Shown: positions 1 to 64,000 of the stretch, piece after piece
Layout of the letters: each line of letters starts with the position of its first letter
Position numbering within the stretch: position 1 is the stretch's first letter
Assembly (NCBI RefSeq): GCF_014284275.1
Contig: NZ_JACOFU010000001.1
Span: 1-64,000, forward strand
Source: Affinundibacterium amnicola
GTDB lineage: Bacteria; Pseudomonadota; Gammaproteobacteria; Burkholderiales; Burkholderiaceae_D
Length of the DNA stretch: 64,000 bases
Direction of reading: 5' to 3'
Program-made: the position numbers and the translations under genes
The notes under the pieces: model-generated
Told to the model about the DNA's origin: nothing
Databases searched by the model: none
Seen by the model: the letters and a program-made list of their open reading frames with translations, nothing else

Positions 1-2798
1 ATAACTTAGGTGGTGGTACAGCAACTGCGGGTAGTGATTACAACGCGACGCCAACGTTTAATAACGGTGTCACTTTGGTTGGTGGCAATCTGATTGTTCC
101 AGCCGGTGTCAGCAGTTTCACAGTCACCGTCGCCACAATTAACGACAGTGTCGTTGATAGTGCCTCTCCAGAATCCTTACCATTGGTGATTGGTGGCGTG
201 ACAGGTAACGGTGGCATCATCGATGATGATCAACCAACGATCACGACAGTCGAACCAGGTGCAGCCGGTCCTGGAGGTGATACGGTGGTCGAAGGCAATA
301 GCTTGGTGTACACGGTCAGCTTGTCAGGTACCACAACGATTGCTTCAACCTACGCGTATAACTTAGGCGGTGGTACAGCAACTGCCGGTAGTGATTACAA
401 CAGCACAGCAACATTCAACAATGGTGTCACTTTGGTTGGTGGCAATCTGATTGTTCCTGCCGGTGTCAGCAGCTTCACGGTGACGGTAGTGACGATTGAT
501 GATGCGGTAGCCGATTCTGCTGCAACGGAAACATTGCCTCTGGTGATTGGCGGTCTGACCGGCAATGGCGGTATTGTTGATAATGAACCAGTGCCAACAG
601 CTGCGGTATCGAATGTTACCGTTGCTGAAAATGGTGGATTCGCTCAGTTCACATTAAGTTTAAGTGGCTTGAGTAGTGTTGCAACCAGTTTTAGTTTAGC
701 CTTGGCTAATGGATCTGCAACAGGTGCAGGTGTAGATTATGGATCGTCTGGTGCAAGTAACTTGCAAGTATCCACAAATGGTGGCACTACTTGGGTAAAT
801 GCAAATACCGTAACTATTCCAGCAGGTACCTTGAGCGTTTTAGTTCGTACGCCAGTTCTCACAGATTCTTTAGTCGAATCGGCAGAGAATTTTACATTGA
901 CTGCAACTAGAACGGCTGGCGTAACAAGTAATGCAACAGCAGTTGGCACTGCAACGATTACTGATAATGTCTTGCCAACCGTTGCAGCGCAGAGCCGTTC
1001 TGTTTCAGAAGAGGGGTTAAGTTCAGGTATTGCAGATACTGTTGGTAATCCTAGTGATACGACAAATTCAACAAGCACATCTGGTACGATGACTGCAACA
1101 GATCCTGACGGTACTATCAGCGCTTGGAGTTTAACTTCTGCGCCGTCAGGTATTACATCAAACGGCGTGGCGGTGACTTGGAACCTAGTTGGTCAGACAT
1201 ACACGGGTACTGCGGGAGCTACTCAGGTAGCGACATTAACCATCAATAACGCGGGTGCATATACATTTACTCTGTTAGCGCCTATAGATCATGTGGCTGC
1301 TGGCGGTGAAAATATTCGTGCATTGACTTTCGGGGTTGGCGCTAATGACGGTTTTGGTGTTGGTACTGGCACCCTGACGATCAATGTTGAAGATGATTCA
1401 CCAGTAACGACGGTGTTCACGCACCAGTTATTTGTTGGTGTTGATAACATCAGCGTCAATGATTTGGATGCTGGTTTCGTTAATGCTGTCAACACAAGTG
1501 GCGGTGCAGTGACTGGTGTGAACGTCGACTCGACAGACGCATTTGTCGACCGCTTGTTATGGGGTACTGGTAATCCACAGTCAGGCTATGAATTGGTCGA
1601 TAATACTAATTTCACTAGTACTGCTGGTACGGCAGTGACCTTGGGACAGTTATTTGAGGTTGGTAAGTTCACACACAATAACTTCCCAGTGTCAGGTGCA
1701 TCTTTAGATAGAACTGATCTGACATTGTCATTTGATGTGGTTATTAATGGTGTATCCACAAATGTTCCATTCACGGTCGTTTTAGATCATACCGAAACAA
1801 CCAATACTAGTGATCCAGAAGCGTCCAGAGATATTATTCAATTACCATCTACTAGTTCTACAATCAATATTGCGGGACAAAATTATGTCGTTAATTTGAA
1901 TGGCTTTAAAGATGCTGACGGCAATCTGGTAACTCAAATTCGTACCTTGGAAAGCGCGGCAAGTACTTTCGGTATTTTTGCGTCAGTTACTACGGTTGAA
2001 CCTTTGCCAGTGGCATCGGGCAGGGTGCTTGCTCAGGGCGGGGCTGATGGATTAACTAATACTGTGACTTGGAGTGGTACAAGTACATACGGTAGCTTCG
2101 TTGGCAATGCAGATGGTACTTACACTTTTACAATGAACGAAGCAACCAGAAGTTCGTTAGCGACCGGTACGCAGTTGAACGCATCGTTTAATTATACTTT
2201 CACTGATCGCGATGGTGATACATCAACTAATGTGTTGAATATCGCAATTGGTGGCTATAGAAACGTTGAAGGTACAGCAACTGCAAATACATTAACTGGA
2301 CAAAACAGCGTTGCAGATATTTTATTCGGTTATGCTGGCAACGATACTTTGAGTGGCGGCAGTGGCGATGACGTGCTAATTGGTGGTACTGGCAACGATA
2401 ACTTAACTGGCGGTGCTGGTGCCGATACGTTCAAGTGGGGCTTAAGTGATAATGGTACAACTGGAACGCCTGCAGTTGATACGATTACCGATTTCGGCAC
2501 TGCGAACTACGCTGCAGGTGGAGATCGTTTAGATCTGCGTGATTTGTTGGTTGGTGAATCAACTGCAACATTGGATAAATTCTTGCACTTTAATTGGAAT
2601 GGTACTAATACAATTCTGTACATTAGCACCAGTGGAGCCTTCAATGCTGGTAATGGCACAGCGACGAATCCAACGGATGTCACAAATAATGATGTTCAGC
2701 AGATCGTATTTAATGGCGTGAACTTGACTACTGGCTTTACTACAGATTTGCAATTAATTAATGACTTGATCTCGAAAGGAAAAATCATTACCGACTAA
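1..2798 (+). CDS. RTX/Calx-beta type I secreted giant adhesin (3' part; 5' end outside window)
   Basis: The frame is open from base 3, so this is the C-terminal 931 residues of a larger protein; the apparent TTG start at 75 is not real. The N-terminal part holds Calx-beta-like repeats of 119 residues (357 bp period; bases 1-230 recur almost unchanged at 358-580). Further Calx-beta and VCBS-like segments follow. Near the end are RTX nonapeptide Ca2+-binding repeats ([17 protein letters not shown]) and a hydrophobic C-terminus of the kind recognised by type I secretion systems (VCA0849-type target domain). Family knowledge suggests a cell-surface adhesin folded by calcium after export. No transporter genes lie in the window; they may sit upstream. 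A strong terminator follows. Confidence 0.85.
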
Positions 2799-2847
2799 GT
2801 GATTGGCTAAGTTACTAATTAAGCTGGATCTATTGAGGTAGAAAGTA

Positions 2848-2874
2848 AAAAAGGGACAAGCAATGTCCCTTTTT
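2848..2874 (+). terminator. Rho-independent terminator of the RTX adhesin gene
   Basis: An 11-bp perfect stem (AAAAAGGGACA / TGTCCCTTTTT) with a 5-base loop ends in a T run, 49 bases after the stop codon. Confidence 0.85.
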
Positions 2875-2966
2875 TATTGCACTTGAATTCATCGTCTTTA
2901 TGTTGAATTGAAACTATGTGAATGCGTGTAAAAAGACATTTTCCAGCATATGCTACCAAGAAAAAA

Positions 2967-2980
2967 TAGTGCTAGCACTA
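2967..2980. repeat. Perfect palindrome TAGTGCTAGCACTA at the 3' end of the tonB-like gene
   Basis: A 14-bp perfect inverted repeat overlapping the stop codon of the leftward gene. It shares the GCTAG core with the palindromes at 3778 and 3919. There is no T run, so it is a poor terminator. Confidence 0.4.
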
Positions 2981-3628
2981 ATTGATCGTCCACACATACT
3001 GCAACTTCGCCCAAGATTTTTCTGGTACACCATCTACGCTACCTGGTTTGAATTTACATAAGCTCAGGCCTTGTATGGCTGCTTTATCGAGTGCGCGTGA
3101 TCCACTGGATTTTTCTACCTTACTCTCTAAAACTCGACCATCGGGGCCAATCAACATTGCCAGATTGACGGTGCCTTCTTCGCCGCCGCGAATAGAACTT
3201 GCAGGGTAATCGGGCTTTTCGCAAGCATTCGAATCAACCTGTGCTGCAATATGAATTGGTGTACGAGGAGTGCTGATTTCCGTTTTTGTTAAACCGTGAT
3301 CAATAGGGTGGCTTGGTTCAAAATCTCTTGGTTCGTTGTTGTCGTTCTTGATGGTGGTAATTGTTGGTTCTGAGCTTGTCGTAGTAACGATGGGCGGTTC
3401 GATATAGCTCGGCAATGGCGTAGTTTTCGATGGTTTGGGTACTTTTTCTGGCGCTTCTATTTTTACTGGTGGCGTAAGCTGCGTTAATTCGATGACAGTA
3501 GCTTGACGAAAATCGACCATGTTCGTTGCTTGCAAACCCAAGCCTAAAGCGATGGCGTGCAATACGCCAGTAATCAATAAGGAAGAGATGCTTTTTTGTG
3601 GAGTATTTCCGTAGCTGTGCGTAGTCAT
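2978..3628 (-). CDS. TonB-family energy transducer
   Basis: A 216-residue protein with one N-terminal membrane segment (about residues 15-35), a Pro/Lys-rich periplasmic spacer (about 50-120) and a TonB C-terminal domain (about 125-216, including YPASSIRGGEEGTVNLAMLI). This is the TonB layout: it couples proton-motive force to outer-membrane receptors or secretin-like partners. The start has a good Shine-Dalgarno (AAGGAGTT, 6 bases before ATG). No exbB/exbD is adjacent. It is divergent from a two-component system and its promoter carries a palindrome in the spacer (see 3772-3799), so it is probably regulated. Which receptor it serves cannot be told. Confidence 0.8.
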   Translation of the reverse strand: MTTHSYGNTPQKSISSLLITGVLHAIALGLGLQATNMVDFRQATVIELTQLTPPVKIEAPEKVPKPSKTTPLPSYIEPPIVTTTSSEPTITTIKNDNNEPRDFEPSHPIDHGLTKTEISTPRTPIHIAAQVDSNACEKPDYPASSIRGGEEGTVNLAMLIGPDGRVLESKVEKSSGSRALDKAAIQGLSLCKFKPGSVDGVPEKSWAKLQYVWTIN

Positions 3629-3771
3629 AATGAACTCCTTGATCGCGTTAATGAAAAGATCGCCGTTATCGGCAGCTTTACGATGAGTTAGCTAATCAGC
3701 TTCATATTCAATCAATTTGGAATTGAAGTTTGAACTCTGAAATCTGAATTTATTTGCTCGTCGATGGATTT

Positions 3772-3799
3772 ATAATATGCTAGTTACTAGCAATGTAAA
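3772..3799 (-). promoter_or_regulatory. Predicted sigma70-type promoter of the tonB-like gene with operator in the spacer
   Basis: On the minus strand a -35 TTTACA (3794-3799) and a -10 TATTAT (3772-3777) are 16 bases apart. The spacer is occupied by the palindrome TGCTAGTTACTAGCA (3778-3792), a position expected of a repressor site. The boxes are assigned by eye. Confidence 0.5.
3778..3792. promoter_or_regulatory. Palindromic operator candidate TGCTAGTTACTAGCA
   Basis: Seven-base arms TGCTAGT/ACTAGCA are perfect around a single centre base. The site lies between the -35 and -10 of the leftward promoter. The binding protein is unknown; the adjacent NarL/LuxR-type regulator is one candidate. 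Confidence 0.5.
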
Positions 3800-3918
3800 A
3801 GCCATTTTTATGCAATAAATCTGCCTTGTGCTAGTTGTTTTCGGTTTTAAAACCACTTTTTCCCTTGAAATCAAATACTTAGCGATGTACTTATTGATGC
3901 AGATTACATGTCAAATAT

Positions 3919-3935
3919 TTGCTAGTAACTAGCAA
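3919..3935. promoter_or_regulatory. Palindromic operator candidate TTGCTAGTAACTAGCAA
   Basis: A perfect 17-bp inverted repeat, 103 bases upstream of the response regulator start, with the same core as 3778-3792. A related imperfect repeat (TTTACTA ... TAGTAAA, 3950-3968) lies closer to the gene. Together they suggest autoregulation. Confidence 0.5.
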
Positions 3936-4038
3936 TAAAGCGACAGTGATTTACTATTTGCTAGTAAAATGATTCTCATGAGCAGGTCTGGTGATGTACA
4001 TGCCAACATCCAAATGCAAGAGAAAATCGGGAGATTCA

Positions 4039-4719
4039 ATGTCAAACCAAGTAACGAAGATGAATCAGCATGACACCAGTAATAAACCGATCCGGGTTCT
4101 ATTGGCCGATGATCATCCTATCGTCATGACTGGCTTTGCGATGTCTTTAGCGGGCGAAGGCATGGAGGTGGTAGGGCAAGCAAAAACGCCGCAAGAAGCG
4201 GTCGAGCAATTTTTGGCATTGCAGCCGCAGGTGGTCGTGCTTGATATTCGTTTCGGTGCCGAATTAACTGGCTTAGACGCAGCCAAACATATTCTAGAAA
4301 AACAGCCTGCCGCACAAATTGTGTTCTTGAGCCAATTCGATCAAGACGCCTTAATTAAAGAAACCTATCGCTTAGGTGCAAAAGCCTTTGTGACAAAAGA
4401 TTGTGACCCTGCCGATCTGGCAATCGCGGTACGACGTGCGGCGCAAGGTGAACTGTACTTTATGCCTTCAATTGCCGAACGTTTGGCAAATCTTTCAGTA
4501 CGTGGTGATGCCTCGCCACAAACTTTACTTGATGAGCGCAGCTTGGAAATTTTTAAACTGATGGCAGAAGGCTTAACCAATGTAGAGATCGCAGAAAAAT
4601 TGGATCTCTCACAAAAAACCATCAGCAATATTAGTCAGTCAGTCAAAGAAAAACTGGGAATTCATCGGCCAGCGCTGATCACCAAGCTCGCGATGAAACA
4701 TGGTTTGATCGAGCCATAA
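4039..4719 (+). CDS. NarL/LuxR-family response regulator
   Basis: A 226-residue two-domain regulator. The receiver domain (about 15-135) has the acidic pair in LLADDHP, the predicted phospho-acceptor Asp69 in VVLDIRF and the conserved Lys in AFVTKD. The C-terminal LuxR-type helix-turn-helix (about 160-222) contains GLTNVEIAEKLDLSQKTIS. The ATG at 4039 is preferred because CGGGAG lies 5 bases upstream; an in-frame ATG at 3991 would add 16 residues but lacks a comparable site. The cognate kinase follows 14 bases downstream. Targets are unknown, but palindromes in its own upstream region make self-control plausible. Confidence 0.9.
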   Translation: MSNQVTKMNQHDTSNKPIRVLLADDHPIVMTGFAMSLAGEGMEVVGQAKTPQEAVEQFLALQPQVVVLDIRFGAELTGLDAAKHILEKQPAAQIVFLSQFDQDALIKETYRLGAKAFVTKDCDPADLAIAVRRAAQGELYFMPSIAERLANLSVRGDASPQTLLDERSLEIFKLMAEGLTNVEIAEKLDLSQKTISNISQSVKEKLGIHRPALITKLAMKHGLIEP

Positions 4720-4733
4720 GCTACAGTAGTCGA

Positions 4734-6260
4734 ATGAAAGCTAATCATCCTCATCAATCTGGAATGTTCTCTGGCCTAGTGCAATGGCGCAGTTGGAGCA
4801 TACGCACGCGCTTGATGGTGATTGCCATTTTTCCAGTCGTGTATTTATTTTTCTCCCTTATTTCCTATTCGTATTACGCAAGACTAAAAGAAGTTGAAGA
4901 AGAACTTCATGCGCGTGCCAAAACGATTACGACGGCCCTAGCCGATGGCGTTGAATACAATATCATTGCGGGAAATTTGCAGGGCATTAAGCAAATGATT
5001 TATGGTGTCATTCAAACAGATCGCAATGTGTATCGTATCGACATTTTCGACACGAATAAAAAAGAACTCAGTCACGTTGAAAATGCAGGTAAAGCGAAAC
5101 CAGAAAAACAGTATGTAGAATTACCGATTAAGCGTCACATGGTATGGATCAATCTGCATACAGATAATCACGAAAGTGTCGTCAAATTAGACACCGCGAA
5201 AGACAAGAATCAGGCCATTCTTGGCTATGTGCGCGTTACCATGACGAAGTCTTATTTGTTGAGTAAACAGCGGTATCGGTTTTCAATTGAATTAGTCATG
5301 GCGATGTTGGCGTTGTCTGTTAGCACGTGGCTGGCATGGTATTTATCAAAAGGATTAAGTCGTCCTTTACACCTTGCGATAGACGCATTGCGTGATATCA
5401 GTGCCGGCCGCACAGAAACACAAATTACGATTTCTGATGGTGGAGAAATCGGTGAGCTGCAAAAATCTATCAATGAGATGGCAAGTAATTTGCATCAATC
5501 ACAAACGCATTTGGAAAATACGGTTGCCGAACGTACCAAGGAATTGATCGCTTCACGCAACGAGGCATTGAAAGCCGATGCCGAGAAACGCCGCCTAATT
5601 CATAAGGTCAACGCCATCGTTGAAAATGAAAGACAGAGTATTGCGGTTGAAATTCATGATGAACTGAATGCGTCTTTGATTGCAGTGCGATTAGAATCAG
5701 AACGCATCGCTAAAGTCGCAGCGAATGCTGATACAGATAAACAGAATGCGTCAGCGTTTCAAGAAATTCAAGATAGAGCAAAAGCAGTCTCTAAATTGGC
5801 ATTAGACCTCTATGCGAACGGTAGAAACTTAGTGCGTCGATTGCGTCCTGAGGTACTGGATATGTTGGGGCTGGAAGGCGCTATAGAAGAGATGCTGCGC
5901 ATCTATAATGCCGCACATGAAGACTGCCATTTTAACTTTGCATCTGAAGGTGACTTCGCACAATTAGACGGCGATCTGGCGATATCTGCTTATCGCATCG
6001 TGCAAGAAGCTTGTTCTAATATTTTGAAGCACGCGCAAGCAAAACAAGTGGAAATCACACTGCATATGAATGTGGAGAAAACGGTGTTGAAAATTCATGT
6101 ACGCGACGATGGCATTGGCTTTGATACCACACAAGTAGTCGCCGGAATCGGTATCAGTGGCATGCGTGAACGTGTGTTGGCGTGGGGTGGTGAATTTAAA
6201 TTGCTTAGTGAGACAGGTGAGGGGACGTGTATCGCGATTGAATTACCAGTACAGACATGA
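4734..6260 (+). CDS. NarX/DegS-type sensor histidine kinase
   Basis: A 508-residue membrane kinase, partner of the response regulator just upstream. Two membrane segments (about 25-50 and 185-205) bracket a periplasmic sensor region. A HAMP linker (about 206-260), a short coiled coil, a HisKA_3 dimerisation domain and a HATPase domain follow. The predicted phosphorylated residue is His308 in VEIHDELN; the N box is QEACSNILKHA and the glycine boxes are RDDGIGFD and GISGMRERV, all intact. The signal sensed cannot be read from the sequence. Confidence 0.9.
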   Translation: MKANHPHQSGMFSGLVQWRSWSIRTRLMVIAIFPVVYLFFSLISYSYYARLKEVEEELHARAKTITTALADGVEYNIIAGNLQGIKQMIYGVIQTDRNVYRIDIFDTNKKELSHVENAGKAKPEKQYVELPIKRHMVWINLHTDNHESVVKLDTAKDKNQAILGYVRVTMTKSYLLSKQRYRFSIELVMAMLALSVSTWLAWYLSKGLSRPLHLAIDALRDISAGRTETQITISDGGEIGELQKSINEMASNLHQSQTHLENTVAERTKELIASRNEALKADAEKRRLIHKVNAIVENERQSIAVEIHDELNASLIAVRLESERIAKVAANADTDKQNASAFQEIQDRAKAVSKLALDLYANGRNLVRRLRPEVLDMLGLEGAIEEMLRIYNAAHEDCHFNFASEGDFAQLDGDLAISAYRIVQEACSNILKHAQAKQVEITLHMNVEKTVLKIHVRDDGIGFDTTQVVAGIGISGMRERVLAWGGEFKLLSETGEGTCIAIELPVQT

Positions 6261-6320
6261 AGCTGCAAGCGATGTAGGGTACATGCATCGTTATGCGTTT
6301 CTTCATTCAAAGGATGAACG

Positions 6321-6506
6321 ATGAAAAGTGAATTAAAAGATGGTGATCACTGTGTTGTTACAGGTGGAACACACAAAGGCAAAAAAGGTACCGTGCGTGA
6401 TCTCAATACCAGTAAAACTGGGCAAATCACACTCACCGTTGTGCAGCAAAATGGTGAGCGTTTTAAGACCTTAGCGAAGAATGTTCTTGTTCAAGAAACT
6501 AGGTGA
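6321..6506 (+). CDS. KOW-domain mini-protein
   Basis: A 61-codon gene with a good ribosome site (AAAGGATG, 5 bases upstream). The protein is almost only a KOW motif (HCVVTGGTHKGKKGTVRDL), the small beta-barrel RNA/ribosome-binding fold of NusG and ribosomal protein L24, followed by a short beta-rich tail. Stand-alone KOW proteins of this size are known but poorly characterised; RNA binding is an inference from the fold. It stands 60 bases after the histidine kinase and could be cotranscribed. Confidence 0.7.
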   Translation: MKSELKDGDHCVVTGGTHKGKKGTVRDLNTSKTGQITLTVVQQNGERFKTLAKNVLVQETR

Positions 6507-6560
6507 ACACACTCTAGTACTTAGTGTTATCTTTAAAGAAGAAAATCAACTCATACCAAT

Positions 6561-7004
6561 ATGCATCAACTAACTTATCGGCGTGCCACCTCAGCAGATA
6601 TCCCTGCGATGTCAAACATTCGTTTGTCTGTGCGTGAAAATATCTTGTCGAATCCCGCTTTGGTCACGTACCAGATGTATGAGGATTATCTCGGATTGTT
6701 GGGGCGAGGCTGGGTCTGTGAATTGCACGGAGAAATTATTGGTTTTTCTTATGCCGCGATGAATGCACATTCAATCTGGGCATTATTTATTGATCCAAAA
6801 CATGAGGGATTAGGTGCCGGCAAAGGTTTGCTTCAACTAGCTTGTCAATACTTGTTTGAAGAAGGTGCGCAGACGGTTCAGTTATCTACCAATGTCGCTA
6901 CAAGAGCCGAAAATTTTTATCTTGCGCAAGGCTGGATCAGAGGGGATATGAAGGATGGCGATGAAGTCTATTTTCAGCTAGATCGCGCAACATGGAATCT
7001 TTGA
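6561..7004 (+). CDS. GNAT-family N-acetyltransferase
   Basis: A 147-residue single-domain GNAT protein. The acetyl-CoA-binding motif A region reads LFIDPKHEGLGAGKGLLQLA (about residues 75-94), with the usual R/Q-x-x-G-x-G/A loop degenerate as EGLGAGKG. The C-terminal NFYLAQGWIRG matches the motif B 'FY...GF' strand. It probably acetylates a small molecule or a protein N-terminus; the substrate is unknown. Confidence 0.8.
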   Translation: MHQLTYRRATSADIPAMSNIRLSVRENILSNPALVTYQMYEDYLGLLGRGWVCELHGEIIGFSYAAMNAHSIWALFIDPKHEGLGAGKGLLQLACQYLFEEGAQTVQLSTNVATRAENFYLAQGWIRGDMKDGDEVYFQLDRATWNL

Positions 7005-7130
7005 CCGCTCGCTTAAATTGACCATGCTTGTGAGTATTAGTGTGAGCTTGTCGTTCATCAAGTTGCCTATACCTAAGTCAATAGACTTTAGAGAGTATTT
7101 TGAACTTGATGAACCGTTAAACGTAAAGAT

Positions 7131-7184
7131 AGCAACAGCAGCAAAAGCAGCAACAGCAGCAAAAGCAGCAACAGCAGCAAAAGT
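7131..7184 (+). repeat. Three tandem copies of an 18-bp unit (AGCAACAGCAGCAAAAGC)
   Basis: Copies at 7131-7148, 7149-7166 and 7167-7184 are identical except for the last base of the third. The tract is non-coding in the annotated layout, between the ends of two convergent genes. It probably arose by slipped-strand expansion and may vary in copy number. Confidence 0.9.
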
Positions 7185-7204
7185 ATAAAACTTAGGAAGC
7201 GCGA

Positions 7205-7630
7205 TTATCGATTGCCAAACAACGAAGAAAATTGCTGCAACATTGCTGCTGGATCGATATTGTTTGCATCAGAAACTTGCCCATTCGGTGTCAACTTATC
7301 GATTAAGCCCGGCAAAATTTCTGCTAAACCACCTGCGGCATCTGCTTTGGATAAACCGCTTGCATTGGCGATGTCGCTCAATTGCCCGCCACCTAAAGCT
7401 TGTTGAATTTGTTCCGCAGAGATCGGCAAATTTTGCCCGGTGCTCACCCAACTCGCAATGATCTCACCCAAACCCGCTTGTTGAAAAGTTCCCATTAAAT
7501 TCTGTAATCCACCGCCTTGTTGTGATTGATTCAGCAAACCTAAGGCGAGTTGCACCAAGTTATTTGAAGCACCTCCTGAACCTTGTTGTGCATTGCCCAG
7601 CATGCCTAATGCCGCGTCTAATAAACCCAT
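7205..7630 (-). CDS. YidB family protein (DUF937)
   Basis: A 141-residue Gln/Gly-rich cytosolic protein matching the YidB/DUF937 pattern: an N-terminal GLLDAALGMLGN helix, a glutamine-rich central part, and the conserved core ISAEQIQQALGGGQLSDIANASGLS followed by a leucine-rich C-terminal part. Function in this family is not established; some members are reported with stress or envelope phenotypes. A ribosome site (GGAAAC) precedes the ATG. Confidence 0.8.
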   Translation of the reverse strand: MGLLDAALGMLGNAQQGSGGASNNLVQLALGLLNQSQQGGGLQNLMGTFQQAGLGEIIASWVSTGQNLPISAEQIQQALGGGQLSDIANASGLSKADAAGGLAEILPGLIDKLTPNGQVSDANNIDPAAMLQQFSSLFGNR

Positions 7631-7868
7631 GATGTTTCCTTTCTTAGATGGAGGTCGTCAAAAATGATTCAGCCCTGTGAGTGGGATGAGCAACATACTA
7701 AACCAAATTGACAAACATAAATGTGAACGATGTTTGCAAACACATCCTTTTATGCTGGCTACATAGTTGTAAAAATAAATTTTCGCATAAAGGCAGTTTG
7801 TTGATGATGTGGTTTTAATATAGTGCACTTTAAGTGTTTTTGCATCATCAAATGAAAGGAAATCCAAC

Positions 7869-8258
7869 ATGATCAAAGGGACGTGTCTATGTGGCGCAGT
7901 GCATTGGACATTTGCTGGTGAGCCTGATGGCGCTACTGCCTGCAACTGTACCGCATGCCGGCGTTATGGCGTATTGTGGGCTTACGATTATGAAAACGAA
8001 GCAATCCATGTCAGTGGCAAAACGCGTGCCTATGTGCGTGGTAAAGCACTTGATTTTCACTTTTGCCCTGAATGCGGCTGCATTGCATTTTGGCGTAGCT
8101 TGCAAGTCGATGAGCAAGGCCGTCGTCGTATCGCGGTGAATTTACGCTTAGCCGAACCAGAAGCCGTGGCGCGGATTCCTATCGATCATTTTGATGGTTT
8201 GGATACGTTTGAAGATTTACCACGTGATGGTAAGTGTGTCGCTGATTATTGGTTTTGA
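7869..8258 (+). CDS. GFA (CENP-V/glutathione-dependent formaldehyde-activating-like) family protein
   Basis: A 129-residue zinc-binding protein of the GFA fold. Cysteines at the family positions are visible: Cys6 and Cys8 (GTCLCGAV), Cys25/Cys27/Cys30 (CNCTAC) and Cys66/Cys69/Cys71 (FCPECGC). The family includes glutathione-dependent formaldehyde-activating enzymes and thiol adduct carriers, but most members, especially short ones like this, have no proven substrate. ATG preceded by GAAAGGAAA. Confidence 0.85.
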   Translation: MIKGTCLCGAVHWTFAGEPDGATACNCTACRRYGVLWAYDYENEAIHVSGKTRAYVRGKALDFHFCPECGCIAFWRSLQVDEQGRRRIAVNLRLAEPEAVARIPIDHFDGLDTFEDLPRDGKCVADYWF

Positions 8259-8329
8259 ATTATGTTAACCGGCCTTAGTTACTGAAAAAAAGAAGCAAAA
8301 AATCAAACTGAAATTAAAACTGAACTCCG

Positions 8330-8794
8330 ATGAAAAATACTGAAACAAAAAGTTCCGCGTATAAATCACTCTCTGTCTTCTCGATCTATCTGGCCGCCAT
8401 CATCGCTTTGATTGGTGTAATCATTCACATCGCCGCGATCTTCGGTGGCACTAGCTGGTACATTTATTTTGGTGCGCCGCCTAGCGTCGTCGAGTCAGCC
8501 CGCAACGGCACTTGGCTCGCCCCCGTCAGCACTCTCATCATTACAATTCTGATGGCAATCTGCGCGGCTTATGCTTTTTCTGCACTGGGTGTGATACGGC
8601 GGTTACCATTTTTGCGCACAGGCTTGGCAGGTATGGCGATCATTTGTTTATTGCGTTCACTCGTCTTGTGGCCATTGATGATCAATCATCCAGAGTTACG
8701 TAACACCGCCGAGGTTGTCGGCTCGATTGTGTGGGGATTCGCGGGATTAGGCTTTATGTCAGGCTGGCGTTTGGTGCAGTTGAATAGTCGCTAA
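8330..8794 (+). CDS. Four-helix membrane protein of unknown function
   Basis: A 154-residue protein with four predicted membrane segments (about 17-40, 65-88, 97-118 and 128-147) and no family motif that I recognise. It is followed 22 bases later by a soluble hypothetical gene and may share its transcript. Confidence 0.65.
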   Translation: MKNTETKSSAYKSLSVFSIYLAAIIALIGVIIHIAAIFGGTSWYIYFGAPPSVVESARNGTWLAPVSTLIITILMAICAAYAFSALGVIRRLPFLRTGLAGMAIICLLRSLVLWPLMINHPELRNTAEVVGSIVWGFAGLGFMSGWRLVQLNSR

Positions 8795-8816
8795 ACTATT
8801 TTTATGAAGGTGATTT

Positions 8817-9248
8817 ATGGTTCTACAATTTATTCCACCATCGGTTATCGACCCAGCGAAAGTGGGCGAGTATCCAGCCAGTGCGATGGCTGGAGGTGGT
8901 TATGTATGGGATGCGGTTCTTGAATATCGCGTATGGTGTCATCCAGAACTTGGTGCGCCAGATTTATGTGAAGGCAATGATTACTTTTATGCTTTCGAAA
9001 CCTATGCAGAAGCGCTCGATTATGCTGAGCAAAACGAAGGCTGTGAAGAACCACTCGCACTTATTCTGCAACGAGAATACATAGATGAGCCAGAGCCTGA
9101 ACACTATATACACATTCAACAAGAACGCATCACAGAATGGCCGGTGGAATTTTTAAAAAGACCCAAGCGTACAGAAAACACCATTCCCGATTTTTTGTCA
9201 CCAGACGCGCCACCCAATCGGCTTGCGATTTTGCGTGGACAAGCTTGA
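8817..9248 (+). CDS. Conserved hypothetical soluble protein
   Basis: A 143-residue acidic protein, preceded by GAAGGTG as ribosome site. It is rich in aromatic residues (YVWDAVLEYRVWCHPE, YFYAFETYAEALDYAEQ) and has no signal peptide or membrane segment. The N-terminal half resembles uncharacterised small bacterial proteins often annotated as GNAT-associated or DUF proteins; I cannot assign a function. Confidence 0.65.
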   Translation: MVLQFIPPSVIDPAKVGEYPASAMAGGGYVWDAVLEYRVWCHPELGAPDLCEGNDYFYAFETYAEALDYAEQNEGCEEPLALILQREYIDEPEPEHYIHIQQERITEWPVEFLKRPKRTENTIPDFLSPDAPPNRLAILRGQA

Positions 9249-9299
9249 TTTTGAACTGGTGATTGAGGCTGGATTTAATAATGGCGGCAAACCTAATAG

Positions 9300-9358
9300 A
9301 CATCAGGTTCCCGCCCTTTCAAGGGGTAGGTTAGGGGGGGATGGGTTTAGAGCGACAA
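9300..9358. repeat. Intergenic repeat-like G/C tract (CCCGCCCTTTCAAGGGG type)
   Basis: The stretch contains CCCTTTCAAGGGG followed by a poly-G run and GATGGGTTTAG. It resembles a dispersed intergenic element common in proteobacteria. Only this single copy is visible here, so the call rests on memory of the motif type. Confidence 0.35.
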
Positions 9359-9413
9359 AAAATTTACCATCAAAGAATATCAATCGTCATTTAACTTGTA
9401 ATCTAATCCAACA

Positions 9414-10286
9414 ATGAAAATCTTCCTCATCCTCGTGTTCGGCATATTCATCAGTGCATGCACATCCACAAGCGAAAGAAGTGCACCGACACCAATCGCA
9501 AATCCTAAGGAATACTACGGCCATCTGACTTCATTACAAGGCGATTATTTCAAAATCAAATCAACCTATGTAGGCAGAGATTTTCATATCAATGTTCGAC
9601 TCCCGCTCGGCTATCAAGCCAGCAATGCTAAGACTTATCCTGTGGTGTATGTGCTGGATGGTGATAGTCTGTTTCCACTGCTGGCACCAACGCATATTTT
9701 TTTGAACTTTGACGAGAAATTGCCAGAAGCGATCATCGTTGGCATCAGCTATGGCAGCTTTGATCCGGCGATCAATAAACGCGACATCGACTTCAACGCA
9801 CCCGCAGCCGACGCCAAGCCAGGCGAAGATGGTGCGCCACGCTTTTTAGATTTTCTGAAAAAAGAGCTGATCCCAAAAATTGAAAATCAATTCCGCGCCA
9901 ATACCGCAAAACGTGTACTGGTCGGACAATCACGTGCAGGTTATTTTGCCTTGTGGTCAGCGCTGGAAGACCCCGATTTATTCTGGGCACGCATCGCCAG
10001 CAACCCAGCTTTAGCACCAGGCCGCGCGCGGTTTTTTGAAGCAGCGGCAAGCCACAGCAGAACAGACTTGAAAGTCGCCATCGCCTCTGGCATGCGAGAC
10101 ACCGAACAGAGACAGCGTAATGCCACAGAGTGGGGCACGGCATGGTCATCACGCGCTGATGCACCTTGGGCTGTCAAGCTGATCAAGATAGAAGGTGGCA
10201 CGCATGCCGCGACTATTGGGGAGACTTATCGACGGGCTATGCTTTGGTTGTTTCAGGATGAAATTGTACCGATCAAAACGCCGTGA
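9414..10286 (+). CDS. Esterase-family alpha/beta-hydrolase lipoprotein
   Basis: A 290-residue protein with a lipoprotein signal peptide (FGIFISAC, Cys at about 16) and a putative-esterase (PF00756, esterase D/Fes-type) domain. Visible elements are the strand YPVVYVLDGDSLFP, the nucleophile elbow VLVGQSRAGY with the catalytic Ser, and a late His in GGTHAATIGE. Fes/IroE-like enzymes hydrolyse enterobactin-type siderophores, while others act on general acyl esters; the substrate here is open. It is predicted to be periplasmic and membrane-anchored. Confidence 0.8.
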   Translation: MKIFLILVFGIFISACTSTSERSAPTPIANPKEYYGHLTSLQGDYFKIKSTYVGRDFHINVRLPLGYQASNAKTYPVVYVLDGDSLFPLLAPTHIFLNFDEKLPEAIIVGISYGSFDPAINKRDIDFNAPAADAKPGEDGAPRFLDFLKKELIPKIENQFRANTAKRVLVGQSRAGYFALWSALEDPDLFWARIASNPALAPGRARFFEAAASHSRTDLKVAIASGMRDTEQRQRNATEWGTAWSSRADAPWAVKLIKIEGGTHAATIGETYRRAMLWLFQDEIVPIKTP

Positions 10287-10324
10287 TTTTGGATTATATG
10301 TGACACCAATTTGACAGCAGAATC

Positions 10325-10456
10325 GTAGGATGGGCACAGCCTCATCGTGCCCACGCGTTACGGTTGAAGAAGGTGGAAAGGATCAAGCGCAAGGAGAGAT
10401 ATTCGTCGGCAAATCAAACCATTCGCGTGGGCACAAAAAGCGTGCCCACCCTACAA
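10325..10456. repeat. Paired GTGCCCAC inverted-repeat element
   Basis: Two hairpin-forming ends face each other: TAGGATGGGCAC...GTGCCCACGCG (about 10327-10357) and CGCGTGGGCAC...GTGCCCACCCTA (about 10424-10452). The arrangement is a larger inverted repeat around about 65 bases, typical of REP-pair or MITE-like intergenic elements. No coding sequence lies inside. Confidence 0.7.
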
Positions 10457-10551
10457 TGCTGACGTGTGTGAAATGGAAAGAAAGTAAGAGATGAAACTAA
10501 TTGTAAAACAAAGACATAACTTCGAAAAGTTAGATCCGATAGGGGAAATAA

Positions 10552-11517
10552 ATGCGTAAATATGAATGGAATCGCGTTCGCGATATGCGATTTTTTTTGA
10601 GTTTAATTTTTTTTTGTTTGCTGATGTTGAGCTCAAATTCTCACTCACAGTCACTGCAACAGACCAATAGCCCTAAAGCTCTCGGAGTCGATACGAGGTT
10701 GAATGAAGCCAAAGAGCGACAAAAATTGGAACAGAGTTATCGGAGTTGCCCTAGCGGGCATTATGGTGGGCCAAGACCAGGGCGTGTGCGGTATACAAAG
10801 GATCCGTGGATATGGGTGGTGACACCTGAGTTTGCTGCAAAATATTGTATGCCTGAAGCGTTCATTGACCCAGATTTGAAAGGCGCCGAAGCAGTCGCCG
10901 TTAAAATTCGAGAGGAGCAAGATGAAGAGATTTGTGGATGGGGAGATCGTGTAGAAGTCTGTAATAAAGCAAGATCGTTACGCTTTGAGATTTATATCAA
11001 AGGTGAGGTCAAGTTACCAAAAGAAAATGATCTTCCTTATTATATGCCGGCAATTTTACCAAGTAGATTTTTAATCTCAAATAGTCTGCATGATTTGGAA
11101 AAGATCCGGAAAAAAAATCAACAAAATCCAAAGCCTGGCGTGAAGCCTATTTTTAAGTCATCTCAGGTCGGATTGTATTTGTTGTCTGAAGATAAAACCA
11201 CGATTCAGTTGAGCGCAATTTATAGTGAAAGCTTTTTTAGAGATATATTTGATGGAATTGACTTTATGTCATTTGATAGCATTACGGGAGTGGTCAAAAA
11301 GTCGAAAATTTCTTACCAAACTAACCTTAGTTTGGTAATCGCTTTCCGTCCAGTGAACGACAAAATTCCATTTGCGCAACAACGCAAACTTGGTGATTTT
11401 GAGCATGTAATTTATTTGCCAAATCAATTTGCTCGGAAAGTTGCGGAGTTGGATGCGCATGCTGGTGATGATATCCAAGAATTGGCAAAACGAGCCCTTG
11501 GTTTGAAAAAAGATTAG
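10552..11517 (+). CDS. Secreted protein of unknown function
   Basis: A 321-residue protein with a strong ribosome site (AGGGGAAATAA) and an N-terminal signal peptide (hydrophobic FFLSLIFFCLLMLSS, cleavage near SHSQ); an internal ATG at 10585 would give a shorter n-region but lacks a ribosome site. The mature part has several cysteines (CPSG, KYCMP, EICGWGDRVEVC) that could form disulfides in the periplasm. I recognise no domain. Base composition is more AT-rich than the neighbours, and it stands alone between a repeat element and a convergent operon. Confidence 0.65.
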   Translation: MRKYEWNRVRDMRFFLSLIFFCLLMLSSNSHSQSLQQTNSPKALGVDTRLNEAKERQKLEQSYRSCPSGHYGGPRPGRVRYTKDPWIWVVTPEFAAKYCMPEAFIDPDLKGAEAVAVKIREEQDEEICGWGDRVEVCNKARSLRFEIYIKGEVKLPKENDLPYYMPAILPSRFLISNSLHDLEKIRKKNQQNPKPGVKPIFKSSQVGLYLLSEDKTTIQLSAIYSESFFRDIFDGIDFMSFDSITGVVKKSKISYQTNLSLVIAFRPVNDKIPFAQQRKLGDFEHVIYLPNQFARKVAELDAHAGDDIQELAKRALGLKKD

Positions 11518-11561
11518 ATAAAAATTTATTAAAACTACTGAATTGGAAAGATTAGATTGCG

Positions 11562-11663
11562 ATGGAATATCAAGAAATTCTGAAATATTTGCCATTCACA
11601 AAAGGTGTATATGGTACAGATACCAAAGTGAGCGAAGAATTTCTTACCGACATGAAAATCTAA
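11562..11663 (+). CDS. Possible 33-codon small ORF
   Basis: An ATG-initiated ORF (MEYQEILKYLPF...) with GGAAAG about 13 bases upstream and ordinary protein-like composition. It lies between the secreted protein gene and the end of the spoVR-like gene. It may be a small gene or the remnant 5' end of a lost one; evidence is weak. Confidence 0.25.
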   Translation: MEYQEILKYLPFTKGVYGTDTKVSEEFLTDMKI

Positions 11664-11676
11664 GTGGCTTCGCACA

Positions 11677-13251
11677 TCACCCCCGCCGCCCCTTACGCTT
11701 CTCCAACTTACACTCCTGCGTAGCAATAATCTGATTATTGCTATCCACGGTTTCCAGATACACGTCAAATCCCCATAGCCGTGCTACGTGTTTTAAGACT
11801 TCTACTGTTTGATTATTCAGTGGCCTGCGCAGGTATTGGTTGTGGCGTAGGGTCAGGGCGCGGTCGCCTTGTAGGTCGACTGACCAGACTTGGATGTTGG
11901 GTTCGCGATTGCCGAGGTTGTATTGGCCTGCGAGTTGTTGGCGTATGGCGTGGTAGCCGGCTTCGTCGTGGATGGCGGAGACGCTGAGGGTCTTTTTGCT
12001 GTCATCGTCTAAGATCGCGAAGAAGTGAAAATCGCGTATCAATTTGGGTGATAGATATTGCGCGATGAAGCTTTCGTCTTTGAAATTGCGCATGGCGAAG
12101 TGCAGGGTTTTTAGCCAGTCTGCGCCAGCGATATCGGGAAACCATAGTCTGTCTTCTTCGGTCGGGTGTTCGCAGATGCGACGGATGTCGCTCATCATCG
12201 CGAAGCCCAGCGCGTAGGGGTTAATGCCGTTGTAGTATTTGCTGCTGACTGGCGGTTGGTAGACGACATTGGTGTGGCTTTGTAAGAACTCCATCATGAA
12301 GCCATCGCCGACGATGCCTTCTTCAAATAGTTGATACAAGATGGTGTAATGCCAAAACGTCGCCCAGCCTTCGTTCATAACTTGCGTTTGCCTTTGTGGG
12401 TAAAAATATTGCGAAATCTTGCGGATGATGCGGACGATTTCTCTTTCCCACGGTGCTAATAGTGGCGAATATTTTTCTATGAAGTAGAGCAGGTTTTCTT
12501 GCGGTTCTTCGGGATAGCGACGTACTTCTTCTTCGCTGACCACGTCTTCGCGGCGTGGTACGGTGCGCCACAGATCATTGACTTGTGATTGCAGATAACG
12601 CTCGCGTTCTTCTTGTCTTTCTTTTTCTTCGGCGAGTGAGATTTTGGTGGGGCGTTTGTAGCGATCCACACCGTAATTTTGTAGTGCGTGACAGGAGTCG
12701 ACTAAGAGTTCGACTGCCTCTATACCATAGCGTTGTTCGCATTCGCTGATGTATTGTTTGGCGAAGACCATGTAGTCGATGATGGCGTCGGCATCGGTCC
12801 AAGTGCGGAACAGGTAATTACCTTTGAAGAAGGAATTGTGGCCATAGGCGGCGTGTGCGATCACCAGCGTTTGCATGGTGAGACTGTTTTCTTCCATCAG
12901 ATAGGCGATGCAGGGATTGGAGTTGATGACGATCTCATACGCCAGTCCCATGTGACCGCGCTTGTAGTTTCTCTCTGTGGATAAGAAGTGTTTGCCGAAA
13001 GACCAGTGGTTGTACGAGACTGGCATGCCGACTGAGGCGTAGGCATCCATCATTTGTTCTGCGGTGATGATTTCTAATTGATTTGGGTAAGTGTCTAGCT
13101 GGAAATTTTTGGCGACGCGTGCGATCTCTTCGTGGGCTTGTTCTATCAATTCGAATGTCCATTCGGATTGATCGGGTAAGCGTCGGGGATTGCGCGGCTT
13201 GGTCGTCGCATCCTTGATGTTGTTATCATTAGCGGCATTCTGGCTATTCAT
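11677..13251 (-). CDS. SpoVR family protein (YcgB)
   Basis: A 524-residue protein matching SpoVR/YcgB: the family-typical DYMVFAKQYISECEQRYG, the histidine-containing NEGWATFWHYTI and NPYALGFAMM motifs, and a C-terminal domain after residue 440. Its biochemical role is unknown; it is nearly always encoded with PrkA and YeaH, as here, and in enterobacteria the set is RpoS-dependent and linked to nutrient stress. It is the last gene of the leftward operon, 18 bases after yeaH. Length is the usual 500-525. Confidence 0.92.
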   Translation of the reverse strand: MNSQNAANDNNIKDATTKPRNPRRLPDQSEWTFELIEQAHEEIARVAKNFQLDTYPNQLEIITAEQMMDAYASVGMPVSYNHWSFGKHFLSTERNYKRGHMGLAYEIVINSNPCIAYLMEENSLTMQTLVIAHAAYGHNSFFKGNYLFRTWTDADAIIDYMVFAKQYISECEQRYGIEAVELLVDSCHALQNYGVDRYKRPTKISLAEEKERQEERERYLQSQVNDLWRTVPRREDVVSEEEVRRYPEEPQENLLYFIEKYSPLLAPWEREIVRIIRKISQYFYPQRQTQVMNEGWATFWHYTILYQLFEEGIVGDGFMMEFLQSHTNVVYQPPVSSKYYNGINPYALGFAMMSDIRRICEHPTEEDRLWFPDIAGADWLKTLHFAMRNFKDESFIAQYLSPKLIRDFHFFAILDDDSKKTLSVSAIHDEAGYHAIRQQLAGQYNLGNREPNIQVWSVDLQGDRALTLRHNQYLRRPLNNQTVEVLKHVARLWGFDVYLETVDSNNQIIATQECKLEKRKGRRG

Positions 13252-13269
13252 ACTTATCTTCCCTCAGCC

Positions 13270-14538
13270 TTACTTGCTTTGTTTTTTAAAGAGTTCTCTG
13301 AATACAGGATAGATGTCGGCGGGTTCCTCGATTTTTTGCATGGCGAAGTGGGATTTTTGTTCTTTGACTTGCATATATTCTTGCCACAGATTTTGTGGAT
13401 CGCCATCGGTTATTTCGACGTAGGCGTAGTACTGCACCATGGGCATGATCGTGTTCATCAAGATTTGTTTACAGATGACAGAGTCATTGTCCCAATTGTC
13501 GCCGTCCGACGCTTGCGCGACATAGGCGTTCCAGTCGCTGGAGGCGTAGCGGGTTTGTATCACCTCGGTCAATAAGCGCAGGGCAGAGGAGACGATAGTG
13601 CCGCCTGATTCGCGGGAATGAAAGAATTCGTGTTCATCAACTTCGAGGGCAGAAGTGTGATGGCGGATGAAAACGACTTCAATTTTTTCATAAGCGCGTT
13701 GCAAGAATAGATAGAGCAAAATAAAGAAACGTTTGGCAATATCTTTTTTCTTTTCATCCATAGAGCCGGAGACATCAAGCAGGCAAAACATTACTGCTTG
13801 GGTGCTAGGTTTAGGAACCTTGATACGATTGCTGTAACGCAGATCGAAAGGATCGATAAAGGGAATCGCCAGCAAGCGCGTGCGCAGATGATGAATCTCT
13901 TGGCGGATTTTAAGAATTCTGGGATCTTGGTTGTCGCTGGTTTCGGCGAGCAATTCCGCCAGTTCTTCTTCAGCTTTTTTCAAGCGCTTACTGGATTTAC
14001 CACCGACAGCGATGCGTCTACCTAATGCACCGCGTAATGAACGTAACACGTGCAATGAAGACGCAGTGCCAGTGGTGCTATAGCCTGCGCGTTGATTTTT
14101 GAAATCGGTGGTGGCAGTGAGTTGGGTTTTGATGAGGTTAGGTAATTCTAAATCTTCAAAAAAATAATTCAGAAATTCTTCTCGGCTGATTTGAAAAACA
14201 AAATCATCTTCGCTGGTTTCTTCGCTATTGCCAGCCTGTCCTTTGCCTTTACCTGCGCCACCTTTGGGACGCTCAATTTGATCGCCGGTTTGGTATTGTT
14301 CGTTGCCAGGATTGACGCTTTCCCAGACTCCACCGTGGGAGTGACCGAAGTTGGGTTCGTTAACGTCTTTGACGGGGATCGCGATTTTTTCACCGCTATC
14401 CATATCGGTGATAGAGCGGCCTTTGATAGCGCGCGTGACCGCGTCTTTGATCTGGCCTTTATAACGACGCAAAAAACGCTCGCGATTCGGGGCAGATTTG
14501 TTTTTACCTTGAACTCGTCTGTCGATTAAATGTACCAA
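13270..14538 (-). CDS. YeaH/YhbH family protein (DUF444, VWA-like)
   Basis: A 422-residue DUF444 protein. The N-terminal part (LIDRRVQGKNKSAPNRERFLRR) and the von Willebrand A-like domain with a MIDAS-type DVSGSMDEKKK motif at about residue 260 are characteristic. In E. coli YeaH works with the kinase YeaG (PrkA) in the response to sustained nitrogen starvation. Here it is the middle gene of prkA-yeaH-spoVR; a repeat element of about 235 bases separates it from prkA, so part of its expression could be uncoupled. Confidence 0.92.
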   Translation of the reverse strand: MVHLIDRRVQGKNKSAPNRERFLRRYKGQIKDAVTRAIKGRSITDMDSGEKIAIPVKDVNEPNFGHSHGGVWESVNPGNEQYQTGDQIERPKGGAGKGKGQAGNSEETSEDDFVFQISREEFLNYFFEDLELPNLIKTQLTATTDFKNQRAGYSTTGTASSLHVLRSLRGALGRRIAVGGKSSKRLKKAEEELAELLAETSDNQDPRILKIRQEIHHLRTRLLAIPFIDPFDLRYSNRIKVPKPSTQAVMFCLLDVSGSMDEKKKDIAKRFFILLYLFLQRAYEKIEVVFIRHHTSALEVDEHEFFHSRESGGTIVSSALRLLTEVIQTRYASSDWNAYVAQASDGDNWDNDSVICKQILMNTIMPMVQYYAYVEITDGDPQNLWQEYMQVKEQKSHFAMQKIEEPADIYPVFRELFKKQSK

Positions 14539-14586
14539 TTTGTGCTCCCGAACAAGTTCTGTGTTTTAAGGCTTTGGTGTTGCTTT

Positions 14587-14754
14587 CACTCCCTTCTCCC
14601 GCAAGCGGGAGAAGGGGTGGGGATGAGGGTGATTCAGGTTTCCGTTTGCCAATTGCTTGCAATTCACAGTTGCTGAAATTTTTATCGCTATTTCGGCTCA
14701 AGTCCTTGCTCAATTTCCCTCACCCCAACCCCTCTCCCGCATGCGGGAGAGGGG
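14587..14754. repeat. REP-pair/MITE-like element (CTCCCGCAAGCGGGAG type), copy 1
   Basis: The left end is a hairpin CCTTCTCCCGCAAGCGGG followed by a GGGGATGAGGGTG tail; the right end is CCCTCACCCC... followed by hairpin CTCTCCCGCATGCGGGAGAG. The two ends are inverted repeats of each other around a central unique sequence of about 85 bases. It sits between yeaH and prkA in one operon. Two more copies occur at 46944-47117 and 47148-47321. Confidence 0.85.
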
Positions 14755-14774
14755 CTTTTCAAACCTTCAACCCT

Positions 14775-16697
14775 TTACGACGACTTCCTCACCCTCAAAT
14801 ACCATTCACACAGCAATCTAACTTGTTTCGCGGTATAGCCCTTTGCCACCATGCGGCTGACAAACTCCTGATGCTTGTTGGCGTCGTCGCTGCTGGCTTT
14901 GGCATTGAATGAAATAACCGGCAGCAGCTCTTCCGTATTTGAAAACATTTTTTTCTCTATGACTGTGCGCAGTTTTTCGTAGCTGGTCCAGGTTGGATTT
15001 TTGCCGCCATTTTGTGCTCTGGCGCGCAGGACGAAATTGACGATCTCATTGCGGAAGTCTTTGGGATTCGAGATGCCCGCAGGTTTTTCAATTTTTTCCA
15101 GTTCGCTATTCAGAGCTTCACGGTCAAAGCTTTCACCAGTGTCGGGGTCGCGGAATTCTTGGTCTTGTATCCAAAAATCAGCGAAGGTCACGTAGCGATC
15201 AAAAATATTTTGTCCGTATTCAGAATAGCTTTCCAAGTACGCGGTTTGGATTTCTTTACCTATGAATTCGGCGTAACGTGCAGCCAAGTATTCTTTGATG
15301 TAGGACAGATATTTTTGTTCCAGTTCTGGCGCAAATTGTTCGCGTTCGATTTGCTGTTCCAACACGTACAGCAGATGCACGGGATTGGCGGCGACTTCGG
15401 TGTTGTCGAAGTTAAAGACCTTGGACAAAATCTTGAAAGCGAAGCGGGTAGAGATGCCGTTCATACCTTCATCGACGCCTGCGTAATCAACATACTCTTG
15501 CCGCGATTTGGCTTTGGGATCGGTGTCTTTGAGATTGTCGCCGTCGTACACCAGCATTTTGCTAAAGATGCTGGAATTTTCTGGTTCGACCAAGCGTGAC
15601 AAAATCGAGAACTGCGCCATCATTTTGAAAGTGCCTGGCGCACATGGCGCTTGTGATAATGAGGAGCTGCGTATCAGTTTTTCGTAGATCTTAATCTCAT
15701 CAGAAACGCGCAGGCAGTATGGCACTTTAACGATGTAGATACGATCTAAGAAGGCTTCATTATTTTTATTGTTCTTAAAAGTTTTCCATTCTGATTCATT
15801 TGAGTGCGCGAGAATGATGCCTTCAAACGGTATCGCACCAAAGCCTTCTGTGCCTTTGAAATTACCTTCTTGCGTTGCGGTCAATAAAGGATGTAAGACT
15901 TTGATCGGCGCTTTGAACATTTCTACAAATTCCATCAAGCCTTGATTGGCGAGACAGAGACCACCGGAATAGCTGTAAGCATCTGGGTCGTCTTGTGAAT
16001 AATCTTCTAGTTTGCGGATATCGACTTTGCCGACTAAGGAAGAAATATCTTGATTGTTTTCATCTCCAGGCTCTGTTTTGGATACTGCGATTTGTTTTAA
16101 GACAGAAGGGTAGCGTCGCACCACGCGAAATTGATTAATGTCGCCACCAAATTCGTGCAGACGTTTGACTGCCCAAGGGCTGGGAATAGTTCTGAGATAT
16201 CTGCGTGGAATTCCAAAGTCTTCTTCCAAAATCGCACCGTCTTCCTCTTCGTTAAACAAGCCGAGTGGCGATTCATTCACTGGTGAACCTTTGATGCAAT
16301 AGAAGGGAATTTTTTCCATCAAATATTTAAGGCGCTCAGCGATGGAGGATTTACCACCGCCGACTGGGCCTAGCAGATACAAAACTTGTTTGCGCTCTTC
16401 GAGACCTTGCGCGGCATGGCGGAAGTAGGCGACGACTTGTTCTATCACTTCTTCCATACCATAAAACTCGCGGAAGGCCGGGTAGATTTTGATGATTTTA
16501 TTGGAGAATATGCGCGAACGTCGTGAGTCGTTGCGGGTGTCGATTTGTTCGGGTTCGCCGATGGCTGCCAGCATGCGTTCCGGTGCAGTGGCGTAGGCGA
16601 GAGGGTCTTTTTTGCATAAGTCCAAAAACTCTTGCAATGAATATTCTTCTTCGCGAGTTTTTTCGTAACGCGCTGCATAGTTGTCAAAAATATTCAT
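14775..16697 (-). CDS. prkA: PrkA family serine protein kinase (YeaG)
   Basis: A 640-residue PrkA: an N-terminal AAA-type ATPase region with Walker A GPVGGGKS at residues 110-117, followed by the PrkA C-terminal kinase-like domain. Length is that of the family. The protein is known as a stress-linked serine kinase or AAA+ protein in Bacillus and as YeaG in E. coli. It heads the leftward operon with yeaH and spoVR. The ATG is preceded by AAGGAGATC. Confidence 0.93.
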   Translation of the reverse strand: MNIFDNYAARYEKTREEEYSLQEFLDLCKKDPLAYATAPERMLAAIGEPEQIDTRNDSRRSRIFSNKIIKIYPAFREFYGMEEVIEQVVAYFRHAAQGLEERKQVLYLLGPVGGGKSSIAERLKYLMEKIPFYCIKGSPVNESPLGLFNEEEDGAILEEDFGIPRRYLRTIPSPWAVKRLHEFGGDINQFRVVRRYPSVLKQIAVSKTEPGDENNQDISSLVGKVDIRKLEDYSQDDPDAYSYSGGLCLANQGLMEFVEMFKAPIKVLHPLLTATQEGNFKGTEGFGAIPFEGIILAHSNESEWKTFKNNKNNEAFLDRIYIVKVPYCLRVSDEIKIYEKLIRSSSLSQAPCAPGTFKMMAQFSILSRLVEPENSSIFSKMLVYDGDNLKDTDPKAKSRQEYVDYAGVDEGMNGISTRFAFKILSKVFNFDNTEVAANPVHLLYVLEQQIEREQFAPELEQKYLSYIKEYLAARYAEFIGKEIQTAYLESYSEYGQNIFDRYVTFADFWIQDQEFRDPDTGESFDREALNSELEKIEKPAGISNPKDFRNEIVNFVLRARAQNGGKNPTWTSYEKLRTVIEKKMFSNTEELLPVISFNAKASSDDANKHQEFVSRMVAKGYTAKQVRLLCEWYLRVRKSS

Positions 16698-17360
16698 TTT
16701 GATCTCCTTTTACGTGCGCACTGAGCGTTCAGATTTTGTCAGCTATCGCACTTTCTTTTGGGTGATAAACGAAAAAAATGGCGTAGGCTCAATTTAGTGT
16801 AGGCGAAAAATAAAAATCTGCAGGCAAATTTTTGTGACATTGAAATGCAAAAAAGACGGGACAAGCCCCTAATGCCGCTCAGCCAAGCGTGGTGCTGCAT
16901 ATCGTCGGCAAGCAGCATGCTGTTTGCGTTCCCCCGCTGTAATCCGCCTAGAGTTGACAGTGCGACGTTTTGCATTGAACTGAAATGCATCAGGATCATT
17001 TCCTTTATTTCTTAGCTTAACGATGATGGCTGGGGATTTGGATGACACGATTTTTGCATAAGCATGCTTCAATTTTGTCTGGAACTTCGCAACTGCAATA
17101 TGGTCAGAAAGTAGCTAAGAACAACAAATCGTTACAAAATAGGAGGAAAAACTCGCAGATCTATTGTCCGCGCCTGCTGTGCGAACTCAGAACAAGTGAT
17201 ATGCTTGTTGGCATTAAGACGCTGCCATGGTTTTTTATTAACCGTATATGAAGCAGCGCGGGTTGAACGGTAAGAAATATTCGTATTTGGCTATTAAAAA
17301 GTATTCATTTATTGCACACTATGATGTACGCATTGCAATACGAATAATTGGAGAAAGAAC
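16698..17360. other. Long divergent intergenic region between prkA and the Prc protease gene
   Basis: About 660 bases. It must hold the prkA promoter on the left and the protease promoter on the right. I could not fix either pair of boxes with confidence. Short ORFs in it have no ribosome sites and unnatural composition. No repeat or hairpin stands out. Confidence 0.5.
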
Positions 17361-19607
17361 ATGAAAAAGACTTTGATAGGAATGGCAATCGCTTTGGCGG
17401 TTTCTACCCATTTTGCAATCGCGGAATCTGGCCCGATTGCAACGGTGAATACGCCTGATGTGAATAGCGCAGCAAAATCAACGCTGAATTTTCAGCCTTT
17501 GCCACAACAAATTCAGGCGGCGAATATGACGGCTGAATTTTTTACGCGCTTTCATTACAAAGCGACCCCGCTCGATGATGCGATGTCGGAAAAGATTTTT
17601 GATCGTTATTTGAAATCACTTGATGGCGATCGTGTTTTTTTCTTGCAATCAGATATTGATAAATTTTCTGTCGCGCGCGACAAGCTCGATGACGCGATCT
17701 TGGGACAAGATTTACGTACACCGTTTGCGATGTTTAATCTGTATCACCAACGTTTTAAAGAACGTTTGACTTACGCGCGCAGCTTGTTGAATTCTGAATT
17801 CGATTTTTCACAGAAAGAAGCTTATCGCTATCAGCGTGAAAAAGAACCTTGGCCACAGACTGAAGATGAAATGCGTGATTTGTGGCGTCAACGGGTGAAG
17901 AACGATTGGCTGCGTTTAAAGCTGGCAGGCAAAGAAACGGCAGCGATTAAGACCACACTGGAAAAGCGTTATGAAACCACCTTGACGCGCATGAATAAAT
18001 TGAAGAGCGAAGACGTATTTCAATTGTTTATGAATGCGTATGCTATGTCGGTGGAACCACATACGAATTATCTGGGCCCCAAAGCGGCAGAAGACTTTGA
18101 TATCTCTATGCGTTTGTCGATGACTGGTATCGGCGCGACTTTGCAAGATCGCGATGAGATGGCAACGGTGCGTGAGATGGTGCCTGGTAGTCCGGCGGCT
18201 TTGTCGGGTAAGTTAAAGGTCGGTGATCGTATCGTTGGTGTTGCGCAAGGTACGGACGGACCTGTGGTGGATGTGATGGGATGGCGTTTAGATGATGTCG
18301 TTAAATTGATTCGCGGCCCAAAAGATACCACGGTGACTTTAGATGTCTTGCCTGCTGATGCCGGCCCAGATGGTGCGCACAAAACGGTGGTGTTGGTGCG
18401 TAACAAAATCACTTTAGAACAACAGGCCGCGAAGAAATCGATACAGGAAGTGAAAACTGCTGAAGGTACCCGCCGCATTGGTGTAATCGCCTTGCCGACT
18501 TTTTATCAAGATTTTGACGCGCGTCGTCGTGGCGACAAAAACTTTAAGAGTGCAACCCGTGATGTGGCCAAACTTTTGGGTGAATTGAAGAAAGAAAAAG
18601 TTGATAGCGTATTGATTGATTTGCGTGATAACGGTGGCGGTTCTTTGAACGAAGCAGTCGAGCTGACCAGTTTGTTTATCGGCAAAGGCCCAGTCGTGCA
18701 GCAACGTAATTCGCAGGGCAGAGTGCATGTGGAAAGTGATAGCGCTGGTGTGGTTGCTTGGGATGGCCCACTGGGTGTGATGATTAATCGCGGTTCTGCA
18801 TCTGCATCAGAAATTTTCGCTGCAGCGATTCAAGATTATGGCCGTGGTTTGATTATTGGTGAAAACAGTTTTGGTAAGGGCACTGTGCAAACTGTGATTA
18901 GTTTGGATCAGATGGCGCGTAGCGAGAAGCAGCAATATGGCGATCTCAAAATGACGATAGCGCAGTTCTTCCGCGTGAATGGCGGCACCACCCAATTACG
19001 GGGCGTGACACCTGATATCGCTTATCCTAGTTTTACCGATGCCGATAGTTATGGTGAATCTAGCTACGACAATGCACTGCCTTGGGTGCAAATTAAACCA
19101 GCCAATTATCAAGCATTAGGTAATTTGAAAGACGTACAGGCGATGTTGCAAGTGCGCCATGAAATGCGCATCGCTAAAGATAAAGAATTTCAATTTATCA
19201 AAGAAGATATTGCTGAGTTTAAAAAGCAAAAAGAGAAGAAGGTCATTTCTTTGAACGAAGAGGAACGTCGTGCGGAACGTGATGCGCGTGAGAAAAAAAC
19301 CAAAGAGCGTGAAGTCATTCGCGCTGCTTTAGAAGGCAAAACCAAGGTCGCTGGTAAAACAGATGCCAAAGATGGCACTAAGGCAGAAGCGAATAAATTA
19401 CCAACACAAGACGATGGATTGCAAGGCAGTGAACGCAGTTTGGCAGCAGAGTTGGCTGCTGAAAAAGCGAGCAAAGAAGCGAAAGATGTTTATTTGATTG
19501 AAGCTGCGCATATTCTGAGTGATGAAATTGAATTGCTTAAATCGAGTAAGCGCTTGGCAGACAAGACCATTTCTCGTGCGAGTGTGAAAAGTAAAGAAAC
19601 CAATTGA
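17361..19607 (+). CDS. prc: Carboxy-terminal (tail-specific) processing protease, S41A family
   Basis: A 748-residue periplasmic protease of the Prc/Tsp type. It has a signal peptide (MKKTLIGMAIALAVS...), an N-terminal Prc domain, a PDZ domain (about 240-335), the S41 core and a long C-terminal DUF3340 region. The Ser-Lys dyad is intact: Ser481 in GSASASEIF and Lys506 in SFGKGTVQ, 25 residues apart as in E. coli Prc. Prc degrades proteins with nonpolar C-termini and trims penicillin-binding protein 3 and lipoproteins. Ribosome site GGAGAAAG precedes the ATG. Confidence 0.95.
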   Translation: MKKTLIGMAIALAVSTHFAIAESGPIATVNTPDVNSAAKSTLNFQPLPQQIQAANMTAEFFTRFHYKATPLDDAMSEKIFDRYLKSLDGDRVFFLQSDIDKFSVARDKLDDAILGQDLRTPFAMFNLYHQRFKERLTYARSLLNSEFDFSQKEAYRYQREKEPWPQTEDEMRDLWRQRVKNDWLRLKLAGKETAAIKTTLEKRYETTLTRMNKLKSEDVFQLFMNAYAMSVEPHTNYLGPKAAEDFDISMRLSMTGIGATLQDRDEMATVREMVPGSPAALSGKLKVGDRIVGVAQGTDGPVVDVMGWRLDDVVKLIRGPKDTTVTLDVLPADAGPDGAHKTVVLVRNKITLEQQAAKKSIQEVKTAEGTRRIGVIALPTFYQDFDARRRGDKNFKSATRDVAKLLGELKKEKVDSVLIDLRDNGGGSLNEAVELTSLFIGKGPVVQQRNSQGRVHVESDSAGVVAWDGPLGVMINRGSASASEIFAAAIQDYGRGLIIGENSFGKGTVQTVISLDQMARSEKQQYGDLKMTIAQFFRVNGGTTQLRGVTPDIAYPSFTDADSYGESSYDNALPWVQIKPANYQALGNLKDVQAMLQVRHEMRIAKDKEFQFIKEDIAEFKKQKEKKVISLNEEERRAERDAREKKTKEREVIRAALEGKTKVAGKTDAKDGTKAEANKLPTQDDGLQGSERSLAAELAAEKASKEAKDVYLIEAAHILSDEIELLKSSKRLADKTISRASVKSKETN

Positions 19608-19667
19608 GTTGACTTCAGTTTGAATTGCATCAATACCTGATGCAGGTTGTGCAGAGGTCTCTTTAAA

Positions 19668-19730
19668 AGACGCTTGATAGATGTCGTCACCAATTGATTG
19701 CCGGTGGCGTACAAATATCAAGCGTTTTTG
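19668..19730 (+). terminator. Branched terminator-like hairpin after prc
   Basis: Arms ACGCTTGATA (19670-19679) and TATCAAGCGT (19716-19725) pair perfectly and are followed by a T run; an inner CACC/GGTG stem can fold within the loop. The long loop makes efficiency uncertain. Confidence 0.5.
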
Positions 19731-19747
19731 ATTTATGGATATAGAAA

Positions 19748-20563
19748 ATGATGATGGAACAAAGACGGTATGCCGCTGATTCTGTATTGGTCGGGCAGTC
19801 GGAGCGTGCTAGGAATGTCGCAAGTCGATTCGGATTGCAAATCGGATTAGGGTTCGGCCTTAGCTTGATTTTGCTAATGGGCTTAATAACGGACGTAAGT
19901 AAGCAGGCTTACGCACAAACGCTTGTCGCCGCAGATAGTTTGCAGCAAAGAGTCAAGGCTTGTGTCGCTTGTCATGGTCAAGAAGGGCGAGCAACCACAG
20001 ATGGTTTCTACCCTCGAATTGCCGGCAAACCAGCGGGTTATTTGTTCAATCAATTACGCCATTTTCGGGATGGCAAGCGCGTTTATCCGATGATGACGTA
20101 CATGGTCACGCATATGAACGATGCTTATTTACAGGAAATCGCAGATTACTTCGCTGATTTAAATCCACCTTATGCTGCACCACAAACCAGTCAAGCAAAT
20201 CCCGCCGAAATGGAACGCGGTCGTATTCTGGTGAAGGATGGTGATGCAAGCCGCAAGTTGCCAGCTTGTATTGCCTGTCATGGTGACAAAATGACTGGCA
20301 TAGCGCCGTTTATTCCGGGGTTGTTGGGTCTTCCACGAGATTATCTCGTAGCACAGTTAGGTGCTTGGAAAACGGGTAGCCGACATGCAGCTTCGCCAGA
20401 TTGTATGCAAACAGTTGCGCAACAGCTTGAAGCTAGCGATATCGCCGCAGTATCTGCATGGCTTGCCGCGCAGACGCTGCCAGCCGACACTAAGGCGATT
20501 AAAGTGACAGAGGCAAGTAAAGATTTCAGCTTGCCGATCGCCTGTGGGAGTATGAAACCATGA
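19748..20563 (+). CDS. Diheme c-type cytochrome (cytochrome c4/c553-like)
   Basis: A 271-residue exported cytochrome with two heme-binding motifs, CVACH (72-76) and CIACH (174-178), each followed by a late Met candidate for the sixth ligand (YPMMTYM in the first half). A hydrophobic segment at about 33-50 is the signal or anchor. The domain arrangement is that of cytochrome c4-like electron carriers. Its stop overlaps the start of the triheme cytochrome by ATGA, so the two are translationally coupled and probably work together. Confidence 0.88.
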   Translation: MMMEQRRYAADSVLVGQSERARNVASRFGLQIGLGFGLSLILLMGLITDVSKQAYAQTLVAADSLQQRVKACVACHGQEGRATTDGFYPRIAGKPAGYLFNQLRHFRDGKRVYPMMTYMVTHMNDAYLQEIADYFADLNPPYAAPQTSQANPAEMERGRILVKDGDASRKLPACIACHGDKMTGIAPFIPGLLGLPRDYLVAQLGAWKTGSRHAASPDCMQTVAQQLEASDIAAVSAWLAAQTLPADTKAIKVTEASKDFSLPIACGSMKP

Positions 20564-21924
20564 GCATTTCTATACGGCGTATAGCCAAAATCGTCGCACT
20601 GTTTTTCTTGATTGTGCTTGGTCTGTTAGCCTTGAGCGCGTGGTATGGCTATCGCTTAGGTCATGGCTATGCAGATCTTCCGGTAGAAGCCAGTCAGTCT
20701 AGTAATCGTATGCATCCAGCGAATATGCCAGGTACGAATGAGGCAGTATTAGAACGTGGTGCCTATTTGGTCAAAATTGCGGATTGCATGGCTTGTCATA
20801 CCGCACGAGGTGGCGCGGCGTTTGCTGGCGGGCGGGTGATGGAATCTGAATTTGGTCAGTTTGTTACACCCAACATTACACCCGACAAACAAACGGGTAT
20901 CGGAAACTGGACTGCCGAAGATTTTTGGAATGCCTTACACAATGGTCGTGGTAAACAGGGCGAGTTATTGTATCCGGCGTTCCCTTTTGTGAATTACACC
21001 CACATTACTCGTTCAGATGCCGATGCGATGTTCGCCTACTTGCAAAGTCAGCCTGCAATCTCACAACAAAACACCGAGCATCGTTTGGCTTTTCCTTACA
21101 ATCAGCGTGCAGGCTTAGCTTTTTGGCGCGCAGCGTATTTTCAGCCAGGCGAATTAGCTTATCAGCCGCAACAAAGCCAAGAGTGGAATCGTGGTGCCTA
21201 CTTAGTGCGCGGCCTGGCACATTGCAGTGCTTGTCATAGTAGCCGTAACCAATTCGGTGCCAACATGGGCAGTGATGATTTTTCTGGTGGTGAAATGGCT
21301 GGTATCAGTTGGTATGCACCTTCTTTAGTGGCCAAGCATGAACTGAATCTTTCTGCTTGGAGCACGGCTGATTTAGGTCAATTGCTACAGCATGGTGTGA
21401 ATCGGCAAACTAGCGTGAACGGCCCGATGGCAGAAGTGGTCAAAGAAAGTTTGCAATACTTGACGGATCAAGATGCAGCAGCAATGGCAAATTACTTACG
21501 CGCTTTGCCGCAACAAGTGAAAACCGCACCTGATTTCTTAGACCGTGCGATTGCCAGACCAACGGTGTCCAAAGAGCAAATGCTGCAGCTGATGGAAGCG
21601 GGCGAAGTAATTTATCGTGCGCAGTGCATTGATTGTCATGGTAAAAATGGCGAAGGAAAAACCGGAATTTATCCTGCACTCAAAGAAAATCCTTCTGTGC
21701 AAATGCATTCACTCAGTAATCCTATTCGAGTTATTTTGGCGGGTGGATTTTCACCCGTCACCAAGGGTAATCCACGCCCGTATAGTATGCCGCCATTCGC
21801 CCCGTTTTTGAACGACACCGAAGTTGCGCTAGTGCTGACATATATTCGTAACTCTTGGGGCAATCAAGCTAGTGTGGTTGGTGCGGCTGAGGTGAATCCC
21901 TATCGCACAGCGAGTTTGGATTAA
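20560..21924 (+). CDS. Triheme c-type cytochrome (alcohol/gluconate-dehydrogenase cytochrome-subunit-like)
   Basis: A 454-residue membrane-anchored cytochrome with three heme motifs: CMACH (76-80), CSACH (222-226) and CIDCH (356-360), after an N-terminal membrane segment (about 8-30). The layout matches the cytochrome subunit of membrane-bound alcohol, aldehyde or gluconate dehydrogenases, which pass electrons to ubiquinone. No quinoprotein or flavoprotein dehydrogenase gene is adjacent; the partner may be encoded elsewhere or electrons may come through the diheme cytochrome. Confidence 0.88.
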   Translation: MSISIRRIAKIVALFFLIVLGLLALSAWYGYRLGHGYADLPVEASQSSNRMHPANMPGTNEAVLERGAYLVKIADCMACHTARGGAAFAGGRVMESEFGQFVTPNITPDKQTGIGNWTAEDFWNALHNGRGKQGELLYPAFPFVNYTHITRSDADAMFAYLQSQPAISQQNTEHRLAFPYNQRAGLAFWRAAYFQPGELAYQPQQSQEWNRGAYLVRGLAHCSACHSSRNQFGANMGSDDFSGGEMAGISWYAPSLVAKHELNLSAWSTADLGQLLQHGVNRQTSVNGPMAEVVKESLQYLTDQDAAAMANYLRALPQQVKTAPDFLDRAIARPTVSKEQMLQLMEAGEVIYRAQCIDCHGKNGEGKTGIYPALKENPSVQMHSLSNPIRVILAGGFSPVTKGNPRPYSMPPFAPFLNDTEVALVLTYIRNSWGNQASVVGAAEVNPYRTASLD

Positions 21925-22036
21925 GCACAGCGAGCCAAGATTAAGCACAGCGATTTGGGACGAAGTTGATCAAGTAGATCAAGCGTATCAAAGCGTATAA
22001 AAGAAAAATGTAATATTGAGATAGATGAGGGAAAGA

Positions 22037-24727
22037 ATGAAACTGAATTTGATTTCATTGGCAGTTTGCAGCTTGATAGGTTTCGCTGGCACACCAGTTT
22101 TTGCTGCGCCTTTAGCCGCTCTTGAAGCCGCACGCGAAACAGCAACAGCCAAAATTGATTACCGCAAAGTCACCACGCAGTTGCCGCGTGAGGCGCGACC
22201 GATTCATTATGATGTATCGATTACGCCTTACCCTAAAGACGCACGCTTTTCTGCAAAGGTGGGTATCAAACTTTCGCTCCTTTCTGCTAGTCGCAGTATC
22301 ACTTTACATGCGACCGACCTGACATTTAAGAAAATGCGTTTGCTTGATGCGGCAGGAAAAGTCATTAGTGAAGACATCAAACTCACTGTAGATGCAGAGG
22401 CACAGACCGCGACATTCACATTTCCTCAGCGCTTAAAACCTGGACAATATCGGCTAGATCTGGAATACGATGGTTTAATTGGCACCCAGGCGGTTGGTTT
22501 GTTTTCACTTGATTACGATAGTCCGCAAGGTCAACAACGCGCGTTGTATACCCAGTTTGAAAATTCTGATGCGCGACGTGTGATCCCATCTTGGGATGAG
22601 CCCGTGCATAAAGCCACATTCACCGTCGAGATGATCGTGCCGCGTGAACATATGGCGGTGAGTAATATGCCAGTGTTATCCAGAACCGATATTAGTGACG
22701 GTCTTAGCCTAGTTAAGTTCGCTAAGACTCCCAAGATGTCGACTTATTTATTGTTTTTGAGCGTGGGCGATTTTGAACGTGCAACTGTGATGGCCGACGG
22801 CACTGAAATTGGTGTGATTGCCAAACGTGGCAGCCTCGATCAGGCCCGTTATGTCCTTGAAGAGTCAAAAGGTATTTTGCGCGAATTTAATGATTACTTC
22901 GGTACGCGTTATCCTTTACCAAAATTAGATAATATCGCTGCACCTGGACAAAGCCAGTTTTTCAGTGCGATGGAAAATTGGGGCGCGATTTTTACCTTTG
23001 AAAGTTCTATCCTGCTCGATCCGACAATTTCAACGCAGGCCGATAAACAACTCGCATTCGTGACTGCTGCACATGAAGCAGCACATCAATGGTTTGGCAA
23101 TTTGGTGACGATGCAGTGGTGGGATGATTTGTGGTTAAACGAAGGTTTTGCGTCGTGGATGGAAAATCGCACCATGATGCGTCTGCATCCCGAATGGCAA
23201 CCAGAATTTAATGCGATTTCCGTACGCGAACAAGCAATTGCACTTGATGCTTTGGCGAGCACGCATCCAGTCGTACAAAAAATTGAAACGGTCGATCAGG
23301 CTAGTCAGGCATTCGATAGCATTACCTACCAAAAAGGTGAAGCAGTGATTCGCATGCTGGAAAATTATGTGGGCGAAGATGCGTGGCGCCAAGCAGTGCG
23401 TTCCTACATGCGCACGCACGCTTATAGCAATACACAATCTCGCGATTTGTGGAAGCAAGTAGAGAAAGCCGCACGCAAACCTATCGTTGCGATTGCCAAA
23501 GATTTTACCGAACAAGCTGGCGTACCTCTCATTTATGTTGATGACATCACTTGCAAAAATGGGAAATCGATTATCAGCCTGCGTCAGGGCGAATTTTCTA
23601 AAGATGTTCCGAATAAAAAACCGCTGCATTGGCGTGTACCCGTTGTCGCACAAATCGCGGGCACCAAGGTGGTCGGCAATACTTTAGTGATCAACGGCAA
23701 AGCCAGTCTGCAATTACCTGCCTGTGGCACAGTCGTTGTAAATGCTGGTCAAATGGGCTATTACCGAACGCTATACGCGCCGAAAGTATTTGCTCAACTC
23801 AAGAATCACTTCACCGACATTGCGACCATTGATCAAGTTGGTATTTTGTCGGACAGTTGGGCGATGGGCTTAGCGGGGCAACAGCCTGTTGCAGATTATC
23901 TTGATTTGGCGAAAGCGACCTCATCGAATGCAAGTCCGCATGTTTGGGATCATATCGCGAATGTTTTTTCGACGATGAATAACTATCTAAAAGATGATCC
24001 AACACGTCAAAAAATGTTCCAAGAATTTGCATTCAAACGTCTGTCACCATTGATGCAAGAATTAGGCTGGCAAGCAAAAGAAAACGAAGCTGAACATGTG
24101 GCTAATACCCGCGCAGCGATGATTACTGTACTTGGCAGCATGGGGGAATCAAGCATATTAGCGGAAGCGCGTCGGCGTTTTGCGGTAATGGATAGTGATC
24201 CTAATGCAGCACCTGCCGCCTTACGTTTATTAATTTTGGCAATCGTGGCAGAGAATGCTGATGGCACAACTTGGGACAAGTTGTATGCGAAAGCGAAGTC
24301 TGAGAAATCTGCCTTGGTGAGACAAAATATCTACGAATTATTAGCAGCAAGTGAAGACCCAACTTTGGCAAAGCGTGCCCTAGATTTAGCCTTAAGCGAT
24401 GAGCCAGGTCTAACCACCAGCGCAGCAATGATTCGCCAAGTAGCGTCAAATCACCCAGACATGGCGTTTGATTTTGCGATGGCGAATATGGCGAAAGTAA
24501 ATGAAAGAGTCGATGCAACATCACGCAGCCGCTTCTTCCCGTCCTTGGCAAGTACTTCATCTAATCCTCAAATGATTAGCAAATTAAATGCCTATGCCAA
24601 CGCCCATCTCGATCCGAGCGCACGCGGAGAACTAGAAACTGTAATCGCGGCGATTGAATATAGAATTAAATTAAAACGTGAACGCGTGCCTGAGATTCGA
24701 GCTTGGCTGGATCAATCAAAGGACTAG
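22037..24727 (+). CDS. M1 family zinc metallo-aminopeptidase
   Basis: An 896-residue exported peptidase (signal peptide ISLAVCSLIGFAG...). Zinc ligands are His346, His350 and Glu369 with catalytic Glu347 (HEAAHQWF and NEGFASW), and the exopeptidase motif reads SAMENWG. An ERAP1-like C-terminal domain follows. It removes N-terminal amino acids from peptides, probably in the periplasm. The ATG at 22037 is preferred over 22025 because GAGG lies 6 bases before it; the 22025 ATG would lie inside that ribosome site. Confidence 0.93.
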   Translation: MKLNLISLAVCSLIGFAGTPVFAAPLAALEAARETATAKIDYRKVTTQLPREARPIHYDVSITPYPKDARFSAKVGIKLSLLSASRSITLHATDLTFKKMRLLDAAGKVISEDIKLTVDAEAQTATFTFPQRLKPGQYRLDLEYDGLIGTQAVGLFSLDYDSPQGQQRALYTQFENSDARRVIPSWDEPVHKATFTVEMIVPREHMAVSNMPVLSRTDISDGLSLVKFAKTPKMSTYLLFLSVGDFERATVMADGTEIGVIAKRGSLDQARYVLEESKGILREFNDYFGTRYPLPKLDNIAAPGQSQFFSAMENWGAIFTFESSILLDPTISTQADKQLAFVTAAHEAAHQWFGNLVTMQWWDDLWLNEGFASWMENRTMMRLHPEWQPEFNAISVREQAIALDALASTHPVVQKIETVDQASQAFDSITYQKGEAVIRMLENYVGEDAWRQAVRSYMRTHAYSNTQSRDLWKQVEKAARKPIVAIAKDFTEQAGVPLIYVDDITCKNGKSIISLRQGEFSKDVPNKKPLHWRVPVVAQIAGTKVVGNTLVINGKASLQLPACGTVVVNAGQMGYYRTLYAPKVFAQLKNHFTDIATIDQVGILSDSWAMGLAGQQPVADYLDLAKATSSNASPHVWDHIANVFSTMNNYLKDDPTRQKMFQEFAFKRLSPLMQELGWQAKENEAEHVANTRAAMITVLGSMGESSILAEARRRFAVMDSDPNAAPAALRLLILAIVAENADGTTWDKLYAKAKSEKSALVRQNIYELLAASEDPTLAKRALDLALSDEPGLTTSAAMIRQVASNHPDMAFDFAMANMAKVNERVDATSRSRFFPSLASTSSNPQMISKLNAYANAHLDPSARGELETVIAAIEYRIKLKRERVPEIRAWLDQSKD

Positions 24728-24820
24728 AATGTGAGTAATTGACAATCTGCTTTCTACTCAGAAACTAGACGCATTACTTTTATACGCCTATGATGAATCT
24801 TTCGTTTGAGGAGAAGTAAA

Positions 24821-25390
24821 ATGAAAACCCTAGTGACAGCTCGTAAAACATTATGCGTGTTATTTGGCGCAGCATTGATTTCTGCGCCAGTTGTGGCAAA
24901 ACAACCAACCTGGCTAAATCCAGATCAGGGTAAATCTGATCAAAAACATGGCAAAGGCGATGATAAACAGGACAAGCACGATAAACAGGACAAGCACGAC
25001 AAGCATGACAAACACGATGACCGTGATCAGCGAGATGACAGACGTCAAGGCGACAGAAATGATCGCCAAATTTCTCATCAGTATTTTACGACCCAACATC
25101 GCACCGTCGTCGTTGATTACTACACCAATGAATTTCGTAGCAAAGGTTGCCCCCCTGGTTTAGCGAAGAAAAAGAACGGATGTTTGCCGCCCGGGCAAGC
25201 GAAAAAATGGAAACGTGGTTCTGCCTTGCCTAGAGATGTCATCTACGAAGATGTGCCACAGCGCGTGATTTCAATTATCGGTGCGCCACCGTCGGGTCAT
25301 AAATTTGTGCGTGTGGCAAATGATATTCTTTTGATTGCCATTGGCACGAGCATGGTGATTGATGCGATTGATGATTTAAACCGTTACTGA
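24821..25390 (+). CDS. CigR-like (RcnB superfamily) exported protein with Lys/His/Asp-rich repeat
   Basis: A 189-residue exported protein. After the signal peptide (ending SAPVVAK) comes a low-complexity tract of DKHDK/DKQDK repeats (about residues 40-70) and then a conserved domain GCPPGLAKKKNGCLPPGQAKKW, followed by DVIYEDVP and a C-terminal hydrophobic segment. This C-terminal arrangement is that of proteins related to Salmonella CigR and RcnB. The charged tract may bind metal ions. The ATG at 24821 has GAGGAGAAG as ribosome site; the TTG at 24806 overlaps it and is rejected. Confidence 0.75.
   Translation: MKTLVTARKTLCVLFGAALISAPVVAKQPTWLNPDQGKSDQKHGKGDDKQDKHDKQDKHDKHDKHDDRDQRDDRRQGDRNDRQISHQYFTTQHRTVVVDYYTNEFRSKGCPPGLAKKKNGCLPPGQAKKWKRGSALPRDVIYEDVPQRVISIIGAPPSGHKFVRVANDILLIAIGTSMVIDAIDDLNRY
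24961..25026 (+). repeat. Tandem in-frame repeats encoding DKHDK/DKQDK
   Basis: Short units such as GACAAGCACGA recur five or six times in phase with the reading frame, giving a Lys/His/Asp tract. The tract may change length by slippage. Confidence 0.75.
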
Positions 25391-25467
25391 TTTTCATTTG
25401 AAAATTTTATTTTGTGGCTAAGCAACAGGATAATAATATTGCTTTTTTTATCGAATATGAAGTAGCG

Positions 25468-25508
25468 ATAAAATTGATGCATCGTTTGTAGCGATGCATC
25501 AATTTTAT
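25468..25508. terminator. Bidirectional hairpin between convergent genes
   Basis: A perfect 17-bp stem (25468-25484 with 25492-25508) and a 7-base loop, with A/T-rich ends on both strands. It covers the stop codon of the leftward membrane protein and lies 78 bases after the CigR-like gene, so it could stop transcription from both sides. Confidence 0.7.
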
Positions 25509-26701
25509 AAATATCTAACCCAAGCTTGCTTGCTTTGGCGCTTGAATGCCGCAAATTGACGACAAGGAAAGTACAAGATTGGAGCTAAAAGTGCGGCGCC
25601 AAGCCAAACTTGCCATACTTGTTCAACGCCAAATCGATTGCCGTGATTGGCACCAAAAATTTGCACTAAGAGCGTCTGTAAAATCAGCAATACATACAAA
25701 TGCAAGATGTAATAAAACATCGGTGCCGCACCAATTTCAGCGCAGAGCTGAGTAAAACGATTGCTGCTGCGTTCAAACCATGCCAGACAGAGCATGCCAG
25801 TGCCTATGGTTAGCAAACTAAATAGCAAAGACGGCGGATACTTTTGGAAGTTGAGATAAGACATGCTGGTCCTGATGAAATCGGGATAGTGTTGCCAATG
25901 TAAATTTTCGCCATAGATATTGAAGCTGCGTAATAGGAATAATGTAGCAAGTGCAGCCAACCCAATGGTGATTAAGCGACCTTGTCTTTGCAAACTGCTG
26001 ATTCCTTGTTGATACAGCGGCCCACAAGCATAGCCAATCAGGATAATGCCTACCCATGGTAATAAGGGATAACTGATCTTAATACTCGCCAATGGTTCTG
26101 GTAAAAATCCGCGTTGAAAGAAGATGGTCCAGATCGTGTAAGCAGGGTGATCGCTTGCGATCTTGATGTCGCTGATCATATTGTGTCCCGCCACAATCAA
26201 GATGCCGAGCGTTAGAAGTATAGGAAGTGGAAGTTTGTGTAGCAAGCCTAAACAAATCATCGCCAAACCGATAACCCAGATTACTTGTAGATACCAAGTC
26301 GATGGCGGGAATTGTCCGACCCAAGCGAAATTGATCACCGTGAACTCAAGTGCAATCAGAAATAAACCACGTTTAATAAGAAAACCAGTGGCGTCACGCT
26401 GACTACCTTGAAGATGTGGAGGATGCGAATAAAGCCATGCAGATAATCCGGCTAAAAATACAAATATTGGTGCGCAAAAATGTGCCGTGAATCGGGTAAA
26501 AAATAGCGCTGGATCGGTTTGATCGATTAGCATAGGATCGGCAACTTGCTTGTGTAGATAAATTGTTTCGCGTACGTGATCAACCAGCATGAGAAGCATG
26601 ATAAGGCCTCGCAAACTGTCGATCGCATTGATTCTGTTTCGTGTCATGCTGATGTTAGCTGCGATGCTAGTATTCATGCTGTTTTTTACGCTGTTATTCA
26701 T
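25505..26701 (-). CDS. DUF1624 / HGSNAT-like multispan membrane protein
   Basis: A 398-residue polytopic protein with the family signature RINAIDSLRGLIMLLMLVDHVRE near the N-terminus (about residues 22-45) and about ten membrane segments. The family (DUF1624, related to heparan-alpha-glucosaminide N-acetyltransferase and to acyltransferase 3) is thought to move acyl groups across the membrane; no substrate is established. A run of Met codons at the start (MNNSVKNSMNTS) leaves the exact start open. It is 143 bases downstream of the TonB-dependent receptor gene. Confidence 0.82.
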   Translation of the reverse strand: MNNSVKNSMNTSIAANISMTRNRINAIDSLRGLIMLLMLVDHVRETIYLHKQVADPMLIDQTDPALFFTRFTAHFCAPIFVFLAGLSAWLYSHPPHLQGSQRDATGFLIKRGLFLIALEFTVINFAWVGQFPPSTWYLQVIWVIGLAMICLGLLHKLPLPILLTLGILIVAGHNMISDIKIASDHPAYTIWTIFFQRGFLPEPLASIKISYPLLPWVGIILIGYACGPLYQQGISSLQRQGRLITIGLAALATLFLLRSFNIYGENLHWQHYPDFIRTSMSYLNFQKYPPSLLFSLLTIGTGMLCLAWFERSSNRFTQLCAEIGAAPMFYYILHLYVLLILQTLLVQIFGANHGNRFGVEQVWQVWLGAALLAPILYFPCRQFAAFKRQSKQAWVRYL

Positions 26702-26844
26702 ACTAAAAGTGGAGTGAGGTCGAACTTGGATTGTGGAAAAAATGGCTTTGGACTGACAGGTGCGGCAGTGTAAGTTGGATCAATCATCAATTCCACTGCC
26801 GCTTCAATAAGCTTTCCTTGCAAATTAATTAGAACATCAAAGCA

Positions 26845-29007
26845 TCAGAACGCCACGCGCAGATTGGCGCTGATCTGCCTCTCACTTCCTGGTTGTATCC
26901 ACACTTGGCTGTAAGCGCTGGCGAAGTATTGACGGTTCATCAGATTATTCACTTGAACATGTAGTTGCATGGTCGAATTAATGCGATAGTCGGCAACCAG
27001 TTTGATCGATGTATAGGCGGGCAAAATGAAGTTGCTACTCAATGCCACGTCGCCATAGCGTTCGCCTATGTATTGCAATCCTAGGCCGATGCCGCTCGCA
27101 TTACCGTTCAGTTGAAAACTCTGTTTAAGGAAGAGGTTCGCGCTATGTGTGGGGACATTGGGAAAGCGGCTGCCAGTCAAGATTAAGTTATCACCACGAC
27201 TGACCTTGGCATCGGTGTAAGCATAGGCCGCCGCGATGCGGAGATTATCTTGCAATTGGCCCTCTACATCCAATTCTATCCCTTGACTCTTGAGCTCACC
27301 TGCGGTGATTGAGAAGTCGGTGTTCACTGGATTGGTCGTAAGTACATTGCGTTTATCGATGTTGAAAATCGCGATCGTACTGCTTAAATTTTTCTTAGTA
27401 TTCTCCCACTTCATACCAAGCTCGTAAGAGCGACTTTCTTCTGCAGGAAAAGCGGTATTGTTGATGCTAACGCCGCTGTTCGGACGAAAACCTTGCGCCG
27501 CGGAGAGATACCACGCTAGGCTAGGAGTCGCTTGATAAACGACGCCAATGCGCGGACTGCTGGCTTGCAGCGATTGTTGATTGACTGTTGCTGTGCGGCG
27601 GTTTTCCACCCGCTGTTGATAGCGATCAAAGCGAATGCCAAGCAAGGTTTTCCACTGCGTATTCCAGTGTATGTGGTCCTGCAAATAAACGGCGTTGGCT
27701 TCCTGATTTTCCTTAGTGTTGATCGACATCGTCAAAGGGTCAGCCTGCTTTCCATAGACTGGCTTAAAAATATTGATGCTATAAGGATTGCTCGCAGAAG
27801 GATTACGTCTGAGTTGTACTCGCTCGTCTGCAAACAGGACATGTTCGATGCCGAATAAAGTCTGATGTTGTACACCGGCGATCTGATGATTGCCAGCGAG
27901 CTCGATACGTGCGCTGCGGTCAGACGCGGAAAAATCACGATAGCGGTGTTGACGACGTAAGGTTTCGTTATCGGGCAAAAGATTGCTCGCTTCAGTCGAA
28001 AAACCTTTAATTTCGCTGTCACGATATGAGAGGCCGGATTGTAAAGTCCAGTGTGCGCTCAGGTCATGTTGGAAAAAGAATTGATGTCCTAGCGATTTCG
28101 TTTGCATACGTCCATCGGCTGGTTCACCTAAAAAGCGCGAATTTGGAATGAGGCCAAGTTGTCCATTCACCGCTACCACGCCACGATCAAATGGTGATTT
28201 TTGCTCACTTGCTTCTAGTTCGTAAGACAAGGTTGTGTGATCAGTGATACGCCATAATAAGGAAGGTGCGATGAAGGTTCTGTCGGTCTTGTGATAGTCA
28301 CGATTACTTTCGCTACTTTCACTTGCTAGATTGATGCGATACGCGAATTGTTGGCTGATCGGACCAGTTAAATCTGCCGCGATGCGTTTCTCTTGGAAAC
28401 TGCCTAGTTTCATATCGACTTGGTAGACGGGATCAAAACGCGGTTTCTTCGTGAGAATATTAATTGTCCCACCAGGTTCACCTCTGCCGTACAAAGCCGA
28501 GGCTGGGCCTTTCAAAATTTCAATCGCATAAGTATTTGCGTTATCACGAATGCCGTTATAGCCGCGACTTGAATTGACGCCGTTGATCATGTAATCAGAA
28601 CCAAAATTAGGATCACCTGTGAAACCACGCATCGCGTAGCTATCCCACAAGCCGCCTAGATTACTTTGACGTTGAATGCCGCTACTCAGATCCAAGGCAT
28701 CGCGCAGTGTGTTCGCGCCAGTGTCTTGTAATAGCTCTGCGCTGATCACGCGCACAGCCATTGGTAAGTCTATTAGCAAACTATTGTTTTTGGTGGCACC
28801 TGCGACAGATAAATTTCTGTATTGTTTTTGACCTTGTACTTTGACTTGTTGCGGCACATCTTTTTTGATTTGTTTAGATGTCTGCGTCGAAGATTCGATG
28901 GTGTTTGTTTGGCTGTTTTTTGCTAAAGCCGTTTCTTCAGCGTTCGCCAGTTGCGGATATAAGCTTGCCAATAAGATGGCGAATGCGGTGTGCGTTGTTT
29001 GATTCAT
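26845..29007 (-). CDS. TonB-dependent siderophore-type outer-membrane receptor
   Basis: A 720-residue receptor with signal peptide, plug domain (LPMAVRVISAELLQDTG, then SYAMRGF and KGPASALYGRGEPGG) and a C-terminal barrel ending in a terminal Phe. The plug pattern is that of ferric-siderophore receptors. It is the last gene of the leftward metal operon, 41 bases after the DUF3299 gene. That context suggests it imports a metal-chelator complex under the same control, possibly zinc rather than iron; that is inference. Confidence 0.88.
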   Translation of the reverse strand: MNQTTHTAFAILLASLYPQLANAEETALAKNSQTNTIESSTQTSKQIKKDVPQQVKVQGQKQYRNLSVAGATKNNSLLIDLPMAVRVISAELLQDTGANTLRDALDLSSGIQRQSNLGGLWDSYAMRGFTGDPNFGSDYMINGVNSSRGYNGIRDNANTYAIEILKGPASALYGRGEPGGTINILTKKPRFDPVYQVDMKLGSFQEKRIAADLTGPISQQFAYRINLASESSESNRDYHKTDRTFIAPSLLWRITDHTTLSYELEASEQKSPFDRGVVAVNGQLGLIPNSRFLGEPADGRMQTKSLGHQFFFQHDLSAHWTLQSGLSYRDSEIKGFSTEASNLLPDNETLRRQHRYRDFSASDRSARIELAGNHQIAGVQHQTLFGIEHVLFADERVQLRRNPSASNPYSINIFKPVYGKQADPLTMSINTKENQEANAVYLQDHIHWNTQWKTLLGIRFDRYQQRVENRRTATVNQQSLQASSPRIGVVYQATPSLAWYLSAAQGFRPNSGVSINNTAFPAEESRSYELGMKWENTKKNLSSTIAIFNIDKRNVLTTNPVNTDFSITAGELKSQGIELDVEGQLQDNLRIAAAYAYTDAKVSRGDNLILTGSRFPNVPTHSANLFLKQSFQLNGNASGIGLGLQYIGERYGDVALSSNFILPAYTSIKLVADYRINSTMQLHVQVNNLMNRQYFASAYSQVWIQPGSERQISANLRVAF

Positions 29008-29048
29008 TTGGATTTATATTGAACGAGAGTGTGTAGAAAAACTGAAAA

Positions 29049-29780
29049 TCAGCGGCGCGAAGATTCTTTATAAGGCACAACTTTGACCGCATTGAGTCGA
29101 TAGCCTGCCGTTCCAAGTTCAGTCTGACTACGTACGCTATCTAATTGACCGCTGACCCAGACAGGTTCCATGGTCTTAATCACTTGCGCTTGTTCTAACT
29201 GAACTTCAATGATCTGATTCGCAGGTGGGGGCGGGGTGTGTAGGCAGCCACCAAAATAAGGAACTAGCAAAAAAGTACCGACCTTGCCGTTTTCGATATC
29301 GAGCGGCACGACAAAGCCAGGAATTCGAACATACTTCTGATTGAACAAAGGATTGGTTGGCGCGTTATCCCATGCCGTTCTGAGTTTCTTGAGTGCGGAA
29401 ATCGCGCGTGGATCAGCATCGTTAAAATTCCCCAGATCCATATCTTTAAAGTCTGCGCTCGGGTCCCAACTAGCGGGAATGAGATCTTCCCAAGAGATGG
29501 TCTTGAAGTTAATTGGCTTTCCTGTCGCGTCTTTTGGGCTGTCTTTGCTTGCACTCTGGACTGCACTAGTTGCTGACTTGGTTGGCTTGTTTGGATTTAG
29601 TCGCTCACCAATTTTGTATTCGCCATGTGGATCGGCTTTCGCGGTCGAGCTTTTTGTTTTTTCTGCTGCTTTACTTTGCGCCGCGCTGGGTTTGCTTGCA
29701 AGCATGCTGACGCTGATCAATAGGGTGATCGCGATAGTAGCGATGTTAAAGAATTTCATTTTTTTTAGTGTCATAGTCAT
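29049..29780 (-). CDS. DUF3299 domain-containing exported protein
   Basis: An exported protein of about 243 residues. After a signal peptide (ATIAITLLISVSMLASKPSAAQ) and a linker come the DUF3299 features ISWEDLIPASW, GFVVPLD and VPYFGGCLHTPPPPANQ. The conserved Cys-His in GGCLHTPPPP could bind metal. DUF3299 proteins accompany ABC genes and ZrgA in zinc-regulated loci. A longer frame to 29861 overlaps the permease gene; ATG codons at 29780 and 29774 are more likely, and neither has a strong ribosome site, so the start is uncertain. Confidence 0.78.
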   Translation of the reverse strand: MTMTLKKMKFFNIATIAITLLISVSMLASKPSAAQSKAAEKTKSSTAKADPHGEYKIGERLNPNKPTKSATSAVQSASKDSPKDATGKPINFKTISWEDLIPASWDPSADFKDMDLGNFNDADPRAISALKKLRTAWDNAPTNPLFNQKYVRIPGFVVPLDIENGKVGTFLLVPYFGGCLHTPPPPANQIIEVQLEQAQVIKTMEPVWVSGQLDSVRSQTELGTAGYRLNAVKVVPYKESSRR

Positions 29781-29814
29781 AGCTTGGTAGATTTTTATGG
29801 TTCTTGGAAATTGC

Positions 29815-31167
29815 TTATAAGCGCGTCGATAAACCGTCGCTGAGGGTATAGCGATAGGCACGCCAAGCGGGAATCAAGCCTGCGAAAAGGCCCGCTAACA
29901 ATAGCCCTCCAATCGCGGGTAATTCACTGCTGCGTATCAAGCTCATTTGCAAGCTAATGCCGAAATGATCTTGCAGATGGCTAGCACCGATCAGGCTCAT
30001 CAAATCGACGATGGCAATGCCAAAGAACAGTCCTAGCAAACTCAGCATGGCGCTTTCAAGTAACAATAAACCTGCGATATACATCGTGCTGGCACCGACT
30101 GCGCGCAGAATCGCGAGTTCGCGCCGTCGCTCATTTAAGCTGGCGGAAATGACCGCAATCAAACTACAAAAACTAATCAGTGCAACCAAGGCCGCGATAC
30201 CCAAGAGCAGTTGTTCAACTTGGCTTAGCATTTGCCAGAGTTCGTCCAGTGCTACACCAGGAATCACCGCGAGCAGGGCTTCATCCGCGAAACTATTGAC
30301 GGAGCGTTGCACACGAAAAACTGCGCTACGATTCTTTAAACCGATTAAGGCAGCCGTAATTTGTTGTGGCTGTAAATCAAACTTACGCACATGTTCTGGG
30401 GCGATGGAAAACTGTGGGATGGGCGCGCCAGCCTGCCAGTCCAAGTGGAGCGCTTCTATGGCTTGCAAATTCACATGCACGGTGCGATCCACTGGCGTTC
30501 CGGTGCGCGCTAAAATGCCGATCACTTGAAAGGGTTTGACGTCATGTTCTTGCGTCAGTTGCGCTTTTTGCGCTTGCTGCGTGGGCATGCCATGACTCAG
30601 AACAATCTTGTCGCCCATTTGATAATTTAATTGCGCCGCGACTTCTGCACCAATCACCGCGCCAAATACATGATCTGCGCCGTCCTCAAAGAAGCGACCT
30701 GCACGCAAACGCAAAGCTTGCTTTTGTCCATAACGTAAATGTTGGAAATAGGCGGCACTGGTGCCAAGTACCGGAAAACCTTGGTGTGAATCACCTAAAG
30801 AAATAGGCACTGACCATGCAATTGCAGGGTGGCGCGTGATGGCTTCATAGCTTTCCCAGCGAATGTTGTTGCTGGCATTACCGATGCGAAAAACCGAGTA
30901 CAGCATCAATTGAATTGGGCTGGTTCTAGCACCGATGATCAAGTCAGTTCCTGCAATCGATTGTGAAAAACTACTACGAGCATCTTGTCTCACACGTTCT
31001 ACCGTAAGCAAGAGTGCACAAGAAATCGCAATCACGAACACCACTAATCCCAAGGTGTAGCGGCGATTTAAGGCGCTCTTAAGGGCGATCTGCAAGATCA
31101 GACTCATGCGCAAGCTTGCGCCTAATTTCGACAAGGCTTTCATGTTCTTACTTGCCATTGTTGGCAA
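29815..31167 (-). CDS. ABC transporter permease, FtsX/LolC/MacB type
   Basis: A 450-residue permease with one N-terminal membrane segment (about 33-52), a large periplasmic domain and three C-terminal segments (FtsX domain; ILRAVGASTMYIAGLLLLESAML is the typical cytoplasmic-helix region). Such transporters do not move ions through a pore but use mechanical force on periplasmic or lipoprotein substrates. It overlaps the ATPase gene by 28 bases. In the zrg-type zinc locus of Vibrio a similar ABC pair accompanies ZrgA. Confidence 0.85.
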   Translation of the reverse strand: MPTMASKNMKALSKLGASLRMSLILQIALKSALNRRYTLGLVVFVIAISCALLLTVERVRQDARSSFSQSIAGTDLIIGARTSPIQLMLYSVFRIGNASNNIRWESYEAITRHPAIAWSVPISLGDSHQGFPVLGTSAAYFQHLRYGQKQALRLRAGRFFEDGADHVFGAVIGAEVAAQLNYQMGDKIVLSHGMPTQQAQKAQLTQEHDVKPFQVIGILARTGTPVDRTVHVNLQAIEALHLDWQAGAPIPQFSIAPEHVRKFDLQPQQITAALIGLKNRSAVFRVQRSVNSFADEALLAVIPGVALDELWQMLSQVEQLLLGIAALVALISFCSLIAVISASLNERRRELAILRAVGASTMYIAGLLLLESAMLSLLGLFFGIAIVDLMSLIGASHLQDHFGISLQMSLIRSSELPAIGGLLLAGLFAGLIPAWRAYRYTLSDGLSTRL

Positions 31168-31898
31168 TCGACTTGGCGGTCGAAATGTCGCGCTAAGCGT
31201 TGATCATGGCTGACGAAAATCAAGCCAGCCATTGAGGTTTCGCATTGAGAAATGAGTCGCTCCATAAAACTTTGTTGATGCATTTCATCGAGTGCAGAGG
31301 TAGGCTCATCGGCAATGATGAGTTGCGGGCTGCCGATTAGGGCACGTGCTGCGGCGACGCGTTGCTGTTGGCCTATACTGAGTTTCGCAGCAGGCTTGTT
31401 CCAGTTGGTTTGGGCGATGCCGAGTTGCGTCAATAACTGTTTGGCAGCTTGCTGTGCAATCGATGGCTTTACTTGATCACTCCCCGTGCTAACACAGGCC
31501 GCGTGTAGGCGTCGTGTTGAAAATTGGCACGGCAGCATGACATTGCTAATCAAATCGAGATATGGGATGAGATTAAATTGTTGAAAAATGATGCCGAGAT
31601 GGTCAACCCGGAACTGATCGCGTTGCGATGCTTTCAGTTGCTTGAGATCTTGCCCTAAGAGTTGGATATGGCCCTTAGTGGGTTCATTGATGCCTGAACA
31701 CAAACTCAGCAAGGTACTTTTGCCGCAACCACTAGGCCCGTGTATGAATACTCGTTCGCCCGCTTTCATACTGAATGCAGCGATATGCAGTTGTGCTGAT
31801 GTGGCGTTGGGATCGCTGTTTTTCCAAGCGAATTGCACATCTTGCATTTGTAATAAAGGGGTGTCCGTATGGTTGATGTATTTATTCATGGCATACAT
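31140..31898 (-). CDS. ABC transporter ATP-binding protein, LolD/MacB type
   Basis: A 252-residue ATPase with Walker A GPSGCGKST, Q-loop IIFQQFN, signature LSIGQQQRV, Walker B LIIADEP followed by TSALDE, and switch His in VSHDQR; all intact. It pairs with the FtsX-type permease downstream, overlapping by 28 bases. Sequence type is LolD/MacB, not ZnuC, so it is unlikely to energise the ZnuB-like permease at 37202. Confidence 0.9.
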   Translation of the reverse strand: MYAMNKYINHTDTPLLQMQDVQFAWKNSDPNATSAQLHIAAFSMKAGERVFIHGPSGCGKSTLLSLCSGINEPTKGHIQLLGQDLKQLKASQRDQFRVDHLGIIFQQFNLIPYLDLISNVMLPCQFSTRRLHAACVSTGSDQVKPSIAQQAAKQLLTQLGIAQTNWNKPAAKLSIGQQQRVAAARALIGSPQLIIADEPTSALDEMHQQSFMERLISQCETSMAGLIFVSHDQRLARHFDRQVDCQQWQVRT

Positions 31899-31943
31899 GG
31901 CATAGTCTGAAAACTATTTTGTTTTGAATAAAGTGTTTTGGCA

Positions 31944-32480
31944 TTACCAAGTCATGTTGATTTCGTCGGCGTGCAAGGTTTTGGCATGCTGCCCACCCGC
32001 ATGTACGACTTCAACCTTGAGGCGATGTATGCCTTTGTACTGTTGCAATAGCTTGGCTTTTAGGCTGCGCAAGTGTTGTGGGTTTTTGCATTGCAATTCC
32101 ACGTCAAAACGCAAATCACCATGCTTTTTTTCTTCGTTCGACTTTTGCTTACCGGTGAGCACAGGTGAGTCGAGTTCGATCTGACCGGCTTGGCATTGCG
32201 CTGTAGGACTCAATTCAATCCATAGAAGCGGATTTTGTAATTGCTGTAGTAGTTGTTTTACTTTGTCTTGTTCGGCTTCATCTTTTGGTGCTCGCTCAAA
32301 TCCTAAAAAATTATCGAGTGGGCTGGAAAAACTCATTACCGCTTGCGATTGATCGATCGCTAGTTGCAACTGTGCTTGTCCATGTACATGAGCGTGTAAT
32401 GAACTCTTTTGTTGTGCAAAACTTGTTACATGAGTTAGTCCGAGGATGCTAACAATCAGCGTCAGGAAGATTTTTTTCAT
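31944..32480 (-). CDS. ZrgA family zinc-uptake protein (DUF2796)
   Basis: A 178-residue exported protein with signal peptide (LGLTHVTSFAQ) and the family's N-terminal HAHVHGQAQLQLAID motif. The His-rich start is a probable metal site. ZrgA is the periplasmic component of a zinc-regulated uptake locus described in Vibrio cholerae. The usual long central His-rich insert is short here (KSNEEKKHGD). It lies between the HisI-like gene and the ABC genes. Confidence 0.82.
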   Translation of the reverse strand: MKKIFLTLIVSILGLTHVTSFAQQKSSLHAHVHGQAQLQLAIDQSQAVMSFSSPLDNFLGFERAPKDEAEQDKVKQLLQQLQNPLLWIELSPTAQCQAGQIELDSPVLTGKQKSNEEKKHGDLRFDVELQCKNPQHLRSLKAKLLQQYKGIHRLKVEVVHAGGQHAKTLHADEINMTW

Positions 32481-32543
32481 ATTGATTAGGAAGTCATTTT
32501 GTGGTTTCTTGCATTTTGCTTTGTGGCGGTTGAAATGGCATCT

Positions 32544-32918
32544 TCAGTCTTGCCAGTCGAATTCTCGATGAAAGCTTGAGGTGCTGATTTGGGCGGGGCT
32601 ATCTTCTATTGGCACATCAACGACCAAGAGTAGACAATTTTGCTCCTCGTTGAGTAGCATTTCGCGCACTGGATAGCGTCCAGTGGGGCGTGGATAGCGA
32701 CGCCATATTCCCTTGCGATGTTGTACAAAATAATGTGCAACACCAGTGCTAATCGTGCGTTCAAAAGCGCGTCTATCCATCCATTCAAATCGCAGAACCT
32801 GCTTGGTTTTCGCATCTTGAGCGACGCAGGGAATTAGACCCCTGTCATCAAATAGTGGATTGAGTGCGCGTCCAGTAATCGGTTGAGGACTGCTGGTGTA
32901 TTCGGCAAAATTAAGCAT
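32544..32918 (-). CDS. HisI (phosphoribosyl-AMP cyclohydrolase) paralogue lacking zinc ligands
   Basis: A 124-residue protein with the HisI fold pattern: RGLIPCVAQDAKTKQVLRFEWMDRRAFERTISTG aligns with LIPVVVQDADTGEVLMLAYMN... of HisI, and the 'WRRYPRPTGRYPVREM' part corresponds to LWTKGETSGN. The DCD metal motif is replaced by NEEQN (90-94) and the C-terminal CHTG...SCF cysteines are missing; only Cys31 and Cys95 exist. HisI paralogues are known members of Zur regulons. This one may be a zinc-independent substitute or may have lost catalysis. It overlaps the MerC-like gene by 8 bases. Confidence 0.75.
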   Translation of the reverse strand: MLNFAEYTSSPQPITGRALNPLFDDRGLIPCVAQDAKTKQVLRFEWMDRRAFERTISTGVAHYFVQHRKGIWRRYPRPTGRYPVREMLLNEEQNCLLLVVDVPIEDSPAQISTSSFHREFDWQD

Positions 32919-33438
32919 TGCTGATTTCTTTCATCGCTTGTTTCTCTTGTTCGATTTCGTCGTATTGAAACAATTCATGGTTGAGTGACGTAGCTGATGG
33001 CGTCGCTGTACCTGTCATAGCAGGTGCCAATGCACATGCCTTGCAGTAGCCGCGATTTTTGATGTGCGCAATGATCAAATTGACGCCACCGATACTCGCC
33101 AACATAACTTCCGCCAATTCGCCATAGCGTGGTCCAACCCAGAAAATCGATATCAGAAAGCAGATGAATCCAGTTAAGCCGAATAGCAATACGATGGCTT
33201 TTCGATGCTGCGCGAAGCCAGGGATTAAGGAAAAAATAATCGGTAAGGCGACCACGGCGATCATCCAATAATGGAAGTCATCGTGATGAGGAATTTGCGT
33301 CAAGAAGGGAATCAATAAAGCGATGGGCGTCAGCGCGCAATGCAACACACATAGCGCTGATGCAAATACACCGAGGTAGTCGCCAAGTTTAATTATGAGC
33401 TTCAACGTAGATTCCTTGAGTTTAAATTTGCGTGCCAT
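32911..33438 (-). CDS. MerC-domain membrane protein
   Basis: A 175-residue protein with four membrane segments and the MerC cysteine motif SALCVLHCALTP in the first helix (about residues 27-38). A second Cys pair YCKAC lies near the C-terminus. MerC proteins carry thiophilic metals (mercury, and in related cases zinc or cadmium) through the inner membrane. As first gene of the zinc-type operon it may be a metal permease or a chaperone-like protein. Confidence 0.8.
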   Translation of the reverse strand: MARKFKLKESTLKLIIKLGDYLGVFASALCVLHCALTPIALLIPFLTQIPHHDDFHYWMIAVVALPIIFSLIPGFAQHRKAIVLLFGLTGFICFLISIFWVGPRYGELAEVMLASIGGVNLIIAHIKNRGYCKACALAPAMTGTATPSATSLNHELFQYDEIEQEKQAMKEISNA

Positions 33439-33507
33439 TTGTTTGCTCGAGCAAGAAAAACATCGCTGTTGCGGGTACCGTTTTCCAGAAAAATAAAAGA
33501 AAATATC

Positions 33508-33522
33508 TGCAACACAGTTGCA
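33508..33522. promoter_or_regulatory. Operator 1, TGCAACACAGTTGCA (leftward start region)
   Basis: Perfect 6-3-6 palindrome, 9 bases beyond the leftward -10 box, so it covers the expected leftward transcription start. Confidence 0.75.
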
Positions 33523-33530
33523 ATTGAGTG

Positions 33531-33559
33531 ATTCTATTTGAATGAAAGATTAAATGCAA
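33531..33559 (-). promoter_or_regulatory. Leftward promoter of the merC-like operon
   Basis: Minus-strand -35 TTGCAT (33554-33559) and -10 TAGAAT (33531-33536), spacing 17 bases. The -35 lies inside operator 2. Confidence 0.6.
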
Positions 33560-33569
33560 CTGTGTTGCA
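33555..33569. promoter_or_regulatory. Operator 2, TGCAACTGTGTTGCA (covers both -35 boxes)
   Basis: Perfect 6-3-6 palindrome overlapping the -35 elements of both divergent promoters. Binding here could repress both operons at once. Confidence 0.75.
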
Positions 33570-33593
33570 CAAACAAATTTTTTCACCTATTAT
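33565..33593 (+). promoter_or_regulatory. Rightward promoter of the aztD-like operon
   Basis: Plus-strand -35 TTGCAC (33565-33570) and -10 TATTAT (33588-33593), spacing 17 bases. Flanked by operators 2 and 3. It implies a 5' leader of about 260 bases. Confidence 0.6.
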
Positions 33594-33607
33594 GCAACTC
33601 TGTTGCA
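33593..33607. promoter_or_regulatory. Operator 3, TGCAACTCTGTTGCA (rightward start region)
   Basis: Perfect 6-3-6 palindrome (core CTCTG central) starting at the last base of the rightward -10 box, covering the expected rightward start. The gene content makes a Fur-family zinc regulator (Zur) the likeliest binder; that is inference. Confidence 0.75.
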
Positions 33608-33860
33608 AGTATTTGGTGTCAATTTATCTTGCAATAAAGATGTTTTTGTAGGGCGTGAGTGACTTATTTGCGTTTTGTGAAAACCACTATGTTTAGTCAA
33701 TATCTTTCAAAATGGTCTCTTAATTTCTCTTCTACGTTTATTTTTGAAATGTAAAGTTTGATTGATAGATGAAAGAAAAGACTCACAGCATGCTCAACAC
33801 AAAGTATTCAAAAAGTTTTTTTACCAATGATTGAAATAAAGAAAATAAGGAAATTGATTT

Positions 33861-35168
33861 ATGAAACAAGAAAATAAGTACCAAGCAGTAAAAACACTGC
33901 TGGCATTGAGCTTGGCAAGTCTGTTGGCGGCATGCGGTGGTAGTGATACTGCTACGTCAGAAAACAAGGATGACAAGGTTGTCACTATCGATACCGCAGG
34001 TCGCCTCGCGATCGCCGAGAAGGATAGTAAAAATCTTATCTTGCGTGACTTGGATAATCACCTCACGGAAGCGACACATCAATTAGACAATGCAGGCGCT
34101 AGTTTGTACCCCAGCCCGAACGGTCGCTATGTCGTCGCAACGCAAAGAGCGCAAGATCTGGTGCAGTTTGTTGATGGTGGCGTTTGGCAAGAAGATCATG
34201 TGAATCACTTACATGATTACAAGCAGGGATCAAAGCTGATGACTTGGAAATTAGCTGGTTCTCGTCCAACCCATTATGACGTTCAAGTTGGCAAGCAAGC
34301 TGCGATATTTTTTGATGGTGATAGCGCCGTTACACCAGTTAAAAATGCCAGCGTTCGATTAATTACCGATGCTTCGATTGCGAGCGGTGCGGTTGCCGCA
34401 GGTTTTGATTTGAATTCTTCTATCCACGGTTTCGCAGAGCCTATCGACAATAAAATTCTTAGCGTAAGTCGTGCTGCCGATGCTACTGACACGTTGCCGA
34501 CGCATGTGCAGCTCTATCAACGCAATGGCAATACTTACACTTCTGATCGCCAACTGGCAACGCGCTGCAATGGCATGCACGGCAGTTTTACAGCGGGTAA
34601 ATTCACTGCAGTGGGTTGTATGGATGGTGTGATGCTCATCGAACACACTGGACCAAACACCGTTAGTGATAAGAAAATTCCGACGCCAATTCGCATCGGA
34701 ACTTTGATGGGACATGTCAAAGCACCGGAACAATTCATCGCCATCGGATCAGAAGGTGCTGCGCCAGCGCCAGTCACTACGCGTTTCTATGCCATCGCTG
34801 GAAGTAATGCGAGCGCAACAGCAATCACGGTTGCCGGTTGGGAAAACGGTACGGTACAGCGCGCTTCCGGCTTTGACCGTAACAGCAACCGTTTCTACAT
34901 TTTGGATAACAAAGGGAATCTCAGTATTCTCCAGCGCCAAGGCACGACTTGGAGCAATGTATCGCGCATCGTTGGTTTGATTCCTAGTATGCCGACAGCC
35001 GCGCCTTGGCCTGCAATTAGTGCAAATGGGGCGAAGGATGAAATCTACTTTACCGATCCGGTCGCACGTCAATTGGTGCACTTCAATACAGCGACCGCCA
35101 GCGTATCGGCGCGCCGCGACCTGAGTTTTGTTCCAGCAACGGCATTATGGGTGGGGATTAGTCGATGA
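33861..35168 (+). CDS. AztD-like periplasmic zinc metallochaperone (beta-propeller lipoprotein)
   Basis: A 435-residue predicted lipoprotein (LLAAC, Cys25). The mature part is built of beta-propeller-like blades and carries histidines in HVNHLHDYKQ and HGSFTAG near the positions known to bind zinc in AztD of Paracoccus denitrificans, which hands zinc to the binding protein AztC. The gene starts the rightward operon and its stop overlaps the next start by ATGA. AztD assignment rests on overall resemblance and context. Confidence 0.65.
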   Translation: MKQENKYQAVKTLLALSLASLLAACGGSDTATSENKDDKVVTIDTAGRLAIAEKDSKNLILRDLDNHLTEATHQLDNAGASLYPSPNGRYVVATQRAQDLVQFVDGGVWQEDHVNHLHDYKQGSKLMTWKLAGSRPTHYDVQVGKQAAIFFDGDSAVTPVKNASVRLITDASIASGAVAAGFDLNSSIHGFAEPIDNKILSVSRAADATDTLPTHVQLYQRNGNTYTSDRQLATRCNGMHGSFTAGKFTAVGCMDGVMLIEHTGPNTVSDKKIPTPIRIGTLMGHVKAPEQFIAIGSEGAAPAPVTTRFYAIAGSNASATAITVAGWENGTVQRASGFDRNSNRFYILDNKGNLSILQRQGTTWSNVSRIVGLIPSMPTAAPWPAISANGAKDEIYFTDPVARQLVHFNTATASVSARRDLSFVPATALWVGISR

Positions 35169-36289
35169 AAAAAATCTTGATATGCGCTGGCATGATGCTG
35201 AGCGCGCCAGTGATGGCACAAGTGAAGGATTGGAAACTCGGTGCGGTACTTGACGTCGCCTACACTTCCAAAGAATTGGGCTTGGGCCAACGTCAATCAG
35301 GCTTGGCTCTGGGTCATAGTGACGTGATGGCGCAAGGGCCATTAGGCGATTATTTCAGCGCCCAATTCGGCGTGGCGACCCATAGTCACGAGAAGAAAAT
35401 TGAAACCGAATTAGAAGAAGCTTGGTTGCAAACGCGTGCCTTGCCTTTCGGTTTGCAAGCGCGTCTCGGTCGTTTTGGTTCGCAAATTGGGTATCAAAAC
35501 GAACAGCATCCGCATGCCGATGATTTCTCTGAACGCCCCTTGTTGTATCGTGCCTTTCTCGGTGGACATTGGTTTGACGATGGTTTGCGTTTGAATTGGA
35601 CGGCACCGACGGCGCTGTATTTGAGTTTTGGTGCGGAGGTGTTTCGTGGCAAACAATTGGTGCAGGAAGCGATGCCCAGTCCGCAGTTTGGGATTGGCAC
35701 TTTGACTGCCAAATTAGGCGGCGATGTCGGTCTATCGCATAGTTGGCAAGTCGGCTTGTCGCGGGTTCATAACAAACGTGAAGCGCTGCTTGAGGACGAG
35801 CACGATCATCACGAACACGAAGAGCATGGTGAAGACGAACATAATCATGCCCACGGTGCGCTGTTCCAAGGTAAAAAAATGTGGATGGCGGACTTGACCT
35901 GGAAGTGGTCGCCGGATGGAAACAATCAACGTGAGCAGATTAAATTCAATGCTGAATTTGCGCGCGTCTCACAATTGAATCGATTTGCGACACCATCCGA
36001 TAAGCACTATGCAAGCTCGATTAGCCTGGTGTGGCGTTTTGATCCATCGTGGGAAATAGGTGGTCGTATGGATAGGCTAAAAGTCAGCACTCCGCACGGT
36101 GATCACTTTCATCCTGGTCGACTAAAAGAAGACAGCGTGAGTTTGGCGTGGAAACAAAGCCATCGCCAAGTCGTGCGTTTGCTGGTGGCGCAGCAACGTG
36201 ATGCCTATGGCATGGAAAACGTCACCAAACGGTCAGTACAACTACAAACGATATTTAGTTTTGGAGCGCACGGTGCACATACTTTCTAA
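35165..36289 (+). CDS. His-rich outer-membrane barrel protein of the metal operon
   Basis: A 374-residue protein with a signal peptide (ICAGMMLSAPVMAQ), alternating beta-strand pattern and C-terminal aromatic end (GAHTF), as expected of an outer-membrane barrel. A loop at about residues 210-236 is extremely His/Glu/Asp-rich (HDHHEHEEHGEDEHNHAH), a likely zinc-binding surface loop. It has no TonB box or plug and is smaller than TonB receptors, so a porin-like role in metal entry is the best guess. Confidence 0.65.
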   Translation: MKKILICAGMMLSAPVMAQVKDWKLGAVLDVAYTSKELGLGQRQSGLALGHSDVMAQGPLGDYFSAQFGVATHSHEKKIETELEEAWLQTRALPFGLQARLGRFGSQIGYQNEQHPHADDFSERPLLYRAFLGGHWFDDGLRLNWTAPTALYLSFGAEVFRGKQLVQEAMPSPQFGIGTLTAKLGGDVGLSHSWQVGLSRVHNKREALLEDEHDHHEHEEHGEDEHNHAHGALFQGKKMWMADLTWKWSPDGNNQREQIKFNAEFARVSQLNRFATPSDKHYASSISLVWRFDPSWEIGGRMDRLKVSTPHGDHFHPGRLKEDSVSLAWKQSHRQVVRLLVAQQRDAYGMENVTKRSVQLQTIFSFGAHGAHTF

Positions 36290-37205
36290 ACTCAAAACCA
36301 CGTTACAAGTTGTCTTGGTCAGCGGCGCTTTCGTTGCCAACGCTGGGGCACAGACGATAACAGTTTTCGCTTGCGAACCGGAATGGGCGGCATTGACGCG
36401 CGTGCTTTTGCCGAACGCCAATGTTCACGTCGCGACCCACGCCAAGCAAGATCCACATCACATTGAGGCAAGACCAGCCTTGATCGCGCAACTGCGTAGC
36501 GCGGATGTCGCGGTCTGCACCGGTGGTGAATTGGAATCTGCTTGGCTGCCGATGCTGCAACAACGGGCGGGCAACTCGAAAGTACAGAATGGTGCTCAAG
36601 GTATGTTTTTCGCGTCGGAACAGGTTGAGATGATTGATCCTCGCCCTGGTGTGGTTGGAACACCATTCTCTGGTGACGTCCACGCCGAGGGAAATCCACA
36701 TTTTCATACTGACCCGCATCGCTTTTTGAAAGTGGCACTTGCCTTGTCCAAACGTTTTGCAAGTTTGTTCCCACAAGAAGCATCTGCCATCAATCAGCGT
36801 ACACAAGCATTCAGCCAAATGTGGTCGCAGCAAGTTCAGCAATGGGAGAAGCGTGCTGCCTCGCTCAAGGGAATGCGAGTAGCATCACAACACACGACCT
36901 TTGCCTACTTATGGCGCTGGCTTGGCATAGAGCAAATCAGTGATTTGGAACCGAAACCAGGGATGGCACCAACACCAGCGCATCTGCAACGTCAATTGAG
37001 TTTGCTACAAACGACGCCTGTTGAAGCGGTGGTCGTGGCAGCTTACCAAGATCCGCGCGCTGCTAAGTGGTTGACTAGCCAAGCGGGTATCCAAGCACCT
37101 TTATTGGTTTTGCCTGCGACCACAGACAATCCTTTAGCCGCCGACGCCTTAGTGACTTGGTATGAGCAACTAGTCACGAGTTTGGTGAAGGTGAGAGCCA
37201 AATGA
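36273..37205 (+). CDS. Metal ABC transporter substrate-binding protein (ZnuA-like)
   Basis: A 310-residue exported protein of the cluster A-I metal-binding family. After the signal peptide come DPHHIEARPALIAQL and VAVCTGGELESAWLP, conserved in ZnuA/TroA proteins, with His residues in DPHHIEARP and NPHFHTDPH as ligands. The GTG at 36273 is chosen because GGAG lies 7 bases upstream and it gives a proper signal peptide; the ATG at 36198 would lie deep in the preceding gene. The start overlaps the barrel gene by 17 bases and the end overlaps the permease gene by ATGA. Confidence 0.85.
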   Translation: MHILSKLKTTLQVVLVSGAFVANAGAQTITVFACEPEWAALTRVLLPNANVHVATHAKQDPHHIEARPALIAQLRSADVAVCTGGELESAWLPMLQQRAGNSKVQNGAQGMFFASEQVEMIDPRPGVVGTPFSGDVHAEGNPHFHTDPHRFLKVALALSKRFASLFPQEASAINQRTQAFSQMWSQQVQQWEKRAASLKGMRVASQHTTFAYLWRWLGIEQISDLEPKPGMAPTPAHLQRQLSLLQTTPVEAVVVAAYQDPRAAKWLTSQAGIQAPLLVLPATTDNPLAADALVTWYEQLVTSLVKVRAK

Positions 37206-37945
37206 TGGAATGGTGGTTTTTAGTGCCCATGCTGGCGCTAGCGTTTGGGGTCATGGCATTAGCACCGCTGGGTGTGCAAGTCTTGTCGCGTGGCGTGGTC
37301 TTCATTGATCTGGCACTGGCACAAGCTGCCGCTGCAGCAGCACTTTGGGTCTCTGTCTTGCTGCATGATTCCAATGCCGTGACCACGCAAATTTTTGCCG
37401 CTTTGGGTGCTCTCTTGTGTGCAGGGCTGGTGGCGGGTATGGCAAAGCGCTGGCCCGCACAGCGTGAGGCTTTGATTGGCTTAGTGTATGTCGCGGGTGC
37501 GAGTTTGTCTTTATTGGGGGCGCGTATCGATGCCCATGGTCGGGAAAAAATGGCGGAGTTATTAGCTGCCGATATGCTGTGGGCAAGCTGGCCACAAGTC
37601 GCTTCATTAGCGGCTTGTGCAGTCGTTCTTGGTCTGGTTTTATTGTTGGCGCAGTCATCGTTAAAGAAGGATATGATTTTTTATCCACTCTTTGCCGTGA
37701 TCGCCAGTATGGCCGTCCCCATTCTTGGCTTGTTTGTGGTGTTCGCCAGTTTGATCAGCCCAGCCTTATGGGTGCATCGCGGCTTATTGCTGAGCTTAGC
37801 GATCGCCGTGACGATTGTGGCAGCAGGTTTAGGTCTAAGTGCATCTTGGTATTTTGATGCACCGAGTGGTGCATGTGTTGCATTGGCTTTGGCGACTTTT
37901 GGTGCAGGCAGCGCGCTGCGGCAACAAGCACGCGCTAAAAACTAA
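37202..37945 (+). CDS. Metal ABC transporter permease (ZnuB-like)
   Basis: A 247-residue membrane protein of the ABC-3 family with about seven membrane segments and family features (GVVFIDLALAQAAAAA near residue 30; FVVFASLISPALW). It should form the inner-membrane pore for zinc delivered by the ZnuA-like protein. No cognate ZnuC ATPase is encoded next to it, as the operon ends at a strong terminator. Start overlaps the binding protein by ATGA. Confidence 0.87.
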   Translation: MMEWWFLVPMLALAFGVMALAPLGVQVLSRGVVFIDLALAQAAAAAALWVSVLLHDSNAVTTQIFAALGALLCAGLVAGMAKRWPAQREALIGLVYVAGASLSLLGARIDAHGREKMAELLAADMLWASWPQVASLAACAVVLGLVLLLAQSSLKKDMIFYPLFAVIASMAVPILGLFVVFASLISPALWVHRGLLLSLAIAVTIVAAGLGLSASWYFDAPSGACVALALATFGAGSALRQQARAKN

Positions 37946-38006
37946 GTGTTGATAATGATGGTGTTTATTTTCATAAAAAGCGGTAAGAGTGATTGAGTTT
38001 AGTGTT

Positions 38007-38046
38007 CAGCACGTCGAAAACAAAGCTTGTTTTTGACGTGCTTTTT
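38007..38046 (+). terminator. Terminator of the rightward metal operon
   Basis: AGCACGTC / GACGTGCT with an inner AAAACAA / TTGTTTT stem, then CTTTTT. Located 62 bases after the permease stop, between convergent genes; it can act in both directions. Confidence 0.8.
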
Positions 38047-38128
38047 CTGTTTCTAATCAGAGTAAACTTTGGGCGAAGATTTGTGAAATGTTTAGTTTGA
38101 ATGACCCAAATCGCGCTCTGCAGTAAGC

Positions 38129-38716
38129 CTAATCTGGCTGCTTATTCTCTAACTGAGAAACACCACCAGAGACGATAAATTTCATGGCATTACTTGGGCT
38201 GACATTAATCGCTCTTACTTGATTGCTAGGGACGATAAATAACTCGCCAGAGAAATTGTACGAGTGCGGGAAATACACCGCGACTTTATCTTCTAATCCT
38301 AAGATCGACAGATCATGTTCAGTTAAAAAGCCTAGTTTTTCTAACTTGGCTTCAGGGTTGATTAACACCAAAACAGGTTGATTAAATTTTTTCTCGTCGC
38401 CGACAAAGGCGGAAAAAAGATCATTGAGTGAGGAGTAGATTTCATTTAATACGGGAATGTTTTTTATCGACTTTCTAATCAGGCGCTTAATTGGTTTGGC
38501 AATAAAAGTCTGTCCAAAATAGCCAACACAAATCAGTAATAAGACGATGATTAATAATCCCAGACCAGGAATATCACGGCCGATCAATAACTCCAAACTT
38601 TCTCTCAATAAGCCATCTGTAAATTCAAATGTCAGCAGCAGGATGTAGGCTGTTAAGGCTAAGGGCGATATAAACAGTAAACCTTGCAGGAAATAATTAA
38701 CGAGTTTTTTGAGCAT
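38129..38716 (-). CDS. DUF502 family membrane protein
   Basis: A 195-residue protein with two N-terminal membrane segments (about 7-30 and 48-70) and the DUF502 core (PVLNEIYSSLNDLF, PHSYNFSGELFIVPSNQVRAI). The family is widespread and has no established function. ATG start. Confidence 0.85.
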   Translation of the reverse strand: MLKKLVNYFLQGLLFISPLALTAYILLLTFEFTDGLLRESLELLIGRDIPGLGLLIIVLLLICVGYFGQTFIAKPIKRLIRKSIKNIPVLNEIYSSLNDLFSAFVGDEKKFNQPVLVLINPEAKLEKLGFLTEHDLSILGLEDKVAVYFPHSYNFSGELFIVPSNQVRAINVSPSNAMKFIVSGGVSQLENKQPD

Positions 38717-39148
38717 GGGATTGAACTTGACTTATGTGATCAGTAAGAGAGATAAGGGAAGAACGATAGAATCACCGATTCAAGTTACCCAGTCAAGGGA
38801 AGAAAGTATGGTTACTATTTTCGTTGATGATTCGGGGTGACATTGCGAATATTGATAATGTTGCCTATTGATGTGACAGCAATTTTAAGCACCGGTTGAT
38901 AAGTGATTGCAGTGCATTTAACTCAAAGAGTTTGCAGACTGTTAAAGTGTCTTAGTGCTCTTCAAGCACCGCTAATGAGGCCAATCATGACAAGCTTACG
39001 CTTGAGGTTGGCGACTCGTGCCAGACAAAATAGGCATGATCAACTGGAGGCTTTGTGTGAAGCTCCGAGCATAGATACTGTCACGAGGAGACTTTGACTT
39101 TGGGCGTTCTTGGGTTTGATTGCTTTGCTATACGCTTTTTGCTAAATA
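38717..39148. other. Intergenic region at the left edge of the accessory island
   Basis: About 430 bases. I see no convincing gene; a 64-codon ORF at 38903-39097 lacks a ribosome site. A small inverted repeat (CAAGCTTACGCTTG) occurs near 38990. It marks the boundary between ordinary genes and the leftward accessory island. Confidence 0.45.
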
Positions 39149-39556
39149 TCACGACTTGCTTTCCTTGGTACTGACGAAAAAATAAGCGGCAACAAACATC
39201 AATAGCTCTAGTACATAGAAAAACTGAGCGAAGCCAAAACCGAACTCTGCAATGGCCCATGCGAGCGAGGCAAGCATAATGATCCCAACCAAAATAAGAG
39301 TCGGCTTAATATTTTTTCCCCGAGATAAATCCCAGATAATCCAAGCGATGATCAGCGTCCAGATGATATTGAAACCTAAGATCAACGGATCATGAAAACT
39401 AATCTCTTCAAAATCAAGTCCATCAAAGTAAACTGCAAGCAGAGTAGAAATGCATGAAATGATCAGCGCGATTGCGGCTTTCTTAATATCGGTTGGCAAA
39501 GATGTTCTCCGTTGTAGTTGGTTTAGGTCGAGCTCTCCAATGCAGAGCGCACGCAT
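39149..39556 (-). CDS. Four-helix membrane protein, accessory island
   Basis: A protein of up to 135 residues with four membrane segments (about 27-45, 58-76, 84-102 and 108-127). No family recognised. The ATG at 39556 is close to the upstream gene; a TTG at 39499 with GGAG 7 bases before it would give a 116-residue protein starting just before the first membrane segment and is a good alternative. Confidence 0.6.
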   Translation of the reverse strand: MRALCIGELDLNQLQRRTSLPTDIKKAAIALIISCISTLLAVYFDGLDFEEISFHDPLILGFNIIWTLIIAWIIWDLSRGKNIKPTLILVGIIMLASLAWAIAEFGFGFAQFFYVLELLMFVAAYFFVSTKESKS

Positions 39557-39567
39557 CCAGTGAGATG

Positions 39568-39933
39568 TTAAAGCGCGGTGACACTATATCTATTGTCATG
39601 GTCATAGAAGAAGCGATCCTTGCGGAATAGTCCAGTGCTATCTATTACCGCTAAGTCAAACATTTCTTCATAAACTGGCCATGTTGTTTCACAGCATATC
39701 GTGATGTTAGTCTCGTACTTTTCGACTGCACGAACCCACACCTCAAAAGGGTGATGCGTGCAATATGCAATGAAAGACATCCCTGGTGAAACCGAGCCTT
39801 CAATTTCAATCACTCGAAGGCAAAAAGTAGAAGTAGCACCGGCACTTCTCTGCTGTGTGTCTGTTTGACTTAATACTTTAAATTTCACCACTTCTGTATC
39901 CTGAGTATTAACGTTTGAGTTAGCTTGCTTCAC
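39568..39933 (-). CDS. Hypothetical protein overlapping the HNH-like gene
   Basis: A 121-residue soluble protein with a predicted GTG start that overlaps the end of the preceding gene by 14 bases, so both are probably translated together. The sequence has mixed beta character (TFCLRVIEIEGSVSPGMSFIAYC) that resembles the beta-barrel domain 2 of translation GTPases in outline only. No function assigned. Confidence 0.6.
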   Translation of the reverse strand: MKQANSNVNTQDTEVVKFKVLSQTDTQQRSAGATSTFCLRVIEIEGSVSPGMSFIAYCTHHPFEVWVRAVEKYETNITICCETTWPVYEEMFDLAVIDSTGLFRKDRFFYDHDNRYSVTAL

Positions 39934-40939
39934 TCGTAATTGACCATGGCGGTACGTTTATGTCCATGTGCCAAAAACTTCCATCTTCTCTGTGCAGCCA
40001 ACTAGCAAGGCGGTCTTCAACGGGCATAACCGCCTCCCTGAGATATCCCAGAAAAAACATCAGCATCTCTGCCATTTCCTCTGAGGACCACTTTTCAAAT
40101 ACTGGTCGAGTAGAAAGCCCCGCTATTGGTGCCACCTGAAAATCTATTCCAGATGGTGATTCGGCGATCATCGCTTTGGGAATGCGATTGAATTTTTTTG
40201 CCTTCATGAACAGATTTGCTCCAAGTTCTTCAAACTGGAGAGGATGAAGCTGATGGTTCTGATATTTAGAGAAGAAGTGAGATCCCTCAAAAGTCTGTGC
40301 GCCCATGTCAAAGGCGGCTAAAATCCCGACTTTTCCCATCCTTAAATATAGGGTATTAACTGCAACATCATCTTTGTAATCAAATCGCAAGTTTGGATTA
40401 GCTGGTTCCTTGAGTTCGAAGATGAACAGCGAAGCTGGGATATCGCTTTCGAGCTGAGAGAACCGGATGGGAATCCTTGATGCCTGAAGGATGTAATGAA
40501 GCAGCTGATATTGCTCCATATCTTCTGTAGTAACTATAGATCCGGCGGCAGGATCGCGGCGCTCCATTGGCAGGAATATTTCTCGATATAAAAGACCGAA
40601 AAATATCTTGAGTATCCACAGCATAAGGACTTCACGGTCAACCCCCCTCAATGCAGACGCACCAGCCAGGAATGCCGTTCTAATGGTGTTCTCGATTTGC
40701 GACAGATGCGTGTTATTGCACTGAGTGCAGCAAGGAATCACCAGCATTCGATACGGAATCTCCGTTCCGTTGATTAGAGTGAGCCTCTTATTCCACAGCC
40801 CGAAATGATGGAGAAGCCACTTTGGAAACACGTGCTCCTTTGAATCATCATCGTCGCCAGTACGAGCGCCGCAGAGAAAACACGTGTTTTCCGCAAAATC
40901 GTGGTTTCGCACAGCATCATATAGTTTGATATTTGCCAC
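39920..40939 (-). CDS. HNH-nuclease-like zinc-finger protein, accessory island
   Basis: A protein of about 339 residues with an N-terminal two-CxxC module: CFLCGARTGDDDDSKEHVFPKWLL then CCTQCNNTHLSQIEN. The spacing CxxC - EHVFP - CxxCN is that of HNH/His-Me-finger-like proteins; the catalytic His would be in EHVFP. The rest (about 80-339) is helical and unknown. The GTG at 40939 has GGAGG 5 bases upstream; an ATG at 40951 overlaps that site and is less likely. A defence role is conceivable but unproven. Confidence 0.6.
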   Translation of the reverse strand: MANIKLYDAVRNHDFAENTCFLCGARTGDDDDSKEHVFPKWLLHHFGLWNKRLTLINGTEIPYRMLVIPCCTQCNNTHLSQIENTIRTAFLAGASALRGVDREVLMLWILKIFFGLLYREIFLPMERRDPAAGSIVTTEDMEQYQLLHYILQASRIPIRFSQLESDIPASLFIFELKEPANPNLRFDYKDDVAVNTLYLRMGKVGILAAFDMGAQTFEGSHFFSKYQNHQLHPLQFEELGANLFMKAKKFNRIPKAMIAESPSGIDFQVAPIAGLSTRPVFEKWSSEEMAEMLMFFLGYLREAVMPVEDRLASWLHREDGSFWHMDINVPPWSITSEAS

Positions 40940-41038
40940 GTATGCCTCCATGCAACCTAATATTTTAGATGATAGGCGTCGCGCGGCTTGCCGGGTGACG
41001 TTTTCACAATTGAAGGGCTAGGCGCCTCGGTGTATGGC

Positions 41039-41647
41039 TCATTCGAGGTGCCCCTGCCTCTCAAGTTCAGTCGCGGTTGTTTCGAAGGCACTAAGAAATT
41101 CCGCTACTACGTCAACGATATTCTGAAACGACTGATCTGTGATATTTAAATAGCGCTGCGTGCCTTTGTACGGTGTGCTGAATCTGTCGGGTTCCAGGAA
41201 ACCAGTGAGTGCATAGAGCCCGTCTGGCGCATGAACTTCGGGATGTGCTTCGTTCTCACCCTTATGTGCGGTGGCGTGCCGCAAGGCCTCAATATCGGGA
41301 AAGTACTCGTCTAGCCTTTTGCGCGCATTCTTAATCTTTGGCATATCCACCGTTGCGCGTACCGACGGGCAATTACGGAGTCTGACCGATTGAATCTTTT
41401 CCAATCGAGCTCGAAGATTATACAACTCTAGTACGCACTCGTGGCAGGCAACCCAGCGCCACCGATCGGCTATTGCACGAGAGATTGGAGGAGGTGGGCT
41501 CTTTGACGTGCGGTAAAGCTGCAACGCAGCATCCCATGCTTCGACGCTGAACTTGAGACCTGCGAGGTGTGCGTACAAGTCCTTGATTGATGCAACCTCT
41601 TCTGCAGGCGTAAGCGTTGACGGCCAAAGGACGGGTACCCGGAGCAT
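41039..41647 (-). CDS. AbiU2/HEPN-like protein, cassette-associated
   Basis: A 202-residue helical protein. The HEPN RNase motif Rx4H is visible as RHATAHKG (Arg123 to His128), and the overall helical layout resembles AbiU2-type HEPN proteins. HEPN domains cut RNA in toxin-antitoxin and abortive-infection systems. The ATG lies 14 bases after a GTTAGG recombination core (41655-41661), as is typical of a gene at the start of an integron cassette. No nucleotidyltransferase antitoxin is adjacent. Confidence 0.6.
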   Translation of the reverse strand: MLRVPVLWPSTLTPAEEVASIKDLYAHLAGLKFSVEAWDAALQLYRTSKSPPPPISRAIADRWRWVACHECVLELYNLRARLEKIQSVRLRNCPSVRATVDMPKIKNARKRLDEYFPDIEALRHATAHKGENEAHPEVHAPDGLYALTGFLEPDRFSTPYKGTQRYLNITDQSFQNIVDVVAEFLSAFETTATELERQGHLE

Positions 41648-41654
41648 TTCTGAG

Positions 41655-41747
41655 ACCTAACGCCGAATTGAAAGGCGCGCTGGCCGATCAATAAATTTAA
41701 GTGATTCGTCTATTTTGCGCGTCATTTTCGAATGTCATGTTAGAGGC
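41655..41747 (-). other. attC-like recombination site of an integron gene cassette
   Basis: Read on the minus strand, GCCTCTAAC follows directly after the TGA of the upstream gene and GTTAGGT ends the site 14 bases before the next ATG. Between them are about 75 bases with imperfect inverted repeats (GACGCGC / GCGCGCC). The 5' core GCCTCTAAC is the exact complement of GTTAGAGGC, the left boundary of the same cassette at 42303-42311, as required when a circular cassette closes. This is strong internal evidence for an attC. Confidence 0.7.
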
Positions 41748-41748
41748 A

Positions 41749-42291
41749 TCAAAATGAATAGTTCTGCAATACATGATTTAGTCTAATCTCGTATGTAGAG
41801 TTACTTTTACATTTATTTATTAGGTCGACGTAGAAGTTCTTGAGTCCATCAAGGAACGCAAGGTAAGTATCTTCAATATGCGCCGAAACATGTGCACCAT
41901 CGTCAATATTTTTTGTAGCTGCGACAAACGCGAGCCCCATTGGACTATCTTTAGGGCCAGAAAAATATTGAATTTGTCTGGCCTTTCCATTTCGTGACAG
42001 ATCCGATTGTGAAGTGAATGTGTGCAAGACAGCGCATCGTGCCCCCCAAAAATCGACTTCATTGAATTCCAAAACGGAGGAGTTAAGAATATATTTTTTT
42101 ACCCAGTCTTTAAAAGTTTGACCTGATGCACTGGTTACATCCGGTGCCGAGTCTAAGAGCCCCATTGAATCGATTGATGAATACATGAGTACCAATAGAT
42201 GCCCGAACAAACTTTTTTCATACAGTAGACCAGTAGCATCAACGGTATTGCTAATGAATTTCCCAATAAGTGCTTCTGTGCTTTGTGACAT
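41749..42291 (-). CDS. HEPN-motif protein encoded in an integron-type cassette
   Basis: A 180-residue mostly helical soluble protein. The motif Rx4H occurs as RCAVLH (85-90), within DFWGARCAVLHTF, as in HEPN-type RNases. The stop codon abuts the 5' core of an attC-like site and the start is 12-16 bases after a GTTAG core, the tight fit typical of integron cassettes. It has no good ribosome site of its own; the leader ORF just upstream may feed ribosomes to it. Confidence 0.6.
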   Translation of the reverse strand: MSQSTEALIGKFISNTVDATGLLYEKSLFGHLLVLMYSSIDSMGLLDSAPDVTSASGQTFKDWVKKYILNSSVLEFNEVDFWGARCAVLHTFTSQSDLSRNGKARQIQYFSGPKDSPMGLAFVAATKNIDDGAHVSAHIEDTYLAFLDGLKNFYVDLINKCKSNSTYEIRLNHVLQNYSF

Positions 42292-42302
42292 GACGATATA
42301 AG

Positions 42303-42311
42303 GCCTCTAAC
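42303..42311 (-). other. attI-like / cassette-boundary core GTTAGAGGC
   Basis: On the minus strand CTAGTTAGAGGCC contains the core G/TTAGAG. It forms the left boundary of the cassette whose attC 5' core (GCCTCTAAC) is its exact complement. No integrase gene is near, so whether this is an attI or an older attC remnant is unknown. Confidence 0.55.
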
Positions 42312-42369
42312 TAGATGAAGACGGTGAAATGACGGGTGAAAAAGACCCTTGACGCATAATGCTTTTCAT
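42307..42369 (-). CDS. 20-codon leader ORF (module A)
   Basis: An ATG with a strong ribosome site (GGAGG, 7 bases upstream) opens a 20-residue ORF (MKSIMRQGSFSPV...) whose TAG stop lies within the GTTAG core at the cassette boundary. The cassette gene starts 15 bases later without its own ribosome site. This is the arrangement of ORF-11 in the attI1 site of class 1 integrons, which boosts translation of the first cassette. Confidence 0.5.
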   Translation of the reverse strand: MKSIMRQGSFSPVISPSSSS

Positions 42370-42440
42370 ATGAAACCCTCCAAACCTGCATGAATAAACG
42401 ATTTTCTCTAATTTTTTGAATTTTTGCTGCACAAAAAAAT

Positions 42441-42512
42441 TGATGAAAAGCGCCAGCAACAAAGACGGTCATTCTATCAAGGCATGTGGTAGCGTCAAGC
42501 AAACAATTTTCA
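42441..42512 (-). repeat. Promoter module A (paired with 45401-45472)
   Basis: 72 bases align without gaps to 45401-45472; I count 61 identical positions. The shared block includes a complete minus-strand promoter and ends upstream of a leader ORF in both places. Confidence 0.85.
42471..42498 (-). promoter_or_regulatory. sigma70-type promoter of module A
   Basis: -35 TTGACG (42493-42498) and -10 TAGAAT (42471-42476), spacing 16 bases. It should drive the leader ORF and the cassette genes to its left. Confidence 0.7.
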
Positions 42513-42610
42513 TTTTTGGATCGGCACTAAATAAATCTTCACAACATGTTGCAATTTGCGATTGATGTCCTCACACGCAGAGTCAATCATCAAACATCAG
42601 CCCCAAAAAC

Positions 42611-44284
42611 TCAAGGCTCCAAATTCGGCAAATAGTCGACAAACGCATCAAAAATCCATCCCTGCAATTCATTGAATTCTTCTCTGTATCGTAAGGGTAT
42701 TGAATAGATTTTTACTTTGATCCAACGGCCTTCGCGAGCGGCGATTGTTTCGCATGGTCGCTTGCTGTCAATGACTTCGAGCATGGTGCCGAATGGTAGG
42801 GTTTCGACTTTGTTGCTGCTTGCATCGGCCTCGCTGCGTAGTTGTACTTTATCTGCAATTAGGACTGCGTAAGGTTTGGTGTTGGCGCTACAACTAAGCA
42901 CTTTATTGGGGGCTTTGCATTGGCCGCTTTTAAAATAATCAAATATCTCCGCTAGTGCTTTCAGGTCTTTGATTTGTGTATCGGTTCCTTTCGGTGGAAA
43001 GGCGATACCCATGCAGGATTTGCCGGGTAAGCATTCAGGAATGCTGACACCCGTTTGTGGGCTGCCGATTGAGCCACCTTCATATTCGCAGCGATTCTGT
43101 ACTGAGTCTTTGTCCGCTTTTGATAGCGGTGCGTTGATGACCGCGCTGCACCATGCGTAGCTATAGGCTCTGCGAGCGATGCTCATGATTGATCGCTCGT
43201 AGATTTCCACCTTCGTAGTTTGCCGAAAATCCGCGCCGAATTCGCAGAGATTTTTAACCGTGTCTAGTTGTGCGTTGGCTGTCGCGTAGGCGAGTGGTGT
43301 CACGCCAGAAGTATTGGGGCGATCAAGTTGATAGCCTTCTTTTGCTAAGAATTCGAAACTAGCTTTATCCGCGCCGATTTCGGCGGCGACATCGACGACG
43401 CTGCAATGTGGAGTTGGGCGGCAACGGCCTAACCATGTGCCTTCTTTATAAGCGTTTAACAGGGGCAACCTTCGTGCGTCATCCTTGATCGCGATTGCTT
43501 CGCTCATCAGATAGTTTTCGACGATCATTCGCCATTCTTTGCTGATGTTGGCGGCGATATATGCATTGGCTTTACTGAGATCGGTATCGCCCGCACGTGA
43601 TGCGGCGATGAGCTTCAGATAATCATCAAACCACGTCGTTTGCTTCGCGCCTTTTTTGCATAGACCTGCTTTGATGAAACTGGTCGTTGTGGCTTCGGCG
43701 GCACGGGCTCTTGCATGGAGTAGGGCATAGCCTTGGTCTTGTGTTGCTGAGTTGAGTCTATCGCTGAGCCTTTCCAAAATCGGCGGCTCGATGACCTTTT
43801 TGCCTTCATGCATATAGCTAGCGCTAATCAGCGGGTTGACGCCATTATCACAATGAGTTTTGACGACGGTGAAGCTATTGGCAACGGTGCTGTCATCAGG
43901 CAGATTGAGCACCGCTGCCGATTCTAATGATCCGCGGTCAGATTGGAAGCCTTTGCTCAGTAACCAATTCACCATCTGCGGTTTTGGATTATTCATACTC
44001 GCCCATTGCATAGGCTGGCAATCACGAAGCTTTTTGCAAGCTTTAATCCATCCTAAACTTTCTAGGTACTGCGTCAACGCGACATTACCCGAGGCCGCAG
44101 CGAAGTTAAAGGCAAGCGCAAGCTGATCACCGCTGTATTTTTCTTGTGAGAGGATGCGTTTAACCGCCTTCAAATCACCATTGATAAAAAACTGGCCATC
44201 GGTTTCTTCCCACGTAGCTCCGTGTGCCGTTAGGCTTACCAGTAGAAGTGCGAGACAGGAAAGCGGCTTGATTAAAAGCTTCAT
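42611..44284 (-). CDS. Exported ankyrin-repeat protein with SH3-like domain
   Basis: A 557-residue protein with signal peptide (LLVSLTAHGA). Ankyrin-type repeats are visible in the N-terminal third (QLALAFNFAAASGNVALTQYLESLGW) and again around residues 300-350 (TSGVTPLAYATANAQLDTVKNLCEFGAD). A C-terminal bacterial SH3 region (about 470-545) carries VQLRSEADASSNKVETLPFGTMLEV, usually a cell-wall binding module. It probably works in the periplasm in protein contacts. Several cysteines may form disulfides. Function unknown. Confidence 0.75.
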   Translation of the reverse strand: MKLLIKPLSCLALLLVSLTAHGATWEETDGQFFINGDLKAVKRILSQEKYSGDQLALAFNFAAASGNVALTQYLESLGWIKACKKLRDCQPMQWASMNNPKPQMVNWLLSKGFQSDRGSLESAAVLNLPDDSTVANSFTVVKTHCDNGVNPLISASYMHEGKKVIEPPILERLSDRLNSATQDQGYALLHARARAAEATTTSFIKAGLCKKGAKQTTWFDDYLKLIAASRAGDTDLSKANAYIAANISKEWRMIVENYLMSEAIAIKDDARRLPLLNAYKEGTWLGRCRPTPHCSVVDVAAEIGADKASFEFLAKEGYQLDRPNTSGVTPLAYATANAQLDTVKNLCEFGADFRQTTKVEIYERSIMSIARRAYSYAWCSAVINAPLSKADKDSVQNRCEYEGGSIGSPQTGVSIPECLPGKSCMGIAFPPKGTDTQIKDLKALAEIFDYFKSGQCKAPNKVLSCSANTKPYAVLIADKVQLRSEADASSNKVETLPFGTMLEVIDSKRPCETIAAREGRWIKVKIYSIPLRYREEFNELQGWIFDAFVDYLPNLEP

Positions 44285-44454
44285 AAGGCGACCTCGTAAA
44301 GAAGATGCCCGATGCTAGCTTGTGCTTTGATAATTTGCAATGAAGTTAAGTGTTGCAGATATCAGTGTGTCTGGATTTTCGGTAGTACAAACTAATGGCT
44401 TTTGAAATGTGCTAGATCATGACTTGGCCCAACTTTTTTTGTACATCAGCGGGT

Positions 44455-44880
44455 CTACCGGAATAAAGTTGAAAACAGATCATGGTCGAGGGGCGAACCA
44501 AAAGGTCCCTCTTTTCGGAGATTTGTGCTGTAGCCTCGGCGGTTGTTATGTGCGATAAATCCAAGCAATTCCTGTTCAATATAGATGGCGACCGATTCGC
44601 CATCCGCGGACCATTGAAACCTTATCGCTTCGGTCACTGGCAACGCACGCTGCGCATTATCAGTTACAAAAGTCTGAGTAGCTGGCGGAGCGTTTTCTTC
44701 TTGCGCAAAGGCATCAAGATTCTCTGGCGCTTCAATAGTATTTAGAAGCCAGCAATCTGCGATTGGAAGACTTTCATCTGACTCCGTGAGGTAGCACCAA
44801 ACGGACGCACCTTCATCGACTAGAACAACTGTCTTCTTTGAGCTCGCATGACGCTCGGATAAGAATAAAGATTCGGTCAT
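44455..44880 (-). CDS. Small acidic soluble protein, immunity-like context
   Basis: A 141-residue acidic protein without signal or membrane segments and no recognised domain (LLGFIAHNNRRGYSTNL is a distinctive segment). It begins 9 bases after the end of a short in-frame remnant that looks like the C-terminus of a large secreted toxin. Immunity genes usually occupy that place, so an orphan immunity protein is a reasonable guess. Confidence 0.55.
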   Translation of the reverse strand: MTESLFLSERHASSKKTVVLVDEGASVWCYLTESDESLPIADCWLLNTIEAPENLDAFAQEENAPPATQTFVTDNAQRALPVTEAIRFQWSADGESVAIYIEQELLGFIAHNNRRGYSTNLRKEGPFGSPLDHDLFSTLFR

Positions 44881-44889
44881 CGTGATGTC

Positions 44890-44970
44890 CTATGCAGATT
44901 TGACGGGAACGCCGTCGAGGTTGTTATTGTTGCCGAGGTCGCCATAGGCGAGTCCCAGTCGAAAGATTTG
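44890..44970 (-). pseudogene. Remnant of a C-terminal end of a larger gene
   Basis: Directly after the stop of the 92-codon gene the same frame stays open for 26 codons, GC-richer than the surroundings, encoding IFRLGLAYGDLGNNNNLDG and then a stop. The text resembles the conserved end of polymorphic or Rhs-type toxins more than random sequence. Only the end remains. Confidence 0.35.
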
Positions 44971-45249
44971 TTAAAGTTCATTTATATCTTTCATGAACAT
45001 TTTTCGGAAAAACCTTATTGCCACTAAAAAACCGCCGACAATAAACAATACACCGAAAATAATTTCCCGAAGCCAGAATAAGAGAAAGTAACTGAGGTCT
45101 GTCGTTTGATCATTTGAATCAACAGTATTCCAGGTCCAATACATCAATAAGCCAGAAATCACAACGTAGAGTGTTAAGAACACGACCGCACCTACCGTGC
45201 TTTGTTCTTTGTTTACCTCAATCTCCTTTTTAGTCGGCAATTCGTCCAT
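44971..45249 (-). CDS. Two-helix small membrane protein
   Basis: A 92-residue protein with two membrane segments (about 20-42 and 58-82), N- and C-termini rich in charged residues. Its ATG overlaps the end of leader ORF B by 20 bases, and no separate ribosome site is visible. Together with leader B it is the first gene behind promoter module B. Confidence 0.6.
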   Translation of the reverse strand: MDELPTKKEIEVNKEQSTVGAVVFLTLYVVISGLLMYWTWNTVDSNDQTTDLSYFLLFWLREIIFGVLFIVGGFLVAIRFFRKMFMKDINEL

Positions 45250-45328
45250 CGTGGCTATTTGAACTTTCGCTAGATTTAGGTGAAAAAATGTCGCCTAATA
45301 ATTTAATCTGAGGCATCACATTGATCAT
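45230..45328 (-). CDS. 32-codon leader ORF (module B)
   Basis: ATG with AGAGGA 5 bases upstream; 32 residues beginning MINVMPQIK, running into the start of the next gene. It resembles leader A: the double Met start (ATG...ATGC-TCA), a shared TTTTTTCACC and ATCTAG, and a Ser-rich end (IFSPKSSESS versus SFSPVISPSS). Confidence 0.45.
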   Translation of the reverse strand: MINVMPQIKLLGDIFSPKSSESSNSHDGRIAD

Positions 45329-45400
45329 GTAATTCCTCTCAAGCAGATATAAATACTAGCCCATCTCCAATTTTTACTATTTTCAAGTGCATTAAAATTT

Positions 45401-45472
45401 TGGCGAAAAATGTCAACAACAAAGATAGTCATTCTATCAAGGCTTTTGCTAGCGTCAAGCAAACAATTTTCA
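45401..45472 (-). repeat. Promoter module B (paired with 42441-42512)
   Basis: Ungapped match to module A, 61 of 72 positions by eye, same orientation, 2960 bases apart. Confidence 0.85.
45431..45458 (-). promoter_or_regulatory. sigma70-type promoter of module B
   Basis: -35 TTGACG (45453-45458) and -10 TAGAAT (45431-45436), spacing 16 bases, identical boxes to module A. Confidence 0.7.
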
Positions 45473-45741
45473 ATATTGAAAGTGCGCTAATTTTTTACAT
45501 GCTGAACAAAATAGGATGTAAAGAAATGACACGCGTGCTGGTATGCCATTTCTCAATTGATAAATCGGTTTTGAGATCGCTTCCGTATTAAATTACGCAG
45601 GTACATTCACTAGCCAGTCATCGTCACTAATTACGCAAAGACCGTTGCAAAACGCAGCAGGGTGTTGATGAAATTTTCAAACAACATTGATCAATGGCGC
45701 ATCAAATGACCTGCCGCTTATTGCAAACCAACTGGACTTGC

Positions 45742-46200
45742 TTAGTGATTCATTTTGTGTGCTGAGGTATTCATCGCTTTGCCCACTGCTTTGACTTCAA
45801 TGGTTTGGGTCTTTTTGTCTTTGCCTTCAACGGTCAAAGTCAATGGCACGATATCGCCTTCTTTTACTTGCGCATTTAAGCCCATCAACATCACGTGGTA
45901 GCTGCCAGGTTTTAATTCGACTGTTTTGCCAGCTGGTAAATCTAAGCTCATAACTTGACGCATTTTCATGACGTCTTTGTCCATTTCCATGGTGTGAATT
46001 TCGACCATTTTTGCAGCTGGTGAAGTTGCAGAGATCAGTTTCACGTCTTGTGTTGCGGTCAATTGCATAAACGCACCGGTTGCTTTTTGTTGAGCGACCG
46101 TGGCGCGTACCCATGGGTCTTTTACCGCAACTTGAGAAAATGCAGCAGCACCGAGTGTTAAGCTGAGTGCAGCGAAGAGGGGAGTGATGATTTGTTTCAT
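45742..46200 (-). CDS. PCu(A)C-type periplasmic copper chaperone
   Basis: A 152-residue exported protein with the full copper motif H-x10-M-x21-H-x-M: His in VEIHTMEMD, Met in MKMRQ and the HVM of SYHVMLMGL. PCu(A)C delivers Cu(I) to the CuA site of cytochrome oxidase together with SCO proteins, encoded just upstream. Met/His-rich tail (NTSAHKMNH) adds metal ligands. Ribosome site GAAAGG precedes the ATG. Confidence 0.92.
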   Translation of the reverse strand: MKQIITPLFAALSLTLGAAAFSQVAVKDPWVRATVAQQKATGAFMQLTATQDVKLISATSPAAKMVEIHTMEMDKDVMKMRQVMSLDLPAGKTVELKPGSYHVMLMGLNAQVKEGDIVPLTLTVEGKDKKTQTIEVKAVGKAMNTSAHKMNH

Positions 46201-46266
46201 GGTCTTTCCTTTCGGTGGTGGGGATTACATAAAAATAGATTTGCTATAAAACGAATACTAAAAAAC

Positions 46267-46872
46267 TCAAGATGCTTGTTTCATCAATTGACGAATATCG
46301 GCGGCAAATTGATCTGCATTATGCTCGTGCCGCATTGCCAATCGAATCTTGCCTTGTTTATCGAATAGATAACTCAAGGTGGAGTGATCCATGGTGTAGC
46401 TACTGCCTGTGGTCACCTTAGCATAGAAGACTTTAAATTCATCGGCAACTTGTTTAGTTTGCTCGGCGTTGCCACGCAGGCCAAGAAAACTAGCATCAAA
46501 ATTTTGGGTATAAGCACGCATTAAATCAGCGGTGTCGCGCTCGGGATCAATACTGATAAAGATGACTTGTAACTGATCAGCGTCTTTACCGAGTTTTTGC
46601 TTCACTGCCGCAGCGCGTGCCAGTGCCGTCGGGCAAATGTCAGGGCATTGGGTAAAGCCAAAAAACACCAAGACATAACGACCTTTGAAATCAGCTAGTT
46701 TCCGGATTTTTCCATCACTGTCACTGAGTTTGAAGTCTCGACAATAGTCTGCACCGGTGATGTCGATGCTATTGAAGCTGACGGCATTTTTGTCACATGC
46801 TGATAGACCCAAAGCCACGCTAATCGCCAGAAATTGTCGACGCTTGTTGGATAACACTGATTTGCTAGCCAT
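46267..46872 (-). CDS. SCO1/SenC family copper protein
   Basis: A 201-residue thioredoxin-fold protein with the copper-binding CPDICP motif and the distal His in MDHSTLSYLF. A lipobox-like VALGLSACDK near the N-terminus suggests a lipid anchor in the inner membrane. SCO proteins load or reduce the CuA centre of cytochrome c oxidase. It is 66 bases upstream of the PCu(A)C gene and likely in one transcript. Confidence 0.92.
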   Translation of the reverse strand: MASKSVLSNKRRQFLAISVALGLSACDKNAVSFNSIDITGADYCRDFKLSDSDGKIRKLADFKGRYVLVFFGFTQCPDICPTALARAAAVKQKLGKDADQLQVIFISIDPERDTADLMRAYTQNFDASFLGLRGNAEQTKQVADEFKVFYAKVTTGSSYTMDHSTLSYLFDKQGKIRLAMRHEHNADQFAADIRQLMKQAS

Positions 46873-46943
46873 CTTAAAATCCTTATCTCTTTTGAGTAAA
46901 TCTGTAATTCACATGCGTTCAAGTCCACTTGATCTCAATACTG

Positions 46944-47117
46944 GTAACTCCCTTCTCCCGCAAGCGGGAGAAGGGGCGGGGATGAGGGTGTGTCAGACTA
47001 GATTTTCGATATTCAAAAATCTAAACTACGCTGTCTTTTCACTTCTTTGTCTTGTGAAACGGCAGTGCGGTTTCTGAACCACCCTCACCCTAGCCCTCTC
47101 CCGCATGCGGGAGAGGG
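46944..47117. repeat. REP-pair/MITE-like element, copy 2
   Basis: Left end with CTCCCGCAAGCGGGAG hairpin and GATGAGGGTG, central unique sequence, right end CACCCTCACCC with CTCCCGCATGCGGGAG hairpin. Nearly identical to copy 3, 204 bases downstream. Confidence 0.9.
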
Positions 47118-47147
47118 TATATATGATTTCTTTGACCGCTTTAGTTT

Positions 47148-47321
47148 GTAACTCCCTTCTCCCGCAAGCGGGAGAAGGGGCGGGGATGAGGGTGTGTCAG
47201 ACTAGATTTACGCTATTCAAAAATCTAAACTACGCTGTCTTTTCACTTCTTTGTCTTGTGAAATGGCAGTGCGGTTTCTGAACCACCCTCACCCTAGCCC
47301 TCTCCCGCATGCGGGAGAGGG
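47148..47321. repeat. REP-pair/MITE-like element, copy 3
   Basis: Direct tandem copy of 46944-47117 with only a handful of differences (for example TTTTCGAT versus TTTACGCT, AAACGG versus AAATGG). The core as well as the ends is duplicated, which indicates recent local duplication. Confidence 0.9.
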
Positions 47322-47405
47322 GACGTTTACGCGCATCAGCTAAGGTCCTTTTCAAGTTCTGTTGTACAAGTTCATCGTGCAAGCTAATCGCAATCTGGCC
47401 TTTAA

Positions 47406-49751
47406 TTAATAATCGAACTTCAACTCAGCAACAACACTACGTTGCGTGTACGGATGGAAAGCCCAATACTTTTTGTTGTTGAGATTATCGATACCAATAG
47501 CGGCGCTCCATTGTTTATCCAATTTATAGCGTACGCGTAGGTCAGTGACCAAGAAGCTAGAAAAACCAAAGTAAGTGAAAGCGTTGTTGTCGCTATTGTC
47601 TAATGAACCGTATTGACGGCCACTGTAGCGAACGCCAAATGTCGTCGTCAGTTTGTCATTGGCACGATAGCTGGCGACAAAATTGGCGCGCCATTGCGGA
47701 ACGCGTGGCTGCCATTTGCCTACACTCTTTTGGAATTTGTCATTTTTGCCGATTTTGGAATCGGCATAAGTGACACTGGCAGCGAGGTCTAGTCCAGTAA
47801 GGACGACATCACTGTTTTGATAGGCCAGCTCTAAACCATTCGTACGAATTTTGTCGACGTTTTGAATATTGGTGATATTTGGTGTGACCAAGGTATTGGT
47901 TTGTGAGTACATTGCATCGACCGTGTCTTCATGGAAGAAGGTGGTGCGCAATAAACCTTTGCCATCGTTCAATGATTGTTCTGCACTCCATTCACTCGTC
48001 CACGATTTTTCAGGCTTGAGATTCGGGTCGTTGTTGACGATGGTTTGGGTTGATACTGTGCCTTGATAGAGCTCAGATACCGTTGGCATACGCACCGCCC
48101 GACCGAGTGAGGCTTTGAGTGTCAGATCATCACTCGCACGAAACGCGACGGCCACTTTTGGTGAGAAATAGTTTTCGTCACGATCTGCAAATGCCAAGGT
48201 GGTAGTCGTATTCGAAATCGCACCATCATGCGCCGACCATTGTTCAAATCGGCCACCAAAAATGGTTTTCCAGGTGGCGTTGATACGCCATGCATCTTGT
48301 AAATAAATACTATTTAACTCAGCATCACCTTGGAAAGCCGAGAAGCGCTTGCTTGGCACGCCATTGATCCAGTTTGCGGTATCAGAAACGCGTGTACGCA
48401 GTTGGAAGGCTTCACGTTGGTAGCCAAATTCTGTCGTGTGTTCAGCGTTCGGACGCCAGATTCCCTTCACAGCCAGCGTGTTCCATCCTGTACCGCTGCC
48501 GTCTGTGATGCGACCAGCACCACCGGAGTTGGCTAAAGGAATGGCCACGGTGGGCGCGCGGACTATATCTTTTCGATAGTCATACAAACTGGCCGCTAAT
48601 TCCCAATCCCATTCACCCTTAGTATTGCTTTTCAAATTCAAGCCATGCGTGAGGTGCTCGATTTGATTTTTGCTATTGGAAATATCGACTGCTTGGCTTT
48701 TGCTATTCGTAATATCAATAGGGTTGAGTGTATATTTTTTACCAGAGATATTGACGTCGCCGCTGTAGACAGGGTTGCCAGCTGCATCACGTAAATAAGA
48801 TTCTGTACTACTATTCATCGCATTGCGCCACGCGCCAAAAGTATAGCTAGCGCGCAGCGTTGGTGTTATTTCGTAGGCTAATTTGATTTTGGCGTGATCT
48901 TGTATCGTATGGTATTGGCCTGTTGCGGCGACTAACCACCAGTCAAGCCCTTGCGGATTCTTACCAGGAATTGCACCCGTAACGGCTGTGCCCGCCGTGC
49001 TTGTAACACCGGCTGAGAGTAATTTATTGGCGAAGGCAATTGGATGACCATCGCTATCTAAACGATTCAGATTCACCCACCAAGATAATGCGCCTTGTTT
49101 ATCACCTAGGCTACCACTCAATTGCTTGCCACTAAATTTTTTATCAGTACCGTATTCTTGAAAATTTTCTGAAAAGCCAACTAGCTTGACATGCGCTTCA
49201 AATTTTTCTGGCATACGGGTCACGTAGTCCACAACCGCACCAACTGAATTGCCAGAATAAGCCGCAGAAAATGGACCGTACAAAACATCGACGCGTTGAA
49301 TTTCTTCAGGTGTAACAAGACCCCAGCGAGGTGTAAAAGTCGCGCCATTTCCTAATAAGTTGGATAAAAGTATGCCGTCTGCATACACCATCGAACGCGC
49401 GCTATTGCCTGTGCCAGAGGCGCGCGTTGCTAATACAGCGTGATTGTAATCACCAACATAACGCTTGCGAACCAATAAACTTGACAGGTACTTGAGCGCG
49501 TCTTCCGCGTCAATCGCATTGATGGTTTTTTCTATGGCTTTCGCACTGATGCCTTCAATCGTTGTTGGGATTTCGGTTGGTAATGTGGTCGGGCGATCAC
49601 CTTTGATGAAGACGCGTTCGATGTTTGTTTTATGTTCTGGTTGATCATCTTTTTGCTTTGCCAACACATTGGCAAAAGCAGAACTTGAGAGGTAAGGAAA
49701 GGTGGCCGCGATCGCGCAAGCAATCACGGCTGGTCGTAAAGTGTTTTTCAT
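47406..49751 (-). CDS. TonB-dependent outer-membrane receptor of the copper cluster
   Basis: A 781-residue receptor: signal peptide (AVIACAIAATFPYLSSSAFA), plug (IDAEDALKYLSSLLVRKR, VDVLYGPFSAAYSGN) and barrel ending in ELKFDY. The plug has the pattern of vitamin B12/copper-type receptors rather than of siderophore receptors. Copper-related neighbours (SCO, PCu(A)C, DUF2946) suggest it imports copper, as OprC does in Pseudomonas; that is context-based. The frame reaches 49847, but the ATG at 49751 gives a proper signal peptide and is preferred. Confidence 0.85.
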   Translation of the reverse strand: MKNTLRPAVIACAIAATFPYLSSSAFANVLAKQKDDQPEHKTNIERVFIKGDRPTTLPTEIPTTIEGISAKAIEKTINAIDAEDALKYLSSLLVRKRYVGDYNHAVLATRASGTGNSARSMVYADGILLSNLLGNGATFTPRWGLVTPEEIQRVDVLYGPFSAAYSGNSVGAVVDYVTRMPEKFEAHVKLVGFSENFQEYGTDKKFSGKQLSGSLGDKQGALSWWVNLNRLDSDGHPIAFANKLLSAGVTSTAGTAVTGAIPGKNPQGLDWWLVAATGQYHTIQDHAKIKLAYEITPTLRASYTFGAWRNAMNSSTESYLRDAAGNPVYSGDVNISGKKYTLNPIDITNSKSQAVDISNSKNQIEHLTHGLNLKSNTKGEWDWELAASLYDYRKDIVRAPTVAIPLANSGGAGRITDGSGTGWNTLAVKGIWRPNAEHTTEFGYQREAFQLRTRVSDTANWINGVPSKRFSAFQGDAELNSIYLQDAWRINATWKTIFGGRFEQWSAHDGAISNTTTTLAFADRDENYFSPKVAVAFRASDDLTLKASLGRAVRMPTVSELYQGTVSTQTIVNNDPNLKPEKSWTSEWSAEQSLNDGKGLLRTTFFHEDTVDAMYSQTNTLVTPNITNIQNVDKIRTNGLELAYQNSDVVLTGLDLAASVTYADSKIGKNDKFQKSVGKWQPRVPQWRANFVASYRANDKLTTTFGVRYSGRQYGSLDNSDNNAFTYFGFSSFLVTDLRVRYKLDKQWSAAIGIDNLNNKKYWAFHPYTQRSVVAELKFDY

Positions 49752-49928
49752 AGACGCTAGCTTCAATACCTGCGGTGTGACGGTATCAACGTCATCCACA
49801 GGCGAATTCAATAAGTTAAGCAACAAGCTTTTGATCAAGATCAACAACGCATTGCCAAGTTTGCGATGAGTTCAATCCTATTGTTGTGCACTTTTCTATG
49901 CACAAAAATGAAGATTTATCGGTTTGAA

Positions 49929-50306
49929 TTAAGCGAATGAAGGTGGCCCGCGTGCGGGCAGAGGTGCAGCAACGATGGCAGCAAGGCGTGCTGCTGGTAT
50001 AGATTGCGTTGCGTAAGATAAGGTGTGGACTGGTGCAACCGCGTCAGGCAAGGGTAATGTTGGTGTGATGCCGGTCGGTACACAGAGCGAACATTCAATC
50101 GTGTGCTGGGTGGATTTGCCGTCAACGATCTGGCCAGATTCATTCACGAATTTGATGCCAGTGGTGGTACACACCATGCTCATACCTTTTCCTTCGACCA
50201 TGGGCGCAGCCATCGCAATGCTGAGCGTTAATCCGTACAGGAATAACACAGCGATTACGAGCTTGTTAGCGCGGCGTATGCGATGGAAAAGGAAGGAAGG
50301 GAACAT
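49929..50306 (-). CDS. DUF2946 family protein
   Basis: A protein of about 125 residues with an N-terminal membrane segment (LVIAVLFLYGLTLSIAMA) and the DUF2946 elements: MVCTTTGIKFV, then CSLC, and a hydrophobic C-terminal part. Its conserved Cys and Met residues fit copper handling, and it regularly precedes TonB-dependent receptors and copper chaperone genes. The ATG at 50306 is chosen; a TTG at 50345 is possible. No clear ribosome site. Confidence 0.78.
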   Translation of the reverse strand: MFPSFLFHRIRRANKLVIAVLFLYGLTLSIAMAAPMVEGKGMSMVCTTTGIKFVNESGQIVDGKSTQHTIECSLCVPTGITPTLPLPDAVAPVHTLSYATQSIPAARLAAIVAAPLPARGPPSFA

Positions 50307-50438
50307 GGGGCAAGATTGTAGCAGGAAAAGACTCGCGAAGTCCAAGGGCTAGATTCGCGCATGGATTTGCGTGTTTAAGCAAAACAAAAACAGGTGTACA
50401 GTTGCTGTGTTATTTCTCATCATCTTGAAAGTGAAAAA

Positions 50439-50912
50439 ATGCACGCCTCAAAATTACTCATCATCGCCGCTTTGTTGTTTGGTTCTGGCATGGCACATGC
50501 GCAAAAAATTGGCAGTGTCGATACGGTATTCAAGTTCATTGGCCCCGATCATAAAATTGTGGTGGAAGCTTATGACGATCCTAAGGTCAAAGGTGTTACT
50601 TGCTATGTGTCGCGTGCAAAGACAGGAGGAATTAAAGGTGGTTTAGGTTTGGCAGAAGATAAAGCGGAAGCCTCGATTTCTTGTCATCAAGTTGGCCCCA
50701 TCAGTTTTGATAAACCATTAAAGCAGCAAGAAGAGGTCTTTAATCAAAGTTTATCGATACTGTTTAAAAAATTACGCATCGTTCGTATGGTGGATGTGCA
50801 GCGGAACGCACTGATTTATTTGACCTATTCAGATAAATTAATCGAAGGTTCACCGCAAAACAGTGTTACTGCTGTGCCTGTGGATAGACAAATTTCCATA
50901 CCAATTAAATAA
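50439..50912 (+). CDS. creA: CreA family periplasmic protein
   Basis: A 157-residue exported protein with signal peptide ([10 protein letters not shown]) and the CreA pattern ([41 protein letters not shown]). CreA is widespread in proteobacteria; function unknown. Two Cys (VTCYV, ISCHQ) may form a disulfide. The ATG at 50439 is chosen for the signal peptide. Confidence 0.88.
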
Positions 50913-51015
50913 AATTTTGTGTTTGCAGTGCTTGTTAGAATTGATTTCCAAGTGGAAATAATGTCTAATACTGAGCACTCGCTATGCCTGCGACAATTTA
51001 AAAACTCACTATAAA

Positions 51016-51882
51016 ATGAATCAACAAATTCAACCGGTGGTAAACGACAAACAAGCGGTCGATAATCTGTTAAAGACGATCCGTATTCCGCCGCGCCCAA
51101 GTTTGCTGGTTGATTTGCAAAAGGAATTAAATAAAGAGGAACCAAGCGCGAAAGGTATGGCGAAAATTATCGCTAACGACGTCGCTTTGGCTGCATCGCT
51201 TTTAAAGTTAACCAATTCCCCATTTTTTGGCTTGCGCTTAAAAGCACAGTCAGTTGACCATGCAGTCAGTTTGATAGGTACCACACAAACCGGTATTTTG
51301 ATGACAGGCATTATTGCACGCCAATCAATTAGTAGTGGCGCTGCTTCGATGGGTAAGTTCTGGGATTTTTCTAGCAAGCGAGCACAAGCATTGAGTGCAA
51401 TGGTTAGACGTACCCCAGTGTGTTCTTCAGATGTTGCGCATACCTTTGGTTTGTTTTGTGATATTGGTGTACCGATTTTAATGGAGCGTTTTCCTGGTTA
51501 TGCAGACACCTGGAAAAAAGCCAATAGTGAATTTGATTTAGCATTAACCGATATTGAAGATCAGCACCACATCACGAATCATGCCTCGATTGGTTCCTTG
51601 ATGGCGCGTACTTGGGGTTTGCCAGAGCAAGTATCGACCGCGATTTTACTGCACCACGATTACAAAACCTTAGAGGATACTGCCACAGAAGATAGTGTGC
51701 GTGGATTGATTGCGCTCTGTGCTTTAGCCGAATATGCGATTCAAAAATACGAAGGACAAGAGCGTCCATCTGAATGGTATAAAGGCGGAGAAATGGTTTG
51801 CCAGTTTCTTGGAATTAGCGCAGAAGACGCCGAGGATTGGTGCGATGAACTGCAAGATACCTTCAATTCTGCACATGCATAA
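51016..51882 (+). CDS. HDOD-domain protein
   Basis: A 288-residue single-domain HDOD protein (IPPRPSLLVDLQKEL..., LAASLLKLTNSPFFGLRL, VDHAVSLIGTTQTG). HDOD domains are HD-related but without the metal-binding HD pair and act as regulatory modules in signal transduction, often with two-component or chemotaxis systems. No partner gene nearby. Confidence 0.88.
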   Translation: MNQQIQPVVNDKQAVDNLLKTIRIPPRPSLLVDLQKELNKEEPSAKGMAKIIANDVALAASLLKLTNSPFFGLRLKAQSVDHAVSLIGTTQTGILMTGIIARQSISSGAASMGKFWDFSSKRAQALSAMVRRTPVCSSDVAHTFGLFCDIGVPILMERFPGYADTWKKANSEFDLALTDIEDQHHITNHASIGSLMARTWGLPEQVSTAILLHHDYKTLEDTATEDSVRGLIALCALAEYAIQKYEGQERPSEWYKGGEMVCQFLGISAEDAEDWCDELQDTFNSAHA

Positions 51883-51952
51883 TATTCGTCATCGAGACGA
51901 ATCGATGAATAGATTAATTCTGCCGTAAGCCATTCGCCGTTGTACCACCAAG

Positions 51953-52150
51953 TTAATTTGGTTTGTAACCAAGTATGCGAGCGGGTAAAAACAAGATTGC
52001 CCGCAATAATTCAAATACCGCATCGACCGTAATGCCGATCAGTCTAAATGGCAATAACACGAGCCATACCAATGGATACAGCAGCAAGGCTAAAAGCGCT
52101 AGTGGCCAGCATAAAATAAAAACGACAATCCAAATTAAAAAACTCAACAT
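51953..52150 (-). CDS. Small hydrophobic membrane protein
   Basis: A 65-residue protein, almost entirely hydrophobic, with two membrane segments (about 3-35 and 38-60) and a basic C-terminus (ARILGYKPN). ATG with AAGGAAATC upstream, a good ribosome site. No function recognised. Confidence 0.65.
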   Translation of the reverse strand: MLSFLIWIVVFILCWPLALLALLLYPLVWLVLLPFRLIGITVDAVFELLRAILFLPARILGYKPN

Positions 52151-52394
52151 ACGATTTCCTTCACTTTGCTAATTATTAATGCAATCAGATGTAAGTCCTG
52201 ACTGTAATGCAGCTTACAGCTTTCCTATTGTGGAATCAGATCAATCGCATATTCTTTGGTATCAGCTGTCAAATGGGCTGACGAAGCATAGTCGTTTGAA
52301 GATTCGCTAGCGAATAATCAGGTACTACTTCAGCATCAAATGGAAAATAAATAAGCAGCAATGATTCCAATAATGATTCAAATAATGACTCGTC

Positions 52395-53402
52395 CTAAAG
52401 TTGCAATTGACCGCAAGGAACATGAATGACCATGCTGTCACTTAGAACGTTTGAGAGTTGCGTATTGGTGATATTGAGCTCTGTTTGTGCCAGCCATTTG
52501 AAGAAGGGCAAGCGAGCTGCATTAGTGTTATCCAGCTCATTCAAAATATTGTCTTTGTATGGGCGAAAGTAGCTTAATTTGACATCAAAAGGGCAGGACA
52601 TTTGGTTGAAATTGAATTCAACTGGTGTTTTTAGATCTTTGGCATTCCTGAGGAAATCAATCAAGTCCATATCGCGCAATATGGTTCTATCATTATTTCG
52701 CAATAAAAATTTGTAGGCGACAAATGTATCGACGACGGAATCTTGCAAGCACGGCATACGCAAGCCTTCTACATAGCCAGCCACAGATTGTCTTAATTGT
52801 CGGTTCCGAGTGCTCGGCAATACTTCGGTGATCGGTGCTTGGTCTGGTGAAACGAAACGCATGTTGACGATCACCACACCTTCTTCGCCCCGTCTTCTTG
52901 ATTCAACAGGATAATTCGGTTTGCTGCCCGGGTCTTGATGCACCAGGCAGCTAAGCATTTCTTTGCGCTTGCGATCTTCTACATCAATCGCTAAGCTCAC
53001 TTTTACCACACGATTGCCGAGCAAGCTAAAGTTGTACGATTGTTGTAATCGCACTGGCGCTTGTTCAGCTGTCATGCATGGAACACGTAAGAATTGTGCT
53101 TGCGCTTCTATCGCATCGATAAAATCTTGGTACACCATAGCGCTTAATACTTTTATTTTTGGCGGCGATTCGGCATCTTTAAATTCTAATTCGACTTGAA
53201 CTTTGGCTTCTTCTTTGCGTTGTAAACGTAATTCTGGGTAGTTCACTTGACTTGGCGCACCAGGCAATAAACTCAAGCAAGCCAGTGCCTTTGAAGGAGT
53301 GAGTGTGACTGTCGAGGCAAACGATGCCGCGGAAGTTCCTAGGCATAGCGAAAACAAAAGTGCGCGTAAACAATTGCGAAAAGTGGTGCCGGACAGTTTC
53401 AT
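52395..53402 (-). CDS. Exported protein with two TonB-C-like domains
   Basis: A 335-residue exported protein (signal LLFSLCLGTSAASFAS). Two related segments, about 40-130 (PSQVNYPELRLQRKEEAKVQVELEF) and about 150-240 (GSKPNYPVESRRRGEEGVVIVNMRF), each have the YP...R-x-GEEG-xVxV pattern of the TonB C-terminal domain; an unrelated tail follows. It lacks the TonB membrane anchor and Pro-rich linker, so it is not a normal energy transducer. The frame extends to 53456, but the ATG at 53402 is preferred. Confidence 0.65.
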   Translation of the reverse strand: MKLSGTTFRNCLRALLFSLCLGTSAASFASTVTLTPSKALACLSLLPGAPSQVNYPELRLQRKEEAKVQVELEFKDAESPPKIKVLSAMVYQDFIDAIEAQAQFLRVPCMTAEQAPVRLQQSYNFSLLGNRVVKVSLAIDVEDRKRKEMLSCLVHQDPGSKPNYPVESRRRGEEGVVIVNMRFVSPDQAPITEVLPSTRNRQLRQSVAGYVEGLRMPCLQDSVVDTFVAYKFLLRNNDRTILRDMDLIDFLRNAKDLKTPVEFNFNQMSCPFDVKLSYFRPYKDNILNELDNTNAARLPFFKWLAQTELNITNTQLSNVLSDSMVIHVPCGQLQL

Positions 53403-53423
53403 GTTAATTTCGATCAAAAAATT

Positions 53424-53477
53424 GAAAACGAAGTTAAAAACTAAGTTAAAAACCAAGTTAAAAATAAAATCAAAATT
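53424..53477. repeat. Short tandem 12-bp repeat (AAGTTAAAAACT type)
   Basis: The motif AAGTTAAAAA recurs three to four times (53431, 53443, 53455) just upstream of the TonB-C-like gene. It is an AT-rich slippage tract. Confidence 0.6.
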
Positions 53478-53573
53478 TTACATGATTAAATTTGTTGACC
53501 ACGAATAAATTTAAGTGCTGCTACATTTCGCTCGCTGGTGCTAAGGCTGCTTACACGAACTTCTGATTTGGAT

Positions 53574-55031
53574 TTATTGCCTGCCGCCTGCCAGCCAATT
53601 AATAATTTCGTCTAATACCACTTTCGCTTTCGTGGCAGCGGACTCGTCGGTATTCATAATGGCAACCACGATCCAGTCTTTTTGTTGGCTATCACGTACA
53701 TAGCCAGCAATCGCCATGACATTTTTCAGATAGCCCGTTTTAATTCTGGCTCTGGCTTCTGCGCTACTGTTTTTTAAGCGATTGCGCATGCTGCCGTCAA
53801 TTCCAACAATCGGTAAGCTGCTGGCAAATTCTGGGTACCAATTGCTATTGGCCGCGACGCGTAAAATTTGTGCTAATTGTGATGCCGAGATTCTATCGAT
53901 GCGTGATAAGCCAGAACCATTTTCTATCAATAATCCTTGATCTGAAATGCCGCGTTTTGCAAACCATTCACGCACCACGGCATTGGCGGCTTGACTGGTA
54001 TCTGCAAAATTTTTAGCTAGATTTGATTCTGCACCCAGCGTCAAAAATGCAATCCGTGTCATCGCGTTATCTGAAAATTTATTGATGATGCGTAATGTGT
54101 CAGCTAAGGTTTCGGAATCTTTTTGTAGTAATAATTTGGCGCTTACTGGAACGCTGCCATCAATAATTTTTCCTTGCCAATCACCACCCAATTCACGCCA
54201 CAGAGCGCGGATTAAACTGCCGATGAAAAGATTGCGCTCTAATAAATTCAGATAGACATTTGCCTGGCAATTTTTCGGAAAACTACCGTTGATGGTGAGT
54301 TCAATTTGTTGATTGTCTAGCGCCTTCACTTGTGGTGTGACCCAGCCATTTTTCCATTCATTGCATGGTGCATTACTCCGCTTCATTTGGTTGATCAAGC
54401 TGACTTTGTCTTGTGGTGTGGTGAGCTTGATGTCGATGTTGTTACTATCAGAAGTCAGGTTGAACGCGCTGATATTGCTATGGATGAGCAAGGCATCTGG
54501 TATCACGTTGTAATAGGCATCGGGGTTTTCATCAAAGATCGGTGCATTCAACTCTGGACGCATGGGTTGAAAATAGCTGCGGTCTAAGATGATGTCACCT
54601 TGGATCTCGCGCAAACCTTGTTGGCGCAGATTTCTTAGCATTTGACTTAATTTGTCCCAAGTGAAATTAGGATCACCGCCACCTTTTAAATACAGATTCC
54701 CTTTTAGCTGTTGTGCCTGAATTGGGGCATCACTGAATACCTGGGTCTTCCAGCGGAAATTAGGGCCGAGCTGATCTAGCGCAATAAATGAGGTCAGTAT
54801 TTTTAAGGTCGATGCTGGGCTAACGAGTTTTTCTGCCTGATGACTGAGGACCGCGTCGCCGTCGTGAGCAGGAATAATTTGTAAATGTAATTGTGTATTC
54901 TTTAGCCCAGTTTTTTTGATCAAGCTGTCGACATTGGGCGGTAGCGCGTCTTGCGCAAAAGCGGGTAGCAGACACGAAAAGCTGAACAACAAGGGAAGAA
55001 AAACAGATTGAATGAAGTAGTGATTTGACAT
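53574..55031 (-). CDS. dacB: D-alanyl-D-alanine carboxypeptidase/endopeptidase, PBP4 type (S13)
   Basis: A 485-residue exported penicillin-binding protein of class C. Active-site motifs are intact: SxxK as Ser74-Lys77 (SPASTLKIL), SxN in FSDNAMTR and KTG in RIKTGYLKN. It trims or opens peptidoglycan peptide crosslinks in the periplasm. Signal peptide ends near LLPAFAQ. Ribosome site AGGAAAT precedes the ATG. Confidence 0.93.
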   Translation of the reverse strand: MSNHYFIQSVFLPLLFSFSCLLPAFAQDALPPNVDSLIKKTGLKNTQLHLQIIPAHDGDAVLSHQAEKLVSPASTLKILTSFIALDQLGPNFRWKTQVFSDAPIQAQQLKGNLYLKGGGDPNFTWDKLSQMLRNLRQQGLREIQGDIILDRSYFQPMRPELNAPIFDENPDAYYNVIPDALLIHSNISAFNLTSDSNNIDIKLTTPQDKVSLINQMKRSNAPCNEWKNGWVTPQVKALDNQQIELTINGSFPKNCQANVYLNLLERNLFIGSLIRALWRELGGDWQGKIIDGSVPVSAKLLLQKDSETLADTLRIINKFSDNAMTRIAFLTLGAESNLAKNFADTSQAANAVVREWFAKRGISDQGLLIENGSGLSRIDRISASQLAQILRVAANSNWYPEFASSLPIVGIDGSMRNRLKNSSAEARARIKTGYLKNVMAIAGYVRDSQQKDWIVVAIMNTDESAATKAKVVLDEIINWLAGGRQ

Positions 55032-55346
55032 GCCTATTTCCTGAGCGAATATTTAATGTGAAGTATGCCACGATAAAAGTAGTTTTCTTTCTAATTTTAA
55101 GATGGTCGACTTGTAATTAAATGAACTTTATCGCGTTCATCAACTCTATTTTCTTTCACTAAAATAAGTAGAATCAGTATTTATCATTTTTATAGTAAAG
55201 ATGCCTTATCGGACTTACGCAAAATTTGAAGTAATAGTGCAAAGTACGAATCTCGTGTGAATGTTCTGTTCTTGAATAACGAGTTGATGAAGTTGAATTT
55301 CTTTTTATTGCCAATATCGAATACCTATTCTTAGGAGGAGACTGTA
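55032..55346. other. Divergent intergenic region between dacB-like and tricorn-like genes
   Basis: About 315 AT-rich bases. It must contain promoters in both directions; no distinctive palindrome or repeat is seen. A ribosome site (AGGAGGAG) precedes the rightward gene. Confidence 0.5.
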
Positions 55347-58300
55347 ATGCCTGTATCCATCATCAAAAAAACCACGATTAGTCTGGTACTTGGCGCTTGT
55401 TTTGCCAGTACGACAGCTTTGGCTGATACCCAGTTGCTACGCCAACCAAGTGTCACGCGCGATCATCTCGCCTTTACTTACGGCGGTGATATTTGGCTGG
55501 CAGATCGTGATGGAAAAAATCCCACACGACTTACTCAGCATCCTGCCGCCGAATTTGCGCCAACGTTTTCACCCGACGGTAAATGGTTGGCATTCTCTGC
55601 ATCTTATGATCGCAATACCGATGTTTATGTAATGCCAGCCAAAGGTGGCGAGGCACGTCGTCTGAGTTGGCATCCGGGCGCGGATGTGGTGGTGGGATGG
55701 AGCCCAGATAGCAAACGAATTTTGTTTTCATCGGGACGTGAGATTGGCGTGAGTCGAAGTACGCATTTGTATGAAGTCAATATCGATGGTGGTCATGAAC
55801 AAAAAGTGATGGAGGCAATAGCCTTTGAAGGTAATTGGTCTGCCGATGGCAAATGGCTGGCATATCGTCCGTTCCCGCAAGCCTATGCTGGCACCAGTGG
55901 CTGGCGTCAGCATCGTGGCGGAACAACACCACCGATTTGGTTGATTGATATTGCCGGTAAAAAATTAGAGAAAATTCCGCATGAAAATGCCAGTGATAAA
56001 TCGCCAGTCTGGATCGGCGATGATGTGTATTTCATTTCGGATAGAAATGATGGCGCTGCCAATTTATTCAGTTACAACCGCAAGAACAAATCGGTAAAAC
56101 AATTGAGTAAAGAAACTGTTTGGGATATTCGCAGCATGAGCGCGCATGATAAGGCGATTGTGTACGAGGCTGGCGGTGTATTAAAAGAATTTGATACCGT
56201 GAGCGGAAAAACCAAAACGCTGGCCATCGACTTGAGCGCACAAACAGCACAAGCGAATCAATCGCGCCCGCAATGGAAAGATGCAACGGCAAATGTGACC
56301 TCAGCCAGCTTATCACCGACTGGTAAGCGCGTGCTTGTCACAGCGCGTGGTGACGTGTTTACTGTGCCGGTAAAAGACGGTTCAGTGCGCAATTTGACCG
56401 AGACGGCAGGTGTCCGTGAAAAAGATGCGAACTGGAGCCCAGACGGGAAAAGTGTTGCCTATATTTCAGACGCCGGGCTCGAACATAAAATTGTGATTAG
56501 AGATCAAACTGGCAGTGATGCGCCCAAGACTTTTGCTTTAGGAAAAGTTGGTTATTTCAATTTGTTAGAGTGGTCGCCAAATAGTCAAATGATTGTTTTT
56601 CAGGACAATCACTTGCAGTTGTTTGTGTTGAACATCGCCCAGGGAAAAATCACCAAACTTGATGAAAGTGCGCGTCGCTCTGCATTTAATGTTTCTTTTT
56701 CTAGTGACAGCCGTTGGTTAGCTTACACCGTATCGGGTGCGAACCATTTCTCACAAATTAAGCTTTATGATTTTAATTCAGGCAAAAACACCACCATTAC
56801 GGATGGTTTAAGTGATGCGGATTTCCCCGCATTTGCACCCAAGGATTATTTGTACTTTACCGCATCGACCAATGCAGGCCCGACGCATGTTGGACTCGAC
56901 ATGTCGAGCCAAGAACGACCATTACGTAACGGTATCTATGCGGTGGTATTAGCGGCCGATGGAAAATCACCATTGCTGCCAAAATCTGGCGACGAAGAGG
57001 TGAAGAAAGAGGCGAAGTCAGATGGGGATGCTAAAAAAGACGATACCAAGAAGGACGACGCGAAGAAAGATGAATCTAAAAAAGATGAAGCCGCTAAACC
57101 AGCGAAAGCAGTGAAGATTGATTTAGCAGGCATTCAACAACGTATCGTTGCCTTACCGATTGCAGAGCGAAATAATTTGTCATTGCAAGTTGCCAGCGAT
57201 GGCGGGCTGTTTTTCTTGGAGCGCCCACAACCAGGTGTGAGTAATGATCCGCCAGCTGAGCGCAGCGGCAATACAGCGAACTTGATGCGCTTTAATGCCG
57301 AAGATAAAAAAGCGAAATTAGTCAAAGCGGGTATTGCTAATTACAGTTTAAGTGCAGACGGTAAAAAACTGCTATTGCAATCAACCGGCGCTAAATTGGA
57401 AATCGCCGATGCAGCAGAAAAGATCGATCCTAAGCCGATTAATCTGAGCGGTTTAAGAATGCGCGTCGATCCACGTGCCGAGTGGGAACAGATTTTTAAC
57501 GAAACTTGGTGGATGCAAAAAGAGTTTTTCTACGATGCGAATTTGCATGGCATCGATTGGGATGCGATTTACAAACGCTACCATCCTTTGCTTAAACACG
57601 TACAACGTCGCGAAGATCTGAATGACTTAATGGTTGAAATGATCGGCGAGTTACAGGTCGGCCATAACCGCGTTGGTGGCGGTGATATTCATCAAGAGAC
57701 GCCAGTCGCGGTTGGTTTGCTGGGTGCCGATTTCACATTTGAAAACGGCTATGTGCGAATCAAATCGATTTTAAAAGGTGATCGCTGGAGCCCATTTTCA
57801 CCAGCGCCTCTAGCCATTCCAGGTCTGGATGTGAAAGAGGGCGATTATCTCGTTGCGATTGATGGCAAAGCGATTGATGCAAAAACGAATCTGTTTTCTT
57901 TATTGGAAAACAAGGTTGGCAAGCAAGTGAATCTGAGCATCATGCGCGATTTGACGACCAAGGTGACACATCAAGTGACGGTGCAACCGATTGCCAATGA
58001 AGCTGATTTGCGCCAATGGCATTGGATAGAAAAAAATCGTGAGTATGTGCAAAAGAAAACAGACGGCAAGGTTGCTTATGTCTACTTGCCTAATACCGGC
58101 GGCGAAGGCTATCAGTATTTCAACCGGATGTTTTATGCGCAAGCCGAAAAATCTGCCTTGATCGTGGATGAGCGTCGTAATGGTGGTGGCCAGGCCGCTA
58201 ACTACATTACGGATGTGCTCAGCAGACAGTATTTGGCTGGCTGGAAAGACCGCGATGGCATGATTTATGAAACGCCGGGTGCAGCGATCTATGGACCAAA

Positions 58301-58676
58301 AGCGATGTTGATCGATCAGGATGCTGGCTCTGGTGGAGATTTCTTGCCTTACGCATTTAAGCGTATGAAGCTCGGTACCTTGATTGGTAAGCGCACGTGG
58401 GGCGGCTTAATCGGTATTTCAGCGAACCCAAATCTGATTGATGGCGGTAATTTGGTGGTGCCATTCTTCCGTTTCTTCACGCCAGACAATGAATGGCGTA
58501 TCGAAAATGAAGGTGTTGCACCGGATATTGATGTCGATCTTGATCCACTCGAAGTCAATCAAGGCAGAGATCCGCAACTCGATGCTGCGATTAAAGATGT
58601 GACCGATAGGTTAAAAACTTACCGTGACATGAAATTGCGTGTGGCACCACCTATGCCTAGAAGGCTTGGACAGTAA
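55347..58676 (+). CDS. Tricorn-like S41 peptidase with WD40-type propeller
   Basis: A 1109-residue exported protein: signal peptide, two N-terminal beta-propeller regions of PD40/TolB-like blades (FAPTFSPDGKWLAFSA and similar), a Lys/Asp-rich linker (about 550-590), tricorn C1 domain, PDZ (about 790-880) and S41 core. Predicted nucleophile is Ser995 in DAGSGGDFLPYA, with GKRTWGGLIG downstream. The archaeal tricorn protease feeds oligopeptides to aminopeptidases; the same idea here would link it to the M1 aminopeptidase at 22037, but this is speculation. Confidence 0.9.
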   Translation: MPVSIIKKTTISLVLGACFASTTALADTQLLRQPSVTRDHLAFTYGGDIWLADRDGKNPTRLTQHPAAEFAPTFSPDGKWLAFSASYDRNTDVYVMPAKGGEARRLSWHPGADVVVGWSPDSKRILFSSGREIGVSRSTHLYEVNIDGGHEQKVMEAIAFEGNWSADGKWLAYRPFPQAYAGTSGWRQHRGGTTPPIWLIDIAGKKLEKIPHENASDKSPVWIGDDVYFISDRNDGAANLFSYNRKNKSVKQLSKETVWDIRSMSAHDKAIVYEAGGVLKEFDTVSGKTKTLAIDLSAQTAQANQSRPQWKDATANVTSASLSPTGKRVLVTARGDVFTVPVKDGSVRNLTETAGVREKDANWSPDGKSVAYISDAGLEHKIVIRDQTGSDAPKTFALGKVGYFNLLEWSPNSQMIVFQDNHLQLFVLNIAQGKITKLDESARRSAFNVSFSSDSRWLAYTVSGANHFSQIKLYDFNSGKNTTITDGLSDADFPAFAPKDYLYFTASTNAGPTHVGLDMSSQERPLRNGIYAVVLAADGKSPLLPKSGDEEVKKEAKSDGDAKKDDTKKDDAKKDESKKDEAAKPAKAVKIDLAGIQQRIVALPIAERNNLSLQVASDGGLFFLERPQPGVSNDPPAERSGNTANLMRFNAEDKKAKLVKAGIANYSLSADGKKLLLQSTGAKLEIADAAEKIDPKPINLSGLRMRVDPRAEWEQIFNETWWMQKEFFYDANLHGIDWDAIYKRYHPLLKHVQRREDLNDLMVEMIGELQVGHNRVGGGDIHQETPVAVGLLGADFTFENGYVRIKSILKGDRWSPFSPAPLAIPGLDVKEGDYLVAIDGKAIDAKTNLFSLLENKVGKQVNLSIMRDLTTKVTHQVTVQPIANEADLRQWHWIEKNREYVQKKTDGKVAYVYLPNTGGEGYQYFNRMFYAQAEKSALIVDERRNGGGQAANYITDVLSRQYLAGWKDRDGMIYETPGAAIYGPKAMLIDQDAGSGGDFLPYAFKRMKLGTLIGKRTWGGLIGISANPNLIDGGNLVVPFFRFFTPDNEWRIENEGVAPDIDVDLDPLEVNQGRDPQLDAAIKDVTDRLKTYRDMKLRVAPPMPRRLGQ

Positions 58677-58826
58677 CTCTTCATTTACGCAGAGCCTCTC
58701 TTCACTGATTTTTTTCCAGATTGGGAGAGAGGTGCTGCGATACTTAAATTAACTGATAGATAATATTAGTTGTTGGTTTGCTAGTCTTGGCACATACTTT
58801 CATTACTTAACTCAAGGGGGAATTTT

Positions 58827-59918
58827 ATGGATTTCATTGATCAGCTTCGTGTACTTGCAAGTAGGATTAATAATACAAAGTCATTGATTCAGACTGAAGA
58901 AGCAACAAAAAATGCAATGATCATGCCGTTCATTCAAGCACTCGGATATAACGTATTTGATCCACTTGAAGTAACTCCCGAATTGGTTGCTGATATAGGA
59001 ATGAAAAAAGGAGAGAAAGTTGATTACGCAATCTTGCGAGATGGAAAGCCGATAATGCTTTTTGAATGCAAGAAATGTGGTGCCGATCTAAGCATTAATC
59101 ATGCAGGGCAGCTCTTTCGATATTTTCATGTAACCGAAGCTAGATTTGGTGTGTTGACGAATGGGTTGGTATATCGTTTTTTTACAGATCTTGAACAACC
59201 GAATAAGATGGATGAGAAGCCATTTTTTGAATTTAATATACTTGATTTTAAAGAGCGAGATATTGAAGAGTTGAAAAAATTTGCTAAATCTGTGTTTGAT
59301 CTTGATTCGATACTTATCACTGCTAATGATTTAAAGTACACAAGAGTTATTCAATCAAAATTTGCAGAGTTGATCGCCAATCCATCCGAAGATTTTGTCC
59401 GTATTCTTTCGTCAGATTTGTTGGGTACAAGAAGATTTACTCCAGCAGTGAAGGATCAATTTACTAATATTGCTAAGCACGCTTTTGAACAATTCCTCGG
59501 CGAGCGAATTAATGAGCGACTTAAAGGTGCGATGTCGCCAGAATCAATTTCAATAATTGAAAAGCCAAGTGTCTTAGTTCAAGAAGATTCATCAAAGCCG
59601 AACGAACCTGTAATCGTAACCTCTATTGAGGAATTAGAAGGATTTCATATCGTGCGAGCGATCGTGCGTAACTTGGTGCCTAGTAAACGAGTGGTGATGC
59701 GTGATGCTCAAAGTTATTGTGCAATTCTTTTAGATGATAACAACAGAAAGCCAATCTGCAGACTTCGTTTTAATAATTCTCAGAAATTGAAGTTGGGCTT
59801 CTTTAATGATCAAAAAGAGGAAGAACAGGTATCGCTAGAGTCTATTGATGATTTGTATAAGTTTGAGGAACAGATTCGTGCGACAGTTTCTTCATATTTA
59901 AATAATTTAGAAGCTTGA
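58827..59918 (+). CDS. Orphan HsdR-N-type (type I restriction R-subunit-like) nuclease domain protein
   Basis: A 363-residue protein whose N-terminal 150 residues match the type I restriction enzyme R protein N-terminus (HSDR_N_2): NAMIMPFIQALGYNVFDPLEV, and a PD-(D/E)xK site read as VDYAIL...MLFECKK. The C-terminal half is helical and unknown and ends with a small beta domain (about 275-363). There is no helicase part and no HsdM or HsdS gene nearby. More AT-rich than its neighbours, which suggests transfer. Ribosome site AAGGGGGA upstream. Confidence 0.78.
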   Translation: MDFIDQLRVLASRINNTKSLIQTEEATKNAMIMPFIQALGYNVFDPLEVTPELVADIGMKKGEKVDYAILRDGKPIMLFECKKCGADLSINHAGQLFRYFHVTEARFGVLTNGLVYRFFTDLEQPNKMDEKPFFEFNILDFKERDIEELKKFAKSVFDLDSILITANDLKYTRVIQSKFAELIANPSEDFVRILSSDLLGTRRFTPAVKDQFTNIAKHAFEQFLGERINERLKGAMSPESISIIEKPSVLVQEDSSKPNEPVIVTSIEELEGFHIVRAIVRNLVPSKRVVMRDAQSYCAILLDDNNRKPICRLRFNNSQKLKLGFFNDQKEEEQVSLESIDDLYKFEEQIRATVSSYLNNLEA

Positions 59919-60108
59919 TTGACTTGTTTGCTAAGTCGTAAAAATAGAAAAAATGTTTGATTTTTGTTTTCGATGGGGGGAAGCCTCTTTTAATTGAAGG
60001 CTTCCCAATAACGTACATCCAATTTCCTTGGCGGTAAATCATTTCCATTTTTACCGAGCGATCGTCCACGATCTGCGTCTCAAAACGCATAAAATGCTGC
60101 CAGTCCAC
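59842..60108 (-). pseudogene. Possible remnant ORF downstream of the nuclease gene
   Basis: A GTG-initiated minus-strand frame whose first 35 codons (DWQHFMRFETQIVDDRSVKM, then MIYRQGNWMYVIGKP) look like real protein, after which the text becomes AT-rich and implausible. It may be the end of a lost gene. Evidence is weak and it overlaps the nuclease gene end. Confidence 0.25.
59978..60006. terminator. Hairpin downstream of the nuclease gene
   Basis: A 9-bp stem GGGAAGCCT / AGGCTTCCC with an 11-base loop, 60 bases beyond the stop. There is no long T run, so it may be a weak terminator. Confidence 0.45.
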
Positions 60109-60201
60109 AAGTTCTCAAATCACTAGTTTGAAATGATGCTTGTGCTTGTTCAGTTCCCATTAAGCACTAGAATGCTTTTAGTCAGAAAGAGAGATTTTGC
60201 G

Positions 60202-60591
60202 ATGAAATGTCCCGTTTGCGAAAATACGAATTTGTTAATGTCGGAGCGTCAGGGAATTGAAATTGATTATTGCCCGCAATGCCGTGGCGTTTGGTTAGAT
60301 CGAGGTGAGCTGGATAAAATTATCGAGCGCTCTGGTGTGGCAGCCCCCGCTACAGCAACTGATGGCCGTGCCGCTGTGCCTGCGACGGCTCCGGTGTATC
60401 CGACGCAAGCGATTCCCCAACAACCAATTCAGCATCAACATCAACAACAGCAGAGCTATCCACAGCCAACACAGCATTATTCGTCACAGCATAAACATCA
60501 ATCTAGTCATACTTATCCGCAGCATCATCATGGTGGTCATTACAAGAAGAAAAAAGAAGGTTTCTTGTCTGATTTGTTTGACTTTGATTGA
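60202..60591 (+). CDS. Zinc-ribbon (TFIIB-like) protein with His/Gln-rich tail
   Basis: A 129-residue protein. The N-terminal zinc ribbon (MKCPVCENTNL...DYCPQCRGVWLDRGEL) is of the zf-TFIIB type; cysteine pairs are intact. A long low-complexity Gln/His/Pro/Ser tail (QHQHQQQQ, HHHGGHYKKKK) follows and ends in FLSDLFDFD. The ATG at 60202 starts at the zinc ribbon; a longer frame to 60133 would add an unlikely N-terminal extension. Role unknown; the His tail may bind metal. Confidence 0.78.
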   Translation: MKCPVCENTNLLMSERQGIEIDYCPQCRGVWLDRGELDKIIERSGVAAPATATDGRAAVPATAPVYPTQAIPQQPIQHQHQQQQSYPQPTQHYSSQHKHQSSHTYPQHHHGGHYKKKKEGFLSDLFDFD

Positions 60592-60842
60592 TGATCGCAG
60601 CGACGGTTGTGTGATCGCTCATAGGATTTCATGCCGCCGATGACGGATTTTGTTGTCGATACGATTCAAATTTACATCAGATGCAAATCATGCTGGGACA
60701 TTGTGAACCGATAAATTTTGAGGTTGATGATGTTTTCCCAGCGTTTCTTTTTTCTGATGATTATTGCTCGGCACCATTTCCTATTGCGCTGCGTTACACT
60801 GCGCATTCTCTTGCTCAAAATCATGTTTTTAAAGGTTAGATT

Positions 60843-61736
60843 ATGCTCAAAGCGGTCTTTATCCCAACAGTTTTACTGCTATCACTTACTACGAACGTGG
60901 CAGCACAAGAATTAAACACGGCGGCAAATGAACAAGTTAAGCAAGAAGATCAGTCGGCTAAACCCGCTTTGGTGAAAGACCTTGAGCCTTTGCCCTTGTG
61001 GGAATTCGGTGCCTCTACATTTGCGTTAAGTCAGCAGGCTTACCCAGGATCCGATACTTATGTGAATCGCGTTTTAGTTGTGCCTTACTTTTTGTATCGT
61101 GGTGAGCACCTCCGTGTCGATCGTGGCAACACAGGTTACCGCGCGATTAAAACGCCAAAATTTGAATTTGATGTTGGATTTGCAGGTGCTTTGGGTTCTA
61201 GTTCTGATAAAGTCAGTGCACGTCGTGGTATGGAAAAACTCGGCAATATGATCGAGTTTGGACCGCGTTTGAAGTGGAATATCAGTGAGCCAGAGGCAAA
61301 TGGCCGCTGGCGTTTTGAATTGCCAGTGCGCGCTGTGTTCGATTTGAGCAATAGCTTCAAGCGTAAAGGAATTACGGTCGAGCCAGAACTGACTTTTGAA
61401 CGCCGTGCTTTTGGTGGTTGGCGTTACAGCACCGGTTTATCGACGGTTTGGGGCAATCGCCAAATGGCGGAAACCTTTTACCAAGTACGACCCGACCAAG
61501 TATTACCTGATCGCGCTGCCTATCAAGCCAAGCAAGGTATTATTTCTTGGCGTTTGTCCGCATTTATCTCGCATTTTTATGCGAATAATTTCCGTGTATT
61601 TGGCGGAGTACGAGTTGATAGCCTGACTGGTGCAGCAAATGAAAATAGTCCGCTGGTAAAACGCAAGACCGCACCTTCTGTATTTGTGGGATTGACTTAT
61701 ACTTGGATGCGTTCCGAGCGACCAGAGGTTGAGTAA
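60843..61736 (+). CDS. MipA/OmpV family outer-membrane protein
   Basis: A 297-residue outer-membrane protein with signal peptide (LLSLTTNVAAQ) and the MipA/OmpV sequence pattern (WEFGASTFALSQQAYPGSDTYVNRVLVVPYFLYRG..., C-terminal TPSVFVGLTYTW). MipA scaffolds murein-synthesising complexes in E. coli; OmpV-type members are porin-like. ATG with AGGTTAG upstream. Confidence 0.88.
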   Translation: MLKAVFIPTVLLLSLTTNVAAQELNTAANEQVKQEDQSAKPALVKDLEPLPLWEFGASTFALSQQAYPGSDTYVNRVLVVPYFLYRGEHLRVDRGNTGYRAIKTPKFEFDVGFAGALGSSSDKVSARRGMEKLGNMIEFGPRLKWNISEPEANGRWRFELPVRAVFDLSNSFKRKGITVEPELTFERRAFGGWRYSTGLSTVWGNRQMAETFYQVRPDQVLPDRAAYQAKQGIISWRLSAFISHFYANNFRVFGGVRVDSLTGAANENSPLVKRKTAPSVFVGLTYTWMRSERPEVE

Positions 61737-61778
61737 GTAATCGAGATATCGCTAGCCGAATTTGATTGCGGAGATTTT

Positions 61779-62216
61779 ATGAACATAAAACTCAAGAGCA
61801 TGGTGCTGGGTTCTGGATTGGCAATGATCGTTTATCAAATCGCCATACAGTTACTTGGTTACACTGCAGCAATCGCTATTCCTGCGCCAATTGCTCATTG
61901 GGCGATAGAAAATTCTGCACAGATTTTTTTGCTCTTTGTATGGGATTTGCTGGTGGTTCAGTTCTTGGGTATCGGCATATTGGCGGCGCTCGCGGTCTTT
62001 TTCGTGTTGCGACTGGCACCGTTGAATTGGCTTTATGTGGGTTTAAGTTTTATCGTGACTGAAACGCTGATCGCAAACCTTGATTTGTGGGCATTGTCGT
62101 CTTCGCAGTTTCTTTCAATTACCAATCTACTCACGTTGACGCCTCACTTCATTGCAGTCAGTATGTGTGTTCTCGCTGCTGCAAAATTCGGTGGAAAAAA
62201 TCAAGCCGCTGTATAA
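61779..62216 (+). CDS. Four-helix membrane protein of unknown function
   Basis: A 145-residue protein with four membrane segments (about 10-30, 42-62, 68-88 and 110-135) and no recognised domain. Ribosome site GGAGAT precedes the ATG. It lies 42 bases after the MipA/OmpV gene and ends 32 bases before the convergent amine dehydrogenase operon. Confidence 0.65.
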   Translation: MNIKLKSMVLGSGLAMIVYQIAIQLLGYTAAIAIPAPIAHWAIENSAQIFLLFVWDLLVVQFLGIGILAALAVFFVLRLAPLNWLYVGLSFIVTETLIANLDLWALSSSQFLSITNLLTLTPHFIAVSMCVLAAAKFGGKNQAAV

Positions 62217-62248
62217 GTTTTTCCGTTAGAGCATGCCATCTGATCACT

Positions 62249-63553
62249 TCAATTCCTATCCGACTCACAAGCAGTCATCAAGCTAGCGATCTTCGCTGAA
62301 GTCATTGGTAGTCTTCCACTGTCTTTTTCCCAAGAAAATAAAAAGCGATTGGCGCTGCCGCAGATGCGTCCTTGGCATGCGCCCATGCCGCAGCGCGTGT
62401 GTAATTTGGCGTCGCGCCAATCATTGCGCTGTTCTAGTTGTTCATAGCGCACATCTTCGCAGCGACAAACGATGGTATCTGCCTGGCACAGATGCCGCAG
62501 TTCTGAGCGTAATCGAAACGCTTGGTGTAAACGTTTGGCAAAACCGCGCCAAGTATGGCGTTGAGATGTGTACTTGCTTGCGATGTTCTGTTTGCTGGCG
62601 GCATAGCCCGCGATTGCGCCTTCGGCTAAGGCTAAATCAACGCCGCCGATGCCGGTACCTTCGCCCGCGCAATAAACGCCAGCTAAATTAGTCGCTTGTG
62701 ATTCATCAACTGATACTTGTGAATAACCTTTTTCTTCTGTTAGCGCACAGCCTAGTGCTGCGGCAAGTTCGATATTGGGCACCAGACCGTAACCACATGC
62801 CAACATGTCACAAGGAATTTCTTGCACCTCACCTTGAACTGATACGCGTACACTGCCGATCGCGTTAGAATCTGCGGAACTCGCTTGCGCTGCTAGTACA
62901 AAACTATCAGCGTGATAACGCGTTTGTAGCGTTTTGTGCATGGTGCGCGTGAGTTGAAATGCTTGAAAAATTTTGCTAGGTGTTGCGAGTAAACCAAACG
63001 CGAAACGACTGAGCTGGCCAAATTTTGCTTGTTCTAAAACGTGGGTCACATGCGCACCGCGCTCGATCAGACTTGCTGCTACCGCGAATAAAAGTGGCCC
63101 GCTACCAGCAAGGACAATGTATTTTCCTGCAACTGGGTAAGCGGCTTTTGATAAGGCTTGCAAGCCACCTGCGCCAGTGACACCATTTAAAGTCCAGCCG
63201 GGGAAGGGCAGCAATAATTCCCGCGCGCCTGTGCAAAGAATAATTTTTGGTGCCGAGAAAGTTTGCGCTTGCTCTACGCCTTGCTTTTCAACGACGATTT
63301 GATATTCGTCACCCTGCTTTTTCGCATGAACTACCTTTGCGCCAAAATGAAAACGCACTTGTTCGCTTTGACTTAATGTTTGCCATAAAGCCCTAGCCCG
63401 AGGATCGGCTTGATGATCCGCGCCGCCACGCCAGATTTGACCGCCAGACTGACTATTGTCATCAATAATATCGATCTTTACACCCGCTTTAAGTGCCGCT
63501 GCTGCAGCGGCTAAGCCTGCTGGGCCTGCGCCAATAATAATGATGTCGCTCAT
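62249..63553 (-). CDS. FAD/NAD(P)-binding oxidoreductase subunit (HcnB/LhpF-like)
   Basis: A 434-residue flavoprotein with an N-terminal FAD motif GAGPAGLAAAAAALKAG, a second nucleotide site (YIVLAGSGPLLFAVAAS) and C-terminal BFD-type cysteines (TIVCRCEDVR, CGMGACQGRICG) for a [2Fe-2S] cluster. It matches the alpha subunit of heterotrimeric amine dehydrogenases (hydrogen cyanide synthase HcnB, opine oxidase OoxA, hydroxyproline dehydrogenase). Start overlaps the ferredoxin-like gene by 4 bases. Confidence 0.85.
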   Translation of the reverse strand: MSDIIIIGAGPAGLAAAAAALKAGVKIDIIDDNSQSGGQIWRGGADHQADPRARALWQTLSQSEQVRFHFGAKVVHAKKQGDEYQIVVEKQGVEQAQTFSAPKIILCTGARELLLPFPGWTLNGVTGAGGLQALSKAAYPVAGKYIVLAGSGPLLFAVAASLIERGAHVTHVLEQAKFGQLSRFAFGLLATPSKIFQAFQLTRTMHKTLQTRYHADSFVLAAQASSADSNAIGSVRVSVQGEVQEIPCDMLACGYGLVPNIELAAALGCALTEEKGYSQVSVDESQATNLAGVYCAGEGTGIGGVDLALAEGAIAGYAASKQNIASKYTSQRHTWRGFAKRLHQAFRLRSELRHLCQADTIVCRCEDVRYEQLEQRNDWRDAKLHTRCGMGACQGRICGSANRFLFSWEKDSGRLPMTSAKIASLMTACESDRN

Positions 63554-63834
63554 GCGAATTCTCCGGTCAAAATTTGCATCTGATTAACGCAGATGGTTTG
63601 GCATCCTAACTGATGCGCTTGGCCATTAATCGTGACGCGACATTCTTGACAGACACCCATGCCACAAAAAGCGGAGCGTGGCATTCCGGTTACCGAGATG
63701 CGTGTGTGGGGAACACCGGACATTGCCAATGCCGCGACCACACTGATGCCAGATTCAACCTGATGTGATTGTCCATTAATGCTGATTTCAATTAACTTGG
63801 AAGATGCTTGGGCAGGACTCATATTACTGCTCAT
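63550..63834 (-). CDS. (2Fe-2S)-binding small subunit (HcnA/LhpE-like)
   Basis: A 94-residue ferredoxin-like subunit with the cysteine cluster AFCGMGVCQECRVTI and a further Cys in LGCQT. It matches HcnA/OoxX-type subunits and couples the two flavoproteins. The stop overlaps the next start by ATGA. Confidence 0.85.
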   Translation of the reverse strand: MSSNMSPAQASSKLIEISINGQSHQVESGISVVAALAMSGVPHTRISVTGMPRSAFCGMGVCQECRVTINGQAHQLGCQTICVNQMQILTGEFA

Positions 63835-63870
63835 TTCTGTTTTGATGATTTAACATGATTCGATATGCAC

Positions 63871-64000
63871 TTAAGACACTGAATGTGTTTCAATATTGCG
63901 CGACGGCCAGTAGGCTTCAACATCGATCTTACTGGATTGACGACAGATCTGGTCTTTTAATATCTGCGCAGTCGCGAGCGAGGTCGTGATTCCTAAACCT
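63871..64000 (-). CDS. FAD-dependent amino-acid/amine oxidoreductase subunit (HcnC/DadA-like), 3' end only
   Basis: The last 43 codons of a leftward gene, continuing past the window edge. The text GLGITTSLATAQILKDQI and EAYWPSRNIE is the C-terminus of DadA/HcnC-type flavin oxidases (where FGLGITTSLATAQL... DP..YLP.R is usual). It would be the first gene of the amine dehydrogenase operon, 36 bases upstream of the ferredoxin-like subunit. Confidence 0.75.
   Translation of the reverse strand, partial: GLGITTSLATAQILKDQICRQSSKIDVEAYWPSRNIETHSVS

Follow-up and report, generated by a model that had tools for sequence, protein, structure and literature searches.

A probable integron platform without an integrase, with a complete first cassette at its attI site, in Affinundibacterium amnicola

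The window analysed here, a stretch of 64,000 nucleotides from Affinundibacterium amnicola (contig NZ_JACOFU010000001.1, positions 1 to 64,000), carries on its minus strand a complete integron gene cassette (cassette 1) that follows a promoter and an attachment site and has no integrase gene beside it (Table 1). We consider it very likely that this site, including the origin and the mode of expression proposed below, is a minimal integron platform without an integrase, consisting of a Pc promoter, an attI with its leader reading frame and a genuine first cassette placed at the attI crossover. The cassette itself is ordinary; what is uncommon is its setting, an attI without intI, which is repeated in the genome and in the genus.

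Table 1. Features of the site and of the window, and the attI sites read in the same genome (positions are those of the window unless a contig is given)
Feature	Position	Strand	Description	Basis or remark
Pc promoter	42471..42498	-	TTGACG-16-TAGAAT, TG before -10, 10/12 consensus matches	conserved pattern and place
intI stub, putative	42467..42515	+	...GHSIKACGSVKQTI compared with HSTKLLDRVKEAI near the start of the G032 IntI	by eye
attI	42305..42384	-	ends in core GTTAGAG (42311-42305)	similarity to attI beside intact intI
attI leader ORF	42307..42369	-	MKSIMRQGSFSPVISPSSSS*	stop TAG 42309-42307 within the cassette
Cassette 1, integrated form	41661..42310	-	crossover to crossover, 650 bp	
Cassette 1 ORF	41749..42291	-	180 aa	no match in Pfam, NCBIfam or PADLOC
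attC of cassette 1	41655..41747	-	R'' GCCTCTAAC, R' GTTAGGT	family similarity and complementarity
Cassette 2 ORF	41039..41647	-	202 aa, 7 nt after core GTTAGGT	only 5' core clear
Rest of insert	39515..41038	-	ORFs of 343 aa (39920-40951) and 121 aa (39568-39933)	not common to compared relatives
Second Pc-attI relic	45364..45478	-	leader MINVMPQIKLLGDIFSPKSS..., core changed to GCGAAAG	ORF 44971-45249 follows
Own-genome attI	C1:42.3k		site in front of cassette 1	
Own-genome attI	C1:45.4k		core changed	
Own-genome attI	C28:254k		hemE locus, without intI	
Own-genome attI	C23:66.9k		broken intI beside	
Own-genome attI	C23:479.7k		broken intI beside	
Own-genome attI	C32:75k		80% over 71 bp to attI beside intI of G002:C4	
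Own-genome attI	C27:98k		72% over 147 columns to attI of G010:C78	

A sequence-only reading of this DNA had pointed to an exact complementarity between the start of a cassette and the start of an attC-like site, and its letters and places were confirmed: the opening core GTTAGAGGC (42311-42303, minus strand) is answered on the same strand at 41747-41739 by GCCTCTAAC, its exact complement in nine of nine bases, an arrangement found once in the window. The gene also fits between the two cores as tightly as had been described, its ORF lying within 42311-41655 and a single base separating its stop codon from GCCTCTAAC, and the core GTTAGGT that closes the cassette (41661-41655, minus strand) does lead into another gene, the start of this core lying 14 nt before that of the 202-aa ORF. 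Cassette 1 has a start of the GTTRRRY type and an attC whose R'' complements that start, with the proviso that its opening core is strictly GTTAGAG, the last base being R, not the Y of GTTRRRY. A scan for this anatomy (GTTRRR plus three bases, the exact nine-base complement 250-1600 nt further on, and a second GTTRRRY 45-120 nt later) found cassette 1 as the sole case on both strands of the window, and one case in all in 40 order-2 Markov simulations of it. That the complementarity arose by chance at an ordinary gene, a notion with which the unremarkable fold energy of the attC would agree, can be practically dismissed in view of these counts and of the copies of the attC elsewhere in the genome (82% at C32:76288, E 4.3e-17; 80% at C23:480297, E 2.2e-14). 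Judged from its sequence, cassette 1 is a real integron gene cassette.

The attC of cassette 1 belongs to a family of such sites found in the lineage. The search of the genome for further sites, which had been suggested with the first reading, yielded the matches at 82% and 80%, and a sequence model built from six sites of this kind recognised eight attC sites in the own genome (E<=0.01). Members of the family occur at the same threshold in 19 of the 43 genus genomes, the own genome included, in a genus search whose stricter filters lost weak matches; at this threshold the window contains one clear attC and one further boundary that appears degenerate by eye. The inner arms of the family hardly vary. 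A complementary cassette start of at least 8 nt is found upstream of 21 of the 34 usable sites and is missing at the other 13, compared with a mean of 7% and a highest value of 19% when the R'' were swapped between sites. The 34 derive from 45 model hits, 41 of which were examined (L060:11415, L167:2060, L051:13097 and the duplicate L186 were left out before the count), after six hits without an R'' motif and one with a short upstream stretch had been dropped; they include the six model sites, and two of them (L168 and L169) are near-identical and not independent. GCCTCTAAC had no exact match at the loci of four relatives; its conservation in relatives lacking the gene, which would have spoken against the sequence-only reading, was not seen at these four loci. 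The proposed check by folding 41655-41747 gave a divided answer: the minimum-energy fold of the bottom strand does pair R' with R'' and an inner arm, but its energy (-9.6 kcal/mol) is not below that of shuffled sequences (z +0.49; 128 of 200 shuffles equalled or bettered it), nor is that of a slightly longer stretch (z +0.48; 140 of 200). Fold energy was rejected as proof of an attC, since for six attC sites of this family it does not improve on that of their shuffles (z -0.69 to +1.53), and similarity and complementarity were therefore relied on. The absence of an attC fold, which would have counted against the sequence-only reading, is compatible with the energies taken alone. Rfam gave no match at gathering thresholds.

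In front of the cassette stands a sequence similar to attI sites that adjoin an intact integrase gene. The 64 bp from 42370 to 42307 are 86% identical to the site beside a full-length intI in the congener G032 (C79), and 62 bp are 84% identical to the site beside another in G017 (C2), while the similarity with an orphan copy in G002 extends to 42384. No intact intI adjoins the attI of the window: tblastn gave no intI match there, and the plus strand at Pc reads HSIKACGSVKQTI, to be compared by eye with HSTKLLDRVKEAI of the G032 IntI, a putative stub with no start codon and nothing further of intI. In G032 the Pc lies antisense to intI codons 4-13; the promoter was called from the conservation of its pattern and from this place, not from the number of matches, since the 1.1 kb scanned contained two promoter-like matches against a shuffle mean of 2.3, which is no excess. 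The sequence-only reading had left a choice between a CALIN-like relic and an attI whose integrase is lost or distant. Its second guess, an attI with the integrase lost, fits best and is supported by the identity to the intI-adjacent sites of two congeners; of the first, the absence of the integrase stands, but the label is the weaker one for a site with one clear attC that keeps its Pc-attI. It is very improbable that a free cassette was instead inserted at a secondary (attG) chromosomal site. Insertions of this kind have been described (PMC12444791) and an integrase is indeed absent nearby, but where an attG insertion has no attI before its first core, one is present here, with 62-64 bp resembling the attI of two congeners and preceded by leader and Pc, in the order seen in congeners with intact intI.

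The leader of the window has a second in-frame ATG at 42357, giving 16 codons, and a ribosome site GGAGGG (by eye). Leaders were tabulated for 28 attI-like sites of our own choosing, two of them without a recognised core, the other sites of the Pc search being left out. In 23 of the 26 attI with a recognised core the leader ATG stands exactly 16 codons before it, and in 16 of the 26 the stop codon is formed at once by the first bases of the cassette. Three sequence families were seen. In the first, 6 of 11 varying codons differ synonymously only and the third positions vary most (7 versus 3 and 4); in the second, this holds for 4 of 11, with 6 third positions versus 5 and 4. As a sign of protein conservation this pattern is only suggestive, attI being also constrained as DNA. 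From sequence alone, the leader resembles ORF-11, in that it has a ribosome site, crosses the crossover and takes its stop from the cassette. The device is already known from class 1 integrons, where ORF-11, a short ORF across the attI1 recombination point that obtains its stop from the first cassette, is described as acting by translational coupling (PMC8876359); no report of it in this genus, or at an attI without intI, was found in the open-licence PMC literature.

The same setting recurs across the genus. With at most one mismatch the Pc pattern had 32 matches in 11 of the 43 genus genomes, with at most two it had 56 in 15, and the reversed control pattern had two in all. Within 1.5 kb of the 32 sites, tblastn found a full-length intI at seven, a broken near-complete one at one, a partial one at seven and none at 17. 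Inspected by eye, seven of these 17 show a recognisable attI followed by a GTT core, two have a changed core (C1:45k and G010:C131), three have lost it (G024:222k, G024:218k and G008:C387), and five show no visible attI (G010:C153, G006:C52, G017:C72, G024:209701 and G000:C28:255470). In the own genome (G000) seven attI could be read, none with an intact intI. The second Pc-attI relic of the window lies 3 kb upstream of the cassette 1 site. Two Pc matches likewise stand at the own-genome hemE locus, separated by 1.3 kb (C28:254157 and C28:255470), and in G024 five zero-mismatch Pc are found within 45 kb around hemE (C61, 209-255 kb; L060, L061 and L149), the sole intI match of that genome at E<=1e-30 being a fragment on a contig other than C61.

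The genome search for intI proposed with the first reading found no intact copy with the IntI family profile and no match at E<=1e-30; the assembly is in 32 contigs and 99.77% complete, so that an unassembled intI is possible. Eight stretches score against the IntI family at E<=0.001, a loose threshold at which 14 of 14 control genomes have matches too; none exceeds the family cut-off, and they are taken as two broken intI (C23:66.5k and C23:479k) and as two genes of Xer type with frames of 320 and 315 aa. The LexA consensus CTGT-N8-ACAG lies beside three of the seven full-length intI, its exact form being missing beside the other four too, and beside none of the 25 other Pc sites; at the window site a LexA box is no longer recognisable. 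Integrase inactivation accompanied by a loss of LexA control has been described before (PMC3108266). Integrase-less attC clusters are common, one survey counting 2961 CALIN and 2760 complete integrons (PMC9024848), so a missing integrase is not odd in itself.

The place of the insert, between an ankyrin gene and a DUF502 gene, can be followed in relatives. U. baiyunense (L069) and UBA7693 (L067) have the same integrase-less layout as the window (ankyrin gene, about 110 bp, Pc), which implies that intI was lost before their split, and the first genes in the slot differ (148, 159 and 180 aa in U. baiyunense, UBA7693 and the window, respectively). The sequence-only reading would have been weakened by a lack of cassette polymorphism here in relatives; the slot genes are, however, different ones. 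In L067 and L069 the attI core has been lost and nothing beyond the Pc part can be recognised, so this slot alone does not decide whether intI loss or cassette capture came first. An attI of 86% similarity stands in this neighbourhood in U. seohonense, its core changed to ATTAAAT and a 184-aa gene following it; U. macrobrachii has no attI match there. The DUF502 gene of the window (38129-38716) is 90-92% identical to the loci of U. seohonense, UBA7693, U. macrobrachii and U. baiyunense. Among the best 80 of 385 loci for this gene, four from Undibacterium/Oxalobacteraceae stand at 90-92% and the others at 52-63%, nearly all of them Bacteroidota or Balneolia by title, which suggests that the gene has been transferred between phyla.

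At hemE, a Pc-attI without intI is common to G000, G002 and G008, with 94-96% identity over about 280-300 bp, a stretch that includes about 90 bp before Pc which do not belong to intI. The three-way alignment ends at AAAACACGTTA, and similarity in the three species stops at GTTA, after which different ORFs follow (120, 162 and 458 aa); the first cassette of G002 is complete, with the start GTTATGCATC and the R'' GATGCATAAC. A common integrase-less Pc-attI followed by genes that differ from GTTA onwards indicates exchange after the local loss of the integrase, and this exchange was probably driven by an integrase acting in trans. A distal 0.9-kb segment is common to G000 and G002 at 93%, and its being kept in place is as expected for exchange at attI. 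The flank is 82% identical over 5.4 kb between G000 and G002 (the G008 contig begins just there), so the Pc-attI is the better conserved part, which exchange or selection could explain and which might suggest that homologous recombination between similar Pc-attI copies, not site-specific recombination, swapped the arrays. We regard this as unlikely: each of the three genomes has its joint at GTTA, and one crossover inside attI would not leave the distal segment where it is. Between the hemE flank and the Pc-attI of the own genome (L056; G000:C28) lies a segment of 1.3 kb with a putative AraC-type gene, at about 5405-6726 of the reversed locus; it is absent in G002 and has TGCGGGTG at both ends. 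Elsewhere in the own genome, a complete cassette of 814 bp is present twice, at C27:98k (L064) and C1:86k (L063), the copies being 93.6% alike in a match that begins at the first core base; the first stands behind an integrase-less attI of another family and the second behind another attC.

Insertion of a cassette circle at attI by IntI is the established integron mechanism, and we infer that cassette 1 entered in this way a platform descending from an Undibacterium chromosomal integron. The intI gene would have been deleted as far as the part that also serves as Pc, the LexA operator having gone from recognition. Pc would transcribe the cassette gene, and ribosomes that terminate the leader on the TAG supplied by the cassette core would, by analogy with ORF-11, start again at the cassette gene some 15 nt further along. 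As the genome yielded no intact integrase, the cassette would at present be fixed, and it should stay a substrate for an incoming IntI. Read from its sequence, the platform is most likely a remnant that still expresses its first cassette.

How far such sites remained open to new cassettes is a matter on which two accounts were weighed. In one of them, the site is a dead relic, all captures having taken place while intI stood beside attI and the later differences between species being due to decay and deletion. This account, which we judge to be plausible but somewhat less likely than not, draws on the slot of L067 and L069, where nothing of the attI core is left, and on the own genome being now without an intact intI; it has to contend with a loss of intI older than the L067/L069 split and yet a core and an attC in the window that are undecayed, with the hemE Pc-attI, integrase-less in three species whose contents differ from GTTA on, and with the 814-bp cassette, repeated from its core onwards. 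In the other account, put forward tentatively and also as somewhat less likely than not, Undibacterium would run dispersed integrons, in which several integrase-less docking sites (Pc, attI and leader), kept at conserved places of the chromosome, hemE and the DUF502 slot among them, have their cassettes exchanged by an IntI that is either encoded elsewhere in the same cell or brought in by another element; local integrase loss would then fix the control of expression while exchange continues from outside. That an integrase elsewhere kept serving such sites is likely for hemE, and we do not extend this to the window site.

As for the genes carried, relatives of the 180-aa protein of cassette 1 were found in one of 369 genomes drawn from the class, namely its own, in 3 of the 43 genus genomes, again counting its own, and in no plasmid; the window DNA from 41600 to 42520 likewise had no match on plasmids. 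One relative, in G005, is partial (37%), and the other, in G061, is 79% identical and lies outside a recognisable cassette (L191, G061:C45:894000-908000, gene at contig positions 900702-901238), adjoining XRE-type and phage-integrase-type genes as read from the sequences. Its DNA similarity to cassette 1 is 80.5% over 545 bp, from 2 nt before the ATG to the stop codon, and the attC model had no match near it. It is possible that the G061 copy represents the kind of source from which cassette 1 was made, or a former cassette whose attC was lost; with its ORF-only similarity and no attC, it touches on the question of how ordinary genes are turned into cassettes. From cassette 2 onward there is no clear attC, the 3' boundary of cassette 2 being degenerate (about 41025-40957, with GCGCCTAGC at 41025 and ATTAGGT near 40961, by eye). 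Its 202-aa protein had no match in Pfam or NCBIfam, one weak PADLOC match, to GajB (E 0.03), taken as chance, and no relatives on plasmids; among the 43 genus genomes, it and the 343-aa protein have relatives in the own genome only. The 343-aa and 121-aa ORFs are possibly decayed cassettes, and similarity with L067 and L069 resumes at about 39513. The 343-aa protein contains CxxC, EHVFPKWLL and CxxCN, an HNH-like pattern by eye, and had no match in Pfam, NCBIfam or PADLOC. No resistance gene was recognised among the cassette proteins with Pfam and NCBIfam.

Integron surveys search for intI and attC, CALINs are defined by attC sites and not by attI, and in class 1 integrons Pc lies within intI and reads outward. 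The platform described here resembles that of class 1 in a Pc that comes from intI and reads outward, and in a leader that crosses the attI crossover and receives its stop from the cassette core; unlike it, intI is deleted except for the Pc stretch, the leader has 16 (or 20) codons, and the site is chromosomal, with several attI per genome and no recognised resistance gene. With CALIN, integrase-less attC clusters proposed to be degraded integrons, it shares an attC without a neighbouring integrase, but it keeps a recognisable Pc-attI, and its one clear attC, beside a second boundary that looks degenerate, is by itself below the two-site default of IntegronFinder 2 (PMC9024848). In the excerpts of that description, an attI with a promoter and without intI is not a type of its own (PMC9024848). 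For Xanthomonas, inactivated intI in chromosomal integrons as well as CALINs at conserved loci have been described (PMC12444791), and the repeated inactivation of intI in one genus, with arrays left at conserved loci, is alike in both; whereas the Xanthomonas arrays are said to stabilise after inactivation, the genes behind one integrase-less attI here differ among three species, with the joint at GTTA. In mobile integrons, the Delta-attI-type cassettes, unusual cassettes that contain a partial attI and recombine with IntI (PMC12901181), also have attI sequence away from its intI, but here the Pc-attI stands in front as a docking site.

If such sites keep receiving cassettes, arrays that are counted as dead would in fact be places where docking goes on, and a single integrase may act on many loci. 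Since the genes at orthologous integrase-less sites differ from species to species, this genus lends itself to a direct test.
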